NCBI GenBank assembly: GCA_020851115.1
Contig: JADZDJ010000086.1
Coordinates: 1 to 52,971, forward strand
DNA from: Pirellulales bacterium
GTDB lineage: Bacteria; Planctomycetota; Planctomycetia; Pirellulales; JADZDJ01
Length of the DNA: 52,971 bases
Reading direction: 5' to 3'
In this document: positions 1 to 52,971 of the stretch, piece after piece
Numbering within the stretch: the stretch's first letter is position 1
Layout of the letters: every line of letters starts with the position of its first letter
Made by a program: the position numbers and the translations under genes
Notes under the pieces: model-generated
What the model saw: the letters and a program-made list of their open reading frames with translations, nothing else
Databases searched by the model: none
Told to the model about the DNA's origin: nothing

Positions 1-23
1 ACATCCAGCATTCAGGATCGATT

Positions 24-246
24 ATCCAGCATCCACCCCCTTATTTTCCATCGACCCTCGCCACGCCTCAAACCTCATAAACACTCGTAAATTCCCGATC
101 CATTTCGCTTCCGCCCGCCGATTATTTGCGCACCCCCCCGGAAATGAACCGGAAATGAATGCCGCAAAAATCTTCGCGGCGCCCGAACAAAACGCACTGT
201 TCCGATTCCTTCATTTCCACCACAAAAATATTTTTGAAAATCACGC
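24..246 (+). repeat. Left arm of a ~220-nt inverted repeat pair
   Basis: This stretch is repeated in reverse orientation at 5567-5788. By eye the copies agree at roughly 85% of positions over about 220 nt, with small differences scattered throughout. Both contain a C-run followed by a tandem CCGGAAATGAA word, and both end next to a short ATCCAGCATCC word. Nothing in it looks coding in a consistent frame. It could be a non-autonomous mobile element or a conserved intergenic element. No terminal repeats or target duplications were recognised. Positions 247-552 hold no gene that can be supported. Confidence 0.85.
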
Positions 247-552
247 AATGTCACCGACGACTCGCTTTCCACCAAGCCGCATGGACCAGGCAAAAGCTGA
301 CCTGCGCCTCGTCGCATGGGGACGGCTTCAATGCTGCATGACGTGAACGCACGCTGCATCCGCCGGAATGCCACGGAAAATGGTTGGAAAACCAGCGACG
401 ATGCACCTGCGCAGATGCAAACGGGCAGAGATGCCTGGCTGTCCAAGATCAAGAAGCGCGCAGCCCTGACAATGCAGGGGATGGGAGTGTTGCTTGGCAG
501 CGATAGAATAGCTTTGTTGCGAGATCCGGTTTCCATTCGATGGAGGTTTCCC

Positions 553-663
553 ATGGCACGCACGCCGAGTACGATGTTGCCGCTTGGCACTTTAGCCCCG
601 TCATTTCAATTGCCGAACGTCGATGGACGAATCGTGTCGCTCGACGATTTCAAGTCAGCCTAG
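553..663 (+). pseudogene. Truncated N-terminus of a thioredoxin-family (AhpC/TSA-like) protein
   Basis: A 36-codon frame starts at ATG 553 behind a good ribosome binding site (GGAGG, 6-nt spacer). It reads like the start of a planctomycete thioredoxin-fold protein: a PLGTLAPSFQLPNVDGR stretch followed by VSLDDFK, the usual entry to the first strand and helix. The frame stops at TAG 661 before any CxxC-type redox motif, and the next 30 nt do not continue the family in another frame. I read it as the 5' remnant of a gene whose remainder was lost, next to the repeat arm at 24-246. A genuine short peptide is possible but less likely. Confidence 0.6.
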
Positions 664-696
664 ATCGGGCCTTATTTTGGGCGGCTTGAAGTATGG

Positions 697-2295
697 CTAT
701 ATTCCACGGATAGGTAATGCATAAATATTACAAATCTCACTCGCCGATTTGTCCGACAAATCTTTAAATCTTATCCTCAATGCGTTCGCGTCACTAACTG
801 CCAGTTCCGTTAAGGCTGCGAATTTATGCTCCAATGCAGCGAGCAATTCGCCGCCACGATTCCTCGCATGCCCCAACGGATACATCACCAGCCCGCTCGA
901 CAAATGGCCAAGCTTTTCATGCTTCACCTCCAGCTTCGTTGGAATACCATCCGGATACTTCGCATCATATTCTGTCCCCCCGTGACGGAACTCGATGCGG
1001 TTCATGAGTTGCCGTGTCAACGGGTTCACAAGTACCGCGTCGTCATAGTCCGCTGGCAGCAGCATCAATTCTTTCCATCCTGCCACTTTCCGTTCAAACG
1101 CCTTTCGCAATAGCGTCGCGATAATATACACCATCGAGTGATCGGCGCTTTGCCGCGTCCGCGGGTTGCGCTTTGCAGGGTCGCCGATGATCGAAAACGC
1201 CGGCTCGTAGATCGTGATTCGAACCGACTTTAGTTGTTCCGGGCTTTCGAGTAGCTGCGGGTGTCGCATTAGCAAATCGATCGCCCCCTGAATCGCTCCG
1301 GCCGATTGATGCTCGTACAGTCCAAGCTTGAAATGCATCCCCATGACAGCGAAATCGTCGCCGCCGGTCGCCAGTAGCAAATCAAACGGGCTGCGCCCCA
1401 TTGGCTGCTTCTCGAACAAGCAAAAAATCGCCTCGGGATTGCGGAAAATATCCGTCGGCCCGATGAAGCCTCGCATTGCCCGTTTGGCGCTCAGCACCGC
1501 GACTTCCGCACTGATCGCCGCCGACGCCCCCTTCGAATCCGAAAGCTGCTTGCCGTGCCGAATCGCCCGGAATGGAACGTAATGGGCCACGACCATGCCG
1601 ATTGCCGACTCGATTTGATCGACCGTCGCCCCGCACATCGCTCCATACACCGTCGCCGATGCAATCGCCCCATGAACGACGTGATCGATCTTGTACGACT
1701 TCAGGGAAAACACTTCCGCGAGCCGTCCGCGGATTTCGTCGATCGCCAGCATCCCGCGCAGAGCCGCCGCGCCGTCAAGCCCGCGATGCTGAGCCGCGGC
1801 AATGGCCACGGGATAAAAATCGTTATGTCCAAACTCTCCGGCCGTATGCCCGCGCGCGGAGTCGTAGCCGAAATTCGTCCCATTCGCGTCCCACTCGCGC
1901 ACCGCGGAACTGTTGGCAACGACGGCCTTTTCGGGCTTCACTGCAATGTTTGAGCCCAAGCAAAACGCCCCTCGCCCCCTCACCTCCGGCCCGCCTTCCG
2001 CGGCTGGGAGACGTGAGAATGGGTATTCGAGAGCTTCGCACCGCAGCACCGTCGGCGCATTGCATCCGAGCGCCAAGGCCGACACACCGCACGCCACGCT
2101 ATCCAAATGGAACAGCTCCAGCCGCTGCCAAACCTTGGCACTTGGCTCGGCCGCAAACTTTTTCTTGACAAAATCAATCGCGTACTGCGCAATCCCGCGC
2201 GCCTGATTAGTGTCCGCGGGCAAGATCACAAATTCGCTCAATTCGCAATTCCTCCTGTTGCCGAATTCGCAAAAACTTAGAGGCGTGGACTTCAT
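697..2295 (-). CDS. MmgE/PrpD family protein
   Basis: The 532-residue product has the signature of the MmgE/PrpD superfamily, which includes 2-methylcitrate dehydratase and cis-aconitate decarboxylase. A mostly helical N-terminal domain carries EKAVVANSSAVREWDANGT, and a second domain starts near SVRITIYEPAF. Members act on small di- or tricarboxylates in the cytoplasm; the substrate here cannot be read. No prpB or prpC lies nearby, so a methylcitrate-cycle role is not supported. ATG 2295 is the longest start and has no clear Shine-Dalgarno; the first ~20 residues may not be translated. About 20 residues around 1958-2022 look like an in-frame repeat insertion between a conserved EALEYP and the LGSN...EKAVVAN region. 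Length is otherwise in the family's upper range. Confidence 0.85.
   Translation of the reverse strand: MKSTPLSFCEFGNRRNCELSEFVILPADTNQARGIAQYAIDFVKKKFAAEPSAKVWQRLELFHLDSVACGVSALALGCNAPTVLRCEALEYPFSRLPAAEGGPEVRGRGAFCLGSNIAVKPEKAVVANSSAVREWDANGTNFGYDSARGHTAGEFGHNDFYPVAIAAAQHRGLDGAAALRGMLAIDEIRGRLAEVFSLKSYKIDHVVHGAIASATVYGAMCGATVDQIESAIGMVVAHYVPFRAIRHGKQLSDSKGASAAISAEVAVLSAKRAMRGFIGPTDIFRNPEAIFCLFEKQPMGRSPFDLLLATGGDDFAVMGMHFKLGLYEHQSAGAIQGAIDLLMRHPQLLESPEQLKSVRITIYEPAFSIIGDPAKRNPRTRQSADHSMVYIIATLLRKAFERKVAGWKELMLLPADYDDAVLVNPLTRQLMNRIEFRHGGTEYDAKYPDGIPTKLEVKHEKLGHLSSGLVMYPLGHARNRGGELLAALEHKFAALTELAVSDANALRIRFKDLSDKSASEICNIYALPIRGI
1958..2022. repeat. Dispersed repeat-like segment inserted in frame in the MmgE/PrpD gene
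   Basis: On the minus strand this C- and G-rich stretch has the texture of common intergenic repeat units: a CTCCC word, a GC-rich centre, then GAGGTGAGGGGGCG. Another frame reads SPSRGRRAGGEGARG, a typical translation of such units. In the gene's frame it encodes LPAAEGGPEVRGRGAF, which interrupts an otherwise family-like region. It keeps the frame open. Confidence 0.5.
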
Positions 2296-2331
2296 TGGAA
2301 TTGTTGCAAATTCAGCCGCGGTCGAACTTGC

Positions 2332-3546
2332 TCACGCATTTCCCGGCAGCCGATGCCCCATCTTATCGCGCTTCGTCGCTATGTAGCGAGCGTTGTGCTC
2401 ATGCACCGGCGGCAGAATGGGCACCTGGTCAATCACTTGCAAATCGAACCCGCCATAAACAAACGCATCGGTCTTTTTCGGATTGTTCGTCAGCAGCCGC
2501 ACCTTCGACAGTCCCAAATCCTTCAGCAGTTGAATCCCCACGCCATAATCGCGGACATCAGCTTTATAACCGAGCGCCAAGTTCGCCTCGACCGTATCGA
2601 GCCCCTGGTCCTGCAATTGATACGCTTTGATCTTCTCGACGAGTCCAATTCCGCGCCCTTCTTGAGGCAGGTAGATGAGCACTCCCGCGCCGGCCTGGCC
2701 GATCATCTCGAGCGCCATGTGCAACTGATCGCCGCAATCGCAGCGCAGCGAATCGAGCACATCACCGGTGTAGCACGACGAATGCAGTCGCACCAGCGGC
2801 GCAGCGGTTTGGGAAAGATCTCCCATCACCAACACCATCGGTTGCTGCGATTCGTACTTTACGCCGTAAGCGATCAACTTGAACGGCCCATACCGCGTCG
2901 GCAGCTCCGCCTCGGCAATTCGATAGACGAGCTTCTCGCGCGCCCGCCGATAGCGAATCAACTCTTCGATCGAAATAATGTGCAATTCATATTTCTTCGC
3001 CAGCTCAAACAATTTCTCGCGGCCAGCCCGATCACCATGCTCGTCTAAAATCTCGCACAACACGCCCGCCGGCGACAACTCCGACAGCCGCGCCAGATCG
3101 ACCGCCGCTTCGGTATGCCCTGCGCGCCGCAGTACGCCTCCTTCTTTCGCGACGAGGCCGCACAAATGTCCTGGCCGCACAAAGTCGCTCGGCTTGCTCG
3201 TCGGATCGACAATCGCCTGAATCGTCGTTGCCCGCTCCTGCGCAGTGATGCCAGTCCGCGAAGTCCGATGATCGACCGGCACCGTAAACGCCGTTCCCAA
3301 CGGTGCCGAGTTCACATCGCACATCTGTGGCAACTTCAGCCTCTCGGCCACATCGGGCAAGATCGGCATGCAAAGTTGCCCCCGCCCTTCGCGAATCATG
3401 AAGTTGACCATCTCCGGCGTCACCTTGTCCGCCGCACCAATAAAATCGCCTTCGTTCTCGCGATCTTCGGCATCGACGACAATGACCACTTCGCCCCGCC
3501 GAATCGCGGCAACGGCGTCTTCAACCGATGAAAAATGTGCGTTCAA
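2332..3546 (-). CDS. ribBA: Bifunctional 3,4-dihydroxy-2-butanone-4-phosphate synthase / GTP cyclohydrolase II
   Basis: This cytoplasmic enzyme makes both starting blocks of riboflavin, the four-carbon unit from ribulose 5-phosphate and the pyrimidine from GTP. The N-terminal half has the RibB acidic loop DAEDRENEGDF and the RPGH segment. The C-terminal half has the RibA zinc site SSCYTGDVLDSLRCDCGDQL and the QEGRGIGL loop. The frame is open to 3759, but the extra ~70 residues upstream are translated repeat sequence. A TTG at 3546 with GGAG 8 nt upstream gives 404 residues, the normal size, so I prefer it. No other riboflavin gene is adjacent, and no FMN riboswitch was seen upstream. Confidence 0.92.
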   Translation of the reverse strand: MNAHFSSVEDAVAAIRRGEVVIVVDAEDRENEGDFIGAADKVTPEMVNFMIREGRGQLCMPILPDVAERLKLPQMCDVNSAPLGTAFTVPVDHRTSRTGITAQERATTIQAIVDPTSKPSDFVRPGHLCGLVAKEGGVLRRAGHTEAAVDLARLSELSPAGVLCEILDEHGDRAGREKLFELAKKYELHIISIEELIRYRRAREKLVYRIAEAELPTRYGPFKLIAYGVKYESQQPMVLVMGDLSQTAAPLVRLHSSCYTGDVLDSLRCDCGDQLHMALEMIGQAGAGVLIYLPQEGRGIGLVEKIKAYQLQDQGLDTVEANLALGYKADVRDYGVGIQLLKDLGLSKVRLLTNNPKKTDAFVYGGFDLQVIDQVPILPPVHEHNARYIATKRDKMGHRLPGNA

Positions 3547-3573
3547 GTGAAGGGCTCCGTGGCCAAAATGTTG

Positions 3574-3760
3574 GATGCTAGATTCTGGATGCTGAACAGG
3601 CGGCATTGGTATCTGGCTGATTGCACCAGGATGCAGGCAATCGTCATCTCTCAAAGGAACGCAAACGTCGTTTGCTGTCGTCCTCCAACTCCACCTATCA
3701 TTATAGATTGGTTCGCCCAAGCCGCCGAGGTCCACAATCCAGAAACCAGAATCTAGCATC
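3574..3760. repeat. 15-bp perfect inverted repeat upstream of ribBA
   Basis: GATGCTAGATTCTGG at 3574-3588 is matched exactly by its reverse complement at 3746-3760, with about 157 nt between. Both arms are versions of the GGATGCT/GGATTCT word found elsewhere in the window. The arms lie in the leader region of ribBA and just before the plus-strand gene at 3818. A long-range hairpin is possible; two opposed copies of a dispersed repeat is the simpler reading. Confidence 0.7.
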
Positions 3761-3817
3761 TTTCGTCTACTTTAATTCCCCTGCACGCTACACTTAATCA
3801 GCCTCCCGGGCCTCGCC

Positions 3818-4651
3818 ATGCTCCCCAGCGAAGAATACGTCGAACAAGCCTACCTTTTCCGCTCTCTCGGCGAGCGCATGCGCCAGAACATGGCCATGCA
3901 AGACTTGCTCAAGTGGATCAAGGAAGAAATTCTCTCGACGACCCGCCTGCCGATGGCGATGGACTTTCTAGCCAGCGAACTCAAGCACAGCGGGGTATTT
4001 GCCCCTGCGATGGCCAAGCTCAGCCATTACTTCACGCCGTTCCAAACGTATGTTGTCGCCGAGTCTGAAAATGAGCGCAGTAAATTCGATATCGGCGTGG
4101 CCCTGAGGATCCTGGAACGCGAAGCCGGATATCGCGCCAAAGAGGCATCGCCACAAGGTGTGTTTCTCTTTCAGTTTGAATGCCTCAGCCGCAACCGCCT
4201 CGGCTATGACCGTGGCCTGGAAGCGATCGCCGGCGATCCGATCTTCGATGACGACTGGCGCGACTGGATCCTCGTCGTCCGCCGCCAGGTCGGCCTGATC
4301 GATATCGCCGACATGATCTATGTTCGCAGCGAGCAATACCCGCTCGACCGCCGCCGCCAAGGTCTCGACGCCGAAGCCGACAAGCCCATGCTCTTCGGCG
4401 CGAAAGAAGGACGCATCGCGTTGGCCAACCGCCGCAAAGATCCGCTCTTTCTCTTCGCCGCTCTCCACCGTCAACTGGGATATCCTGCCGTCCCCAAGCA
4501 AGAACCGATCGACCAAACCCCCGAAATTGTTCCCGCACTGTTACGCCGCGTGGAGCGCCTCGAAACGCGATTGAAGCTAATCGAAGAAGAACAACGCGGC
4601 GGAATCGACATCACCAAGTATTATCAGCAGCCGAAATCAGCCGACGAATGA
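3818..4651 (+). CDS. Conserved hypothetical protein, 277 aa
   Basis: Soluble, charged protein with no signal peptide and no membrane segment. The N-terminus (PSEEYVEQAYLFRSLGERM) is helical and the C-terminal ~40 residues (LRRVERLETRLKLIEEEQ) form a short coiled coil. The middle has tryptophan- and aspartate-rich segments around residues 140-170 but no catalytic motif I can name. The style resembles a hypothetical family I associate with planctomycetes; I do not know its function. It starts at ATG 3818, just after the repeat arm at 3746-3760, and is divergent from ribBA. No operon partner is visible. Confidence 0.75.
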   Translation: MLPSEEYVEQAYLFRSLGERMRQNMAMQDLLKWIKEEILSTTRLPMAMDFLASELKHSGVFAPAMAKLSHYFTPFQTYVVAESENERSKFDIGVALRILEREAGYRAKEASPQGVFLFQFECLSRNRLGYDRGLEAIAGDPIFDDDWRDWILVVRRQVGLIDIADMIYVRSEQYPLDRRRQGLDAEADKPMLFGAKEGRIALANRRKDPLFLFAALHRQLGYPAVPKQEPIDQTPEIVPALLRRVERLETRLKLIEEEQRGGIDITKYYQQPKSADE

Positions 4652-4710
4652 CTCGCCGCGATTTCCACTGAATTTGCCCAGCATGTCATTGGGCGCTCGC
4701 TTGGGAATCG

Positions 4711-5139
4711 TCACGGAATTATCAAACTTCCGTCCTCTCGAAATTCAAAAGCCCCCCAAGCGACCTCCCAGATGTGACCGTCGGGATCGGAAAAGTAACC
4801 GCCGTAGCCACCCCAAAACGTATCTTGAGCGGGCTTTTCAATGTTGCCTCCGGCGGATTCGGCCTGTTGAAGAACTCGATCGACCTCTTCCCGCTCACGA
4901 ACATTGTGTGCCAAGGTAATGCCAGCGAACTTCGATCGAGAACAATCCAGATCGTCGCGTATATCTTTGGCCAATTCAGCGATTGGATACAAGGCTAAAC
5001 ATGCGCCGTTCGATTGGAAGAAGACCACTCCTTTGTCGGCATCCCAGGTCGTTGGCCAACCCAGACCGTCGCGATAGAATCGCAGCGACGCTTCGAGGTC
5101 GTTGACGCCGAGGGTAATGATGCTGATTCGTGGTTCCAT
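4711..5139 (-). CDS. VOC (glyoxalase/bleomycin-resistance fold) family protein
   Basis: The 142-residue protein has the paired beta-alpha-beta-beta-beta modules of the VOC superfamily. The opening strand is ISIITLGVNDLEASLRFYRDGLGW, and the second module ends with GYGGYFSDPDGHIWEVAW, including the usual metal-site glutamate near the C-terminus. Many members bind a metal and act on small organic substrates or sequester toxic compounds; the substrate cannot be inferred. It is convergent with the gene at 3818-4651 and stands alone. The gap to 5567 contains no gene I can support. Confidence 0.88.
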   Translation of the reverse strand: MEPRISIITLGVNDLEASLRFYRDGLGWPTTWDADKGVVFFQSNGACLALYPIAELAKDIRDDLDCSRSKFAGITLAHNVREREEVDRVLQQAESAGGNIEKPAQDTFWGGYGGYFSDPDGHIWEVAWGAFEFREDGSLIIP

Positions 5140-5566
5140 TGCACCTTATCGTTCAATGCGGGGCCGCTACTGGTTCTCGAAACATGAATTGAGCCGCCGC
5201 CGGAGCCATTTTCGAGTTGCTGTGGCCGACGTTCGGCACGGTCTCATGCCGCCAAGGAAAGGCGACTTAGGGAATAGGGACAACTGACCATTGGCTACAG
5301 AACACAGGCCAAAAGCAAACAAGCTCGCGATTCGAAGTTGCCGCAGAAAGGAGAGCTTTGGTCATGGGTTTGATGTGCATGTGGGGCGATCTTCTTAATT
5401 GGGCCGGTGGTTATGAATATCAATGGATAAGTACTGTACTTGCGTATCATAGCGGTGATTTACCGCGAGTCAAGAGGCGGGGAGCATTTTTCGATTTGGC
5501 GAAGGGTGAGACGAGGCGTACCCGATCGCGACCTGGATTGCCGCGTGATTCGCGGTTGGCATCGTA

Positions 5567-5788
5567 GCGTGATTTGCAAATATTTTTTTACGTGGAAATG
5601 AAGGAATCGGAAAAGTGCATTTCGCCCGAGCGCCGTGCAGATTTTCGCGGAATTCATTTCCGGTTCATTTCCGGGGGGGTGCGCATAAAACTGGAAAGCG
5701 GAAGCGAAATGGATCGGGAATTTACGGGTGTTTTTAAGGTTTGAGGTGTGGCGAGGGTCGATGGAAAATAAGGGGGTGGCTGCTGGAT
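5567..5788 (-). repeat. Right arm of the ~220-nt inverted repeat pair
   Basis: Reverse-complement partner of 24-246. Shared landmarks are the C-run (a G-run here), the tandem CCGGAAATGAA word, the CATTTCGCTTCCGC word and the ATCCAGC-type end. Together the arms enclose about 5.3 kb holding ribBA and three other genes. Confidence 0.85.
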
Positions 5789-6746
5789 GTTTTTTGCATA
5801 GTGCGGGCGTCAAAAGCAACATCATGCAAAAGCGCGGGGCGAATATGAGGGAAGCCGTCGAGTGATAAGCCTTGAGCGAACTGCGACGCGGCCGGGCGGT
5901 GGCCGCGGGTTGCCGAGTGCGGAGATTATTTGTCAAAGATCATCGGCCACCGCATGCTGTTCGGCACGGCGGGCCGCGCCAGCGATGGTGCTGGCCTGTC
6001 CATGTTATCGCATGTATAGGTTCCTGTCAAGAGGTGTGAGATATAACATTAGGATCAGGGCTGCCGGGCGGGGATCGGACCACGAACGCGCGATAACACG
6101 AACGAAAACAGCGGCCGCTTGCCCAGTGGCCCGTGATTTTCCAAGGTCGGCACGCGGGAGGATAATTTCGGCGGTCGATGGATGTCCTGCGTGGCCCCCT
6201 GGCTCAAGCTACCCCCACACCATTGCCGCCGCTGTCCGCAAGTCCTGGTCTATCGCGGTACCTCTGTGAACGCTTCGCTAGGTTGGTTGCCCAGCCCAAC
6301 GCATCACTCGAGGCCGAGGCGACTGGCTAGGTCCTACCTCATACAATTCTTTCATTCGCTACCTTCCTCAGACTTGCGCCGATGCACGCTGACCCCTTTT
6401 ACCATTTTCTTGTACCACTCCAAGAAAGTCCGCTGCTCCAAAAGGCCAGCCTGTTCGCCGAAGACGAACGCTCCGCCAGCGGCATTGAAGGAAACAAAGG
6501 ATGCTCCGTAGGCGAAGAGAACCTGCAGCCGCATCGTTCCTTTGTGCGGACAAAGGAACGCGCTCAGTGTTAATAGATGCCACTTGTAGGGGGATGAATT
6601 GCAATCACCCCCGCCTCCGGTAAACTGGGTTCGATTGTTCGACCTGTTGAGCGGCACACCAACCGATTGTCCTTTGCCATCCTCAGCCGTCGCTATCTGT
6701 GGTGTGGATCGATCGATGGCCCGATTGTCGACGAAGAGTACGCCTA
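5789..6746. other. Long gene-poor stretch
   Basis: Almost 1 kb without a convincing gene. A minus-strand frame of 60 codons from ATG 6534 to 6352 (MRLQVLFAYGASFV..., ending in a charged helix) is open and continues upstream to 6780 without a stop, but nothing in it is recognisable. A perfect 11-bp hairpin lies at 6535-6560. The region could hold decayed sequence, an RNA or regulatory sites for the secreted protein at 6747. Confidence 0.4.
6535..6560. promoter_or_regulatory. Perfect 11-bp inverted repeat with a 4-nt loop
   Basis: CGTTCCTTTGT, loop GCGG, then ACAAAGGAACG. The match is exact on both arms. No T-run follows on either strand, so a standard intrinsic terminator is unlikely. It could be an operator or an RNA hairpin. 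On the minus strand it lies directly before ATG 6534. Confidence 0.55.
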
Positions 6747-8474
6747 ATGTCCAAAACTTGTGCGCGATGCGTTGCAACATGCGTTGTTTCTCTCGCCTTT
6801 CTGTCGATGGCCCAATCGCTACGGGCGGATTCGATCGAGGTGGGCAGCGTCTCGGAATTCCTCAGCGCAATCAATAGCGCCGCCGCAGGGGACGAAATCT
6901 TGTTGCAGCCCGGGCGATATGCTGGTCGATTCGAATTGATCGGCAATAGTGATCTGACGATTCGCAGTATGGATCCAGCCAATCCGGCGATCATCGATGC
7001 CAGCGGTGTCGGGGAAGGTTTCAAGATGAGTCGCGTATCGGGGATCACTCTGCAGGACTTGATCGTGGAGAACGCCTCAGTCAACGGCATCAACATCGAC
7101 GATGTCGCGGGCGGCATCACAAGCACTTCGACGGACATCCGCATTGAATGCGTACAACTTCGAAAGGGTGCAGGCGATGGTATTAAATTGACGGGCGTGG
7201 ACCATTTTTTTGTCGATCGGGTCAATGTCGTGGGCTGGGGCGGCGGCGGTACGGCGTTTAACCTGGTCGGTTCGCATCATGGAATTGTGGAACGGTCCTA
7301 CTTTGAAAATACTACTCCGGGAGGCGGGACCGGTTTTCAAGCCAAGGGTGGTTCCACCGATGTAGTCGTCCGAGCCAATCGATTTGTCAACGCCAACGAG
7401 CGCGCTATTCAGATCGGTGGATCGACGGGGTTGCAGTTTTTTCGTCCCCAGCCTCCCGGAGATGTCGAAGCGAGCGGGATTGTGGCCGAAGGGAACGTGA
7501 TCTTGAATAACGGTAATGCCGGACAAGGAATCCGTTCGGCCGTGAGTTTTATTAACGTGCGGGATGGCGTATTCAGAAACAATGTCGTATATCGGCCAAG
7601 TCTATATATCGCTCGCATTCTCAAGGAGAATACGCAACCAGGCTTCGTCAATACTCAGGGCGGTCTGCTGGAGAACAACATCTTCCAGTGGAATGGGGGA
7701 GATTTAGCCGAGGCGATCAATGTCGGTGCAAACACACTGCCGGCGACATTTACCTTTGCGGGAAACCAGTGGTATAACGCCACCAATCCAGGAGCGAGCC
7801 ACCTATCGCTTCCGGCGACTGAAACCAATGGAACCTACGGTGTAGATCCGCACGTTGATTTGCAGGGCATCAATACGTGGTCTTTTTCTTGGGGACAGTG
7901 GCTGGTCAACACTTCCAATTTACCGGACACAATTACGCTATCCAACCCGGAGAAATTGTTGTTGGCGGTGCCGGGAATCGGTGCGGATTTTGACGTTGAC
8001 GCCGCAGCGCCACTAATTGGCAACTGGCAGTTCGAACCACTGAGCAGTGCCGAGTTTGGCGTCGAGCCATTCAGCTTTGCCCTGCTTGTGAATGTCCCCG
8101 AACCTGGCGATTCCGATTTGGACGGCGACGTGGACGGAGCCGACTTTGTAATTTGGCAAGCGCATTTTCCAACTCAGGATGGTGCAACCCTGATTGAAGG
8201 CGATGCCGACGGCGATGGGGATGTCGATGGAGCGGATTTCGTGATTTGGCAAACTCAATTTCCCTACGCTCCCGGTCCCAGTGCTTTGCCAGTTGCGGAA
8301 CCGCAATCGCTGATATCAGCGACAATTGCCGGAGTTGGAATTTCAATTCTCGTGCGGCAACGACGATCACGTCAGTTTCTGGTAGGGAGAAGTGGACGTT
8401 TGAAGTTCATATATTGCTGCTCAGCCTTCACGTGCGGCGTGCGGATCAACAAATGGTTCAGAACTGATTTCTAG
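6747..8474 (+). CDS. Secreted right-handed beta-helix protein with dockerin repeats and PEP-CTERM-like end
   Basis: ATG 6747 gives 575 residues and a clear signal peptide (VATCVVSLAFLSMAQSLRA). Residues ~30-400 have the repeating short strands of a parallel beta-helix of the pectate-lyase/NosD type (ITLQDLIVENASVNG, GIVERSYFEN, ASGIVAEGNVILNN). Two calcium-binding dockerin-like repeats (DLDGDVDGADFVIWQ, DGDGDVDGADFVIWQ) lie at ~455-505. A PEP-CTERM-like end follows: VAEPQS, a short hydrophobic segment, then RQRRSR at ~535. About 36 further residues come after the basic cluster, which is unusual, and the gene ends at the edge of mobile debris. Expected location is the cell surface. A polysaccharide-related role is possible but unproven. 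Confidence 0.85.
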   Translation: MSKTCARCVATCVVSLAFLSMAQSLRADSIEVGSVSEFLSAINSAAAGDEILLQPGRYAGRFELIGNSDLTIRSMDPANPAIIDASGVGEGFKMSRVSGITLQDLIVENASVNGINIDDVAGGITSTSTDIRIECVQLRKGAGDGIKLTGVDHFFVDRVNVVGWGGGGTAFNLVGSHHGIVERSYFENTTPGGGTGFQAKGGSTDVVVRANRFVNANERAIQIGGSTGLQFFRPQPPGDVEASGIVAEGNVILNNGNAGQGIRSAVSFINVRDGVFRNNVVYRPSLYIARILKENTQPGFVNTQGGLLENNIFQWNGGDLAEAINVGANTLPATFTFAGNQWYNATNPGASHLSLPATETNGTYGVDPHVDLQGINTWSFSWGQWLVNTSNLPDTITLSNPEKLLLAVPGIGADFDVDAAAPLIGNWQFEPLSSAEFGVEPFSFALLVNVPEPGDSDLDGDVDGADFVIWQAHFPTQDGATLIEGDADGDGDVDGADFVIWQTQFPYAPGPSALPVAEPQSLISATIAGVGISILVRQRRSRQFLVGRSGRLKFIYCCSAFTCGVRINKWFRTDF

Positions 8475-8810
8475 GTCGCCGCTCGTTTTCGAGGGCGGCC
8501 GCGCGGCCGGATCGTCGGATCGAGGTTCAGCTTGCGGGCCAATCGCTTCACCCAGGCTTCGTCCTCTGAGGACAGACCGCTGTCCGTCGAACGACGAATC
8601 TGCGCCAAAGTCGCTTCCTCCCGTGCGAGATGCACCTTCTCGGCCCATTTGCGCCGGCGAATTATCGGGTAAGGCGAGAGTTCCTCGTACGCGATCGAGC
8701 GATCGACCCATTCATCCGCTTCACCGACTCCATGCAGTCGGCAACTGCTCCACGGATACTCCTCCGCCCGGCTGGCGAGCCTGGCCCGCGGCGGATTGGC
8801 CTCGATGGCC
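8471..8810 (-). pseudogene. C-terminal remnant of a REP-associated (IS200-like, RAYT) transposase
   Basis: The reading frame encodes the end of a RAYT-type protein: IEANPPRARLASRAEEYPWSS, a classic landmark of the family, followed by a helical tail and a basic end RPRGRPRKRAAT. The N-terminal catalytic part with the HUH motif is missing. Upstream the frame runs straight into RHS-type sequence at about 8810, so the gene is a chimera and cannot encode an active transposase. It overlaps the last bases of the secreted protein on the other strand. Confidence 0.75.
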
Positions 8811-9073
8811 CGCGGCACCGTCAACGGGCGGTCTTCGTAGCCGAGCGTGAAATCGACCTGCGGCGTCAGGCCGACGAGCGTTTGCGTCAGATAGTTGACG
8901 CGGCTGAGGTTGTCGTAATCGTAATCGTAGTCGGCCGAAGCCGGATCGTCGTTGCCGTCGCGGTCGGTGACGGTATCCAGCCGCCCGGCATCGTCGTAGG
9001 CGTAGCCGATCGTGCGGGTGATGGTGTTCGGCCCGGTGAACGGATCGGGAGGAGGGTCAAAAAGGGTCAGGAT
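8811..9073 (-). pseudogene. RHS/YD-repeat fragment fused in frame to the transposase remnant
   Basis: The minus strand reads TITRTIGYAYDDAGRLDTVT, then YDYDYDNLSRV and VDFTLGYEDRPL, which is RHS/YD-repeat sequence. The fragment opens just after a stop near 9073 and continues without interruption into the RAYT remnant. No full RHS gene or core is in the window. RHS proteins are large surface or secreted proteins, often toxins; this piece is too short to function. Confidence 0.75.
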
Positions 9074-9111
9074 TTACCGACACAAGCAGAAGTTAAAAAT
9101 AGTTCTGACCC
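9064..9111. repeat. REP-like palindrome
   Basis: GGGTCAG at 9064-9070 and CTGACCC at 9105-9111 are exact complements, and the inner flanks (GATTT / AAAAATAG) are partly complementary. Palindromes ending in GGGTCAG/CTGACCC commonly accompany RAYT transposases, which fits the remnant 250 nt away. It lies at the junction between RHS and IS256-type sequence. Confidence 0.6.
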
Positions 9112-9358
9112 GTTTTCTGCTCCACGCCGTCTTGGTCAAGAAACGACTCCCGTCCCCTTTAGTTAACCCCACCGCAGGCCCGGCCGCCAGCGGCAACGCC
9201 TTGCGCCCCAAATGGACATCCAATTCCGTATTCAGCATCCGCTCTAACAGCGACTTCACCATCAGCCGCGTCAAGTCCGTCAAATCCTGGGCCGTTCGCA
9301 GCTGATTGGAAAACTCGCCAGCAAACTCTTCCGCCCGCCGCTGTAACGTGGCATCCAT
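9074..9358 (-). pseudogene. N-terminal remnant of an IS256-family (mutator-type) transposase
   Basis: ATG 9358 starts MDATLQRRAEEF, followed by LTRLMVKSLLERMLNTELDV and HLG, the start of IS256-family transposases. After about 60 residues the match ends and the frame runs through the REP-like palindrome to a stop at 9074. The DDE catalytic domain is absent. No terminal inverted repeats were recognised. The stretch 9359-9704 holds no supportable gene. Confidence 0.75.
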
Positions 9359-9704
9359 GCGTCAGTCTCCGATTTCAGAAAAAGGTAAGGACAACTACCA
9401 TCTTCTGCTAGCTGACACAAGATTTCTTACAGGGCCTCACCCGACAAAAACTGCAATCCATGGCCAAACGCCCACGAATGCTGCGCGGCCTGTTCTTTCG
9501 TTGTTGCGTCGCTGACTTGTTCACCTCATCATGTTGCATTTTTTTCCGAACGGGCCATACCGTTGTAATGGCTGCCAGACTTCTCAAACCCAAGTCTAAC
9601 CAATCACGCCAATTCAACGAACCCGTTCTTACGCCCCGGTTTTCCTGGCCGATACGCGTATAGGCGATTCCGCGCCCTTTGTGGTATCATCCCCTGCCCA
9701 TAAG

Positions 9705-9758
9705 GGTGCCGCACAGCATTCCGGCGTCGACTGTCAATCTTCTGACAGTCGCGGCACC
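9705..9758 (+). promoter_or_regulatory. Structured 5' leader, two stacked 8-bp stems before a strong ribosome binding site
   Basis: The outer stem pairs GGTGCCGC (9705-9712) with GCGGCACC (9751-9758). The inner stem pairs GACTGTCA (9729-9736) with TGACAGTC (9743-9750) around a 6-nt loop. The two stems abut on the 3' side, leaving a 16-nt bulge on the 5' side. The helix ends 4 nt before AGGAGG, so it could affect ribosome access or protect the mRNA. No known riboswitch class was recognised. GTATCAT at 9684-9690 might be a -10 box, with no clear -35. Confidence 0.6.
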
Positions 9759-9773
9759 TTAAAGGAGGAGAAT

Positions 9774-11687
9774 ATGTTTCGCTATGCTAGAGATTGCCGC
9801 CTGTTCCAGCTTTTCCTCGTGGTGCTGTTCGGTGCGGCAACGAGTCCGTCGCTGACTGCCACTGGTGCAGAACGCCCAATGGCCGATTTGCCGACGGCCG
9901 AGCAAATCCTCACGATCTATCGCCGAAACAAAGAGCAACTGTCAAACCTGCACCTGCAGCTCGTGCAGCCCTATGAAATGACCGACGTGGAATCTCGCCG
10001 AATGAATAAGCAGGCGCAGGAGCACGAGGTTCTGCTCAAGTATCTCACAGATACCAAACCTGAAGAGGTAAGTATCGAAGTGAATGGCAAAAGCATGCGC
10101 GGGGCCGAGGCCGTCGCGCTGCTCAAGGCGTCGCTCGGGCAGCGTTCCGGGCGGCATCTGGAAGTGCTGCGGGAAGCGAAGCCGTTCCAAACGCATCACA
10201 CAATGGAGATTTTCATCGACGGCGAGAACTATCAATATCGCGAGTCAATCGACGACTTTGACACCACAGCAGCGGCCGAAAAGTGGAAGTTTCCCGATCG
10301 GCCAATCTCCGCCGATGCCCTCACGACCACTTACGCCGACATCGGCATCTATTCGCGATGCGAATCAGCAAGTCCCGCTGGAAAGTGGTGGCACCGCAGC
10401 ACGGGCCAGTTCGCTTACATCATGCAGAAAAAACATCTATGCCAGTTGATGAATCTACACCTTCCGCCACTGACCGACATGACGCGACCAGATTGGGGCG
10501 AGCACCATCCGTACGACGCCTTCTTTTCTCAATCGGCCGACAAGTATCGAGTCCTTCGCCAGGAAGTCATCGACGGCCGAACGCTGACCGTGGTGGAGGT
10601 CATCGCACCGTTGCGAGTGCCAATGCATTATCGAGGTTGGCTAGACCTGGACCGTGGGGCTTGGCCGCTAAAAATGTACCAGCGACAAGTTACCGACGAA
10701 GCGACGACCAAGGAGCCGCCAACCGAAGTCTTCGACCGCTGGCCTCCGGGCAATGTCACCACGACCCAGGAAATCTACACGTTGCCAGGTGGCGGCCATT
10801 ACCCGACAAAGATGGTGATGGAGTCCATGACAAACGACCCCGACGTACAGCTAACCAACGAGCAGTGGGCGGAAGTGCGCGCGGGGACTCGCGAATCTCC
10901 CAAACAGGTCGTTGCCCGGCGATGCAGCTGGGACTGCTTGCTCATTGAGACTCACTTCAAGCTGGCCGCTAATTTCTTCGACCTGCCATTTCCCGACGGG
11001 CAAAAGATCTACGACCACGACGCCGGCAAGGTGATCGGCGCCCTCGAGCGGCAGCCGCTGGTGCAGGTCGGCCAATCGGCCCCGCCCCTCTCGATCGCGC
11101 GCTGGCTCGATGGAAAGCAGCGCAAGCTCGACGACTTCCGCGGGCAGGTGCTGGTGCTCGATTTCTGCGGCTTCGGCTGCAACGGCAGTTTGGAATCCGA
11201 CCCGCGGCAGCCATTGCTCGAGCAGCGATTCGAAGGCAAGCCGGTGGCGTTTGTCAGCCTCTACAGCGCTGCCTATGACACCGACAAGTTGGCCAAACAA
11301 ATCGAAGAACACCGCGCATCCGTCAAAGTAGGCGGACTGGCGGCGATCGACAAAGGCTCGATGGTCGAAAATTCGGCGACGCTCCACGCTTACGGAATTC
11401 CCCACTCTGGATTCATGGTCGTCGTCAACAAACAAGGAAAGATCGTTTACGTCGATCCCTTTATCGATGGCCCCTCGTGCGACGAAGAGGACCAATCGCT
11501 AATCGCCGCATTTGAAGAAAAGTTCAATGCCCTCTGGAAACAGCGGTTCGATGCAGTCGGAGAAATCTGGCCGCTCCCCAAAGAAATGAGTGATTCGGAC
11601 CAAATGAACGTATTCCAGAAGGTCCATGAACAGATCACCGCCAAAGCCATCGAAACGGCCCTCAACGCAGCCAGCGCGAAGGAATAG
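9774..11687 (+). CDS. Secreted protein with C-terminal thioredoxin-like (AhpC/TSA-type) domain
   Basis: ATG 9774 follows AAAGGAGG at a good distance and gives 637 residues with a signal peptide (LFQLFLVVLFGAATSPSLTA). The longer open frame from 9681 lacks this support. Residues ~40-420 are an unassigned region with many tryptophans and acidic helices. From ~425 (VQVGQSAPPLSIARWLDGKQ) a thioredoxin-like domain follows, with the strand VLVLDFCGFGC at ~460. The two cysteines are three residues apart (CGFGC) rather than in the usual CxxC, and the cis-proline region is replaced by GIPHSGF. The layout resembles large planctomycete redoxin-domain proteins. Redox activity is uncertain. Confidence 0.8.
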   Translation: MFRYARDCRLFQLFLVVLFGAATSPSLTATGAERPMADLPTAEQILTIYRRNKEQLSNLHLQLVQPYEMTDVESRRMNKQAQEHEVLLKYLTDTKPEEVSIEVNGKSMRGAEAVALLKASLGQRSGRHLEVLREAKPFQTHHTMEIFIDGENYQYRESIDDFDTTAAAEKWKFPDRPISADALTTTYADIGIYSRCESASPAGKWWHRSTGQFAYIMQKKHLCQLMNLHLPPLTDMTRPDWGEHHPYDAFFSQSADKYRVLRQEVIDGRTLTVVEVIAPLRVPMHYRGWLDLDRGAWPLKMYQRQVTDEATTKEPPTEVFDRWPPGNVTTTQEIYTLPGGGHYPTKMVMESMTNDPDVQLTNEQWAEVRAGTRESPKQVVARRCSWDCLLIETHFKLAANFFDLPFPDGQKIYDHDAGKVIGALERQPLVQVGQSAPPLSIARWLDGKQRKLDDFRGQVLVLDFCGFGCNGSLESDPRQPLLEQRFEGKPVAFVSLYSAAYDTDKLAKQIEEHRASVKVGGLAAIDKGSMVENSATLHAYGIPHSGFMVVVNKQGKIVYVDPFIDGPSCDEEDQSLIAAFEEKFNALWKQRFDAVGEIWPLPKEMSDSDQMNVFQKVHEQITAKAIETALNAASAKE

Positions 11688-11705
11688 GACATCAGCGGGG
11701 AGTAA

Positions 11706-11815
11706 GTAGAGTCGAGAAGTGGCGCGGTGGTTTAGGCGCGGGCCTAACGGTTTCCGGCTCTTTCGTTTGCCGGTGTCTCACTAGCCCGACCGTGCTCCGT
11801 TTCCACTTCCCGCTC
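11706..11815 (-). ncRNA. Group II intron domain VI with bulged branch-point adenosine
   Basis: The basal stem is 13 bp with one G-U pair and one unpaired A (11712). The stem-loop spans about 110 nt, much longer than the usual few tens of nucleotides, because its distal part carries an extra hairpin (TTAGGC / GCCTAA near 11731-11746). Confidence 0.7.
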
Positions 11816-11818
11816 GTC

Positions 11819-11852
11819 AAACCGGACGGGCGGTTTTCCCGCATCCGGCTTT
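11819..11852 (-). ncRNA. Group II intron domain V
   Basis: A 34-nt hairpin with the catalytic AGC triad near its 5' strand and a GAAA-like tip (minus strand AAAGCCGGATGCGGGAAAAC, then the complementary strand to CCGGTTT). Length and layout match domain V of active introns. Confidence 0.85.
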
Positions 11853-11881
11853 CGGACAAGGATCGTTTGATTCACATGTTT

Positions 11882-13207
11882 TCATGCTTTCGCCCACGGG
11901 AGGTTGCGGGTCAGTAGCGACAGCCGGACCAGACCAAGCGTTTGGTAAAGGTACTCGTCGGGGAAGCGTGCAGTTCCCTGACCGGCTATCTTGTGCTTGG
12001 CACACAACCACTGGCGGAGCCGGTGCGTGACGTGGCGGTCCACGGCACGGTAGGCTTTGCTCACTGGACCCAAGCGGAAGTAGTTCGCCCAGCCGCGCAG
12101 TTGGCGATTCAGGCGTCCCACCAGTTCGTCGGCGTCCCGTAAGGTGCGTCGTCGGGTCGTCTGCTGACCGATCGATTCGCAGAGTTTGCGAATCCTCGAC
12201 TGGGCCGGGCGTGTGCCCAAGTAGGCTCGTCCGGTTTTCGTCGAGTAGCAGCGGCCGAACGTGTAACCCAGGAAATCGAACGTTTGCTCGGGCACCCGGC
12301 AGAGTTTCGTTTTCCGCTCATTGACCATCAGTTTCAGTCGTGACATCATGGTTCGCATCGCCGCAGCCGCCTGTTCGGCTGAACCGCGGCAGCAGATCAC
12401 AAAGTCGTCGGCGTAGTTGACGATTTGAGCGCGAAACTGTTGCTGGCAGCCCAGCGTTTTCCAGCCCAGCACGAACCGCCGCATGTACAGATTCGCCAAC
12501 ATCGGTGAGATCGGAGCGCCTTGCGGGCTGCCTCGTCCTTCGTCCTTGTTGCGAGTAGTGCGATGCACATGCCCTCGGGCGTCTCGCTGTTCGACCGGCA
12601 CCACGAGCCAGAGTTTGACCAAGTGCAACACGGCCTTGTCGCTGATGCGACGGGCCAAGCACTGCATCAACTCGGCATGCGGGATCGAATCGAAGTAGCC
12701 CGACAGGTCTGCATCGATCACTTCCGTGTAACCGGTGTTGAGCAGCCGATGCACGGCCTGCACTGCATCCAGCGCGCTGCGCCCGGTGCGGTAGGCGTAT
12801 TGCTCCGGCTGCAGGTCGGCCTCGAAGATCGGTTCCAGCACGATCAGCAGCGCCGTTTGCACGACGCGATCTTTGATCGTCGGAATGCCCAGAGGCCGCC
12901 GTTTTCCATCTGGTTTGGGAATGTACACCCGACGTACTGGCTGAGGTTGGTACGTCTTCATCCTGAGTTCTTCCGCCAGTTCTTCCAACCACTTCATTTC
13001 ACCGTAGCGTTCGATGTCCTCAAAGGTTTGGCCGTCGACGCCCGGCTTGCCGCCGTTGATTCGGCAGCGTCGCAGCGCCAGCCACAGCACGTCTTTGCGG
13101 TACACCTTGTCGTACAGCGCGTAAAAGCGGAATTTGGGTTCTCCCTTCGCTTTGGCATGCAACGCCCGCTGCAGCTTCTGAACCGATTCGAGAGTTGGTA
13201 GACTCAT
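11882..13207 (-). CDS. ltrA: Group II intron reverse transcriptase/maturase
   Basis: ATG 13207 behind GAGGGA gives 441 residues; the open frame starts two codons earlier at a TTG. Reverse transcriptase blocks appear in order: [80 protein letters not shown], the catalytic YADD ([10 protein letters not shown]), then LGYTFG. The maturase (X) domain follows ([15 protein letters not shown]). The protein ends shortly after [14 protein letters not shown], with no HNH endonuclease domain. It splices and mobilises its host intron. All core residues are present, so activity is plausible. Confidence 0.95.
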
Positions 13208-13774
13208 CGTCAATCCCTCAGTCCCTTGCTGCTTCTTGCGTTGTCCTTGAACTGAGGCCCCTTCGCTCCACCGGCGTTACCCGGTTTCCTCGCTACTATG
13301 AACCTCTCCGTCACCCCATCGCAGCCCGACCTGGTCCCTCGCGGGCTATCGGTTGCCTGTCACGCGCTGGCACTGCTGGGGCTTCCCGTGTTGCGTTGGT
13401 TTCCTTGTCAACATGCCGTCGTCACTACCCCGGTGGAACTGCGGGGGTCTTATCGCTCATTTTTTTTGACCCTTCGCGGCCGCGGCCTTCCCCGTGGGCA
13501 CCGCCCGCAGGGTGGTCCAGGCGGGTCGGCTTCCACATCACCCTTTTCGAGGCCTGCTCGACGTTCACGTTTCCATTACGGCCTGTTGACTCGCTGAGCC
13601 GCCGAAGCGACCCTTTGACATCGAAGGCTTCGACAGTTTCGTCACCTCCACTGCCGCTCCGACTGCTTCCGGCTGGAGCGACCCTTTGCCGGGTGGGACT
13701 TGCACCCACGGAAAACCAACACCTTTTCACGGCGCACTGAATAGTTCGGGTTAGCCGATGCGAGCGGTCGGCGA

Positions 13775-14683
13775 TCATTGCGGGATCAGGACGATCCGCG
13801 CGGGCTTCGTTTTTGACGGCACTTGTACTTGGCCCTCGATCGACTCTTTCGCTTTCAGATCGGCGATGCGCAGATCGATGCTGCCGAGATACTTGTCGTC
13901 GGCGTCGAAAAATTCAACTTGCACGTAGCCGCGGGCGAGACTATCGATCACCAGCCGCGCCGCCACCGAGTCGCCCGCGACTTTGGCGGCTTCGTCGAGT
14001 TGTGTCGCGGTCTTGGGAAATTCGCCGGTTCGTGTTAGCTTCACCGTCCAAAGGGCGCGGTTCGATTGTTGCTCGTCGAGCGCCAAGCTGAAGAACTTTT
14101 TGTAGGGGCCGAGCTTGATGACAATTTCATCGGCATGAAACGGTTTGACAACATCGACGACTTCACCAAACATCGACCGCACGCCGGGAATTAGCAGCGC
14201 CAAGCCCAGCACAACGACGAGTATTCCCGCGGCGACGGCGGCCAGTTTTGCTTTTTCTCTGGTCGACAGCGGCTGGGGAGGCGGGGTTGTATCGGCCTCG
14301 ACCGTGCGCGAATGCCGACGAACAATCCCCTGCACGATCGTGTAGACCGTTTGAACTTCTTCTCCTTTGCGGAATTCGCTCGTGCGCAGCGTCGAAAACA
14401 ACTGTCCGCGCTGCGGCTCGACAAAGAGCTCCGCCAGTTGTTCGAGCGCCTGCCCGACGGCGTCTTCCGGCTGCTGGCCCAGCGGTTGGATCGCGACGGC
14501 GCTGGTTTCGGGCAACAGACTGAAGGTAGCGCCGGTGACCTGCAAGCTGAACCGCATGCCCAAGCGATGGACAAAGCCAACCCACTCGCGCAGCTTCGAT
14601 TCGATCTGGTCGTCGCCGTCCGCCAAGCGGCCTTGAACGAGGCCATCGAGCACGAGCGTCCCTTCGATCTTTTCGCTGGTCAT
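13775..14683 (-). CDS. Hypothetical protein with one membrane segment
   Basis: The 302-residue protein has a soluble N-terminal part (~1-135), one hydrophobic segment (KLAAVAAGILVVVLGLALLI, ~145-165) and a C-terminal domain of ~135 residues. No family is recognised. The proline-rich stretch just before the membrane segment (TTPPPQPLSTREK) looks like a linker. It ends 37 nt before a group II intron insertion and lies upstream of it on the same strand. A dispersed repeat sits just before its start. Confidence 0.7.
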   Translation of the reverse strand: MTSEKIEGTLVLDGLVQGRLADGDDQIESKLREWVGFVHRLGMRFSLQVTGATFSLLPETSAVAIQPLGQQPEDAVGQALEQLAELFVEPQRGQLFSTLRTSEFRKGEEVQTVYTIVQGIVRRHSRTVEADTTPPPQPLSTREKAKLAAVAAGILVVVLGLALLIPGVRSMFGEVVDVVKPFHADEIVIKLGPYKKFFSLALDEQQSNRALWTVKLTRTGEFPKTATQLDEAAKVAGDSVAARLVIDSLARGYVQVEFFDADDKYLGSIDLRIADLKAKESIEGQVQVPSKTKPARIVLIPQ

Positions 14684-14695
14684 GGTGTGATTCGA

Positions 14696-14731
14696 ATGGA
14701 TGCTCGATCCTGAATGCCGGATGCTGGATGC
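14696..14731. repeat. GGATGCT-type dispersed repeat
   Basis: Four imperfect copies of a GGATGCT/GAATGCC-like word in 36 nt, in the gap before the gene at 13775-14683. Similar clusters occur at 1-36, 3573-3595, 3734-3760, 16439-16486 and 36867-36896. Confidence 0.65.
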
Positions 14732-14764
14732 AAATTGCTTCTAGCGTCGAGTGTTCCACCTCGA

Positions 14765-15472
14765 TTATGTCTTTAGGAATTGCTTCAAGGACTTAATCGT
14801 GCCGGCCGTTTTCCAATTGCCCAATTGCTGCGTCCAAACCAACGTCGAATCGACGATCAAACCTTGCTGAGCCAGACGCACCAAGTCGCTGTCTGAAATT
14901 GGTCCCTGAGCTTTGCCTTGCACTTCGTAATACCATTGCCGTTGACCGATGGACGATGGCGCTGCGGGATAAGCCGAGGAAACATTGCTCGACGGTAGTG
15001 GAGAGAGCGGCGTCTCAGCCGACGCCAACGGCGTTTCGAGCGAATTCGCGGTGGGCGCCTGGTTGGGCCACGAGTCGGAAGCCAAATTCGGCAGCGCGAC
15101 CAATTGGGGGTCCGTTAGCGCCGCGGGATTTTCGGGCGAAGGAAGCGCGGTGACGACCGACCGCGTGTCGATTCCTAAATGTCCATCGTGTGCATCGAGC
15201 CGGGCGGCGGCATGTTGGCGAAAGGCCTCGGTCTTAATTTGCTCTTGCATCAATTGCTCGCGAAGCCTGCGATTTTCGCGCTCCATTGCTTCTTCTTTGA
15301 ACTTTTGCTCCTTCAAGTTTGGCAGCACAGCCACGATGATGACGCCGATTAATCCACCGAAAAACCCACCAAAAAACCAGCCGACCACCGAGCGACCCTT
15401 CGAACTGGCGATTGCCGACGCAACGGCGGCAAACACGAGCATCACAATCAATTGGAAGGCGAGCATATCCAT
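14765..15472 (-). CDS. Membrane protein with C-terminal GYF_2-like domain
   Basis: The 235-residue protein starts with two hydrophobic segments (FQLIVMLVFAAVASAIA and VVGWFFGGFFGGLIGVIIVA). A charged coiled coil follows (KEEAMERENRRLREQLMQEQ), then a Ser/Pro-rich linker. The end is a small domain of the GYF_2/DUF4339 type, recognised by WYYEVQGKAQGPISDSDL and LVWTQQLGNWKTA. Such domains are thought to bind proteins or peptides. It is in line with the CPBP gene upstream, 74 nt apart, and may be co-transcribed with it. Its role is unknown. Confidence 0.8.
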   Translation of the reverse strand: MDMLAFQLIVMLVFAAVASAIASSKGRSVVGWFFGGFFGGLIGVIIVAVLPNLKEQKFKEEAMERENRRLREQLMQEQIKTEAFRQHAAARLDAHDGHLGIDTRSVVTALPSPENPAALTDPQLVALPNLASDSWPNQAPTANSLETPLASAETPLSPLPSSNVSSAYPAAPSSIGQRQWYYEVQGKAQGPISDSDLVRLAQQGLIVDSTLVWTQQLGNWKTAGTIKSLKQFLKT

Positions 15473-15546
15473 GGAATGCGTGACCGAGGAACGCCGAGAT
15501 TGGACAATCGAAGGACAGTGACAGGGAAGATCCCCCCATCAAGCTA

Positions 15547-16383
15547 TCAGGCCCGTGGGAAGTATTCAATCACGACGAAATTATGCACGAAATGGATGAG
15601 CATCGATGGATACAAGCTGCCGGTTTTTTGCTTTGCCCATCCCAGCAGGCATCCTACCAAAAACAGGTAGGGGCAGCTAATGACCGATAAATGCGTGATG
15701 GCAAACAAAAACGACGCCACGACCAATGCCCGCCACGGGGCCAACGCGGCTTGCAGCCAATGCTGCACCAATCCGCGGTAGGCAATCTCTTCGAGAATCG
15801 CCGGAACAACGCAAAACATCAGCACCATCGTTCCTTCGGAAATCCCGATGTCGCGCAGCTCTTGGAACATGTCGTGCTTGTTGCGAGCCAGGTGCATGAT
15901 CCAGTCGTGATACAGCAAGTTCAGTCCCAGCAGCGGCGGAGTCAGCGCAATGGCGATCCATGCCTGGTAGTGGTCGAATCCGAACCGCTTAAATTGGACG
16001 GCCAGCAATTGACGATATCGCCAGCCGAATACGCAGGTGACCGCGAGCACACCCAATTCGTTCAAAAACAATTGCAGGTCAGGCCGCTCTTCGCGAAACA
16101 GCACGTAGGAAAACACTCCTACGCCGATAATGGTGGCCAAATAGGTCCAAAATACCGTGGCCACCTGCGGTGCTTTCAACCGCACCAATTCTTCATTGGA
16201 AAGCTGGCGTGGCCGGTCGGGCGTGATGACCGAGTCGAACGGTTTGTACGGTGTGCCGCAGGCAAGGCAAAAATAATAAAACGCCGACAGTGGGGCCTGG
16301 CAATAACGGCAATATCCGGCCTCAGGCGGCAAAGCGCCTGGCGGCTGATTCGGCGATGATTGTGGGGTGAGTTCGTGCGACAC
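15547..16383 (-). CDS. CPBP-family intramembrane protease with N-terminal zinc ribbon
   Basis: The 278-residue product begins at GTG 16383. Residues 24-43 form a zinc-ribbon-like pair of CxxC (CRYC, CLAC). Several membrane segments follow, with the CPBP (Rce1-like) signatures: EEIAYRG at ~195-201 (the EExxxR glutamates), a histidine in ITHLSV, and the final LIHFVHNF. The family cleaves or modifies membrane-embedded substrates; many bacterial members have unknown targets. The zinc ribbon may be for protein contact. It lies upstream of the GYF_2-like membrane protein on the same strand. Confidence 0.88.
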   Translation of the reverse strand: MSHELTPQSSPNQPPGALPPEAGYCRYCQAPLSAFYYFCLACGTPYKPFDSVITPDRPRQLSNEELVRLKAPQVATVFWTYLATIIGVGVFSYVLFREERPDLQLFLNELGVLAVTCVFGWRYRQLLAVQFKRFGFDHYQAWIAIALTPPLLGLNLLYHDWIMHLARNKHDMFQELRDIGISEGTMVLMFCVVPAILEEIAYRGLVQHWLQAALAPWRALVVASFLFAITHLSVISCPYLFLVGCLLGWAKQKTGSLYPSMLIHFVHNFVVIEYFPRA

Positions 16384-16438
16384 GCGGCAGAGGGATAAAG
16401 AGCTTGTTGCGGCAGTGCGATCTGGCGGGCTGCCGCTC

Positions 16439-16486
16439 GATGCCGGATCCTTGATGCTGGATGCTCGATTTTGGATGCTGGATGGG
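16439..16486. repeat. GGATGCT-type dispersed repeat
   Basis: A run of words such as GATGCCGGATCC, GATGCTGGATGCTCGAT and GGATGCTGGATG, between the CPBP gene and the flagellar locus. It keeps several frames open and can mislead start prediction. Confidence 0.7.
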
Positions 16487-16614
16487 TTTGCGCGGCAATC
16501 CGACGATCCGAGCTTACCTCCAACCCAAGATTTCGGATCGACTCCGAGTTTCCGCCATCGGGCATCCGGAACTCAGCACCTCAATCATACCCGCGCTTCC
16601 GGGGAAATCATCCC

Positions 16615-17715
16615 TCAGGCCGCCCGGCGCATGAGCGACTGGCCGTTCAACTGGTAGATTTCCGCCAAAATTCTGGCGACCGGATCGAATAGTTCGTCGG
16701 AGATGGGCTGATTGAAGCCAATTTGACGGTAGAGCGATTCCGCGAGAGTGCGGCGCTCGATGCTTGGAACGCCGTGCTTGTCGGCCACGCCGCAAATGCG
16801 TTCGGCCACATCGCCCGCCCCTTTGGCAACTACTCTGGGCGCAGGCATTGTCGCCGGGTCGTAGGCAATGGCCACGGCCAATTGCCGACCGAATGTGACG
16901 ACGAATTTTGCCTGCGGCACGGCGGCCACCAAGCGGTCGATGCCTTGCTGACGCTGGATCGTTTTCCGCCGCGAAAGCACCTGCGGATCGCCTTGCTGGT
17001 TGCGAGTCTCTTCGCGCAGCTCTTGAGGCGTCATCCGCAAGTCGCGCTCAAGCTTCCAGCGCTGATAGCCATAGTCACCGATAGCAAGTGCTAGCAAGGC
17101 AACGGCAATTTTGAGGCATGTCCAATAGACGATCTCGACAATCCAGGCAGCAAGTGGCGATAGTTCGAGCGCTGCCGCATTGACGATCACTTCGCGCTGC
17201 TGCCAAAGACTGATATACGCCACCAGTAGGACGCAGGCCAACTTCAGCAGCGCCATCCCTAGGCGTTCGCCGCCACCAAGGGAAAAAACTCGACGCAGAC
17301 CGGCCAGCGGGTTGATACGTCCGACATCGGGTGCGAGCCGCTCGGGCAGCCAGCGAAAGCCGGTTTGGGCAAGATTCGCGACCATCGCAGCGACAAACAG
17401 CACACCCAGCAACGGAGCGATTGCCAAAACGATCTCGATCAGCAGCGATTGGCCACGATCGGCAGCGACAGACAACGGATCGGACGCAGAATGGCCCGTG
17501 ACATACAAAGTCCACGGTTGGCTGCCGAGATGTTCCTGCGCGAAACGGCCACAGAATGCGACAATTCTCTCGCCGAGCCAAGAGATTGCCAGCAGGCCGA
17601 GAACGAGCAGCGCTGCTGCCGCTAAGTCGTGGCTGTGGGCAACATGCCCCTCGCGCCGCGCATCGTCGCGTCGAGGCTGAGTGGGAGCAACGGTTTTTTC
17701 CGCAACGTCGGCCAT
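16615..17715 (-). CDS. flhB: Flagellar/type III export gate protein FlhB, lacking the NPTH motif
   Basis: ATG 17715 gives 366 residues. Four membrane segments fill ~35-205 and the cytoplasmic FlhB/SctU domain follows (MTPQELREETRNQQGDP). In the family this domain cuts itself between N and P of NPTH and switches export from rod/hook to filament proteins. Here the aligned residues at ~275-278 read FGRQ inside the otherwise normal VPQAKFVVT....LAVAIAYDP. Translation of the local DNA confirms this, and the frame is continuous on both sides. Self-cleavage should therefore fail. Distal gene of the export operon, 44 nt after fliR. Confidence 0.93.
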   Translation of the reverse strand: MADVAEKTVAPTQPRRDDARREGHVAHSHDLAAAALLVLGLLAISWLGERIVAFCGRFAQEHLGSQPWTLYVTGHSASDPLSVAADRGQSLLIEIVLAIAPLLGVLFVAAMVANLAQTGFRWLPERLAPDVGRINPLAGLRRVFSLGGGERLGMALLKLACVLLVAYISLWQQREVIVNAAALELSPLAAWIVEIVYWTCLKIAVALLALAIGDYGYQRWKLERDLRMTPQELREETRNQQGDPQVLSRRKTIQRQQGIDRLVAAVPQAKFVVTFGRQLAVAIAYDPATMPAPRVVAKGAGDVAERICGVADKHGVPSIERRTLAESLYRQIGFNQPISDELFDPVARILAEIYQLNGQSLMRRAA

Positions 17716-17759
17716 GGACAACTACGAACGATGAGACATGAGCAGAGAGGAGCAAAAGG

Positions 17760-18536
17760 CTATGAACCGACGCGAATCGCGTCGAGAATCGTTTCTATGC
17801 CCGGCTCGATCTGTTCCTGGAACAGCCAAGCCATCGCGCCGACCGACGCCGCTAGCGCCATGAACGTGATCGCGATATTTAGCGCGAGTCCGATCGTGAA
17901 CGCGTTGATTTGCGGCAGCGTGCGGGTGATGAAACCAATCGCGATCGTCGATAGCAGCAGCGCGACCACTGCCGGGGCTGCGACGCGAATTCCGAGCGAA
18001 AAGCTCTCCGTCGCCAATGTCGCGAGCAGCATTGCAAGCGACGGCGGCGCTACCACACGACCCAGCGGCAGCGCGACATAGCTATCTAAGACGGCGCCGA
18101 TCAGCATCCGATGCCCGCCAACGATCACGTACACCGTCAGCGCCAGCATGTACAGCAAGTGCGAAAACAGCGGGGCGCTTGCTTCGAAATCGACCCCATA
18201 CACTTCAGCCAGCGAGAGGCCGCTCATTTGCGAGATGATTTGTCCGGCGATTTGCGCGCCGGCCAGCAGCAGCATCAAGCCCACGCCCAGCACTGCGCCG
18301 ATCAACGCTTCACCGGCCAGATGCAACGAAAAACCAAGCACGTTGCTAGGATCCGGCATGCCAGCCGACCACTGCATCGGCGTCAGCGTCAGCGCCAGCA
18401 TCGCGGGCAGCACCAGCCGCACCTGCCACGGCAGGCTGCGCACCCCGAACAGTGGCGCGGTAAGGCACATTCCCGCCATCCGCGCGGCGACAAGCAGAAA
18501 GGTAACCAGCGGAGTCCAATAAACGGCGGTTGTCAT
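17760..18536 (-). CDS. fliR: Flagellar/type III export gate protein FliR
   Basis: The 258-residue product has the hydrophobic profile and family residues of FliR/SctT (the LFGVRSLPWQVRLVLPAMLA loop, GLSLAEVYGVDFEA, and a final amphipathic helix). With FliP and FliQ it forms the export gate in the basal body. Start ATG 18536 lies only 4 nt after the fliQ stop, a sign of coupled translation. Length is normal. A short dispersed-type sequence separates it from flhB. Confidence 0.94.
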   Translation of the reverse strand: MTTAVYWTPLVTFLLVAARMAGMCLTAPLFGVRSLPWQVRLVLPAMLALTLTPMQWSAGMPDPSNVLGFSLHLAGEALIGAVLGVGLMLLLAGAQIAGQIISQMSGLSLAEVYGVDFEASAPLFSHLLYMLALTVYVIVGGHRMLIGAVLDSYVALPLGRVVAPPSLAMLLATLATESFSLGIRVAAPAVVALLLSTIAIGFITRTLPQINAFTIGLALNIAITFMALAASVGAMAWLFQEQIEPGIETILDAIRVGS

Positions 18537-18540
18537 GCGA

Positions 18541-18807
18541 TTACAACGACCCTGGAATATTTTCCCACACCTGGCGCGCGTAGTCGACGACCTGCTCCAG
18601 TAGCCACGGCAGCGTCAACGCCAGCACCAAGAGCATCGCGAGCAGTTTGGGAACCAGCGCGACGGTTTGTTCTTGCACTTGAGTGAGCGCTTGAAGCAGC
18701 GAAATCGCCAAACCGACAATCATGCCGATGGCCAGTACCGGCGCGCTGACCGTGAGCGCCAGCATCAGCGCTTCGCGCACCAAATCGACGGCGTCTTGAG
18801 GCTCCAT
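18541..18807 (-). CDS. fliQ: Flagellar/type III export gate protein FliQ
   Basis: From ATG 18807 the product is 88 residues with two long membrane segments, exactly the FliQ/SctS size (MEPQDAVDLVREAL, then IGMIVGLAISLLQALTQVQE). The open frame extends to 18873, but the added residues (HYSRFVIHHSPL) are translation of an ATTCACCATTC-type repeat, so the later start is better. The leader also has a small hairpin (CGGTTG GGG CAACCG at 18847-18861). Confidence 0.93.
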   Translation of the reverse strand: MEPQDAVDLVREALMLALTVSAPVLAIGMIVGLAISLLQALTQVQEQTVALVPKLLAMLLVLALTLPWLLEQVVDYARQVWENIPGSL

Positions 18808-18879
18808 GAGAGGCGAATGGTGAATGACAAACCGTGAGTAGTGAAGCGGTTGGGGCAACCGACGACCGACCATGAAACG

Positions 18880-19710
18880 TTACGCGATCGGTTGAAAACT
18901 TTGCATCAGCATTTCGACCACCAAATGCCAGCCATCGACGAGTACGAACAACAGCAGCTTGAAGGGCAGCGAAATCAGCGCCGGCGGCACCATCATCATG
19001 CCCATTGCCGTGATCACGCTGGCCACGACAAGGTCGAGAACGACGAACGGTAGAAAGATCTGAAAGCCGATCAGGAACGCCGTTTTCAGCTCGCTCAATA
19101 AAAACGCCGGCAACAGCACTTGCAGCGGCACGTCATCGTAGGTCTGCGGCTGCGAAGTTTGCAACGGCAGGTATTTGTAGAACATCCACACGTCGTCACT
19201 ATTGCCAGTGCGTTCGATTTGAGCGCTCATAAACCGGCGAATCGGTTGCGTTCCTCGTTGCCAGGCATCTGCGCCGCCAATTTGCTGCTCGGTGTAGGGC
19301 ACGATGGCGATGTCGTATGTTTGTTTCCAAACCGGCCACATGGTGAGCAGCGTAAGAAACATCGCCAGCGCCGTCGTAACTTGTGCAGGCGGAAGCTGCG
19401 GTGCCCCGAGGGCTTGCCGCAACAGCCCCAGAACAACGGCAATGCGCACGAAGCAGGTTGTCATTAGCAGCACTGCCGGCACGAGACTAAGCACGCCCAG
19501 CACAAGCATCGTTTTGAGCGACGACGACAGCCCTTCTGGGCTTGTCCACTGTTGGGGGCCGCCGGCGAGCGCCTCGGGGAGATCGAGTTTGGCTTGGATA
19601 TTTGCTCGCGCCGGTTCGGTGGAAGCTTGCTGAGCCCACGACTGCGACGACGCGCAACAGAGGATGACGCAAGCGGCAACGCCAAATTGATGTCTGAGGC
19701 GCAAATTCAT
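18880..19710 (-). CDS. fliP: Flagellar/type III export gate protein FliP
   Basis: The 276-residue protein has an N-terminal signal sequence (cleavable in FliP), then the family membrane segments. Landmarks are [36 protein letters not shown] and [20 protein letters not shown], with a final [20 protein letters not shown]. FliP forms the core of the export channel. The gene overlaps fliO by 4 nt, so translation is likely coupled. Confidence 0.96.
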
Positions 19711-20408
19711 GGTTTCGCCTCCCCGTCAGATACGGATTTCTTACGCACTGCCAACGCTGCCAAGCCGCCGCCAGCAGCCGTTTGTTCGGCGGGTGTGCTG
19801 CGCATCAGTTTACCAAAAACTTGGTCGAACGCGCCGTCGGCGGGGGATCGCTGCGGCTGGCATAGTTTGATCAGGCGCTCGACTTCGGCGGCATCTTCGA
19901 TTTCCGAAAGCGTCTCGACGCCGCCCTGCGAAATACAGACTAGCAATAGTTTGCGGCCGAATCTCAGGACGTACATCTGACTTCTCGCGGCTAGGGAAGC
20001 ACTGCCGAGCACTTCTATGACTCCGCTCGGCACGCGGCCGCCGCTGCGTGGCAATCCGCGACGCACCAGCCAGGCAACGCCAAAAAAGATTCCTAGCACG
20101 ATCGCGAGACTGCCGAGGACGGAAAATATTGCGCCTAGCGGACCCGATCGCCTGGATTTGTTCTCGTCGCTGGGTGGCGATAATTTTGTCGTAGATAAGG
20201 GCTGCCGCAAACGTGGATCGACCTCGCGCAGCGGCTCGATGTGAGTCGCCCGTTGAATGGCCCGGTCGCTTGACGCTGCACGTGCGGAATGAGGTGTGGA
20301 ATTGAGCGGCAACAGCGGCCCTTCGGCCAAACATCGATCCGCCTGGCACGCGACAACGATCGCCAGCGGTAAGAGCATCCAATGCAACGATCGTCGGCTG
20401 CCGCACAT
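19707..20408 (-). CDS. fliO: Flagellar biosynthesis protein FliO
   Basis: The 233-residue protein has a signal-like N-terminus, a low-complexity periplasmic stretch, one membrane segment ([20 protein letters not shown], ~95-115) and a cytoplasmic FliO domain ([20 protein letters not shown]). FliO assists assembly of the FliP ring. Position directly upstream of fliP with a 4-nt overlap supports the call. The N-terminal extension before the membrane segment is longer than in enteric FliO. Confidence 0.85.
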
Positions 20409-20445
20409 CCGTGTGCCAATGCTTGCAAGTAGGAAAACGGGTTCG

Positions 20446-20706
20446 TCACGCTGCGCGCGGAAGCGCCTGCTCGGCGAACACTTCGGTCACGCGCACGCAA
20501 AAACGACCATCCAGCGTCAATAACTCGCCACGCGCGACGAGTCGGCCAGCGGCGTAGATCTCGACGGGTGAGTCGGTCGGCTCATCGAGCGTCATGACCT
20601 GTCCTGCCGACAGCCGTTGCGCTTCGCCGAGCGGGATCGAGCAGCGCCCCAGCACCACGGTGAATTGCCAGCCATCGACGCAAGTTCCAGCGGCGTGTTC
20701 AAGCAT
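20446..20706 (-). CDS. fliN: FliN-like SpoA-domain switch protein
   Basis: The 86-residue product is essentially a single SpoA (FliN/SctQ C-terminal) domain: FTVVLGRCSIPLGEAQRLSA, then VEIYAAGRLVARGELLTLDG and FCVRVTEVF. Position next to fliO matches flagellar loci. FliN forms the C-ring rim and docks FliH. It lacks any N-terminal extension, so it is at the small end of the family. The start is uncertain: ATG 20706 or a TTG six bases upstream, neither with a clear Shine-Dalgarno. Confidence 0.85.
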   Translation of the reverse strand: MLEHAAGTCVDGWQFTVVLGRCSIPLGEAQRLSAGQVMTLDEPTDSPVEIYAAGRLVARGELLTLDGRFCVRVTEVFAEQALPRAA

Positions 20707-20719
20707 GGGCAACGGTAGG

Positions 20720-20736
20720 GCAGGTTTTTAACCTGC
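20720..20736. repeat. Perfect 7-bp hairpin in the fliJ-fliN gap
   Basis: GCAGGTT, three-base loop, AACCTGC. It lies in a 146-nt gap in the middle of the export operon and is followed by a GC-rich stretch that looks like part of an intergenic repeat. No T-run follows on the minus strand, so it need not stop transcription. Confidence 0.5.
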
Positions 20737-20852
20737 TCAGCGTAAGAACGACCAGCCGACAGGCTCGTCCCACGGCGCGGCAATTCGCCAGGCAGACTTT
20801 TCGCCGAAATGGCCTGCGAAATCAATGGCAATTGATGGTTCGACTGGGCAAT

Positions 20853-21308
20853 TTAGCTATCAATTCGCGCAAAGTTGGCGACCATGGCCAACTCGTCATG
20901 CAATTTTGCTTCTCGGCGGGCCAGATCGAGACGGCGTCGAACCCGTTGCTGTTCTTGCAGCCGATCTAACAGCTTTACCTCTTGCTCGGCCGCGACGAGC
21001 GCCTGCCTGCGGTGCTCGACTTCGGCGGCCAACGTTTGGCAACGACGTTGAGCCTGGGATAGTTCGCTGCGCAGCGACTGCTCGTATCGCTGCGCATGTC
21101 GCAATTGACTCAGATCCAATTGGCCGGGACGAACGACGGATCGAGCCTGCGAGCGGATCGACTGTAGTTCATCATGCAGTTGCGCAATCTGGCAGGCAAG
21201 TTGGTCTTCGGCACGCTGCACTTCTAGCAATTCGAGCCGCCGTTGTTCGCGAACGCTGCGGCGGAATTGATGAACTTGATCGAAGCGGAAATGGGAGGTG
21301 TGCATCAT
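20853..21308 (-). CDS. fliJ: Flagellar export chaperone FliJ
   Basis: From ATG 21308 the product is about 151 residues, nearly all charged alpha-helix with a long coiled coil (RFDQVHQFRRSVREQRRLEL ... AEQEVKLLDRLQEQQRVRRR). This is the FliJ/SctO pattern. FliJ links the ATPase ring to the export gate. The identity rests on coiled-coil character, size and its place right after fliI. A GTG at 21356 would extend the N-terminus by 16 residues. Confidence 0.85.
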   Translation of the reverse strand: MMHTSHFRFDQVHQFRRSVREQRRLELLEVQRAEDQLACQIAQLHDELQSIRSQARSVVRPGQLDLSQLRHAQRYEQSLRSELSQAQRRCQTLAAEVEHRRQALVAAEQEVKLLDRLQEQQRVRRRLDLARREAKLHDELAMVANFARIDS

Positions 21309-21365
21309 ACGAAGGGAGTTTGGCGGCTCAATCACTCGTCGTCGGCCTTGGACCACATCGGTCGC

Positions 21366-22730
21366 TCAGCTCAATAGTTTGCTCCGCGCCGCTTCGTGCA
21401 GTGAGATCAAGGCAGCTTGCGACGCATCGAGCGTCGTTCGCTCTTCCAGGGATTGCCGCAGAAACCGCTGGCAGTCGTCGAGCATGTCGATGGCGACGTC
21501 GACTTTGCGATTCGCGCCGCGGCGATAGGCACCGATCGCAATTAGATCTTCGTGATCGCGGTAGGCTGCCAGCAATTCGCGTATCGTTTGTGCGGCGTTG
21601 CGATGCTGTTTTGTGGTGATGTCGGGCATCGTGCGGCTGATGCTTTCCAGCACGTCGATCGCCGGCCAGTGGGCTTGCGAGGCGAGCTTTCGCGACAGCC
21701 AAATGTGGCCATCGAGTAGTCCGCGCACGGCATCACTGATTGGCTCCTGTGGATCGTCGGCCTCGACCAGGACGGTATAAAAACCCGTGATGCTACCGCC
21801 GGAGGAGCGACCGGCCCGCTCCAGCAATTGCGGCAACATCGCAAATACCGACGGCGGATAGCCGCGCGCAGTCGGCGGCTCGCCGGCGGCCAGGCCAATC
21901 TCTCGCTGGGCCATCGCGAAGCGCGTCAGTGAATCCATCATCAGCAAGACATCGCGGCCGGCGTCGCGAAAATATTCGGCAATCGCCGTGGCGGTTTGAG
22001 CAGCTTGAATGCGTCGCAGCGCAGGTTCATCGCTGGTGGCCACCACGACGACGCTGCGCGCCAGGCCGGCCGGCCCTAAGTCGCGCTCGATGAATTCGCT
22101 CACCTCACGTCCGCGCTCGCCGACCAATGCAATCACATTGACGGCGGCCGATGTATAACGGGCCATCATTCCAAGGGTGACACTTTTTCCCACTCCGGAA
22201 CCGGCGAAAATCCCCAGTCGCTGCCCTTTACCGCAAGTCACCAGTGAGTCGATTGCGCGAATGCCGGTACTGAGCGGCTGATCGATGCGCGGTCGCTGCA
22301 TCGCCGGCGGCGGACGGCGGCTGGCATGAACGCGTTCCGTCAGCACCGGTTGCGGTCGGGCATCGACGGCGCGGCAATTGGCATCGACGACTCGTCCTAG
22401 CAGCGCTTCGCCAACCGGCAATCGGCGCGACGACCGAACCAATCGCACCCGATGACCGCGCCGCAATCCACGCAAGTCTCCCAGCGGATAGACGATCGTT
22501 TGATCGTCGCGAAAGCCAACGACTTCGCCACAAATCGCTTGGGAACTGTCGCGATCGATCTCGACGACGCTCCCAAGTGGCGCAGGAAAATCAGCGACGG
22601 CCACGGTCATGCCGGTGACTCGCACGACACTGCCTTGAACTCCCGCTGGAGTAATCTCATCGAGTTGTTCAAGCAGGTCGAACATGGAGGGAGAAAGTTG
22701 GCTCTCAGAGCTTGATGAGGGGGAGGTCAT
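21366..22730 (-). CDS. fliI: Flagellar/type III export ATPase FliI
   Basis: The 454-residue enzyme is related to the F1 beta subunit and energises export at the base of the machine. The P-loop GIFAGSGVGKS, the catalytic-glutamate region LVGERGREVSEFIE and Walker B DVLLMMDSLTRFA are intact. Also present are the PPSVFAMLPQLLERAG stretch and the C-terminal helical domain. Length is typical. ATG 22730 is 177 nt after fliH, a gap containing an ATTCACCATG-type repeat. Confidence 0.97.
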   Translation of the reverse strand: MTSPSSSSESQLSPSMFDLLEQLDEITPAGVQGSVVRVTGMTVAVADFPAPLGSVVEIDRDSSQAICGEVVGFRDDQTIVYPLGDLRGLRRGHRVRLVRSSRRLPVGEALLGRVVDANCRAVDARPQPVLTERVHASRRPPPAMQRPRIDQPLSTGIRAIDSLVTCGKGQRLGIFAGSGVGKSVTLGMMARYTSAAVNVIALVGERGREVSEFIERDLGPAGLARSVVVVATSDEPALRRIQAAQTATAIAEYFRDAGRDVLLMMDSLTRFAMAQREIGLAAGEPPTARGYPPSVFAMLPQLLERAGRSSGGSITGFYTVLVEADDPQEPISDAVRGLLDGHIWLSRKLASQAHWPAIDVLESISRTMPDITTKQHRNAAQTIRELLAAYRDHEDLIAIGAYRRGANRKVDVAIDMLDDCQRFLRQSLEERTTLDASQAALISLHEAARSKLLS

Positions 22731-22907
22731 TGCGAACGAAGGAAGAGGGATGTAAGTCTGTGCGACGATGAACCATTGAAGTGGCGATCTGGATATACAA
22801 CCGTGAGCAAACGACTTGCAACTGCTTGCAACCCAGAATCAAGTGGCGACACCGCCTATCGTGCAAGCTTTCGCATTCTCTACCACTCATCATTCACCAT
22901 GATTGCA

Positions 22908-23555
22908 TCAGTCCCTTAGCGCCAATTCCGCTTCAATCCGCCGCAGTTGCGTCTCGATCTGCAAATCAATTTCACCGTGGCGGGTCTCGATTCGACAGCC
23001 GCCGCGGGAAACGGTGACGTCGCCTACAATCTCGGCGCGGGCCATTGGCGCAATTTCTCGTACCACTTCGTCGACCGAATCTCCCAGCGATTGCGCGTCG
23101 AGCGGATGCAGCAGCACGCGAACTTGCGGGAGGCTTGCGCACATTTCCAGCGCTTCGCGAACATAAGCCAGCGTGATTGTCGGCGACTGTTCAATTTCGC
23201 GTCGAATGATTCGTTCTGCGATTTTCACGGACAGCGCAACCGCATTCTTCTGCCACGATTGCAACCACGCCTGGCGAGCCTCCGCAATTTGTTGAGTCGC
23301 TGCCGCCATCGCGGGCAGTAGCGATTGCAACTGTGTATGCATTGCTTGCTGGGCAGCTTCCGCGGCGGCGGCGCGGCCGGCTACTTCCGCCCGACATCGC
23401 ACCTCATCGGCCTGATCGCGGGCTTCGGCCATGATGGCGGCCGCTTCGGCCTTGGCATCAGCGATGATTTGGCCCAAGTCGGTGACGACATCGTCGAACC
23501 GATAAATCGCTGGTTCGACAGTTGGCACGGCTGTGGTCTTGAAGATGGTGGCCAT
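22908..23555 (-). CDS. fliH: Flagellar assembly protein FliH
   Basis: The 215-residue protein has an Ala/Glu-rich helical N-terminal half (IIADAKAEAAAIMAEARDQA) and the FliH/SctL C-terminal domain (SVKIAERIIRREIEQSP, then RGGCRIETRHGEIDLQIETQ). FliH regulates FliI and anchors it to FliN. It lies between fliG (33 nt upstream) and fliI, the usual order. Confidence 0.92.
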   Translation of the reverse strand: MATIFKTTAVPTVEPAIYRFDDVVTDLGQIIADAKAEAAAIMAEARDQADEVRCRAEVAGRAAAAEAAQQAMHTQLQSLLPAMAAATQQIAEARQAWLQSWQKNAVALSVKIAERIIRREIEQSPTITLAYVREALEMCASLPQVRVLLHPLDAQSLGDSVDEVVREIAPMARAEIVGDVTVSRGGCRIETRHGEIDLQIETQLRRIEAELALRD

Positions 23556-23588
23556 GGCGGATGAGTATCTCTAATCTCAAATCTGACT

Positions 23589-24629
23589 TCAGGCGACGGC
23601 GGTTAAGTGAATCGGCGGCCCGCCATGCAGCCGGCCAGCGGCGGCAAGTTGCCCAGCTAATTCGGCCAGTGACGTTTGCGCGGACTCAATATCGGCCAGC
23701 CGCGTTGGACCGAGCTCGGCGATGCCGCGGGCAAATCGCTGCGAATCGCCCGGCGGCAGGCAATCGACCAGCTTGGCGACCAGTTCCGCATCGGCTCCGG
23801 CAAACGCCAGCACCACAACTTCCGGCGCAGCGGCCTGCACGACCCGCAACAGGCCATCGCCGCCGATTCGACAGACTTCGTCGAAACTGAACTGTGGCAC
23901 GAGCTTTGGCGGCGTATTAAGCTTTCCGGCCAGTGGCCGATCGTGGCGAGCGAGGTTCGACAGAATCTGACGCCGCGCCGTTTCGTCGGCAGAATTCAAA
24001 ATGACGGAGACGGTTGCCAATCCCGACGCTCGCGACGAGGCCGCATGTTGCTGAACGCGGGCCATGACGAGCTGTTCAATTTCGTCCAGCACTTCGCGGC
24101 GAGCCGGTTCCAAGCCCGTTAAACGGCGAATCACGTCCGCTTGAATGGCCGCTGGCAGCCGCGCCAAAACATCGCCTGCACGGTGCGCCGACAGATTTGC
24201 GATCACGACTGCGATGATTTGTGGGTGCTCCATTTCCAGAACGTTGGCAAGCGTGCCGAGATCAACTGTTTCGACCGTCTGAAAGGCTGGTCCAACCCAA
24301 AGCGGTTGATCCGGCGTCCGACGACTGGGCGCAGCGCCCAAAGCGTCTCTCCCGCGCAGCGCGTTTGGGGCAGCAATCGTCCGAGCCAATTCGTCCGTGA
24401 GTTCCAGCCCTGGCGGGTCGAGTTCCGCCGGGAGCCCTTCCCCTCGCACGAACTCATCGACAATCGCCTGTTGCTCGCGATCGTCGATTTCTCCGAGCCT
24501 ACCCATTTCACGGCGAACTTCTGCGGCGACCTCGCTGGGCATTTCGGCTAGCAACAAGACGACGGCTTCGGCGTCGAGGGCCGAAGCGAGAATTGCGGCT
24601 TTCCGATAAGGCGAATGGTCGTCGCGCAT
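23589..24629 (-). CDS. fliG: Flagellar rotor switch protein FliG with an altered torque ridge
   Basis: The 346-residue protein has an N-terminal FliF-binding part (SPYRKAAILASALDAEAVVL), the middle-domain EHPQIIAVVIANL (the family EHPQ motif) and a C-terminal domain ending GPTRLADIESAQTSL. Aligned without gaps to E. coli FliG through GPxRL, the ridge residues K264, R281, D288 and D289 become A, G, R and G (residues ~277, 294, 301, 302). R297 is kept. Those charges face the stator in E. coli. The structural cores look sound, so it is likely a real but divergent rotor protein. It starts 10 nt after fliF. Confidence 0.9.
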   Translation of the reverse strand: MRDDHSPYRKAAILASALDAEAVVLLLAEMPSEVAAEVRREMGRLGEIDDREQQAIVDEFVRGEGLPAELDPPGLELTDELARTIAAPNALRGRDALGAAPSRRTPDQPLWVGPAFQTVETVDLGTLANVLEMEHPQIIAVVIANLSAHRAGDVLARLPAAIQADVIRRLTGLEPARREVLDEIEQLVMARVQQHAASSRASGLATVSVILNSADETARRQILSNLARHDRPLAGKLNTPPKLVPQFSFDEVCRIGGDGLLRVVQAAAPEVVVLAFAGADAELVAKLVDCLPPGDSQRFARGIAELGPTRLADIESAQTSLAELAGQLAAAGRLHGGPPIHLTAVA

Positions 24630-24639
24630 GGGTTCTCAT

Positions 24640-26229
24640 TCAGTTCGTCGAGCCGATCCAACGGCGCAGGACATCGGCGGCAGCGCCGGGATTGTCGCGT
24701 ACGAATTCGCTGAGTTCCTCTCGCTGCGCCGTTGGGCGCAAGGTGCGGGATTGTCGAGCAAATGACAGCGAAGGCTCTCCCGGCAATTCGTGCGAATCGT
24801 CGACGTCATCCAGCCCCCCAGCGGGCAATGGCGGCGAATTGCCGCGCACGGCGATACGGACAATGGATCGCAGCACGAGCAGACCCAACACGAGCGATAC
24901 CGCCGCAATCACCAATCCGCGATTTTCATCGAGCCAAGCGAACGATGGCTCGGACGGCGGCAATTGAGCAATCTCGACGAGCGGCGCAGTGGGAAATACC
25001 GTCACCGTGACGGCCGAATCCGTCTGACCATTTTCCTCTTGCGGCATCGGCAGCACCTGCATGACGTGCCGTTTCAATTCGCCGCGGATTTCGTCTTCGA
25101 TGTTCGCCAATTCGCCCAGGTCGGGCTGCGCGGAAGCATGGCTAGCGCGGCGCAATCGCCATTGTTGCTCGAAATAGCTGCGCGGCACGGCTATCGAAAC
25201 GGTCACCCGCTTCGGCGTCAGCCCTGCGAGCCGCACTTGTCGGATTTCATAACCTTCTGCGTCGGTCAAATCGATCGTCGCCGGAGCATTCGCCATGCCC
25301 AGATCGAGTTGGCGCATACCATTCAAGATCGCCGGCGCGTGGATCGGGTCGCGGTTTGGACGATCCGCGGTGGGAGGCTTCACGTCGATCTTCACTGAGC
25401 GCGACGAATTTTCCACTTCGGTGTGCAGCTCGACATTGACGGTCGCCAAGGCCCCAGGCACGAATTTCAGCGCCGCCTCAATTTTTTCTCGATATTGCCG
25501 CTCGTATTCCTGTTGTCGCGTCGCATAAACGTCGTGGCCAGCATCGCCATCGCTGGCCTCTGCGCCGCCAGAATAGGTCTTGCCTTGCACATCGACGAGT
25601 GTGACCTCGCTTGGCGATAAAAACAGCGGCGGCCCGACGACGTTTTGAATCTTGCGCGCCTGCTGCGGCGTCAGCGACTCTTGGCCGCGTGGCTTGACGG
25701 TCACACACGCGCGCACTTCCCGCTGGCGGTTGGGAAAAGACGGTTGCTGCACATCGTACATCACTGTCGCCCATTCGACATATCCCATGCTCATGATGAC
25801 TTTCGAAAGCATGTCTTGCACCGCGATTTTCATCATATCGTCGCGTCTTTTTCGATCGACAAACGGGCTGCTCGATTCCAGCATCTTGCGCATGCTGTCG
25901 CCAAAGTTGTGCGGCAAAGCATTGGCGTCGGCCAACACCGCCAGGTATTGCGATTGGTGGGCGCGCGGAACGCGAATCCGTTCGCCAGCGATAGAAAAAT
26001 CGTTCAGGTTGGCCTTGGCAAAAGCGGCCTGCATGGCAATGAGTTCGTGGGGCGCGATTGAACTGTCGCCCAGCAAGAAGACCTGATCGCCCGAGACTCC
26101 CGCATTCAGCAAGTAGGCGGCGCCAATCGCAATCAGCAGAACAGCCACTCCGGCAACCATCCGCGATTGTGGCGACAAGCCGCGCACTAGCACGGCAAGC
26201 CGAGACAGCGCTTCTTGAAGGTGGTTCAT
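24640..26229 (-). CDS. fliF: Flagellar MS-ring protein FliF
   Basis: The 529-residue protein has one N-terminal membrane segment (MVAGVAVLLIAIGAAYLLNA), the ring-building domains (RIRVPRAHQSQYLAVLADAN; ASVTVKPRG-like VRACVTVKPRG; QQARKIQNVVGPPLFLSPSE) and a second membrane segment near residue 450. A cytoplasmic end EELSEFVRDNPGAAADVLRR is typical of FliG binding. It forms the membrane ring that holds the export gate. Length is normal. The gap upstream (163 nt) contains repeat-like sequence. Confidence 0.93.
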   Translation of the reverse strand: MNHLQEALSRLAVLVRGLSPQSRMVAGVAVLLIAIGAAYLLNAGVSGDQVFLLGDSSIAPHELIAMQAAFAKANLNDFSIAGERIRVPRAHQSQYLAVLADANALPHNFGDSMRKMLESSSPFVDRKRRDDMMKIAVQDMLSKVIMSMGYVEWATVMYDVQQPSFPNRQREVRACVTVKPRGQESLTPQQARKIQNVVGPPLFLSPSEVTLVDVQGKTYSGGAEASDGDAGHDVYATRQQEYERQYREKIEAALKFVPGALATVNVELHTEVENSSRSVKIDVKPPTADRPNRDPIHAPAILNGMRQLDLGMANAPATIDLTDAEGYEIRQVRLAGLTPKRVTVSIAVPRSYFEQQWRLRRASHASAQPDLGELANIEDEIRGELKRHVMQVLPMPQEENGQTDSAVTVTVFPTAPLVEIAQLPPSEPSFAWLDENRGLVIAAVSLVLGLLVLRSIVRIAVRGNSPPLPAGGLDDVDDSHELPGEPSLSFARQSRTLRPTAQREELSEFVRDNPGAAADVLRRWIGSTN

Positions 26230-26392
26230 AGAGAAGGGATCAAGAGTGCTGGGTTCAGAAAATTAACGCTTGAATTTGATTCTCTGGTTTACGTCCAACT
26301 TGCTTGATGTTCGTCATTGTGCATTCAGTTTGAATTCACGTAGCCCATTTGGAACTACTAGCTTGCTTGAACTCTGAACCCCGAACCCTTTC

Positions 26393-26938
26393 TCACGCGG
26401 CCGCTTCCAGCGCCCGGTGTGGAATACGAATCGTTCTCGCGATGCCGCCATCTGGACAGTTGCGGGCTGTGATTTCGCCGCCGTGCGCTGCCGCCAACCG
26501 ATGAGCGAGAGCCACAGCGCCACCGTGCCATTTGCTGGTGCCGGCAGGCGTTGCAGCGACAGCAGCATTCCGAAATCCAGTGCTGTCGGATTGGCCGTTG
26601 TCGGCAATTTCCAATTCAAATCCGTGCGGGCCGATATGCGACGTCACATACAACTCGCCACCGTCAGGCATGGCTTCAAGCGCGTGCAACGTCATGCCCA
26701 GTACGCAGCGTCGAAGCATTTCGCCATCCGCCCAGGCCACATGCGCCAGCGGCACATCGACTGCGGTTCGCACGGTTTGACTCTCTAGCCGAGAAGATAA
26801 GGCTTGGAGTACTTCGTCGACCAATGGCCGAACTTCGACGCGCTTCCATTGAACCGGCCGCAAGGCCGAGCGAGCGACAGGCGATTCGGCGGAGGGCTGC
26901 CCCTCGTCGGGAGCGACATATAGGCGTGGATAATTCAT
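26393..26938 (-). CDS. Histidine-kinase-like ATPase domain protein without a phosphoacceptor domain
   Basis: ATG 26938 gives 181 residues. The C-terminal two thirds form an HATPase_c domain: the N-box region HALEAMPDGGELYV, the G1-type DNGQ and a GGAVALAHRLAAAHGGEIT helix. The N-terminal part has a dimerisation-like helix (VEVRPLVDEVLQALSSRLES) but no histidine box. It is first in line before fliF, with a possible promoter at 27009-27038. It could be a regulator or anti-sigma-type kinase for the locus; no target is known. A longer frame to 27028 exists but is poorly supported. Confidence 0.75.
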   Translation of the reverse strand: MNYPRLYVAPDEGQPSAESPVARSALRPVQWKRVEVRPLVDEVLQALSSRLESQTVRTAVDVPLAHVAWADGEMLRRCVLGMTLHALEAMPDGGELYVTSHIGPHGFELEIADNGQSDSTGFRNAAVAATPAGTSKWHGGAVALAHRLAAAHGGEITARNCPDGGIARTIRIPHRALEAAA

Positions 26939-27008
26939 GAGCAAAGCAACTACGAAGTGATAGCGCGAAAGCGCAAGCGACGGCCGCCGGCGCAAAAATG
27001 AGGGCGGG

Positions 27009-27038
27009 TTTGTACCTAAACTAGCCAAATGTTGTCAA
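27009..27038 (-). promoter_or_regulatory. Possible sigma-70-type promoter of the flagellar locus
   Basis: On the minus strand TTGACA (27033-27038) is followed after 18 nt by TACAAA (27009-27014). The -35 is perfect, the -10 matches at four of six positions. Transcription would start about 60 nt before ATG 26938. The remaining gap to 27464 shows nothing else. Confidence 0.45.
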
Positions 27039-27464
27039 TGCGGCGTTTTGCAAACCTGAGTTGTGGGGGTGCATGTCGGCAATTGCGCAGGCTGATCGGC
27101 CATGAAGCAAGTCAAACAGGAGAGATTGCGGTGTGTTTGGTAAGGTAGATAGATCTGGGATTTGGTGGATAGAATTGTCGCTCCTCGAGAAATTGGTCCG
27201 AAACTGATTCCCGAATCTGGCAGTGTGCAGGTCTGCCGCCCAGGTCCGTAAACTTATTGGTTCTGCACAATCGAAAGCCGCGTCATTCTCGAAGAAAACC
27301 GCGGACTTCCACCGCCAGAACTATCGCCCGAGAAAAAATCCAGGAAGATCTCGCCACTACCAGACAGTGATTTGGAGCAAAGTCCGATGTCGCCACATGG
27401 CGTGACCTAAAGTTTAACGGGAACCCATGGTGCGAACGATTTTGAACTGTTGGAGGTTTGGGGC

Positions 27465-28547
27465 ATGGCTGGGAAATTGGCAAATCTGGCTGCGATTGGC
27501 GTCGTCGTGTATTGCTCATCCGCACTGGCTGCGGCACCTCGGATGACGATGGAACTGGTCGTCGATGGCCAACGGGTACAAGGAACTCCGCTCAGTTATT
27601 CCGACCGCAATGTGATCTTGCTCGGTCGCGACGGCAACCTCGTCGAGTTTGCGCCGTCGGAGGCCAAAGACTTTCGCAAACTGGCCGACAACTTCGCCCC
27701 CTACCCGCCCAGTGTGCTCACCGGCAAGCTGGCAGCCGAATTTGGACCAGGCTTTGAAATCAACGGCACACAGCACTTCATTGTCGTCCATCCGCGCGGG
27801 CAAAAGCACCAATGGGTCGGGCGATTCGAAGAGATGTTTCGCTCGTTCGAAATGTACTTTAGTGTCCGCGACTTCAATTTGACGCGGCCAGAATTTCCAC
27901 TCGTGGCGATTGTGTTCGCCAACGCCGACGACTTTCATCACTACGCCGCCAAAGATGGAGCGCGGCTAGCGACAGGCACGATTGGCTATTATTCGAGTAC
28001 TTCCAACCGCGTAGCCCTTTACGATCTGGGGGACGGCAAATCGAATGGCGACCTGTGGCAACAAAACTTCGCCACGGTCCTCCATGAAGCCTCGCACCAG
28101 ACGGCATTCAACACCGGTATTCATAGTCGGTGGTCGCCGCCGCCTCGCTGGGTGGCCGAGGGGCTGGGAACGATGTTCGAGGCCAAAGGGGTCGGCGATT
28201 CGCGGTCGTTTCCCAACGAGAAAGACCGGATCAATCGCGGCCGGCTGAACGATTTCAAAACGCTGCGGACCAAACGCAAGCCGTCGACGGTCTTGGAGCT
28301 GCTGAAATCCGACGCGATGTTCGATCGTGATCCGATTCGGGCGTACGCCGAGGCATGGGCATTTACATTTTACCTGGTCGAAAAGATGCCGCGGAATTAC
28401 GCCAAATATTTGCAGAAAACCGCCTCACGGCCGCCATTTTCGCCCTATCCCAGTGGTCAGCGCGTGAAAGACTTCACCGATGTGTTTGGCGAGAATTTAG
28501 CGCTACTCGATGCGCAGTTCTTGCGGTTTATCGATGAACTAAAGTAG
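27465..28547 (+). CDS. Secreted HEXXH metallopeptidase-like protein (DUF1570-like)
   Basis: ATG 27465 behind GGAGG gives 360 residues with a signal peptide (LAAIGVVVYCSSALA). The zinc-peptidase motif HEASH is at residue ~207, with the downstream glutamate in WVAEGLGTMFE at ~231, the gluzincin layout. An N-terminal small beta domain precedes it. The family seems common in planctomycetes; I call it DUF1570-like on pattern alone. Substrate unknown. A second protein of the same plan is at 38408-39718. It stands alone between the flagellar locus and glnB. Confidence 0.8.
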   Translation: MAGKLANLAAIGVVVYCSSALAAAPRMTMELVVDGQRVQGTPLSYSDRNVILLGRDGNLVEFAPSEAKDFRKLADNFAPYPPSVLTGKLAAEFGPGFEINGTQHFIVVHPRGQKHQWVGRFEEMFRSFEMYFSVRDFNLTRPEFPLVAIVFANADDFHHYAAKDGARLATGTIGYYSSTSNRVALYDLGDGKSNGDLWQQNFATVLHEASHQTAFNTGIHSRWSPPPRWVAEGLGTMFEAKGVGDSRSFPNEKDRINRGRLNDFKTLRTKRKPSTVLELLKSDAMFDRDPIRAYAEAWAFTFYLVEKMPRNYAKYLQKTASRPPFSPYPSGQRVKDFTDVFGENLALLDAQFLRFIDELK

Positions 28548-28700
28548 GCGGCAGGCGGCTACGGCTAGGCGGCCGAAGCGGATGGAGCCGTGTCACAGAT
28601 ATGTGACCGGCGCTTCAAAGGTGCGACAAGATTGATGCTGCCGGCGGAAAATCGTGAATCCCTTCCCCCGACCGCCCATCGCACAAATTTTCTGCCGTGA

Positions 28701-29258
<558 letters not shown>

Positions 29259-29367
29259 CAGCGCGCGGCAGGCGACAGCGGATCCATTGAATGCAGGCGG
29301 CTCGCGCTGCAAACCAATAGGCCATGCGCGCTTGATACTCCAGCCATGGTGGCCTACCTTTGAGGAA

Positions 29368-31104
29368 ATGACCTGCAATTACACTCACCAATCGTGCGAT
29401 GTGCTGGTGGCCGGTGCCGGGCCAGTCGGCTTGACGGCGGCGATGGAACTGACGCGCCACGGGTTGAAATGCCGTATCGTCGATCGGATGCCGTTGCCTT
29501 CTGATAAATCGAAGGCACTGGTGCTGTGGGCTCGGACCTTGGAACTGCTCGAAAATGCCGGCATTGCCGACCAATTTGTCGCGGCGGGAATCTACGCAAA
29601 TGGGGCCAGCATCTACGGCAGTAATCAGCGCCTACTGCGAATTCCCATGCATGCCGACGGCACGGCTTTCCCTCGGCCGCTGATGCTGGCGCAATCCGAA
29701 ACGGAACGGCTGCTGAACGAAAACCTGCTACGGCTGGGGGGCAAGGTCGAACGGCCGGTGGAACTTACCGAAATGGCCGAAGTCGACGGGGGCGTCGAAG
29801 CGACGCTCGTTCACGGCGATGGCCACGCCGAGCACGTCCGCGCATCCTGGCTCGTCGGTTGCGACGGAGCGCACAGCACCGTGCGCAAGGGGTTGAAATT
29901 GCCATTTGCCGGTGAGTTCGAACCCAACGACTGGTTGCTCGCCGATGTGCAACTGGAAGGCCCGCTGGCGACCGACGAAATCAGCGCCTATTGGCACAGC
30001 GAAGGCGTATTGATTTTCTTTCCATTCGCCCACAACCGATTCCGCGTGATCGCCGATCTAGGTCGCGCCAAGAGTGAAGCGAAAACTCCCGATCCGACGC
30101 TCGATGAAGTGCAGTCGGTGGTCGATCGTCGTGGTCCAATCGGAGTTCGGCTCTTCAATCCCGTGTGGTTGTCGGGCTTCCGAATTCACGAACGAAAGGT
30201 GAGCCAATATGGAGTCGGACGAATTTTTCTTGCTGGCGATGCCGCGCACGTCCACAGCCCGGCCGGCGGACAAGGAATGAACACAGGAATGCAAGATGCG
30301 TTCAATTTGGCGTGGAAACTGGCGCTGGTACATCGCCAAAGCGCCGCTCGTGCCCCCCGAGAGGATGAATCGCAATTGGATCATCAACTCTCAGGCGCCT
30401 CTGCACGGAGCGTGAAGTGCGCATTACTCGACAGCTACACGATTGAACGTAGCGCCGTTGGCGACATGGTGCTGCGCAACGCCGGTATGTTCACAAAAGT
30501 AGCGACGGTCCATCACCCCGTGTTGCAGTTTCTGCGCAACCATGTAATCTCGCTGGTGGGTAAGCTGTCGGCCGTGCAGGAGCGCGCGATTTCGCAACTC
30601 ACTGAATTGGCGATTCATTATCCAGATAGCCCGCTCAATGGCGACGATCCGGGAGCCGCCTGGGGCGATGCCGTGAAGCCGGGCGACCGCTTGCCCGATG
30701 CTGAGTTGACCGACGCACGGACCCAAAACCAAGTGAGATTGTACGAAGCGATCCGCGGCACAGAACATGATCTGTTGCTCTTGCCGACCAACGACGCTGC
30801 GATCGAGGCGATGTCAAAATCGGCGGATGAACTGATTGCTGCCTATCAAGGCGGCCTGCGAATGACCTGGATTGTGCCGCATATTGCCGTGAGCGAGCGA
30901 CTGGCGGATCGAGGGAGCGCGTTCACGGACGTCGCTGGTTTGCTTCGCCGGCGACTGGACCTGCGCGATTCGGCCTTTCTCTTGGTGCGGCCAGATAAAT
31001 ACATCGGCTTTCGCGGCCACGCAACGGCATGGCCTTCGCTGCGGAAGCACCTTGCCAAGTACTTATGTGGCCACGGGCAATGTGGTCCCTCCGTACCAGA
31101 ATAA
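29368..31104 (+). CDS. FAD-dependent monooxygenase (aromatic hydroxylase type)
   Basis: ATG 29368 gives 578 residues. The dinucleotide fold DVLVAGAGPVGLTAAMEL, the VGCDGAHSTVRK motif and GRIFLAGDAAHVHSPAGGQG are those of PheA/TfdB-type flavoprotein hydroxylases. A C-terminal thioredoxin-like domain follows (PGDRLPDAELTD). These use NAD(P)H and oxygen to hydroxylate phenols or other aromatics; the substrate cannot be told. About 20-25 extra residues lie between WKLALV and LLDSY compared with what I expect for the family. It is 109 nt behind glnB and may have its own promoter. Confidence 0.88.
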   Translation: MTCNYTHQSCDVLVAGAGPVGLTAAMELTRHGLKCRIVDRMPLPSDKSKALVLWARTLELLENAGIADQFVAAGIYANGASIYGSNQRLLRIPMHADGTAFPRPLMLAQSETERLLNENLLRLGGKVERPVELTEMAEVDGGVEATLVHGDGHAEHVRASWLVGCDGAHSTVRKGLKLPFAGEFEPNDWLLADVQLEGPLATDEISAYWHSEGVLIFFPFAHNRFRVIADLGRAKSEAKTPDPTLDEVQSVVDRRGPIGVRLFNPVWLSGFRIHERKVSQYGVGRIFLAGDAAHVHSPAGGQGMNTGMQDAFNLAWKLALVHRQSAARAPREDESQLDHQLSGASARSVKCALLDSYTIERSAVGDMVLRNAGMFTKVATVHHPVLQFLRNHVISLVGKLSAVQERAISQLTELAIHYPDSPLNGDDPGAAWGDAVKPGDRLPDAELTDARTQNQVRLYEAIRGTEHDLLLLPTNDAAIEAMSKSADELIAAYQGGLRMTWIVPHIAVSERLADRGSAFTDVAGLLRRRLDLRDSAFLLVRPDKYIGFRGHATAWPSLRKHLAKYLCGHGQCGPSVPE

Positions 31105-31257
31105 GCAGTCGGCGCTTTTTCTAGCGTAGTTGGCTCCGTGAGACGAAATTGCGGTCATTGTTCGTCCTAGACGTCACAAACACAAATGTTATGATAGTAA
31201 CCACTTGCACCGCATTGGCGGGCGATGGGTGAAAATCAGGTTCCCGGAGAATTGTTT

Positions 31258-31485
31258 GTGGTAGACAAGCCAAAAGAAGAAGCACTCGAAGTCGATGGTG
31301 TCGTCACCCAAGCGCTGGCGAACACGCGGTTCTACGTGCAAATCGAAGGTGGGCATATCGTGACAGCCCACGTCGCCGGGCGAATGCGGAAGAATTTCAT
31401 CCGCATTGTGCCAGGAGACAAAGTCAAGGTGGAATTGTCGCCCTACGATTTGACGAAGGGCCGAATCACATTTCGCGAGCGCTAG
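31258..31485 (+). CDS. infA: Translation initiation factor IF-1
   Basis: Small S1-fold protein that occupies the ribosomal A site during initiation: [20 protein letters not shown], then [20 protein letters not shown] and a final [12 protein letters not shown] 31258 has GGAG 8 nt upstream and gives 75 residues, close to the usual 72. An ATG at 31225 would add 11 residues but has a poor ribosome binding site. It is not next to ribosomal protein genes, unlike in many bacteria. Confidence 0.93.
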
Positions 31486-31876
31486 CCTGGATGCCTCGCT
31501 GCTCACCCTTCTCAGGAAATGCGAATTTCGATCGCATCCTTCATTCGCTCGGCTGGATAAGCTGGCGATTTCCACAATAGGCACAGCTTTTCACTGACTC
31601 GAATCGGGTTGCGGCCTATCTATTTTAGGCAAATTCGCTAAAACCATGCATCTTAGGATAAGGTATTGTTCCTTGTCCGGCTCAGGTCCGGCTCGGCTCG
31701 ATCGCCACGGCCAAACTGCGGGATATTTCCAGTTCTGCCAGAATTGTCGTCAGAAGTGTCGCCGCGACGGCCTGTGATCGAGTTCATATCGGCACATTAG
31801 TCATCCGTGGCTGGCAATCGTGCCGTAACGGATTTCTAACAATCAACGGTCTTTTGTGAATTAGGAGAGGATTATC
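31486..31876. other. Intergenic region
   Basis: No gene supported. A weak 8-bp hairpin with one G-U pair (GGATAAGG / CCTTGTCC, 31655-31677) lies 170 nt after infA. It lacks a T-run. The ribosome binding site for the next gene (AGGAGAGG) is at its right end. Confidence 0.4.
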
Positions 31877-33562
31877 GTGAAAACTTTGCTATCCACCTCG
31901 CTGGCATTGGCGGTTGTGCTGTTCGGAATCGCGGCTGCCAATGCGGATTTCAGCAAGCCGATGCTTGTGGTTTCGCTTGCCAGCTACGACGAGCAAAAGA
32001 CCAACATCGACTTTGTCGGCGAGTTGGCCGGACAGCCCAATGTATCGACGCAATTGGAAGGGTTTTTGAACCTGATGACACAGGGTCGCGGCTTGAAAGG
32101 ACTCGATAAATCGAAACCTTGGGGTCTTGTCTTAGCCGCCGAGGAAGACACGCCGCAGGTGATGGCTTTCCTGCCGGTGTCCAGCGCCAAAGACTTGGCC
32201 GATTCACTGGCTGGCTTCGTAGGGCCTGCGCAAGATGAGGGGAATGGAATCCTCAAAATCAACCCTCCGGGACGCGGCCAAGCGGCGTTTATCCGCGAGC
32301 AGAACGGCTGGGCGTTTGTGACTCTAGAAAAGTACGAAGCCGAATTGCCGAGCGATCCACTGAAGCTGATCGACGGTTTAAATACCCAGTACGACGTCGC
32401 CTTCCGTGGCTATCTGCAGAATATTTCGTCGTCGAAGAAACAGGAGTGGATCGACACGCTCGAGGGGCTGCAGACCATGTCTGGCCAGAGCGGAGGCCCC
32501 ATTAGCCCGGAGCTACAGCGCGAAGCCCAGGCGTTGCAATTGAAAATGATCGAACGCTGGTTGAACGACGCCGACCAAGTAACCTTGGGATGGAAGATCG
32601 ACAAGGAGGCCAAGAACACTCACGTCGATTTTAGCTTCACCGCCGTCGCTGGCACTTCGCTTGCTGAAGGGATCAAGGGCTTCGAGAACCCGACAACCGA
32701 TCTGGCGGGGTTTTTAGATCCTACGTATGCGGTCAAACTCTTGACTGCCCACAAGCATTCGCAGGACCACATCGAATTTGGCTTGGCGATGGCTAACGTC
32801 TATCGCAAAGCGGCCCTGGAGGCGGTCGATAACGATGAAGACTTGGCCAGCGATGAAGACCGCCAGAGCGTGAAAACCGCGTTGAACGACCTGTTCGACG
32901 TCGCCGACGCCACGATCAAGACAGGCAAGTCAGACGTCGGCCTTGCGGTGAATTTGGCTCCGGAAACTATCCAGATTGCCGCCGGCACCATTCTGGCCGA
33001 CGGTCCCCAGTTGGAAAAGGCCGTGAAGAACTTGCTGGAACTGGCCAAGGGGGAGCAAGAGTTTCAAGACAATGTAAGCGTATCGTTCGATGTGGAAACG
33101 TACAAGGATATTCGGTTTCATCAAGCCAAAATCAAAGTGCCCGACGAACGCGCACAAAAAGTTCTAGGCGAGAATTTGGACGTGTACTTGGGCGTCGGCG
33201 CCAAGGTGGCCTATCTGGCCGCCGGCAAAGACTCACTGACGTATATCAAGTCGATTATCGACAGCTCGGCAACTCAATCCGGCAAGAAATCCTTGCCGTT
33301 GGAACTGTCGATTTCGCTAGCTGACATTTTCGAATTTGGTTGGTCCGTCCGCCCCGAAGACAGCCCCGGTTCGGCGAAGCTGGAAGAACAAGTGAAGGCG
33401 CTCAAAGGCAAAGATCACATCCTGGTCACCGTTAAGCCGATTGCCGCCGGCTTGACGGCCCGCCTGGAGTTGGAAGGCGGCGCGCTGCAGATGATCGAGA
33501 TGCTTGGCAAGGTGCGTGCCTCTGCGGGTCGCAACCTGCAAGGCGCTGCTCAAGATCAATGA
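31877..33562 (+). CDS. Secreted hypothetical protein, 561 aa
   Basis: Starts at GTG 31877 behind a strong AGGAGAGG. A signal peptide (TSLALAVVLFGIAAANA) is followed by a long soluble protein rich in alternating helices and strands, without membrane segments. The style (PWGLVLAAEEDTPQVMAFLP; LAGFLDPTYAVKLLTAH) resembles large secreted planctomycete proteins of unknown role. No catalytic motif is seen. It ends 9 nt before the KbaZ-type gene, but the strong functional difference makes a shared role doubtful. Confidence 0.8.
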   Translation: MKTLLSTSLALAVVLFGIAAANADFSKPMLVVSLASYDEQKTNIDFVGELAGQPNVSTQLEGFLNLMTQGRGLKGLDKSKPWGLVLAAEEDTPQVMAFLPVSSAKDLADSLAGFVGPAQDEGNGILKINPPGRGQAAFIREQNGWAFVTLEKYEAELPSDPLKLIDGLNTQYDVAFRGYLQNISSSKKQEWIDTLEGLQTMSGQSGGPISPELQREAQALQLKMIERWLNDADQVTLGWKIDKEAKNTHVDFSFTAVAGTSLAEGIKGFENPTTDLAGFLDPTYAVKLLTAHKHSQDHIEFGLAMANVYRKAALEAVDNDEDLASDEDRQSVKTALNDLFDVADATIKTGKSDVGLAVNLAPETIQIAAGTILADGPQLEKAVKNLLELAKGEQEFQDNVSVSFDVETYKDIRFHQAKIKVPDERAQKVLGENLDVYLGVGAKVAYLAAGKDSLTYIKSIIDSSATQSGKKSLPLELSISLADIFEFGWSVRPEDSPGSAKLEEQVKALKGKDHILVTVKPIAAGLTARLELEGGALQMIEMLGKVRASAGRNLQGAAQDQ

Positions 33563-33571
33563 CCTTGTGGA

Positions 33572-34903
33572 ATGCCTGGATTAAAGCCAATCGCAACATC
33601 GACGCCGTTCGATGCGATCGTGCGCGATCAGCACGCTGGGCGGCCGCGCGGCATTTGTGCGGTTTGCTCGGCTCATCCGCTGGTGTTGGAGGCGGCGATC
33701 GCCCAAGCGCGCGACGATGGCACGACATTGCTCGTCGAATCGACGTCGAACCAGGTCAATCAATTTGGCGGCTACACCGGTCAAACGCCGGTGCAGTTTG
33801 CTGAGCGATTGCAGGCGTTGGCCGCCAAGCAAGGAATTGCTCCTGAGAGAATGCTGTTGGGTGGAGATCATCTCGGCCCGCACCCATTCCGCAAGCAGCC
33901 TGCCGAGCAAGCGATGTCGCTAGCGGCCGAGATGATTCGCGGCTACGTCGCGGCGGGCTTCCAAAAGATCCATCTCGACACGAGCATGGCCTGCGGTGGC
34001 GATGCCGTTGGCGCAAACGGCGCACCTGCGGAACACCTTGTCGCGGCACGCGCCGCCCAGTTGTGTGCCGTCGCCGAATCGACTGCACGCACGACATTTG
34101 GCACAAGCGATCACTTGCGTTACATCGTAGGCACCGAAGTTCCTCCGCCCGGCGGCGAAACTGGAGTGGCCGAAATTCAAGCCACCAAGCCAGCCGACGT
34201 TGAACGAACCATCCACACGGTTCGTGAAGCGTTTGAGGCACAACAGCTCTCGGAAGTCTGGAACCGGGTCATTGCCGTTGTGGTCCAACCCGGAGTTGAT
34301 TTTTCCGATTCATCCGTTGTTCGCTACGATCGCCCGAAGGCCGCGGCACTTAAGCAGGCCATCGAAGTGCATCCAACGCTGATCTATGAAGCCCATTCGA
34401 CCGACTATCAGCATCCGGCCGCGCTGCGAGCGCTTGTCGAAGATCATTTTGCGATCCTCAAAGTCGGCCCGTGGCTGACGTTTGCCATGCGTGAGGCATT
34501 GTTTGCGCTGGCGATGATTGAAGAAGAATGGCTGGCTGGCCGCCGCGATTGTGAAACTTCGCAGCTTCGGAAGGTCCTGGAGGAAATCATGCTGTCCGAT
34601 CCAAGCCATTGGCGAGATCACTACACGGGGGACGAACCGGAAAATAAATTCGCCCGCGCCTATAGCTACAGCGATCGCATCCGCTACTATTGGCCTCAGC
34701 CGAGAGCGGCGGCAGCGGTTCAAAAGTTATTTCGTAATTTGGAAGCCGCGCCCCCCATGCCGCTCGTGCATCAGTACTTGCCGCTCGACGATTGGCAACT
34801 TCGAGAACACGGCGAGTCTTGGAACCCACGAGCGATTGTCCTTTCTGCGATCCGGCGCGTGTTGAATGACTACGCGGCCGCTTGCCAAGGAGATCCAACG
34901 TGA
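33572..34903 (+). CDS. kbaZ: Class II D-tagatose-bisphosphate aldolase, non-catalytic subunit (KbaZ/GatZ type)
   Basis: The 443-residue protein matches KbaZ/GatZ: GRPRGICAVCSAHPLVLEAA near the start, LLGGDHLGPHPF, FQKIHLDTSMACGGD and LIYEAHSTDYQ. These proteins support the catalytic aldolase subunit in galactitol or N-acetylgalactosamine breakdown; some act separately on other sugar phosphates. No KbaY/GatY is in the window. It overlaps the transporter gene by 4 nt (GTGA), so the two are co-translated. A sugar kinase is convergent 1 kb downstream. Confidence 0.9.
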   Translation: MPGLKPIATSTPFDAIVRDQHAGRPRGICAVCSAHPLVLEAAIAQARDDGTTLLVESTSNQVNQFGGYTGQTPVQFAERLQALAAKQGIAPERMLLGGDHLGPHPFRKQPAEQAMSLAAEMIRGYVAAGFQKIHLDTSMACGGDAVGANGAPAEHLVAARAAQLCAVAESTARTTFGTSDHLRYIVGTEVPPPGGETGVAEIQATKPADVERTIHTVREAFEAQQLSEVWNRVIAVVVQPGVDFSDSSVVRYDRPKAAALKQAIEVHPTLIYEAHSTDYQHPAALRALVEDHFAILKVGPWLTFAMREALFALAMIEEEWLAGRRDCETSQLRKVLEEIMLSDPSHWRDHYTGDEPENKFARAYSYSDRIRYYWPQPRAAAAVQKLFRNLEAAPPMPLVHQYLPLDDWQLREHGESWNPRAIVLSAIRRVLNDYAAACQGDPT

Positions 34904-35871
34904 CGTGGATTTGGTACGCACTGATTACTACGCTGGCCTGGGGTGTTTGGGGAGCACTGATCGATTTGCCCGGCCTGCCCGGCACGTTCAACTACGTTGT
35001 CTGGTCGCTGACCATGATCCCTTGCGCCCTCGTCGCGCTCTCGCAGCGCGGTTGGCGATTGGAACTGTCGCTACGCGCGGTCGTCCAGGGCTGCTTGGTC
35101 GGTTTTCTCGGGGCCGGGGGACAATTGGTGCTGTTCGAGGCATTGACGCACGTCCCGCCGTACATTGTCTTTCCGATCGTGTCCCTCTACCCAGTCCTGA
35201 CCGTATTGCTGTCGACGACCCTCCTGGGCGAGAGAGGTTCGAAACGGCAATGGATTGGCGTAGCAATCGCGGTTCCAGCCATCGGCCTGCTGTCGTACAT
35301 TCCTCCGGATCCATCCCAGCAAGGCGACGCATCACCGCCTCCTGCCGCAAGCTCGAAACTCGCCGCTGCTGGCATCGAACCCCTTGCACCGCCGGGCATT
35401 CCCGACGCACAGCCAGCGGCGCGCGAACCAGCAGCCAAGATCAAATATCAATGGTTGACGCTGGCCGTCATCGTGTTCGCAGCCTGGGGATTGCAAGCTT
35501 ATTTCATGAAGACCGCGACACAAGCGATGAGTCCTGAGGGTTTGTTTGTTTACATGGCAGCAACGGGCCTATTATTAGCGCCCGTTGCCATCGCCATGAC
35601 AACGCTCCAGGAACCGATCGAGTGGAATCCACTCGGGGGTTTGCGCAGCGTATGGGCCGTCGCGGCCATTCAAGTGCTGAATGCGATCGGGGCGCTGACG
35701 CTCGTTCACGCGATGAAAACCGGCAAGGCCATGGTGGTTGCACCGCTCACTTCGCTGGCACCGGTGATCACGGTGCTATTATCGCTGGCAATCAATCGAA
35801 AAATGCCCCCCGATCCACACATCGTTGGATTGGTGCTGGCTAGTATCGCCATTTACCTGCTTGCCGAATGA
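34900..35871 (+). CDS. EamA/DMT-family transporter
   Basis: GTG 34900 with AAGGAG 8 nt upstream overlaps the previous stop codon. The 323-residue protein has about ten membrane segments in two EamA halves (WYALITTLAWGVWGALIDLP; then WLTLAVIVFAAWGLQAYFMK), joined by a Pro/Ala-rich loop of ~40 residues. Such transporters move metabolites or sugars. The overlap with kbaZ suggests a related substrate, possibly a sugar. A glucose/ribose-type uptake role is possible but unproven. Confidence 0.85.
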   Translation: MTWIWYALITTLAWGVWGALIDLPGLPGTFNYVVWSLTMIPCALVALSQRGWRLELSLRAVVQGCLVGFLGAGGQLVLFEALTHVPPYIVFPIVSLYPVLTVLLSTTLLGERGSKRQWIGVAIAVPAIGLLSYIPPDPSQQGDASPPPAASSKLAAAGIEPLAPPGIPDAQPAAREPAAKIKYQWLTLAVIVFAAWGLQAYFMKTATQAMSPEGLFVYMAATGLLLAPVAIAMTTLQEPIEWNPLGGLRSVWAVAAIQVLNAIGALTLVHAMKTGKAMVVAPLTSLAPVITVLLSLAINRKMPPDPHIVGLVLASIAIYLLAE

Positions 35872-35931
35872 GCGGCTGTGCAGCGTCGGATCGCTGGGCG
35901 AACAGCTTGTTTGCCTCACGGCCGCCAACGT

Positions 35932-36864
35932 CTATTTTCGCGGCGGCGTAATCGCGCCGAATTGCAAGGCATCATCGAGAGTCGCCTGCGTCGCCGTGCC
36001 GCCGATGCCGCGCGTCGACAGCGCCCCGCAAGCCGAGCCGAGTCGCAAGCACTCCTCCAGCGGCCATCCTTCGAGCCACCCATGAAGAAAGCCCGCATTG
36101 AACGAATCGCCGGCACCCGTCGTATCGACCGGCGTAATCTTGTATGCCGGCGTCGGTGTTGTCTTGCCTTGGAACCGTGCCGTCGCGCCGCGGGCGCCGA
36201 GCTTGGCGACAATGCACGTGCGGCCATTGTCGAACTGCGCAAGCGCCTCTTTGACATGGGATTTGCCGCTGAGCCGCTCGAGCTCCACTTCGTTGGGCAA
36301 GAATACATCGACTTCGGGCAATACTTCGATTAAGTCGCTTCCCCAGCGATCGAGAGGGTCGCATCCTGGATCGAGTGACGTCGTCAGCCCCAGCCGCCGC
36401 GCTTTTGCAAAGAGATCACGGCAGTGCGAGCGCAATCGCCGCTGCAAATAGAACGACGAGACGTGCAAGTGATCGGCCGAATTCATCACTTCATCGGAAA
36501 CATCATCGATCGTATTGGCGTCGATCGAGCCGATGTACGAAACCATTGCCCGATCTTTCGCCGTGCTGAACGCCACGGTCAGACCCGTTTTCAAGTCGGG
36601 CTTCACTTCCACCTGAGAAATATCGATTCGCCGCGAGCGCAGTGCTTGCAAGCAAAGACTCCCCCAGGCGTCGTCTCCGACTTTGCCCAGAAACGATACT
36701 GGCCGGCCGAGCTGGGCCAGGCCCATCGCAAAAATGGCTGATGCGCTGCCGAGCACGAGTTGAAAATCCTGGGCGAGAATTTCCATCCCCAGCGCCGGCA
36801 GGCGGTCGAGACCTTGCAGCACGAGATCGACATTGAGTTCACCGACGACGAGAACGCGTTTCAT
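35932..36864 (-). CDS. PfkB-family sugar kinase
   Basis: The 310-residue kinase has the two PfkB signatures: an N-terminal GxNVD-type VVGELNVDLVLQGLDRLPAL with GSASAIFAMGLAQLG, and the C-terminal TTGAGDSFNAGFLHG (~residue 250), which holds the catalytic aspartate. It phosphorylates a sugar or nucleoside; the substrate is not clear. It is convergent with the transporter and 47 nt after a Gfo/Idh-like gene on the same strand, forming a small carbohydrate neighbourhood. The short gap before it contains a GGATGCT-type repeat (36867-36896). Confidence 0.92.
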   Translation of the reverse strand: MKRVLVVGELNVDLVLQGLDRLPALGMEILAQDFQLVLGSASAIFAMGLAQLGRPVSFLGKVGDDAWGSLCLQALRSRRIDISQVEVKPDLKTGLTVAFSTAKDRAMVSYIGSIDANTIDDVSDEVMNSADHLHVSSFYLQRRLRSHCRDLFAKARRLGLTTSLDPGCDPLDRWGSDLIEVLPEVDVFLPNEVELERLSGKSHVKEALAQFDNGRTCIVAKLGARGATARFQGKTTPTPAYKITPVDTTGAGDSFNAGFLHGWLEGWPLEECLRLGSACGALSTRGIGGTATQATLDDALQFGAITPPRK

Positions 36865-36866
36865 GG

Positions 36867-36896
36867 TAGATGCTGCTCGTAAATGCTAGATGCTAG
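36867..36896. repeat. GGATGCT-type dispersed repeat
   Basis: TAGATGCT appears twice in 30 nt with a related GCTCGTAAATGC between. It lies between the sugar kinase and the gene upstream of it. Confidence 0.6.
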
Positions 36897-36911
36897 TACA
36901 GTAAGGCACTG

Positions 36912-38153
36912 TTATTGATGATCGTCCAAACCTTCACCCCTGAGCCCTGACCCCTGGTCCTCCCGATCGCGCGTTTTCCCAACCAACAGCAGCAGTTGCA
37001 ATAATAGAAAAATCCCCAACACTGCCAACAGCAAATAGGGCCAATTCGCCAGTACGTTGGCAATTCCCAACCAGCCGGCATTGACGGCAATGCCAAGAGC
37101 AATTGCCACGGCCACCACCAGCAGCAGCCCCAGCATCAACAGTCCGCAACCGACCGAAGCCATCGTTCCTTTGAACGTGCTGATGTCGGAGAACTCTTCG
37201 TGATGCAAGTCGATCGTACGCCCCTTCGCCAGGATGCGATCAATCGTGTCGGCTAGTTCAATTGTGCGGGCTGCTTCCGTCCAGGAAGGCTCCGCGGGTT
37301 CTCCGGCGAGGGCTGCCGCGAGTCGATCGAGCGCCACGATGCCGGGATCCCAGCTTGCAAACTCGCGTCGCTGGGCGTTTCCCGCGACTCGGGTTTCCAG
37401 TTGCCACGCATCGCCGAGTTGTTCGGGAATTTCCAAGATCGCTTTGCCGCGCGAGCCGACGAGCGTCAATCTCCCCTGCGGGCGAACTTCCACGGGTGCA
37501 ACGTTCCAGCGACACACCAGTGCATCGCCACCAGTCATTTGAATGTTGAGGTTCGCATAGGCGCTAGCCGTCGATTCGTTCAACATCGAGCCCAGCGCGT
37601 GCAGCTTCGTGGCATTGCCGGCCAGGTACTGCAATAAGTCGGCGTCGAGTGCAAACCGCCGCTGCACGCTTTCTCGATCGCGCTTCAGCATAAACCGTTC
37701 CAAGGTGATTTGCTCGACTCGACCAATGGCAGCTTGCTCTCCCGCTTCCAGGAACTCCCAAAGTTCGGCAATGGCTGGATGCCAACGCGCCGGGATCCAG
37801 GGGAGTAGAACCCCTGGCGATTCGCGATGGATCATGTCGATTTCGTAGGCATCGAGCATCGACAAGCAAACCGGGTGCGAAACCAGCGTGGGCGACTGTA
37901 GCTGAACCAAGCGGCGAAGCTGCTCAACTCGCCGCGGCGGATCGTCAGCAGCGACCAATACGGCATCGACCGCGGCGACGTTTAATACATCTTCCCAATC
38001 GCTGAGCAATTTGGCATCGAACGCAATCGGCGCGGCTTCCAAGGCTCGCCTTGCAACGTCATCGACCATCACAAGGGTCGCCTTGCCCGATCGTCGCGCC
38101 GCGGCGGCAATCGATAGCATGGCATCGTCCATTCCGAGCAAGGCGATTCGCAT
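36912..38153 (-). CDS. Gfo/Idh/MocA-like oxidoreductase with C-terminal membrane anchor
   Basis: ATG 38153 gives 413 residues. The N-terminal fold starts MRIALLGMDDAML, a Rossmann-like strand in which the usual GxGxxG is lost. The central part resembles the Gfo/Idh C-terminal domain (GDALVCRWNVAPVEVRPQGR, then a repeat-free HHEEFSDISTFKG). Two membrane segments follow at ~330-400 (GCGLLMLGLLLVVAVAIALG; WPYLLLAVLGIFLLLQLLLL). The last ~20 residues (DREDQGSGLRGEGLDDHQ) look like translated repeat DNA. Cofactor use is doubtful; it may be a membrane-bound relative without enzyme activity. Confidence 0.7.
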   Translation of the reverse strand: MRIALLGMDDAMLSIAAAARRSGKATLVMVDDVARRALEAAPIAFDAKLLSDWEDVLNVAAVDAVLVAADDPPRRVEQLRRLVQLQSPTLVSHPVCLSMLDAYEIDMIHRESPGVLLPWIPARWHPAIAELWEFLEAGEQAAIGRVEQITLERFMLKRDRESVQRRFALDADLLQYLAGNATKLHALGSMLNESTASAYANLNIQMTGGDALVCRWNVAPVEVRPQGRLTLVGSRGKAILEIPEQLGDAWQLETRVAGNAQRREFASWDPGIVALDRLAAALAGEPAEPSWTEAARTIELADTIDRILAKGRTIDLHHEEFSDISTFKGTMASVGCGLLMLGLLLVVAVAIALGIAVNAGWLGIANVLANWPYLLLAVLGIFLLLQLLLLVGKTRDREDQGSGLRGEGLDDHQ

Positions 38154-38407
38154 GGTCAAGGTTCGCTTCGAGATCGTCGATTCGAAAGTTACTCCCGACA
38201 AAGTTTACCCTTTATTGAGACGACCGACGAGGTAGGCGTTGTAAGCCACGTAGAACCAGCATCGAAAAATCGCTGGCCAAATCCAATCCTGCTCGGCTCG
38301 CGACACCGCCCCGGCGGCCGAGATTGCAAATCGCTCCGTGGCGCGATTCAATAGATTGAGTGACCGGAGCAGACTTCGACGCCATTCAAAACTACGGCCC
38401 AGTGGAA

Positions 38408-39718
38408 ATGTACGACTTCATCGGCACCACGAATGATCGCATCGGCCGCTGGCCTTTCGTCTTGGTGGTGTCGCTCGCTTTGCTGCTTGCCGCCGATGGC
38501 AATGCCGTCGAAACTGCCGTCGAAACTGTCGCCGAAATGCCGGATGGCGATTGGTCGGCCGCCGAATCACTGGCGGAAAAGTTGACCGCTGCCGTCGATT
38601 CGCCAATCAACGTCGAGCTCAAATCGGGCCAAACGTTCGTCCGTGCGAAACTGATTCGAGTAAACGCCGATCGAAAGAAGACCAAAGTCGTTTCGCTGGC
38701 GCTGCTTGATCCAGACAACCAGAAGCCGAAAATCGTGTCGTTCGCCGCCATTCACTCGATCTCGATTAATCACGAGAAAGTCTACGAGGCTTCGGCTTCG
38801 GCCAGAACGCCCGCCGAGCGTCGGATGCAACAAGAACTTGCCAAGGCGGCCCAGCAGCGCGCCCAGTGGATTGCGCGAGCGAAGCAGAACAAGATCGCAC
38901 CCTGGCCAGAATTGACGAGGGAACAACACGAAGCGACCGTCGAAGAATTTCGCAAGTTGATCGAGTCGGTCAGCGATTCGATGCCCAACTTGAAACTGCA
39001 CGAGACGCAAGAGTTCTTGTTTTGTTCGAATATTCCCGACAATCAAATCGCTCCATACATCAGCGCGCTGGACAAAATGCACGACCTGATGTGCGAAATG
39101 TATGGCATTAAGCAGGGTGAGCCGGTATGGAAAGGCAAATGCCTCGTGATGGCGTTTCTCAATCAGGCGGAGTTTCTTGGCTTTGAAAAGGTGTTTCTCA
39201 AGAATGCCGATGTGCCGGCGCAAGTCTATGGCCTCTGCCATTCCTACAGCAACGGCAAAGTGATTATGTCGTGCTACCGCGGCGATGACCCCAATGAGTT
39301 CGCCAAGATGCTGGTCCACGAAACCAGCCACGGCTTCATCCACCGCTACCGCACGCCGGTGCGGCTGCCGACGTGGGTCAACGAAGGCATGGCCGACTGG
39401 ATTGCCGCCGCTCTGGTGACGCAAGACAAAACCGTGCAGCGCCGCCAACAGGAAGCGATCTCGCGGATGTATCGAACGCACAGCATGGGAGACAAATTCT
39501 TGAATTCCTTCGAATTCATCGAACCCTGGCAGTATGGCACGGCGTCGAGCATCACCGATTATCTCATTCGCCGCGATCGGCAGGGCTATACGAAATTCAT
39601 TCAGGGCATGAAAGAGGGACTGAAATGGCCAGACAGCCTGCAAGCCGCGTTCAAAATCACTCCGGACCAATTGGTCGCCGGCTATGGGCAGGCGATCGGA
39701 GTGGCGGATTTGAAGTGA
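38408..39718 (+). CDS. Secreted HEXXH metallopeptidase-like protein
   Basis: ATG 38408 gives 436 residues with a signal peptide (WPFVLVVSLALLLAADGNA). A small N-terminal beta domain (KSGQTFVRAKLIRVNADRKK) and a helical linker come first. The peptidase part has HETSH at residue ~304 and WVNEGMADWIAA about 25 residues on, giving the HEXXH...E zinc site of gluzincins. It matches the plan of the protein at 27465-28547, so the two are probably distant paralogues. A GTG at 38360 would extend the N-terminus but lacks support. Followed 12 nt later by the radical SAM gene. Confidence 0.8.
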   Translation: MYDFIGTTNDRIGRWPFVLVVSLALLLAADGNAVETAVETVAEMPDGDWSAAESLAEKLTAAVDSPINVELKSGQTFVRAKLIRVNADRKKTKVVSLALLDPDNQKPKIVSFAAIHSISINHEKVYEASASARTPAERRMQQELAKAAQQRAQWIARAKQNKIAPWPELTREQHEATVEEFRKLIESVSDSMPNLKLHETQEFLFCSNIPDNQIAPYISALDKMHDLMCEMYGIKQGEPVWKGKCLVMAFLNQAEFLGFEKVFLKNADVPAQVYGLCHSYSNGKVIMSCYRGDDPNEFAKMLVHETSHGFIHRYRTPVRLPTWVNEGMADWIAAALVTQDKTVQRRQQEAISRMYRTHSMGDKFLNSFEFIEPWQYGTASSITDYLIRRDRQGYTKFIQGMKEGLKWPDSLQAAFKITPDQLVAGYGQAIGVADLK

Positions 39719-39730
39719 AGCGACTATCCC

Positions 39731-41065
39731 ATGCACCATATCGCATTTGTGCCCTTTGTTGGATTTCGAGTTTGCTCAGCAGAATTACGCGAAATCGGCT
39801 TCACGATGCCAAGCTTGCGGCATCGCGGAGTAGCGGTTTCGGAGCTTCCGGCGTTGGGTGTCTTGACCCTTGCAGGAATGATGCCTGGAAACTGGACGAG
39901 TAGTTATCATCCGGCCCGTGCCAGTGTCGACGAACTTGTCGAGCAAGTGATTGCCCAGCGACCGACGATTGTCGCCATTTCGGCGTTAACGGCGAGCATC
40001 GACGAAGCATCGCAATTTAGCCAGAGTATTCGCCGCGCCGGCCTTAAGACAGTCCTGGGCGGACTTCACGCGACGACGTGTGCGGATGACGTTGAAGAAC
40101 ACTTTGACGCGGTCGTAATTGGAAACGGCGAGCGCGTCTGGCCATCGGTCGTCCGCGATGCGGAACGAGGATCCGTAAATCGCCGCTATTCGGCACCGAA
40201 CGATTCCACCCCATTCCATTGGCCCATGCCGCGGTTCGATTTGCTTGGTGATCGTGTGCCTCGATACACCTTGCAAACCGAGCGTGGCTGCCCGCTGGCA
40301 TGCGATTTCTGCGCGGCCAGCCGATTGCTCGGATCGTTCCGGGAAAAGCCTGCGGCCAATGTCGCCGCTGAGTTGGCAGCGATTAATCAATTTGCTCCAC
40401 AGCCGCTGATTGAACTTGCCGATGACAATACCTTCGCCGGTCGTCGTGATCCTAGGCAGTTATGCGAATTGCTCGCTGCCAGCAATGCAAGGTGGTTTAC
40501 CGAATGCGATTGGCGCATCGGCGAACGTCCGCTTTTGCTTGCGCAAATGGCAGCCGCCGGATGCGTGCAAGTGCTGGTGGGAATCGAATCGCTGGTCTTT
40601 CGCTATCCGGGCATGGGCGCAAAACGCACGGAGCTCGCACGGATAATCACCGCGATTGAGGCCATTCAAGAAGCGGGAATTGTCGTCAATGCATGTTTCA
40701 TCGTCGGCGCTGACGGCGAAACCTCGGCATCCATCGAGCGACTTGTTGAGTTTCTGCTGCAAATCCCTGCTGCCGAAGTTCAATTGACTTTACAAACGCC
40801 ATTTCCCGGCACTGCGCTGCGGCGTCGTTTGCTGCGTGAGGGTCGGCTCCTTGCCCATCGCGGCTGGCGCTACTACACGCTGCTCGACGCGACGTTTCAC
40901 CCCGACTTGATGACAGTTGATGAATTGGAACAGAAATTTCGATGGGCCGTTGAACAAGTCTATTCGATCGAGGCTCGCCGCAGCCGAAACGTGATACGCC
41001 GGGAAGTGTGGCAGCGCAATCCTTCATTGCGCAAACATCGGTCAATTCAGTTGACAACGTCATGA
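39731..41065 (+). CDS. B12-binding-domain radical SAM protein
   Basis: The 444-residue protein has a cobalamin-binding-like N-terminal domain (PTIVAISALTASIDEASQFS; TVLGGLHATTC) and a radical SAM core with the cluster motif ERGCPLACDFC at ~residue 185. Further core strands are seen in DNTFAGRRDP and GIESLVF. Members methylate or rearrange unactivated carbons in lipid, cofactor or peptide pathways; the substrate is not readable. Its stop overlaps the start of the next gene (ATGA), so the pair is co-translated. Confidence 0.9.
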   Translation: MHHIAFVPFVGFRVCSAELREIGFTMPSLRHRGVAVSELPALGVLTLAGMMPGNWTSSYHPARASVDELVEQVIAQRPTIVAISALTASIDEASQFSQSIRRAGLKTVLGGLHATTCADDVEEHFDAVVIGNGERVWPSVVRDAERGSVNRRYSAPNDSTPFHWPMPRFDLLGDRVPRYTLQTERGCPLACDFCAASRLLGSFREKPAANVAAELAAINQFAPQPLIELADDNTFAGRRDPRQLCELLAASNARWFTECDWRIGERPLLLAQMAAAGCVQVLVGIESLVFRYPGMGAKRTELARIITAIEAIQEAGIVVNACFIVGADGETSASIERLVEFLLQIPAAEVQLTLQTPFPGTALRRRLLREGRLLAHRGWRYYTLLDATFHPDLMTVDELEQKFRWAVEQVYSIEARRSRNVIRREVWQRNPSLRKHRSIQLTTS

Positions 41066-42360
41066 CAATTACCAACTTGCTCGAATTTTTGGTTGGTCGC
41101 CGTGAAGCGATCTTACGCATCGCCGCGACACCGCAAGCAGAGTGGCTGGGATTGCTGTTTGTCTTATCGGCGGGTTTTGCTCGCGAGTACGATGCCGAAG
41201 ATCTCACCCGAGAGCCGTGGTATGTTTTGATCCCGGTCGCGGCATCGTTGGCAACGTCGTTCGGGCTTTACTACTTGATTCGGAAGTGTTCGTCAGCACG
41301 AGTAGAATCCGCAAATTCTTTTTGGACTGGCTATCGCTCTTTCCTGGCGCTGTACTGGATGACGGCTCCGCTGGCTTGGTTGTACGCCATTCCAGTAGAA
41401 CGTTTTTTGACGCCGGCGGACGCAGTCGCAGGCAATTTGATCTTGCTGGGTATCGTTTCCAGTTGGCGCGTAATCTTGATGGTGCGAATCGTCCAAGTGA
41501 TGTTTCGGTTTCATGCATTGGTCGCGATCTTCTTGGTGATGCTGTTTGTCGATGGAGTCGCGATGGTGGTGCTATGGTTTACACCATTACCGATTTTCAA
41601 CATCATGGGAGGCATCCCCATGACAGAAGGCGAGACCTTGATTCGCAGCACTGCTACAATGGTGGCGGTGTTGGGCGTACTCTCGTTTCCCGTCTGGTTG
41701 ATTGGCCTAGGAATATTTTCAGCGCTTACTCGAAATGGCTTGCAGAAGGCGGAAGCAATCCCTCCACAGTTGAAAGCAGGCGGTACGGCAGAGGAAGCCT
41801 CATCACGCGTCAGTCAATCGCTCTGGGCGCTAGCCATCGCCTCAGTGATAGTCTGGTTTGCCATCTTACCATTTACGCAGCCTCAACAGCGCTGCCGCTA
41901 TGATGTTGAAAAGTTGATGCATGCGGGGCAGATCAAACAAGCGATTGAGTTGATGTGCGCCCACAAGCCCGGCGATTTTCCACCCCATTGGAATCCGCCG
42001 CCTCGAGTGGCATACTCCAATTCGACACCACCGCTATTCGATGTCTTGAATGCGTTGGCGACTATCGATGCGCGGCCCTGGGTGGAAGACCTGTATTTTG
42101 CGAAGCTACAACTCGTGATCAACGAAGGCTTCCGTCCGACCTATCTGCTAAGAGGTAATCAAGGGAACGATCGCACCGCCTGGCTCGAACTCTTGGCACG
42201 CACTCCACGGGGATTAGCATTTGTTCGCGATAACATCACTAGTTTCGAGACGATGGCTGCCGAATATGGAAAAAAAGGGAATGGCCAAAAAATCCTCGAA
42301 CTAATCGAAAAGGCTCGGTCGGAAAAAACAACGAGGGCAGAATCTCGCTCGAATCAGTGA
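41062..42360 (+). CDS. Polytopic membrane protein, translationally coupled to the radical SAM gene
   Basis: ATG 41062 sits inside the upstream stop region. The 432-residue product has about six membrane segments in the first 300 residues (WYVLIPVAASLATSFGLYYL; VLMLFVDG-type LVAIFLVMLFVDGVAMVVLW; LWALAIASVIVWFAILPF). A soluble C-terminal domain follows, with no motif I can name. The overlap argues for a function linked to the radical SAM enzyme, for example handling of its product or substrate. No family is recognised. Confidence 0.75.
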   Translation: MTITNLLEFLVGRREAILRIAATPQAEWLGLLFVLSAGFAREYDAEDLTREPWYVLIPVAASLATSFGLYYLIRKCSSARVESANSFWTGYRSFLALYWMTAPLAWLYAIPVERFLTPADAVAGNLILLGIVSSWRVILMVRIVQVMFRFHALVAIFLVMLFVDGVAMVVLWFTPLPIFNIMGGIPMTEGETLIRSTATMVAVLGVLSFPVWLIGLGIFSALTRNGLQKAEAIPPQLKAGGTAEEASSRVSQSLWALAIASVIVWFAILPFTQPQQRCRYDVEKLMHAGQIKQAIELMCAHKPGDFPPHWNPPPRVAYSNSTPPLFDVLNALATIDARPWVEDLYFAKLQLVINEGFRPTYLLRGNQGNDRTAWLELLARTPRGLAFVRDNITSFETMAAEYGKKGNGQKILELIEKARSEKTTRAESRSNQ

Positions 42361-42380
42361 CTCGTCAAACGCGAGGTTGC

Positions 42381-43892
42381 CTATTTCGCTGCGGATTCAA
42401 GCTTTAGTAACTCCAAGAGAGGCGATAATTCATCTCCAGCCGACTTCCACAGGTCTTCGGCCATCGATAAATCGCCAGCGGCATCGGTCGCGTAGAAAGC
42501 GCCGAGCGCGAGATTCTCCTGGGTCGGATCGCGGATCGTCCGTTCCGCAATGGCCACCGCCACGCGGGCGTCGAGATTGCCGGGAATCGTATAAGTATGA
42601 TTCTTGCCGTCGGCTCGAATGATCAACTGATCAGATTTCGATTCCACCACGATCGCAATTGGTTTGCCGCGGCGCATCAGCTCATCGCCGCCATGCAATG
42701 TCGCTGCGCCGGTGCGAACGGCCTGCCAGAAGTTCTCGACGTAGTGAACGAGTTGCCGGAACAGTGCAGCTTGTTGTTCTTGCGCTGGGCCGCTTGCCAT
42801 CTTCTCGGCAATTTCGAGCTGCTTTGTGGCTTCGTCGAAGCTGCGCGACTTGAGCGCCGTGCGGATTGATTGGAGCGCCAAGCGAAATTGCAATATCTGT
42901 TGCGAAGCGACGGACGGCAATTCGCTTGCTTTGGTTGCCGACGATTCGATTGGCGACGGCATCGGCGCCGTCGCGCGATCGGAGGGATCGAATGGAGATC
43001 GAGCTGGTCGTTGCTGAGGTTTCGACGTGTCCACGCCGGCCGGTGGTTGCTGCGACGCCCCAGTCATGGGCGTGCTTCTCTTTTCAGCTCCAATCGCCGA
43101 CGGTTGGGCGACCCCTCGATGAATCGCTTGTTTGGCCTGCTGGTCTTGCAACATTGCGACGAGCACGAGCGCAATCATCGCTCCTCCACCGAACAGCAGC
43201 GAATACACAATCACGTTACGCTGAAATTGTCGGCGGCTCTTTTCAATTTTCTCCAATGCGCCGCTTGGTCGAGGGGATGCGATCATTGCCGCAGGCGAAC
43301 CGGGCGGATGGCGAAAGGCCGCTTGAGCCGCGCCGGTTGCCCCTTGGAATTCGGGCGACGATCCCGTTGTGCCGCCTCGCCATGGAGACGTGAATGCGGC
43401 GGTTTCACCGGCAACTGGAGGCAATTCGGGTACCGCGCCCAGCACGATTTCGTCGTCCGAACTCAGGTGCGAAAGCTCAATCGGCGGCGTGACAACTTCG
43501 ACCTGGGGCATAGCGCTGGCACTTGCGGGCGGGCCAGCGGTGGTAGGGGGCAATTCGTCGGCAAATGTCAATTCCTCGTCGTCGGCAGGCTTCGAGAGGC
43601 GATCGGGCCGCGCATATCGTAAATGCTCATCATACGCTAACCGGGCTGCCGGTGTTAGCAAACAACGCTTCGCGGCAATGATCTCATCGGCCAACTTTCG
43701 CCATTGTTCGACGAATTGCCCCGGAGAGATGTGACGCAATTGGTCTCGTCGCGCATCGAACGCAGCCAGAATCTTGTGCTCGTCCTTCTCGAACGGCGAG
43801 ATGCCGAGTAGTTGATAATGGTCCGGCCGCGAGCTGCAACCGATCCCCAACCAAAGCTCGTAAAAATTGTGTTTTGCTGCGCCGCTGCTCAT
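42381..43892 (-). CDS. Membrane protein with degenerate J-like N-terminal domain
   Basis: ATG 43892 gives 503 residues. The first ~90 resemble a J domain (YQLLGISPFEKDEHKILAAF ... RCLLTPAARLAYDEHLR) but the HPD motif is absent (HIS in its place), so it should not stimulate DnaK. A Pro/Ser-rich linker, one membrane segment (IVYSLLFGGGAMIALVLVAM, ~245-265) and a C-terminal helical domain follow. The pattern is familiar from planctomycetes; function unknown. A minus-strand TATAAT at 43955-43960 may be its -10 box. Confidence 0.75.
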   Translation of the reverse strand: MSSGAAKHNFYELWLGIGCSSRPDHYQLLGISPFEKDEHKILAAFDARRDQLRHISPGQFVEQWRKLADEIIAAKRCLLTPAARLAYDEHLRYARPDRLSKPADDEELTFADELPPTTAGPPASASAMPQVEVVTPPIELSHLSSDDEIVLGAVPELPPVAGETAAFTSPWRGGTTGSSPEFQGATGAAQAAFRHPPGSPAAMIASPRPSGALEKIEKSRRQFQRNVIVYSLLFGGGAMIALVLVAMLQDQQAKQAIHRGVAQPSAIGAEKRSTPMTGASQQPPAGVDTSKPQQRPARSPFDPSDRATAPMPSPIESSATKASELPSVASQQILQFRLALQSIRTALKSRSFDEATKQLEIAEKMASGPAQEQQAALFRQLVHYVENFWQAVRTGAATLHGGDELMRRGKPIAIVVESKSDQLIIRADGKNHTYTIPGNLDARVAVAIAERTIRDPTQENLALGAFYATDAAGDLSMAEDLWKSAGDELSPLLELLKLESAAK

Positions 43893-44287
43893 TGTTGGCC
43901 GAGATAGGGTTCGATTTGCCCCACGGGCGACCGCCGGCCACTTCACCTATTCCGATTATAAAGCTCATCTTTCATTGTGGTTGCCATTCCGCCGCCGGAC
44001 AAGGCGACGTGTCGGCGGCCGCACGAAACCATCGACTGCATCAAGATGTTGGATTTACCCTTGCCGCGGTCGGCAAATGCGCTTTATAACGCGCAGATTG
44101 CTTTCTGTCGAATTTTGCTAAAGCAAGGCAAGCAAAGCATTTCCGCCGAGATCGGTCACTGCGAACTACTTCCTCGGCGAGCAGCCGCAAAATTGCTGGG
44201 AACTATTTTGGGGTGTTGTTCGTCTCAATCGATAGCTTGCGCTGCCCCAATTTCCGCCTACGCCATCTTGAACCTCCATTCATCCAG
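43893..44287. other. Divergent intergenic region
   Basis: Lies between the J-like membrane protein and the alpha-2-macroglobulin gene, so it should carry promoters for both. A TATAAT on the minus strand (43955-43960) is the only clear box. The open frame of the macroglobulin gene extends up to 44213, but the signal peptide begins at 44288. Confidence 0.5.
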
Positions 44288-47200
44288 ATGACACGCACTA
44301 GATTTCTTGTCGCTGCCGTTAACTTCGTGCTGCTCATGATCTTTGTCGCCAACCTGCGCTCCGTGGAAGCTCCTTCCAACACCGAAGCTGGCCGATTTCA
44401 AAAAATGCTCAACGACGGCAATTTCAAGGATGCCTACGAAGGGTTTCGCCGCCTGGCCCTCGATCCGAAGGCCGATCCGGCCAACGTCGGCAACAGTTTG
44501 AACCTGGCGCTGAGCGCTCTTCAACAACTTGGGCGCCTCGATGAAATCGACGAACTGCGAGAAAATGTCATCAAAGTTCATGCCAAGAATTGGCGGTTGT
44601 TGATGGCGGCCGCAGAAACCTATCTCAATTATGAGCACTTCGGTTATATCGTCGCCGGCAAATTCTCTCGTGGCCCCAAGCGCGGCGGCGGAGATGCGGT
44701 CAATTCGACCGACCGCGATCGCGTTCGGGCCTTACAGTTGATGGTGCAGGCCATGCCGCTGGCCGCGACCGATGCCGACAAACCGGCAGTATCGGAATTC
44801 TGGTCGGCGATGTCGCGGATGTTGCTCTCCAACCGCGGTTACGACGAAGCGTGGCGATTGCAGTATTTGACCGATCTTGCGGAATTGCCTGATTACGATC
44901 AAGGTTGGTATCGCGATGGCGGCGCGCAAGGCGCCCCGGTCGATGCCGACGGCAACCCCGTATTTCATCACATTCCCAAGAGTTGGGATGCCGCTCAGAC
45001 CGACGGCCAACGATGGCGCTGGTCGCTACTGCAGGCCATGGAAAATAATCCGAGTCGGAAAAATGAAATCAATCATCAGTTCGCCGAGTTTCTACAAAAC
45101 CAGTTCGGCGTACAGACGATGGCCTATTACGGCCCATTTTTCGGCGGGCTCGACGAGGCCGACGACGGCAAAAAAGACGAATCGGGGACTTGGGCGCTGC
45201 ACACGCTGGCGGAAGACGAAACGATTGCACGGCTGGCCAGCGGCATCCAACGATTCAAACTGCCCCAGCAGTTCGATTTCATCCGGATCTTTCGAGAAAT
45301 CGCGGAGGCCGGAAAATCGAATTATGGCGAAAGCGCGCTCGACACCCTTGCGCAGATTTTTGAGAATCGGCGGCAATATCCTCGCGCAGCGGAGTTGTGG
45401 AAACGCAGCATCGAGGATTACGGCTCGGGAAACAACCACTTCAAGAGCGATCGACTCCAGCAGATTACGGGCAACTGGAGCCGCTTCGAGTCGGTCGCCA
45501 TGCAGCCGGCGGGCAAAGGGGCATCGGTCGAATTTTGCTTCCGCAATGGTCGCCAGGTCAGCTTCGAAGCTCACGAAATTGACGTGGCCAAGCTGCTGGC
45601 CGACGTGAAGGCATACTTGAAATCAAACCCGCGACATCTGCAATGGGATCAAGTCAACATTGGCGACGTCGGTTACCGGCTCGTGCAGCAAAACCAAACG
45701 AAGTATCTCGGACGGCGCGTCGCCGAGTGGGACTTGAAGCTGGAGCCGCGGCCACAGCACTTCGATCGACGCATTACCGTGACCACGCCGTTGCAAAAGG
45801 CCGGCGCGTATCTCGTGACGGCGAAAATGGCCGACGGAAATACCAGCAAAATTATCCTATGGGTCGCCGACACGGCCATCGTCAAAAAACCGCTCAGTGG
45901 CGGCATGTTTTGTTATGTCGGCGATGCCGTCACCGGCGCGCCTGTCGCCACAGCGAACGTCGAGTTCTTCGGCTACCGGCAGCGGCAAGTTAGTCCGAAT
46001 CAATTCAGCATCGACACGCAGAACTTCGCCGAAGCCACCGATGCCGACGGCCAGTTAATCTTCAAAGGCAAAGATAAAGATAATCAATTCCAGTGGATCA
46101 TTACCGCCACCGCGCCCGGCGGCCGCCTCGCTTACCTTGGTTTTACGAATGTATGGGGCGGTAACTATTCCGACGCCGAATACAACCAATCGAAGGTGTT
46201 CACGATCACCGACCGCCCGGTCTATCGTCCGAGCCAGAAAGTGAACTTCAAATTTTGGGTTCGACACGCCCGCTACGACCAAGAAGATAAGTCCGATTTC
46301 GCCAACCAGACGTTTACGGTCGAAATCCAAAATCCCAAGGGAGAGAAGGTTCTCAGCAAATCGTTCACCGGCGACGCCTACGGCGGCATCGAAGGTCAAT
46401 TCGATCTGCCCGCGGACGCCACGCTCGGCGTTTATCAACTGTATGTCGTCAATCACGGCGGGGGCAGCTTCCGCGTTGAAGAGTATAAGAAACCCGAGTT
46501 TGAGGTCACGGTCGATGCCCCGAGCGAGCCGGTCATGCTCGGTGATAAAATTACGGCCACGATCAAGGCGAAATACTACTTCGGCTCGCCGGTTGCCGAA
46601 GCCAAAGTCAAGTACAAGGTGATTCGGTCGAATTACAACCAGCGCTGGTTTCCGACGGGTCGCTGGGATTGGCTCTATGGCCCTGGCTATTGGTGGTTTG
46701 GCGGCAATTACGACTGGTATCCTGGCTGGCGCATGTGGGGCTGCGCGCGGCCGGCGCAAGTTTGGTGGTGGGGGTTTGGCGCTCATCAGCCGCCCGAAGT
46801 TGTGGCGGAAGGGCATGCGCCGCTGAAAGCCGACGGCAGCTTTGAGATCGCGATCGACACGGCCGTTGCGAAGCTGATTCATCCCGATAAAGACCACCAG
46901 TATAGCATTACCGCGGAAGTGACCGACCGCTCGCGTCGCACCATCGTTGGCCAAGGCAATGTGCTTGTCGCCCGTCGGCCGTTTAAGGTTTACACCTGGG
47001 TCAATCGCGGCTACTACCGAGTCGGCGATGTCATCCACGCCGAATTCCAATCGCAGACCCTGGATCACAAGCCAGTCCGCGGCGAGGGTGTCGCGACGCT
47101 CTACAAGGTCACCTACAAAGACGATCAACCCGTTGAAACCGAAGTCCGCAACTGGGAGCTTGACCCCGATGCTCGAGGACACGCCGACTTGCAGATCGAA

Positions 47201-50200
47201 GCTTCAGCAGCAGGGCAATATCGACTGTCGTACAAAGTGGCCGACGAGAAGAAACACGAAATCGAAGGGGCATACATCTTCACGATCGTCGGCGAGGGTT
47301 TCGATGGCCGCGATTTCAAATACAACGACTTGGAACTGGTTCCCGATAACAAAGAATATCAACCGGGACAAACCGTCAACCTGATGGTCAACACCGACCG
47401 CGTCGGCGGCACGGTGCTGCTCTTTCCGCGGCCGGCAAACGGCATCTATTTGCCGCCGAAAGTGCTGCGACTGAAGGGCAAGTCGACGGTCGAGGAACTC
47501 CGTGTCGAGAAGAAAGACATGCCGAACTTCTTCGTCGAAGCGGTAGCCATCGCCGGCGGGCAATTGCATGTCGAGAGTCGCGAGATCGTCGTGCCGCCAG
47601 AATCGAGGATGCTGGATGTGGCGATAACGCCGTCCAAGGAAGAATATAAGCCGGGGGACAAAGCCGCGGTAAAAATCAAATTGACCGATGCCAACGGCAA
47701 GCCGTTTGTCGGCTCGACCGTCGTCGCGATCTACGATAAAGCCGTTGAATACATCGCCGGAGGCAGCAACGTGGAAGATATCAAAGCGTTTTTTTGGAAG
47801 TGGAGGCGCTCGCATTATCCGCACAATGAAACGAACTTGCTGCAATTGTTCTCCAACCTCATTCCGCCTGGACAGAATGCAATGAGCAACCTTGGAATTT
47901 TTGGAGATAGCGTTGCCGAGGAGCAAGGCGCAGCGCTGCACAGCAACCAGGCCTTGCGATTGCGAGGTGTAAGCGACGGCAATTCTCGGACGAAAAGGAT
48001 GGCGGTTGCAGCGCCGGCCGCCGCCCCCATGATGATGGCAGGCGATGCATTGGAACGAGCGGATGTCGGAATGGGATACTCCGCCTCACTCGAAGGTCAA
48101 CCAGCCGACGAGGCCGGCGCACCGATGGTTCAACCGACAGTGCGTTCGAACTTTGCCGACACGGCTCTCTGGGCCGGTGCCATCACAACCGATGAATCTG
48201 GCGTCGGTCAAGTATCGTTGACCATGCCCGAAAACCTTACGACCTGGAAAGTGCGCGTCTGGAGCATGGGCCACGGTACGAAAGTCGGCCAGGCAGACGT
48301 CGACGTCGTCACGCGCAAGAATCTCATCGTCCGGCTGCAAGGCTCGCGATTCTTTCTCGAAAAAGACGAGGTCGTGCTGTCAGCCAATGTCCACAACTAT
48401 TTGAAGTCGCCGAAGCGAGTAACGGTTGCACTCGAACTCGAAGGCAAGTGCCTAGCACCGCTGGGCGATACCACACAGCAAGTGGAAGTGACGCCGGGAG
48501 GGGAAGCGCGAGTCGATTGGCGAGTAAAAGTCGCTCAGGAAGGGGAAGCCGTCATTCGCATGAAGGGCCTGACCGACGAAGAATCGGACGCCGTCGAGCA
48601 GCGGTTCCCCGTCTACGTTCACGGCATGCTCAAGATGGAAAGCTTCTCCGGCGCGCTGCGGCCAGATGATACGACGGGAAAAATCACCCTGCATGTCCCC
48701 AAAGAGCGGCGGATCAGCGAGTCGCGCCTCGAAGTGCGATACTCGCCGACGCTGGCCGGCGCGATGGTCGATGCGCTCCCCTACATGGTCGAGTATCCCT
48801 ACGGCTGCACCGAACAAACGCTCAACCGTTTCCTGCCGACCGTGATTACGCAGAACATTCTCATCAACATGGGGCTGGACTTAAAGAAGATCCAAGAAAA
48901 GCGGACGAACCTGAACGCACAAGAAATTGGCGACGACCAAGAGCGAGCCAAAGGCTGGAAGCGATTCGATCGCAACCCGGTGTTCGATCAGGCCGAAGTC
49001 GCCAGAATGGTGAAAGACGGCGTGGCACGACTGACGGAAATGCAACTGGCCGATGGCGGCTGGGGCTGGTTCAGCGGCTGGGGTGAGCTTAGCTATCCGC
49101 ACACCACGGCGGTGGTGGTTCACGGCCTGCAAGTCGCCCAACAAAATGACGTGGCCCTTGTGCCGGGCGTGCTGGAAAAAGGAATCGAATGGCTCAAAGC
49201 CTATCAGCAGCGGCAAATCGAGCGATTGAAGAACGGCGATGTGAAGCCAAAACCAAAGGAGCCGTACAAGACATCGGCCGACGCCACCGATGCGCTGGTT
49301 TACATGGCCCTGGTCGACGCCAAGGTGGTCAGCGACGACATGCGTGCATTCCTATACCGCGACCGCACGAAGTTGCCTGTCTATGCGAAGGCGCTCTTTG
49401 GCTTGGCGTTGCATCAACAACATCAACACGAACAGCTCGACATGATCTTGAAGAACATCGAGCAGTTCGTGCAACAAGATGAAGAAAACCAAACCGCGTT
49501 CCTCAAGCTGCCCAAGGACAATTGGTGGTGGTACTGGTACGGCAGCGAAATCGAAGCGAATGCTTACTACTTGAAGCTCCTCACCAAAACCGATCCTCAA
49601 GGCAAACTTGCCTCGCGGTTGGTGAAGTATTTGCTCAATAACCGCAAGCACGCAACGTATTGGAACAGCACTCGCGACACCGCCCTGGCGATCGAGGCGC
49701 TTGCCGATTTCATCAAAGCCAGTGGCGAAGGCGAACCCGATCTGACAGTTGAAGTCTGGCTCGACGGCAAGAAGCAAAAGGAAGTGAAAATCACGGCCGC
49801 CGACCTGTTCACGTTCGATAATAAATTTGTTCTCCAGGGGGATGCCGTCGAAACGGGCAAGCATACGCTTGAACTGCGTAAATCCGGCACAGGTCCACTC
49901 TATTACAACGCGTACCTAACAAACTTCACGCTCGAAGACTACATCAAAGCCGCCGGTCTAGAAGTAAAAGTCAGCCGCAAATTCTATAAGCTCAACCCGG
50001 TGGATAAGGAAATCAAAGTCTCCGGCAGCCGCGGCCAAGCGGTCGATCAAAAAGTGGAGAAGTATCAACGGCAGGAACTGGACAATCTAGCTACGCTCAC
50101 CAGCGGCGATCTGGTGGAAGTCGAACTCGAAATCGACAGCAAGAATGATTACGAGTACTTAATGTTCGAGGACATGAAGGCCGCAGGCTTCGAGCCGGTC

Positions 50201-50428
50201 GAAGTTCGCAGCGGCTACGGCAACCCGCTGGGGGCCTATATGGAACTACGCGACAACCGCGTCACCTTCTTTGTCCGAGAGCTCGCCCGCGGCAAGCATT
50301 CGGTTAGCTACCGGCTGCGCGCCGAAATCCCCGGCCAATTTAGCGCACTACCCGCGATCGCTAGCGCGATGTATGCGCCGGAACTCAAGGGTAATAGCGA
50401 CGAAATCAAGCTAAAAATTGCCGATTGA
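44288..50428 (+). CDS. Bacterial alpha-2-macroglobulin family protein with thioester motif
   Basis: ATG 44288 gives 2046 residues with a signal peptide (FLVAAVNFVLLMIFVANLRS). An N-terminal helical part (~30-400) is followed by the MG domains (MG2 entry DRPVYRPSQKVNFKFWVR at ~640), an Ala/Met/Gly-rich bait-like stretch (~1225-1280), the A2M domain (TTWKVRVWSMGHGTK) and a thioester domain. CTEQ at residue ~1507 (YPYGCTEQTLNRF) can form the internal thioester that traps attacking proteases. A Trp/Tyr/Gly-rich stretch lies at ~784-834. No PbpC gene is adjacent. Expected in the periplasm or on the surface as protease defence. Confidence 0.93.
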   Translation: MTRTRFLVAAVNFVLLMIFVANLRSVEAPSNTEAGRFQKMLNDGNFKDAYEGFRRLALDPKADPANVGNSLNLALSALQQLGRLDEIDELRENVIKVHAKNWRLLMAAAETYLNYEHFGYIVAGKFSRGPKRGGGDAVNSTDRDRVRALQLMVQAMPLAATDADKPAVSEFWSAMSRMLLSNRGYDEAWRLQYLTDLAELPDYDQGWYRDGGAQGAPVDADGNPVFHHIPKSWDAAQTDGQRWRWSLLQAMENNPSRKNEINHQFAEFLQNQFGVQTMAYYGPFFGGLDEADDGKKDESGTWALHTLAEDETIARLASGIQRFKLPQQFDFIRIFREIAEAGKSNYGESALDTLAQIFENRRQYPRAAELWKRSIEDYGSGNNHFKSDRLQQITGNWSRFESVAMQPAGKGASVEFCFRNGRQVSFEAHEIDVAKLLADVKAYLKSNPRHLQWDQVNIGDVGYRLVQQNQTKYLGRRVAEWDLKLEPRPQHFDRRITVTTPLQKAGAYLVTAKMADGNTSKIILWVADTAIVKKPLSGGMFCYVGDAVTGAPVATANVEFFGYRQRQVSPNQFSIDTQNFAEATDADGQLIFKGKDKDNQFQWIITATAPGGRLAYLGFTNVWGGNYSDAEYNQSKVFTITDRPVYRPSQKVNFKFWVRHARYDQEDKSDFANQTFTVEIQNPKGEKVLSKSFTGDAYGGIEGQFDLPADATLGVYQLYVVNHGGGSFRVEEYKKPEFEVTVDAPSEPVMLGDKITATIKAKYYFGSPVAEAKVKYKVIRSNYNQRWFPTGRWDWLYGPGYWWFGGNYDWYPGWRMWGCARPAQVWWWGFGAHQPPEVVAEGHAPLKADGSFEIAIDTAVAKLIHPDKDHQYSITAEVTDRSRRTIVGQGNVLVARRPFKVYTWVNRGYYRVGDVIHAEFQSQTLDHKPVRGEGVATLYKVTYKDDQPVETEVRNWELDPDARGHADLQIEASAAGQYRLSYKVADEKKHEIEGAYIFTIVGEGFDGRDFKYNDLELVPDNKEYQPGQTVNLMVNTDRVGGTVLLFPRPANGIYLPPKVLRLKGKSTVEELRVEKKDMPNFFVEAVAIAGGQLHVESREIVVPPESRMLDVAITPSKEEYKPGDKAAVKIKLTDANGKPFVGSTVVAIYDKAVEYIAGGSNVEDIKAFFWKWRRSHYPHNETNLLQLFSNLIPPGQNAMSNLGIFGDSVAEEQGAALHSNQALRLRGVSDGNSRTKRMAVAAPAAAPMMMAGDALERADVGMGYSASLEGQPADEAGAPMVQPTVRSNFADTALWAGAITTDESGVGQVSLTMPENLTTWKVRVWSMGHGTKVGQADVDVVTRKNLIVRLQGSRFFLEKDEVVLSANVHNYLKSPKRVTVALELEGKCLAPLGDTTQQVEVTPGGEARVDWRVKVAQEGEAVIRMKGLTDEESDAVEQRFPVYVHGMLKMESFSGALRPDDTTGKITLHVPKERRISESRLEVRYSPTLAGAMVDALPYMVEYPYGCTEQTLNRFLPTVITQNILINMGLDLKKIQEKRTNLNAQEIGDDQERAKGWKRFDRNPVFDQAEVARMVKDGVARLTEMQLADGGWGWFSGWGELSYPHTTAVVVHGLQVAQQNDVALVPGVLEKGIEWLKAYQQRQIERLKNGDVKPKPKEPYKTSADATDALVYMALVDAKVVSDDMRAFLYRDRTKLPVYAKALFGLALHQQHQHEQLDMILKNIEQFVQQDEENQTAFLKLPKDNWWWYWYGSEIEANAYYLKLLTKTDPQGKLASRLVKYLLNNRKHATYWNSTRDTALAIEALADFIKASGEGEPDLTVEVWLDGKKQKEVKITAADLFTFDNKFVLQGDAVETGKHTLELRKSGTGPLYYNAYLTNFTLEDYIKAAGLEVKVSRKFYKLNPVDKEIKVSGSRGQAVDQKVEKYQRQELDNLATLTSGDLVEVELEIDSKNDYEYLMFEDMKAAGFEPVEVRSGYGNPLGAYMELRDNRVTFFVRELARGKHSVSYRLRAEIPGQFSALPAIASAMYAPELKGNSDEIKLKIAD

Positions 50429-50716
50429 GCCAATTTTTTTTACTGGGCCGACGAGGCGATTATCCAAGTGAATTTCTTGGCCGTGACCTCGCCGAGCCAA
50501 GGCTGGGCCTCGTTGGCACTCAAAACCAGGGGGGAATGGCTACCCCCTTCTCAAAGAGACGCGATCAAACGGCGTTCCAAGCGACTGCCCACGACGGCTT
50601 AAGTAACGTTTCGGTCAGAAATGTCGTGTCACCTACCGCTTCCATGGTCCAGTGAATAGAATTGAGTTCGAAATCATCCGCGGAATTTGCGCAACTCACC
50701 GTCGCTGCTCTCGTCT

Positions 50717-52096
50717 ATGCCATTGCCGCAGGTTGTTATCGTCGGTCGCCCAAACGTCGGCAAGTCGAGCCTGTTCAACTGGCTCGCAGGTCGGCGGCTG
50801 GCTATTGTCGATTCGACGGCCGGAGTCACTCGCGACCGGCTCACTTACCTGATGGATGAGCAGGGGATGTTTTTTGAGCTGGTGGATACTGGCGGCATGG
50901 GGTTCGATGACCCTGATAAGCTCACGCCGCAAATCGAAGAGCAAATCAACTCGGCACTGGAAGACGCGGCGGTGATCTTGTTTGCGGTTGACGCCCGCGA
51001 TGGTTTGACGCCGGCCGACGAAGACATTTCGCGACGACTGCGGTATCTCGAAACGCCGATCGTTTGCGTCGCCAATAAAGCCGATGATGCGTCGATCGAT
51101 CCCAACGCCGACGAGTTCTACAAGCTCGGTCGCGGCAAACTCATCTGCACCAGTACACTGCAAAATCGCAACCGGCAGGAGTTGCTCGATATGATCCTCG
51201 AGCGCCTTCCGCCGACGCTCGACGAAGACGCGGCCCCCGACGAGACGGAAATGAAGCTGGCGATTGTCGGTCGGCGCAATGTCGGAAAGAGCACGTTCGT
51301 GAACACGCTGGCCAAGGCGCCCCGGGTGATCGTCAGCGAAGTTCCCGGAACAACACGGGACAGCATCGACGTGCATTTTCAAATGGACGGCAAGACGTTC
51401 ATGGCGATTGATACGCCCGGACTTAAGCGCACGCGGAGCATCGCCAGCGACATCGAGTTCTACAGTCTGCACCGCGCGCAGCGCAGCATTCGCCGCGCCG
51501 ACGTCGTGATGTTGTTCTTTGAACCGACGCAGCGGATCAGCAAGGTCGACAAGCAACTTTGCGACTACATTGCCCGCCAATATAAGCCGTGCATCTTTGT
51601 CATCAACAAGTGGGATCTGTACATTGAAACGATGCCCACCGAAAAATGGGTGCAATATCTGCACGATACGTTCCGTACGATGTGGCACGTGCCGATCGCG
51701 TTCATCACGGGCCAAACCGGCAAAAACGTCAAGGCCCTGCTCAACCACGCTCAAGTGCTCTACAAGCAATCGCGCCGCCGCGTGGCGACGGCCGACCTTA
51801 ATAAGCTGGTGCGCGCCGCGATCGAAGCCAACCAGCCGCCGGTCTATCAAGGCCGCCAACCCAAAATCTACTACGCCACTCAAGTCGGCATCGAGCCGCC
51901 GACGATCGTGCTGTTTTGCTCGAACCCTGGAGCGATTCCAGAAACGTATCGGCGATATTTGCTCGGCGTATTCCGCGAGCGCCTGCCGTTCCGCGAAGTG
52001 CCGATTAAGCTCTACCTGCGTCGACGCGAAGAGCGCGACCGCCCGCCGCCGGGAGTAACGCTCGAGGATGAGCCGTCGGCGGTGGCAGAATCTTGA
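50717..52096 (+). CDS. der: Ribosome-assembly GTPase Der (EngA)
   Basis: ATG 50717 gives 459 residues with two tandem GTPase domains and a C-terminal KH-like domain, the Der layout. G1 loops are GRPNVGKSS and GRRNVGKST, G3 are DTGG and DTPG, and the G4 loops are NKAD and NKWD. The final domain holds KIYYATQVGIEPPTIVLFCS. It assists 50S assembly. The gene runs toward the 16S terminator on the other strand. The gap before it (50429-50716) has no convincing gene; it holds a short G/C-run hairpin (GGGGG ... CCCCC near 50529-50549) of unclear role. Confidence 0.97.
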   Translation: MPLPQVVIVGRPNVGKSSLFNWLAGRRLAIVDSTAGVTRDRLTYLMDEQGMFFELVDTGGMGFDDPDKLTPQIEEQINSALEDAAVILFAVDARDGLTPADEDISRRLRYLETPIVCVANKADDASIDPNADEFYKLGRGKLICTSTLQNRNRQELLDMILERLPPTLDEDAAPDETEMKLAIVGRRNVGKSTFVNTLAKAPRVIVSEVPGTTRDSIDVHFQMDGKTFMAIDTPGLKRTRSIASDIEFYSLHRAQRSIRRADVVMLFFEPTQRISKVDKQLCDYIARQYKPCIFVINKWDLYIETMPTEKWVQYLHDTFRTMWHVPIAFITGQTGKNVKALLNHAQVLYKQSRRRVATADLNKLVRAAIEANQPPVYQGRQPKIYYATQVGIEPPTIVLFCSNPGAIPETYRRYLLGVFRERLPFREVPIKLYLRRREERDRPPPGVTLEDEPSAVAES

Positions 52097-52346
52097 GTTC
52101 GCTTCAGATTTTGGCCCGCAATCACTTCCCGGTTTTATCCGGATTCGTGGATAGCGAGGTAGCTTCCCGTTGGCAGGTGGTCATTAAAAGTGGATTTTCA
52201 TGATTTGCTTGTTCTAGTCCGCATTTCTCACTGAATCCATAGAAAAAGGCTGCACGATTTGGCGTAAGGTGTTTACCCAAAATCAACACGGAGGCTGCCC
52301 AACGGAAATTCGCGAAGCCTACCGCCGGACCAAATCCAATGGGCGC

Positions 52347-52386
52347 AAAAAAAGACCCGCGGGGCCTGGCTGAGCCGCCGCGGGTC
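52347..52386 (-). terminator. Intrinsic terminator after the 16S rRNA gene
   Basis: On the minus strand GACCCGCGG ... CCGCGGGTC form a perfect 9-bp stem (52354-52362 with 52378-52386) followed by seven T. It lies about 200 nt past the 3' end of 16S and would end that transcript before der. On the plus strand the A-run precedes the stem, so it is directional. Confidence 0.85.
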
Positions 52387-52541
52387 TCTATCAAGTCAAT
52401 CTAGTAGTTTGCTTTGCCTTTGCGGTCTCTTTGTGCAGAACACATTGAGCCGCGAGTCAGGATTGCTCTTGAGTCAGGGCAATTCCTGACGGGCGAAGCG
52501 GACTTCTTTACTGGCACCGAACTGTCTCCACAATCTTTGGT

Positions 52542-52571
52542 GATTCTTGAAAACGTGAGTTTTTAAGAATC
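52542..52571. promoter_or_regulatory. 13-bp hairpin just downstream of 16S rRNA
   Basis: GATTCTTGAAAAC, loop GTGA, GTTTTTAAGAATC; one G-U pair. It begins about 15 nt after the mature 16S end on the minus strand. It may be part of precursor processing. Confidence 0.5.
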
Positions 52572-52577
52572 GGAAAA

Positions 52578-52971
<394 letters not shown>

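Follow-up and report, generated by a model that had tools for sequence, protein, structure and literature searches.

A flagellar-type export gate with an FlhB that lacks the self-cleavage site in a planctomycete without recognised flagellin, rod, hook and FliK genes

Results

An FlhB with FGRQ at the self-cleavage position

The window, by which we mean the whole analysed stretch of 52,971 nucleotides, carries a contiguous export operon on the minus strand, in which an flhB-like gene follows fliR (Table 1). It belongs to a draft genome (G000) of 304 contigs with a completeness of 98.8%. In the flagellum, FlhB cuts itself between N and P, and at hook completion FliK ejects the C-terminal fragment, whereupon export passes from rod and hook to filament subunits. 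The reading frame of the window flhB is uninterrupted and encodes the transmembrane part and a complete C-domain, covering positions 2-334 of the 335 positions of the PF01312 profile. The codons at 16893-16882 of the minus strand read TTC GGT CGG CAA and specify F277, G278, R279 and Q280. Salmonella FlhB from the PDB aligns with the window protein from end to end, with N269-P270-T271-H272 opposite FGRQ without a gap, and the flanking residues, VVT before and LAVAIAYD after the site, both match the Salmonella protein. The codons and this alignment confirm the claim of the first-pass annotation that FGRQ has replaced an NPTH-type motif between conserved flanks. Its baseline needs adjustment, as NPTH is usual elsewhere but the ancestral motif of this lineage is NPTE, as in most flagellated relatives of the order, including G002.

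Table 1 Features of the export operon in the window, and loci of second FlhBs in flagellated genomes
Feature	Position	Strand	Evidence or remark
flhB-like gene, 368 aa	16615..17721	-	PF01312 E 1e-92; sole FlhB in genome; AF2 mean pLDDT 89
FGRQ at NPTE/NPTH self-cleavage position, residues 277-280	16882..16893	-	Translation and alignments
fliR, export gate	17760..18536	-	PF01311, TIGR01400 above cut-off
fliQ, export gate	18541..18873	-	PF01313, TIGR01402 above cut-off
fliP, export gate	18880..19710	-	PF00813, TIGR01103 above cut-off
fliO	19707..20408	-	PF04347 E 1e-12
fliN, C-terminal domain alone, 88 aa (204 aa in G002)	20446..20712	-	PF01052
fliJ/fliN junction; motE-like, fliK, flgD, flgE, fliL absent	20713..20852	-	Compared with G002:C43, L117
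fliJ	20853..21356	-	PF02050 E 1e-14
fliI export ATPase, P-loop AGSGVGKS intact	21366..22730	-	TIGR01026 above cut-off
fliH	22908..23555	-	PF02108
fliG, divergent	23589..24629	-	PF14841, PF01706, PF14842; TIGR00207 below cut-off
fliF (MS ring), divergent	24640..26229	-	PF01514 E 3e-10; G001 orthologue phmmer E 3e-106
HATPase-domain protein without recognised dimerisation domain	26393..27028	-	PF02518 weak; directly upstream of fliF
Second-FlhB loci of 18 flagellated planctomycetes	L205-L220, L222, L105		NPTH FlhB elsewhere in genome

The window protein scores below the curated cut-offs of both full-length families, with 275.7 against 349.25 bits for TIGR00328 (flhB) and 222.8 against 358 bits for TIGR01404 (SctU). 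It also scores below that of TIGR00789 (57.3 against 117.35 bits), which describes FlhX-type proteins with a C-domain and no transmembrane part, and the window FlhB is full-length. Neither a second flhB nor a separate C-domain gene was found in the 98.8% complete genome, which holds a single PF01312 match; the second, intact flhB that had been named beforehand as evidence against the claim is therefore absent. In EscU, the N262A variant remains uncut and P263A is partly cut, showing that the Asn is required for cleavage (PMC3189125). Because FGRQ stands in its place, self-cleavage by the Asn-Pro route is not expected, and we infer from the sequence that the window FlhB is left uncleaved in vivo.

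The hook and ruler block is missing from a contiguous operon

All reading frames of the window operon are open. In the flagellated relative G002, the operon runs fliG-fliH-fliI-fliJ-motE-like-fliK-flgD-flgE-fliL-fliN-fliO-fliP-fliQ-fliR-flhB. In both G000 and G001 (L074), fliJ is followed directly by fliN; the genes for the ruler, hook cap, hook and FliL are gone, and the flanking export genes are kept. Since the block is missing inside a contiguous operon in both genomes, its absence cannot be put down to a contig gap or to random decay.

The family of the HATPase-domain protein adjoins fliF in 12 flagellum-less loci, namely the window and L074, L079, L087, L089, L093, L103, L106-L109 and L120. 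The most reduced loci (L079, L089, L103 and L106-L109, of families f7 and f10) retain only HATPase-fliF-(fliO)-fliP-fliQ-fliR-flhB, with an flhB that lacks the C-domain; their surroundings showed neither fliG nor fliH nor a credible fliI. A few kilobases downstream of the window operon, at 11882-13213, lies an open reading frame that by eye resembles a group II intron reverse transcriptase/maturase.

The genome keeps an export apparatus without recognised substrates

Profile searches of the G000 genome returned no match to flagellin (PF00669), the rod and hook Flg_bbr_C proteins (PF06429) or FliK (PF02120), and the same searches match G002 and other flagellated relatives. All of these proteins are also absent from G001. 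The working flagellum assumed by the first-pass annotation is accordingly not borne out for G000. What the genome keeps is the export gate, the export ATPase, FliF, the C-ring proteins, of which FliM is divergent, and a FliA-type sigma factor. FlhA is present as one complete copy (800.8 bits against an equivalog cut-off of 772.1). On contig C197 of G000 (L076, 2469-6833), flhA is followed by a gene for a fusion ATPase of an FlhF N-domain with a MinD-like part and by a FliA/WhiG sigma factor gene above cut-off.

Two routes to candidate substrates were dropped. A sigma-28 promoter pattern derived from flagellated relatives gave 4 matches in G000 and 5 in the reversed control, that is, no enrichment. 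The conserved neighbours that were checked, the HATPase gene aside, proved to be housekeeping or variable genes (sulfotransferase, esterase, lactate/malate dehydrogenase and thioredoxin-like).

Loss of the N-P site is associated with absence of flagellin

The GTDB family of G000 consists of three genomes. G002 has flagellin and an FlhB with NPTE; G001, of the same genus as G002, has no flagellin and carries NQAE; and G000 has no flagellin and carries FGRQ. As G001 and G002 are congeneric, G001 and G000 seem to have lost the site independently. NPTE is the motif of most flagellated relatives within the order. More widely, NPTE, and occasionally NPTQ or NPTR, stands instead of NPTH in flagellated Pirellulales and some other planctomycetes (L002, L004, L008, L012, L125-L141 and others), so that the His of the motif is replaced in lineages whose flagella appear complete. 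We found no report of NPTE or of FlhB-site loss in planctomycetes in the open-licence literature.

Among 397 genomes of the class, FlhB was found in 306 and flagellin in 212, and 130 planctomycete FlhB sequences were aligned. NP is kept in 61 of the 62 FlhBs counted as flagellar (as NPTE, NPTH and one NPTR) and is absent in 47 of the 50 FlhBs of flagellin-negative genomes, 19 of which have a degenerate site (FGRQ, NQAE, SPTE, GPSG, DGKG, DAEG and others) and 28 of which end before the C-domain. The proposed comparison with other planctomycete FlhBs thus bore out the loss as recurrent, in G001 and in 45 further flagellin-negative genomes besides the window. The association of NP with flagellar status gives a Fisher probability of 1e-26, uncorrected for kinship. 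The three flagellin-negative keepers of NP are G049, whose flhB locus still has flgE and fliL; G108 (NPTE), whose contig ends beside fliO; and G288 (NPTH). A reverse exception is the flagellin-positive G241, in which the sole FlhB found lacks the C-domain. Eight named GTDB loci (L142, L156, L162, L166, L169, L172, L175 and L181), fetched separately and partly from the same genomes as the 130-sequence set, likewise have no fliK-to-fliL block and an FlhB without NP or without the C-domain.

A quick tree built from the transmembrane part of FlhB shows no fewer than 10 changes of the NP label, at least 4 of which are forced by well-supported branches. A strict independent-pairs test on well-supported branches yielded 6 pairs, of which 3 agree, none oppose and 3 are uninformative (p 0.25). 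The association between NP and the flagellum is strong but phylogenetically clustered. Gate operons persist across many families among the flagellin-negative genomes.

Flagellated genomes with two FlhBs

Eighteen flagellated genomes encode two FlhBs, and every one of them has a canonical NPTH copy. The second FlhB is truncated before the C-domain in 17 genomes and carries DGSD in the remaining one (G323); in most of the 18, its gene lies within its own fliP-fliQ-fliR-flhB operon. The motif therefore follows the flagellar FlhB, even within one genome. The persistence of a switch-less gate beside a flagellum is the strongest evidence against a mere relic, and the second gate would presumably be a working secretion apparatus. 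Separately, the flagellated genomes G005, G011, G016, G324 and G372 encode an additional, FlhX-like protein, about 90-120 aa long, whose match is confined to the FlhB C-domain.

Selection and the possible origin of the FGRQ site

Between G000 and G001, dS is close to saturation, and dN/dS, where it could be calculated, is about 0.2-0.35; the close, C-domain-less pair L166/L169 gives a dN of 0.013 and a dS of 0.082. The low dN/dS and the open frames together indicate purifying selection. The G000/G001 comparison shows faster evolution of FlhB than does the G001/G002 comparison.

Read as its reverse complement, TTGCCGACCGAA, the site shares 9 of its 12 bases, in a single run, with AACCCGACCGAA, the NPTE codons of relatives. 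The direct comparison gives no more than 5, and about 1.2% of the in-frame 12-mers of the operon do equally well as the inverted site. The resemblance is suggestive only: a micro-inversion followed by few substitutions would explain four changes at once between conserved flanks, and the motif may have been lost through such an inversion or through a template switch. On the coding strand, an imperfect hairpin, GGCAATTGGCC-GT-GGCCATTGCC, overlaps the site and extends downstream of it.

A C-domain that is predicted to fold and retains the docking-pocket residues

Apart from the site, the C-domain of the window FlhB retains 90% of the positions conserved in flagellated FlhBs, and AlphaFold2 predicts it to be folded (pLDDT about 96). 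Its best matches in the PDB are EscU P263A, the autocleavage-inactive CT091, EscU N262D and N262A, and the Shewanella FlhB C-domain; the YscU C-domain is also matched. The early-substrate docking pocket of Salmonella FlhB is formed by A286, P287, A341 and L344 (PMC13344023), and in the alignment all four residues are conserved in the window protein as A294, P295, A349 and L352. In Salmonella, FlhB N269A blocks the switch and locks export in the early mode, and flhB-deltaCCD exports in the late mode when Fluke is also absent (PMC13344023). An uncleavable FlhB with a retained docking pocket leads us to infer a single-mode, early-type gate: by analogy, the window FlhB should be an early-mode gate, and its C-domain-less relatives should be without the early-substrate dock. 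Of the two outcomes offered by the first-pass annotation, a lock on a single export mode agrees with an N269A-like state, but another switch finds no support and would be purposeless without a flagellum.

The resemblance to the Salmonella mutants has its bounds. The window FlhB is likewise uncleavable, but its state is natural and comes from a genome without FliK, whereas N269A is a laboratory mutant. The C-domain-less relatives resemble flhB-deltaCCD, but theirs is a natural state repeated in evolution, and late export in Salmonella needs the absence of Fluke.

Discussion

Collectively, we propose, with a probability of roughly three in four, that the window FlhB is part of a flagellum-derived, single-mode export gate that was kept under purifying selection after the loss of rod, hook, filament and FliK. 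The flagellum, together with its FliK ruler, would have been lost first, and the export apparatus would have stayed in place. With no hook, ruler or filament left to switch for, the cut would have become purposeless and its site would have decayed. The window FlhB, uncleaved and with its C-domain otherwise intact, would form an early-type gate exporting a putative substrate, powered by FliHIJ and the proton-motive force. In many relatives, decay would have advanced until the entire C-domain was deleted. The gate would still secrete protein.

The gate and ATPase complex might instead serve a non-secretory role in pili, envelope assembly or budding, an unlikely reading although one with a precedent: twitching of the non-flagellated Lysobacter needs flhA, flhB, fliI and fliR, and not fliP or fliQ (PMC7277350). 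The HATPase-domain gene adjoining fliF, which suggests regulation, would also suit it. However, the Lysobacter apparatus still exported flagellin, and most of the loci examined here conserve the complete FliPQR pore, an indication of transport. We consider it rather improbable that the operon is a functionless remnant in which FlhB drifts towards a pseudogene after flagellum loss. Decay would account for the missing substrate genes, the shortened fliN, the divergence of FliM, FliF and FliG, and the faster change of FlhB between G000 and G001. Yet no frame of the window operon is interrupted, dN/dS stays far below 1, though with dS near saturation, and FlhA, FliP, FliQ and FliR reach their equivalog cut-offs. 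Furthermore, flagellin-negative genomes of many families have gate operons, and 18 flagellated genomes keep a second gate protein.

The technical explanations fare worse than the decay of a relic. That four codons changed together, and that the site resembles the ancestral codons in inverted orientation, could point to an assembly or sequencing error at these 12 bases, but the frame is intact, the flagellum-less G001 lost its motif differently (NQAE) and the class-wide pattern predicts the loss, so that an error is very improbable. The conclusion rests on more than the 12 bases at 16882-16893. Least probable of all is that a flagellum is present, with its genes missing from the draft and an FlhB with a changed switch. 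The assembly is fragmented into 304 contigs, but flagellin, hook, rod and FliK genes are absent from both G000 and G001, and the missing block is internal to contiguous operons.

The proposed single-mode gate can be placed among known systems. With flagellar FlhB (TIGR00328; Salmonella), the window protein shares the operon position after fliR, the full-length fold, the transmembrane part and the docking residues; it differs in having no N-P site, in scoring below the curated cut-off and in coming from a genome without flagellum and FliK. With the SctU proteins (TIGR01404) of non-flagellar type III secretion systems, it shares the FlhB/SctU ancestry and the prospect of export without a flagellum; G000 differs from these systems in that the SctU cut-off is not reached, FliP, FliQ, FliR and FlhA score as flagellar, and the gene order, with fliO, fliG and fliJ, is flagellar. 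The closest precedents are Lysobacter (PMC7277350) and Chlamydia pneumoniae with its orthologues of flagellar proteins (PMC2830194). Lysobacter enzymogenes OH11 also keeps an export apparatus without flagellin, functional there, but it belongs to another phylum, and the planctomycete pattern spans many families. Chlamydia pneumoniae, of the same superphylum, also keeps flagellar export proteins without a flagellum; the abstract of that study names only three orthologues (FliI, FlhA and FliF) beside a type III secretion system, whereas G000 has a complete gate. On a switch-less flagellar-type gate of Planctomycetota, we found nothing in the open-licence literature.

G000 shows the pattern of a switch-less gate, with the gate genes kept, an FlhB without NP, and no adjacent hook and ruler genes. 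For the phylum as a whole, we advance more tentatively, at somewhat less than even odds, that Planctomycetota possess a dedicated flagellum-derived secretion apparatus with a putative substrate of its own, in which switching was lost repeatedly by two ways, through an uncleavable FlhB or through an FlhB without the C-domain, and which, in certain species, works alongside a genuine flagellum.

To our knowledge, the FlhB/SctU switch is regarded as near-universal in type III export. The planctomycetes offer a natural experiment on a large scale: cleavage is retained with the flagellum and lost without it, even between two copies in one genome. The pattern agrees with a recent model in which the sole purpose of cleavage is removal of the C-domain. 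In conclusion, these observations suggest that a flagellum-derived gate, so far uncharacterised, is widespread in a phylum of unusual cell biology, and make its substrate a testable question.
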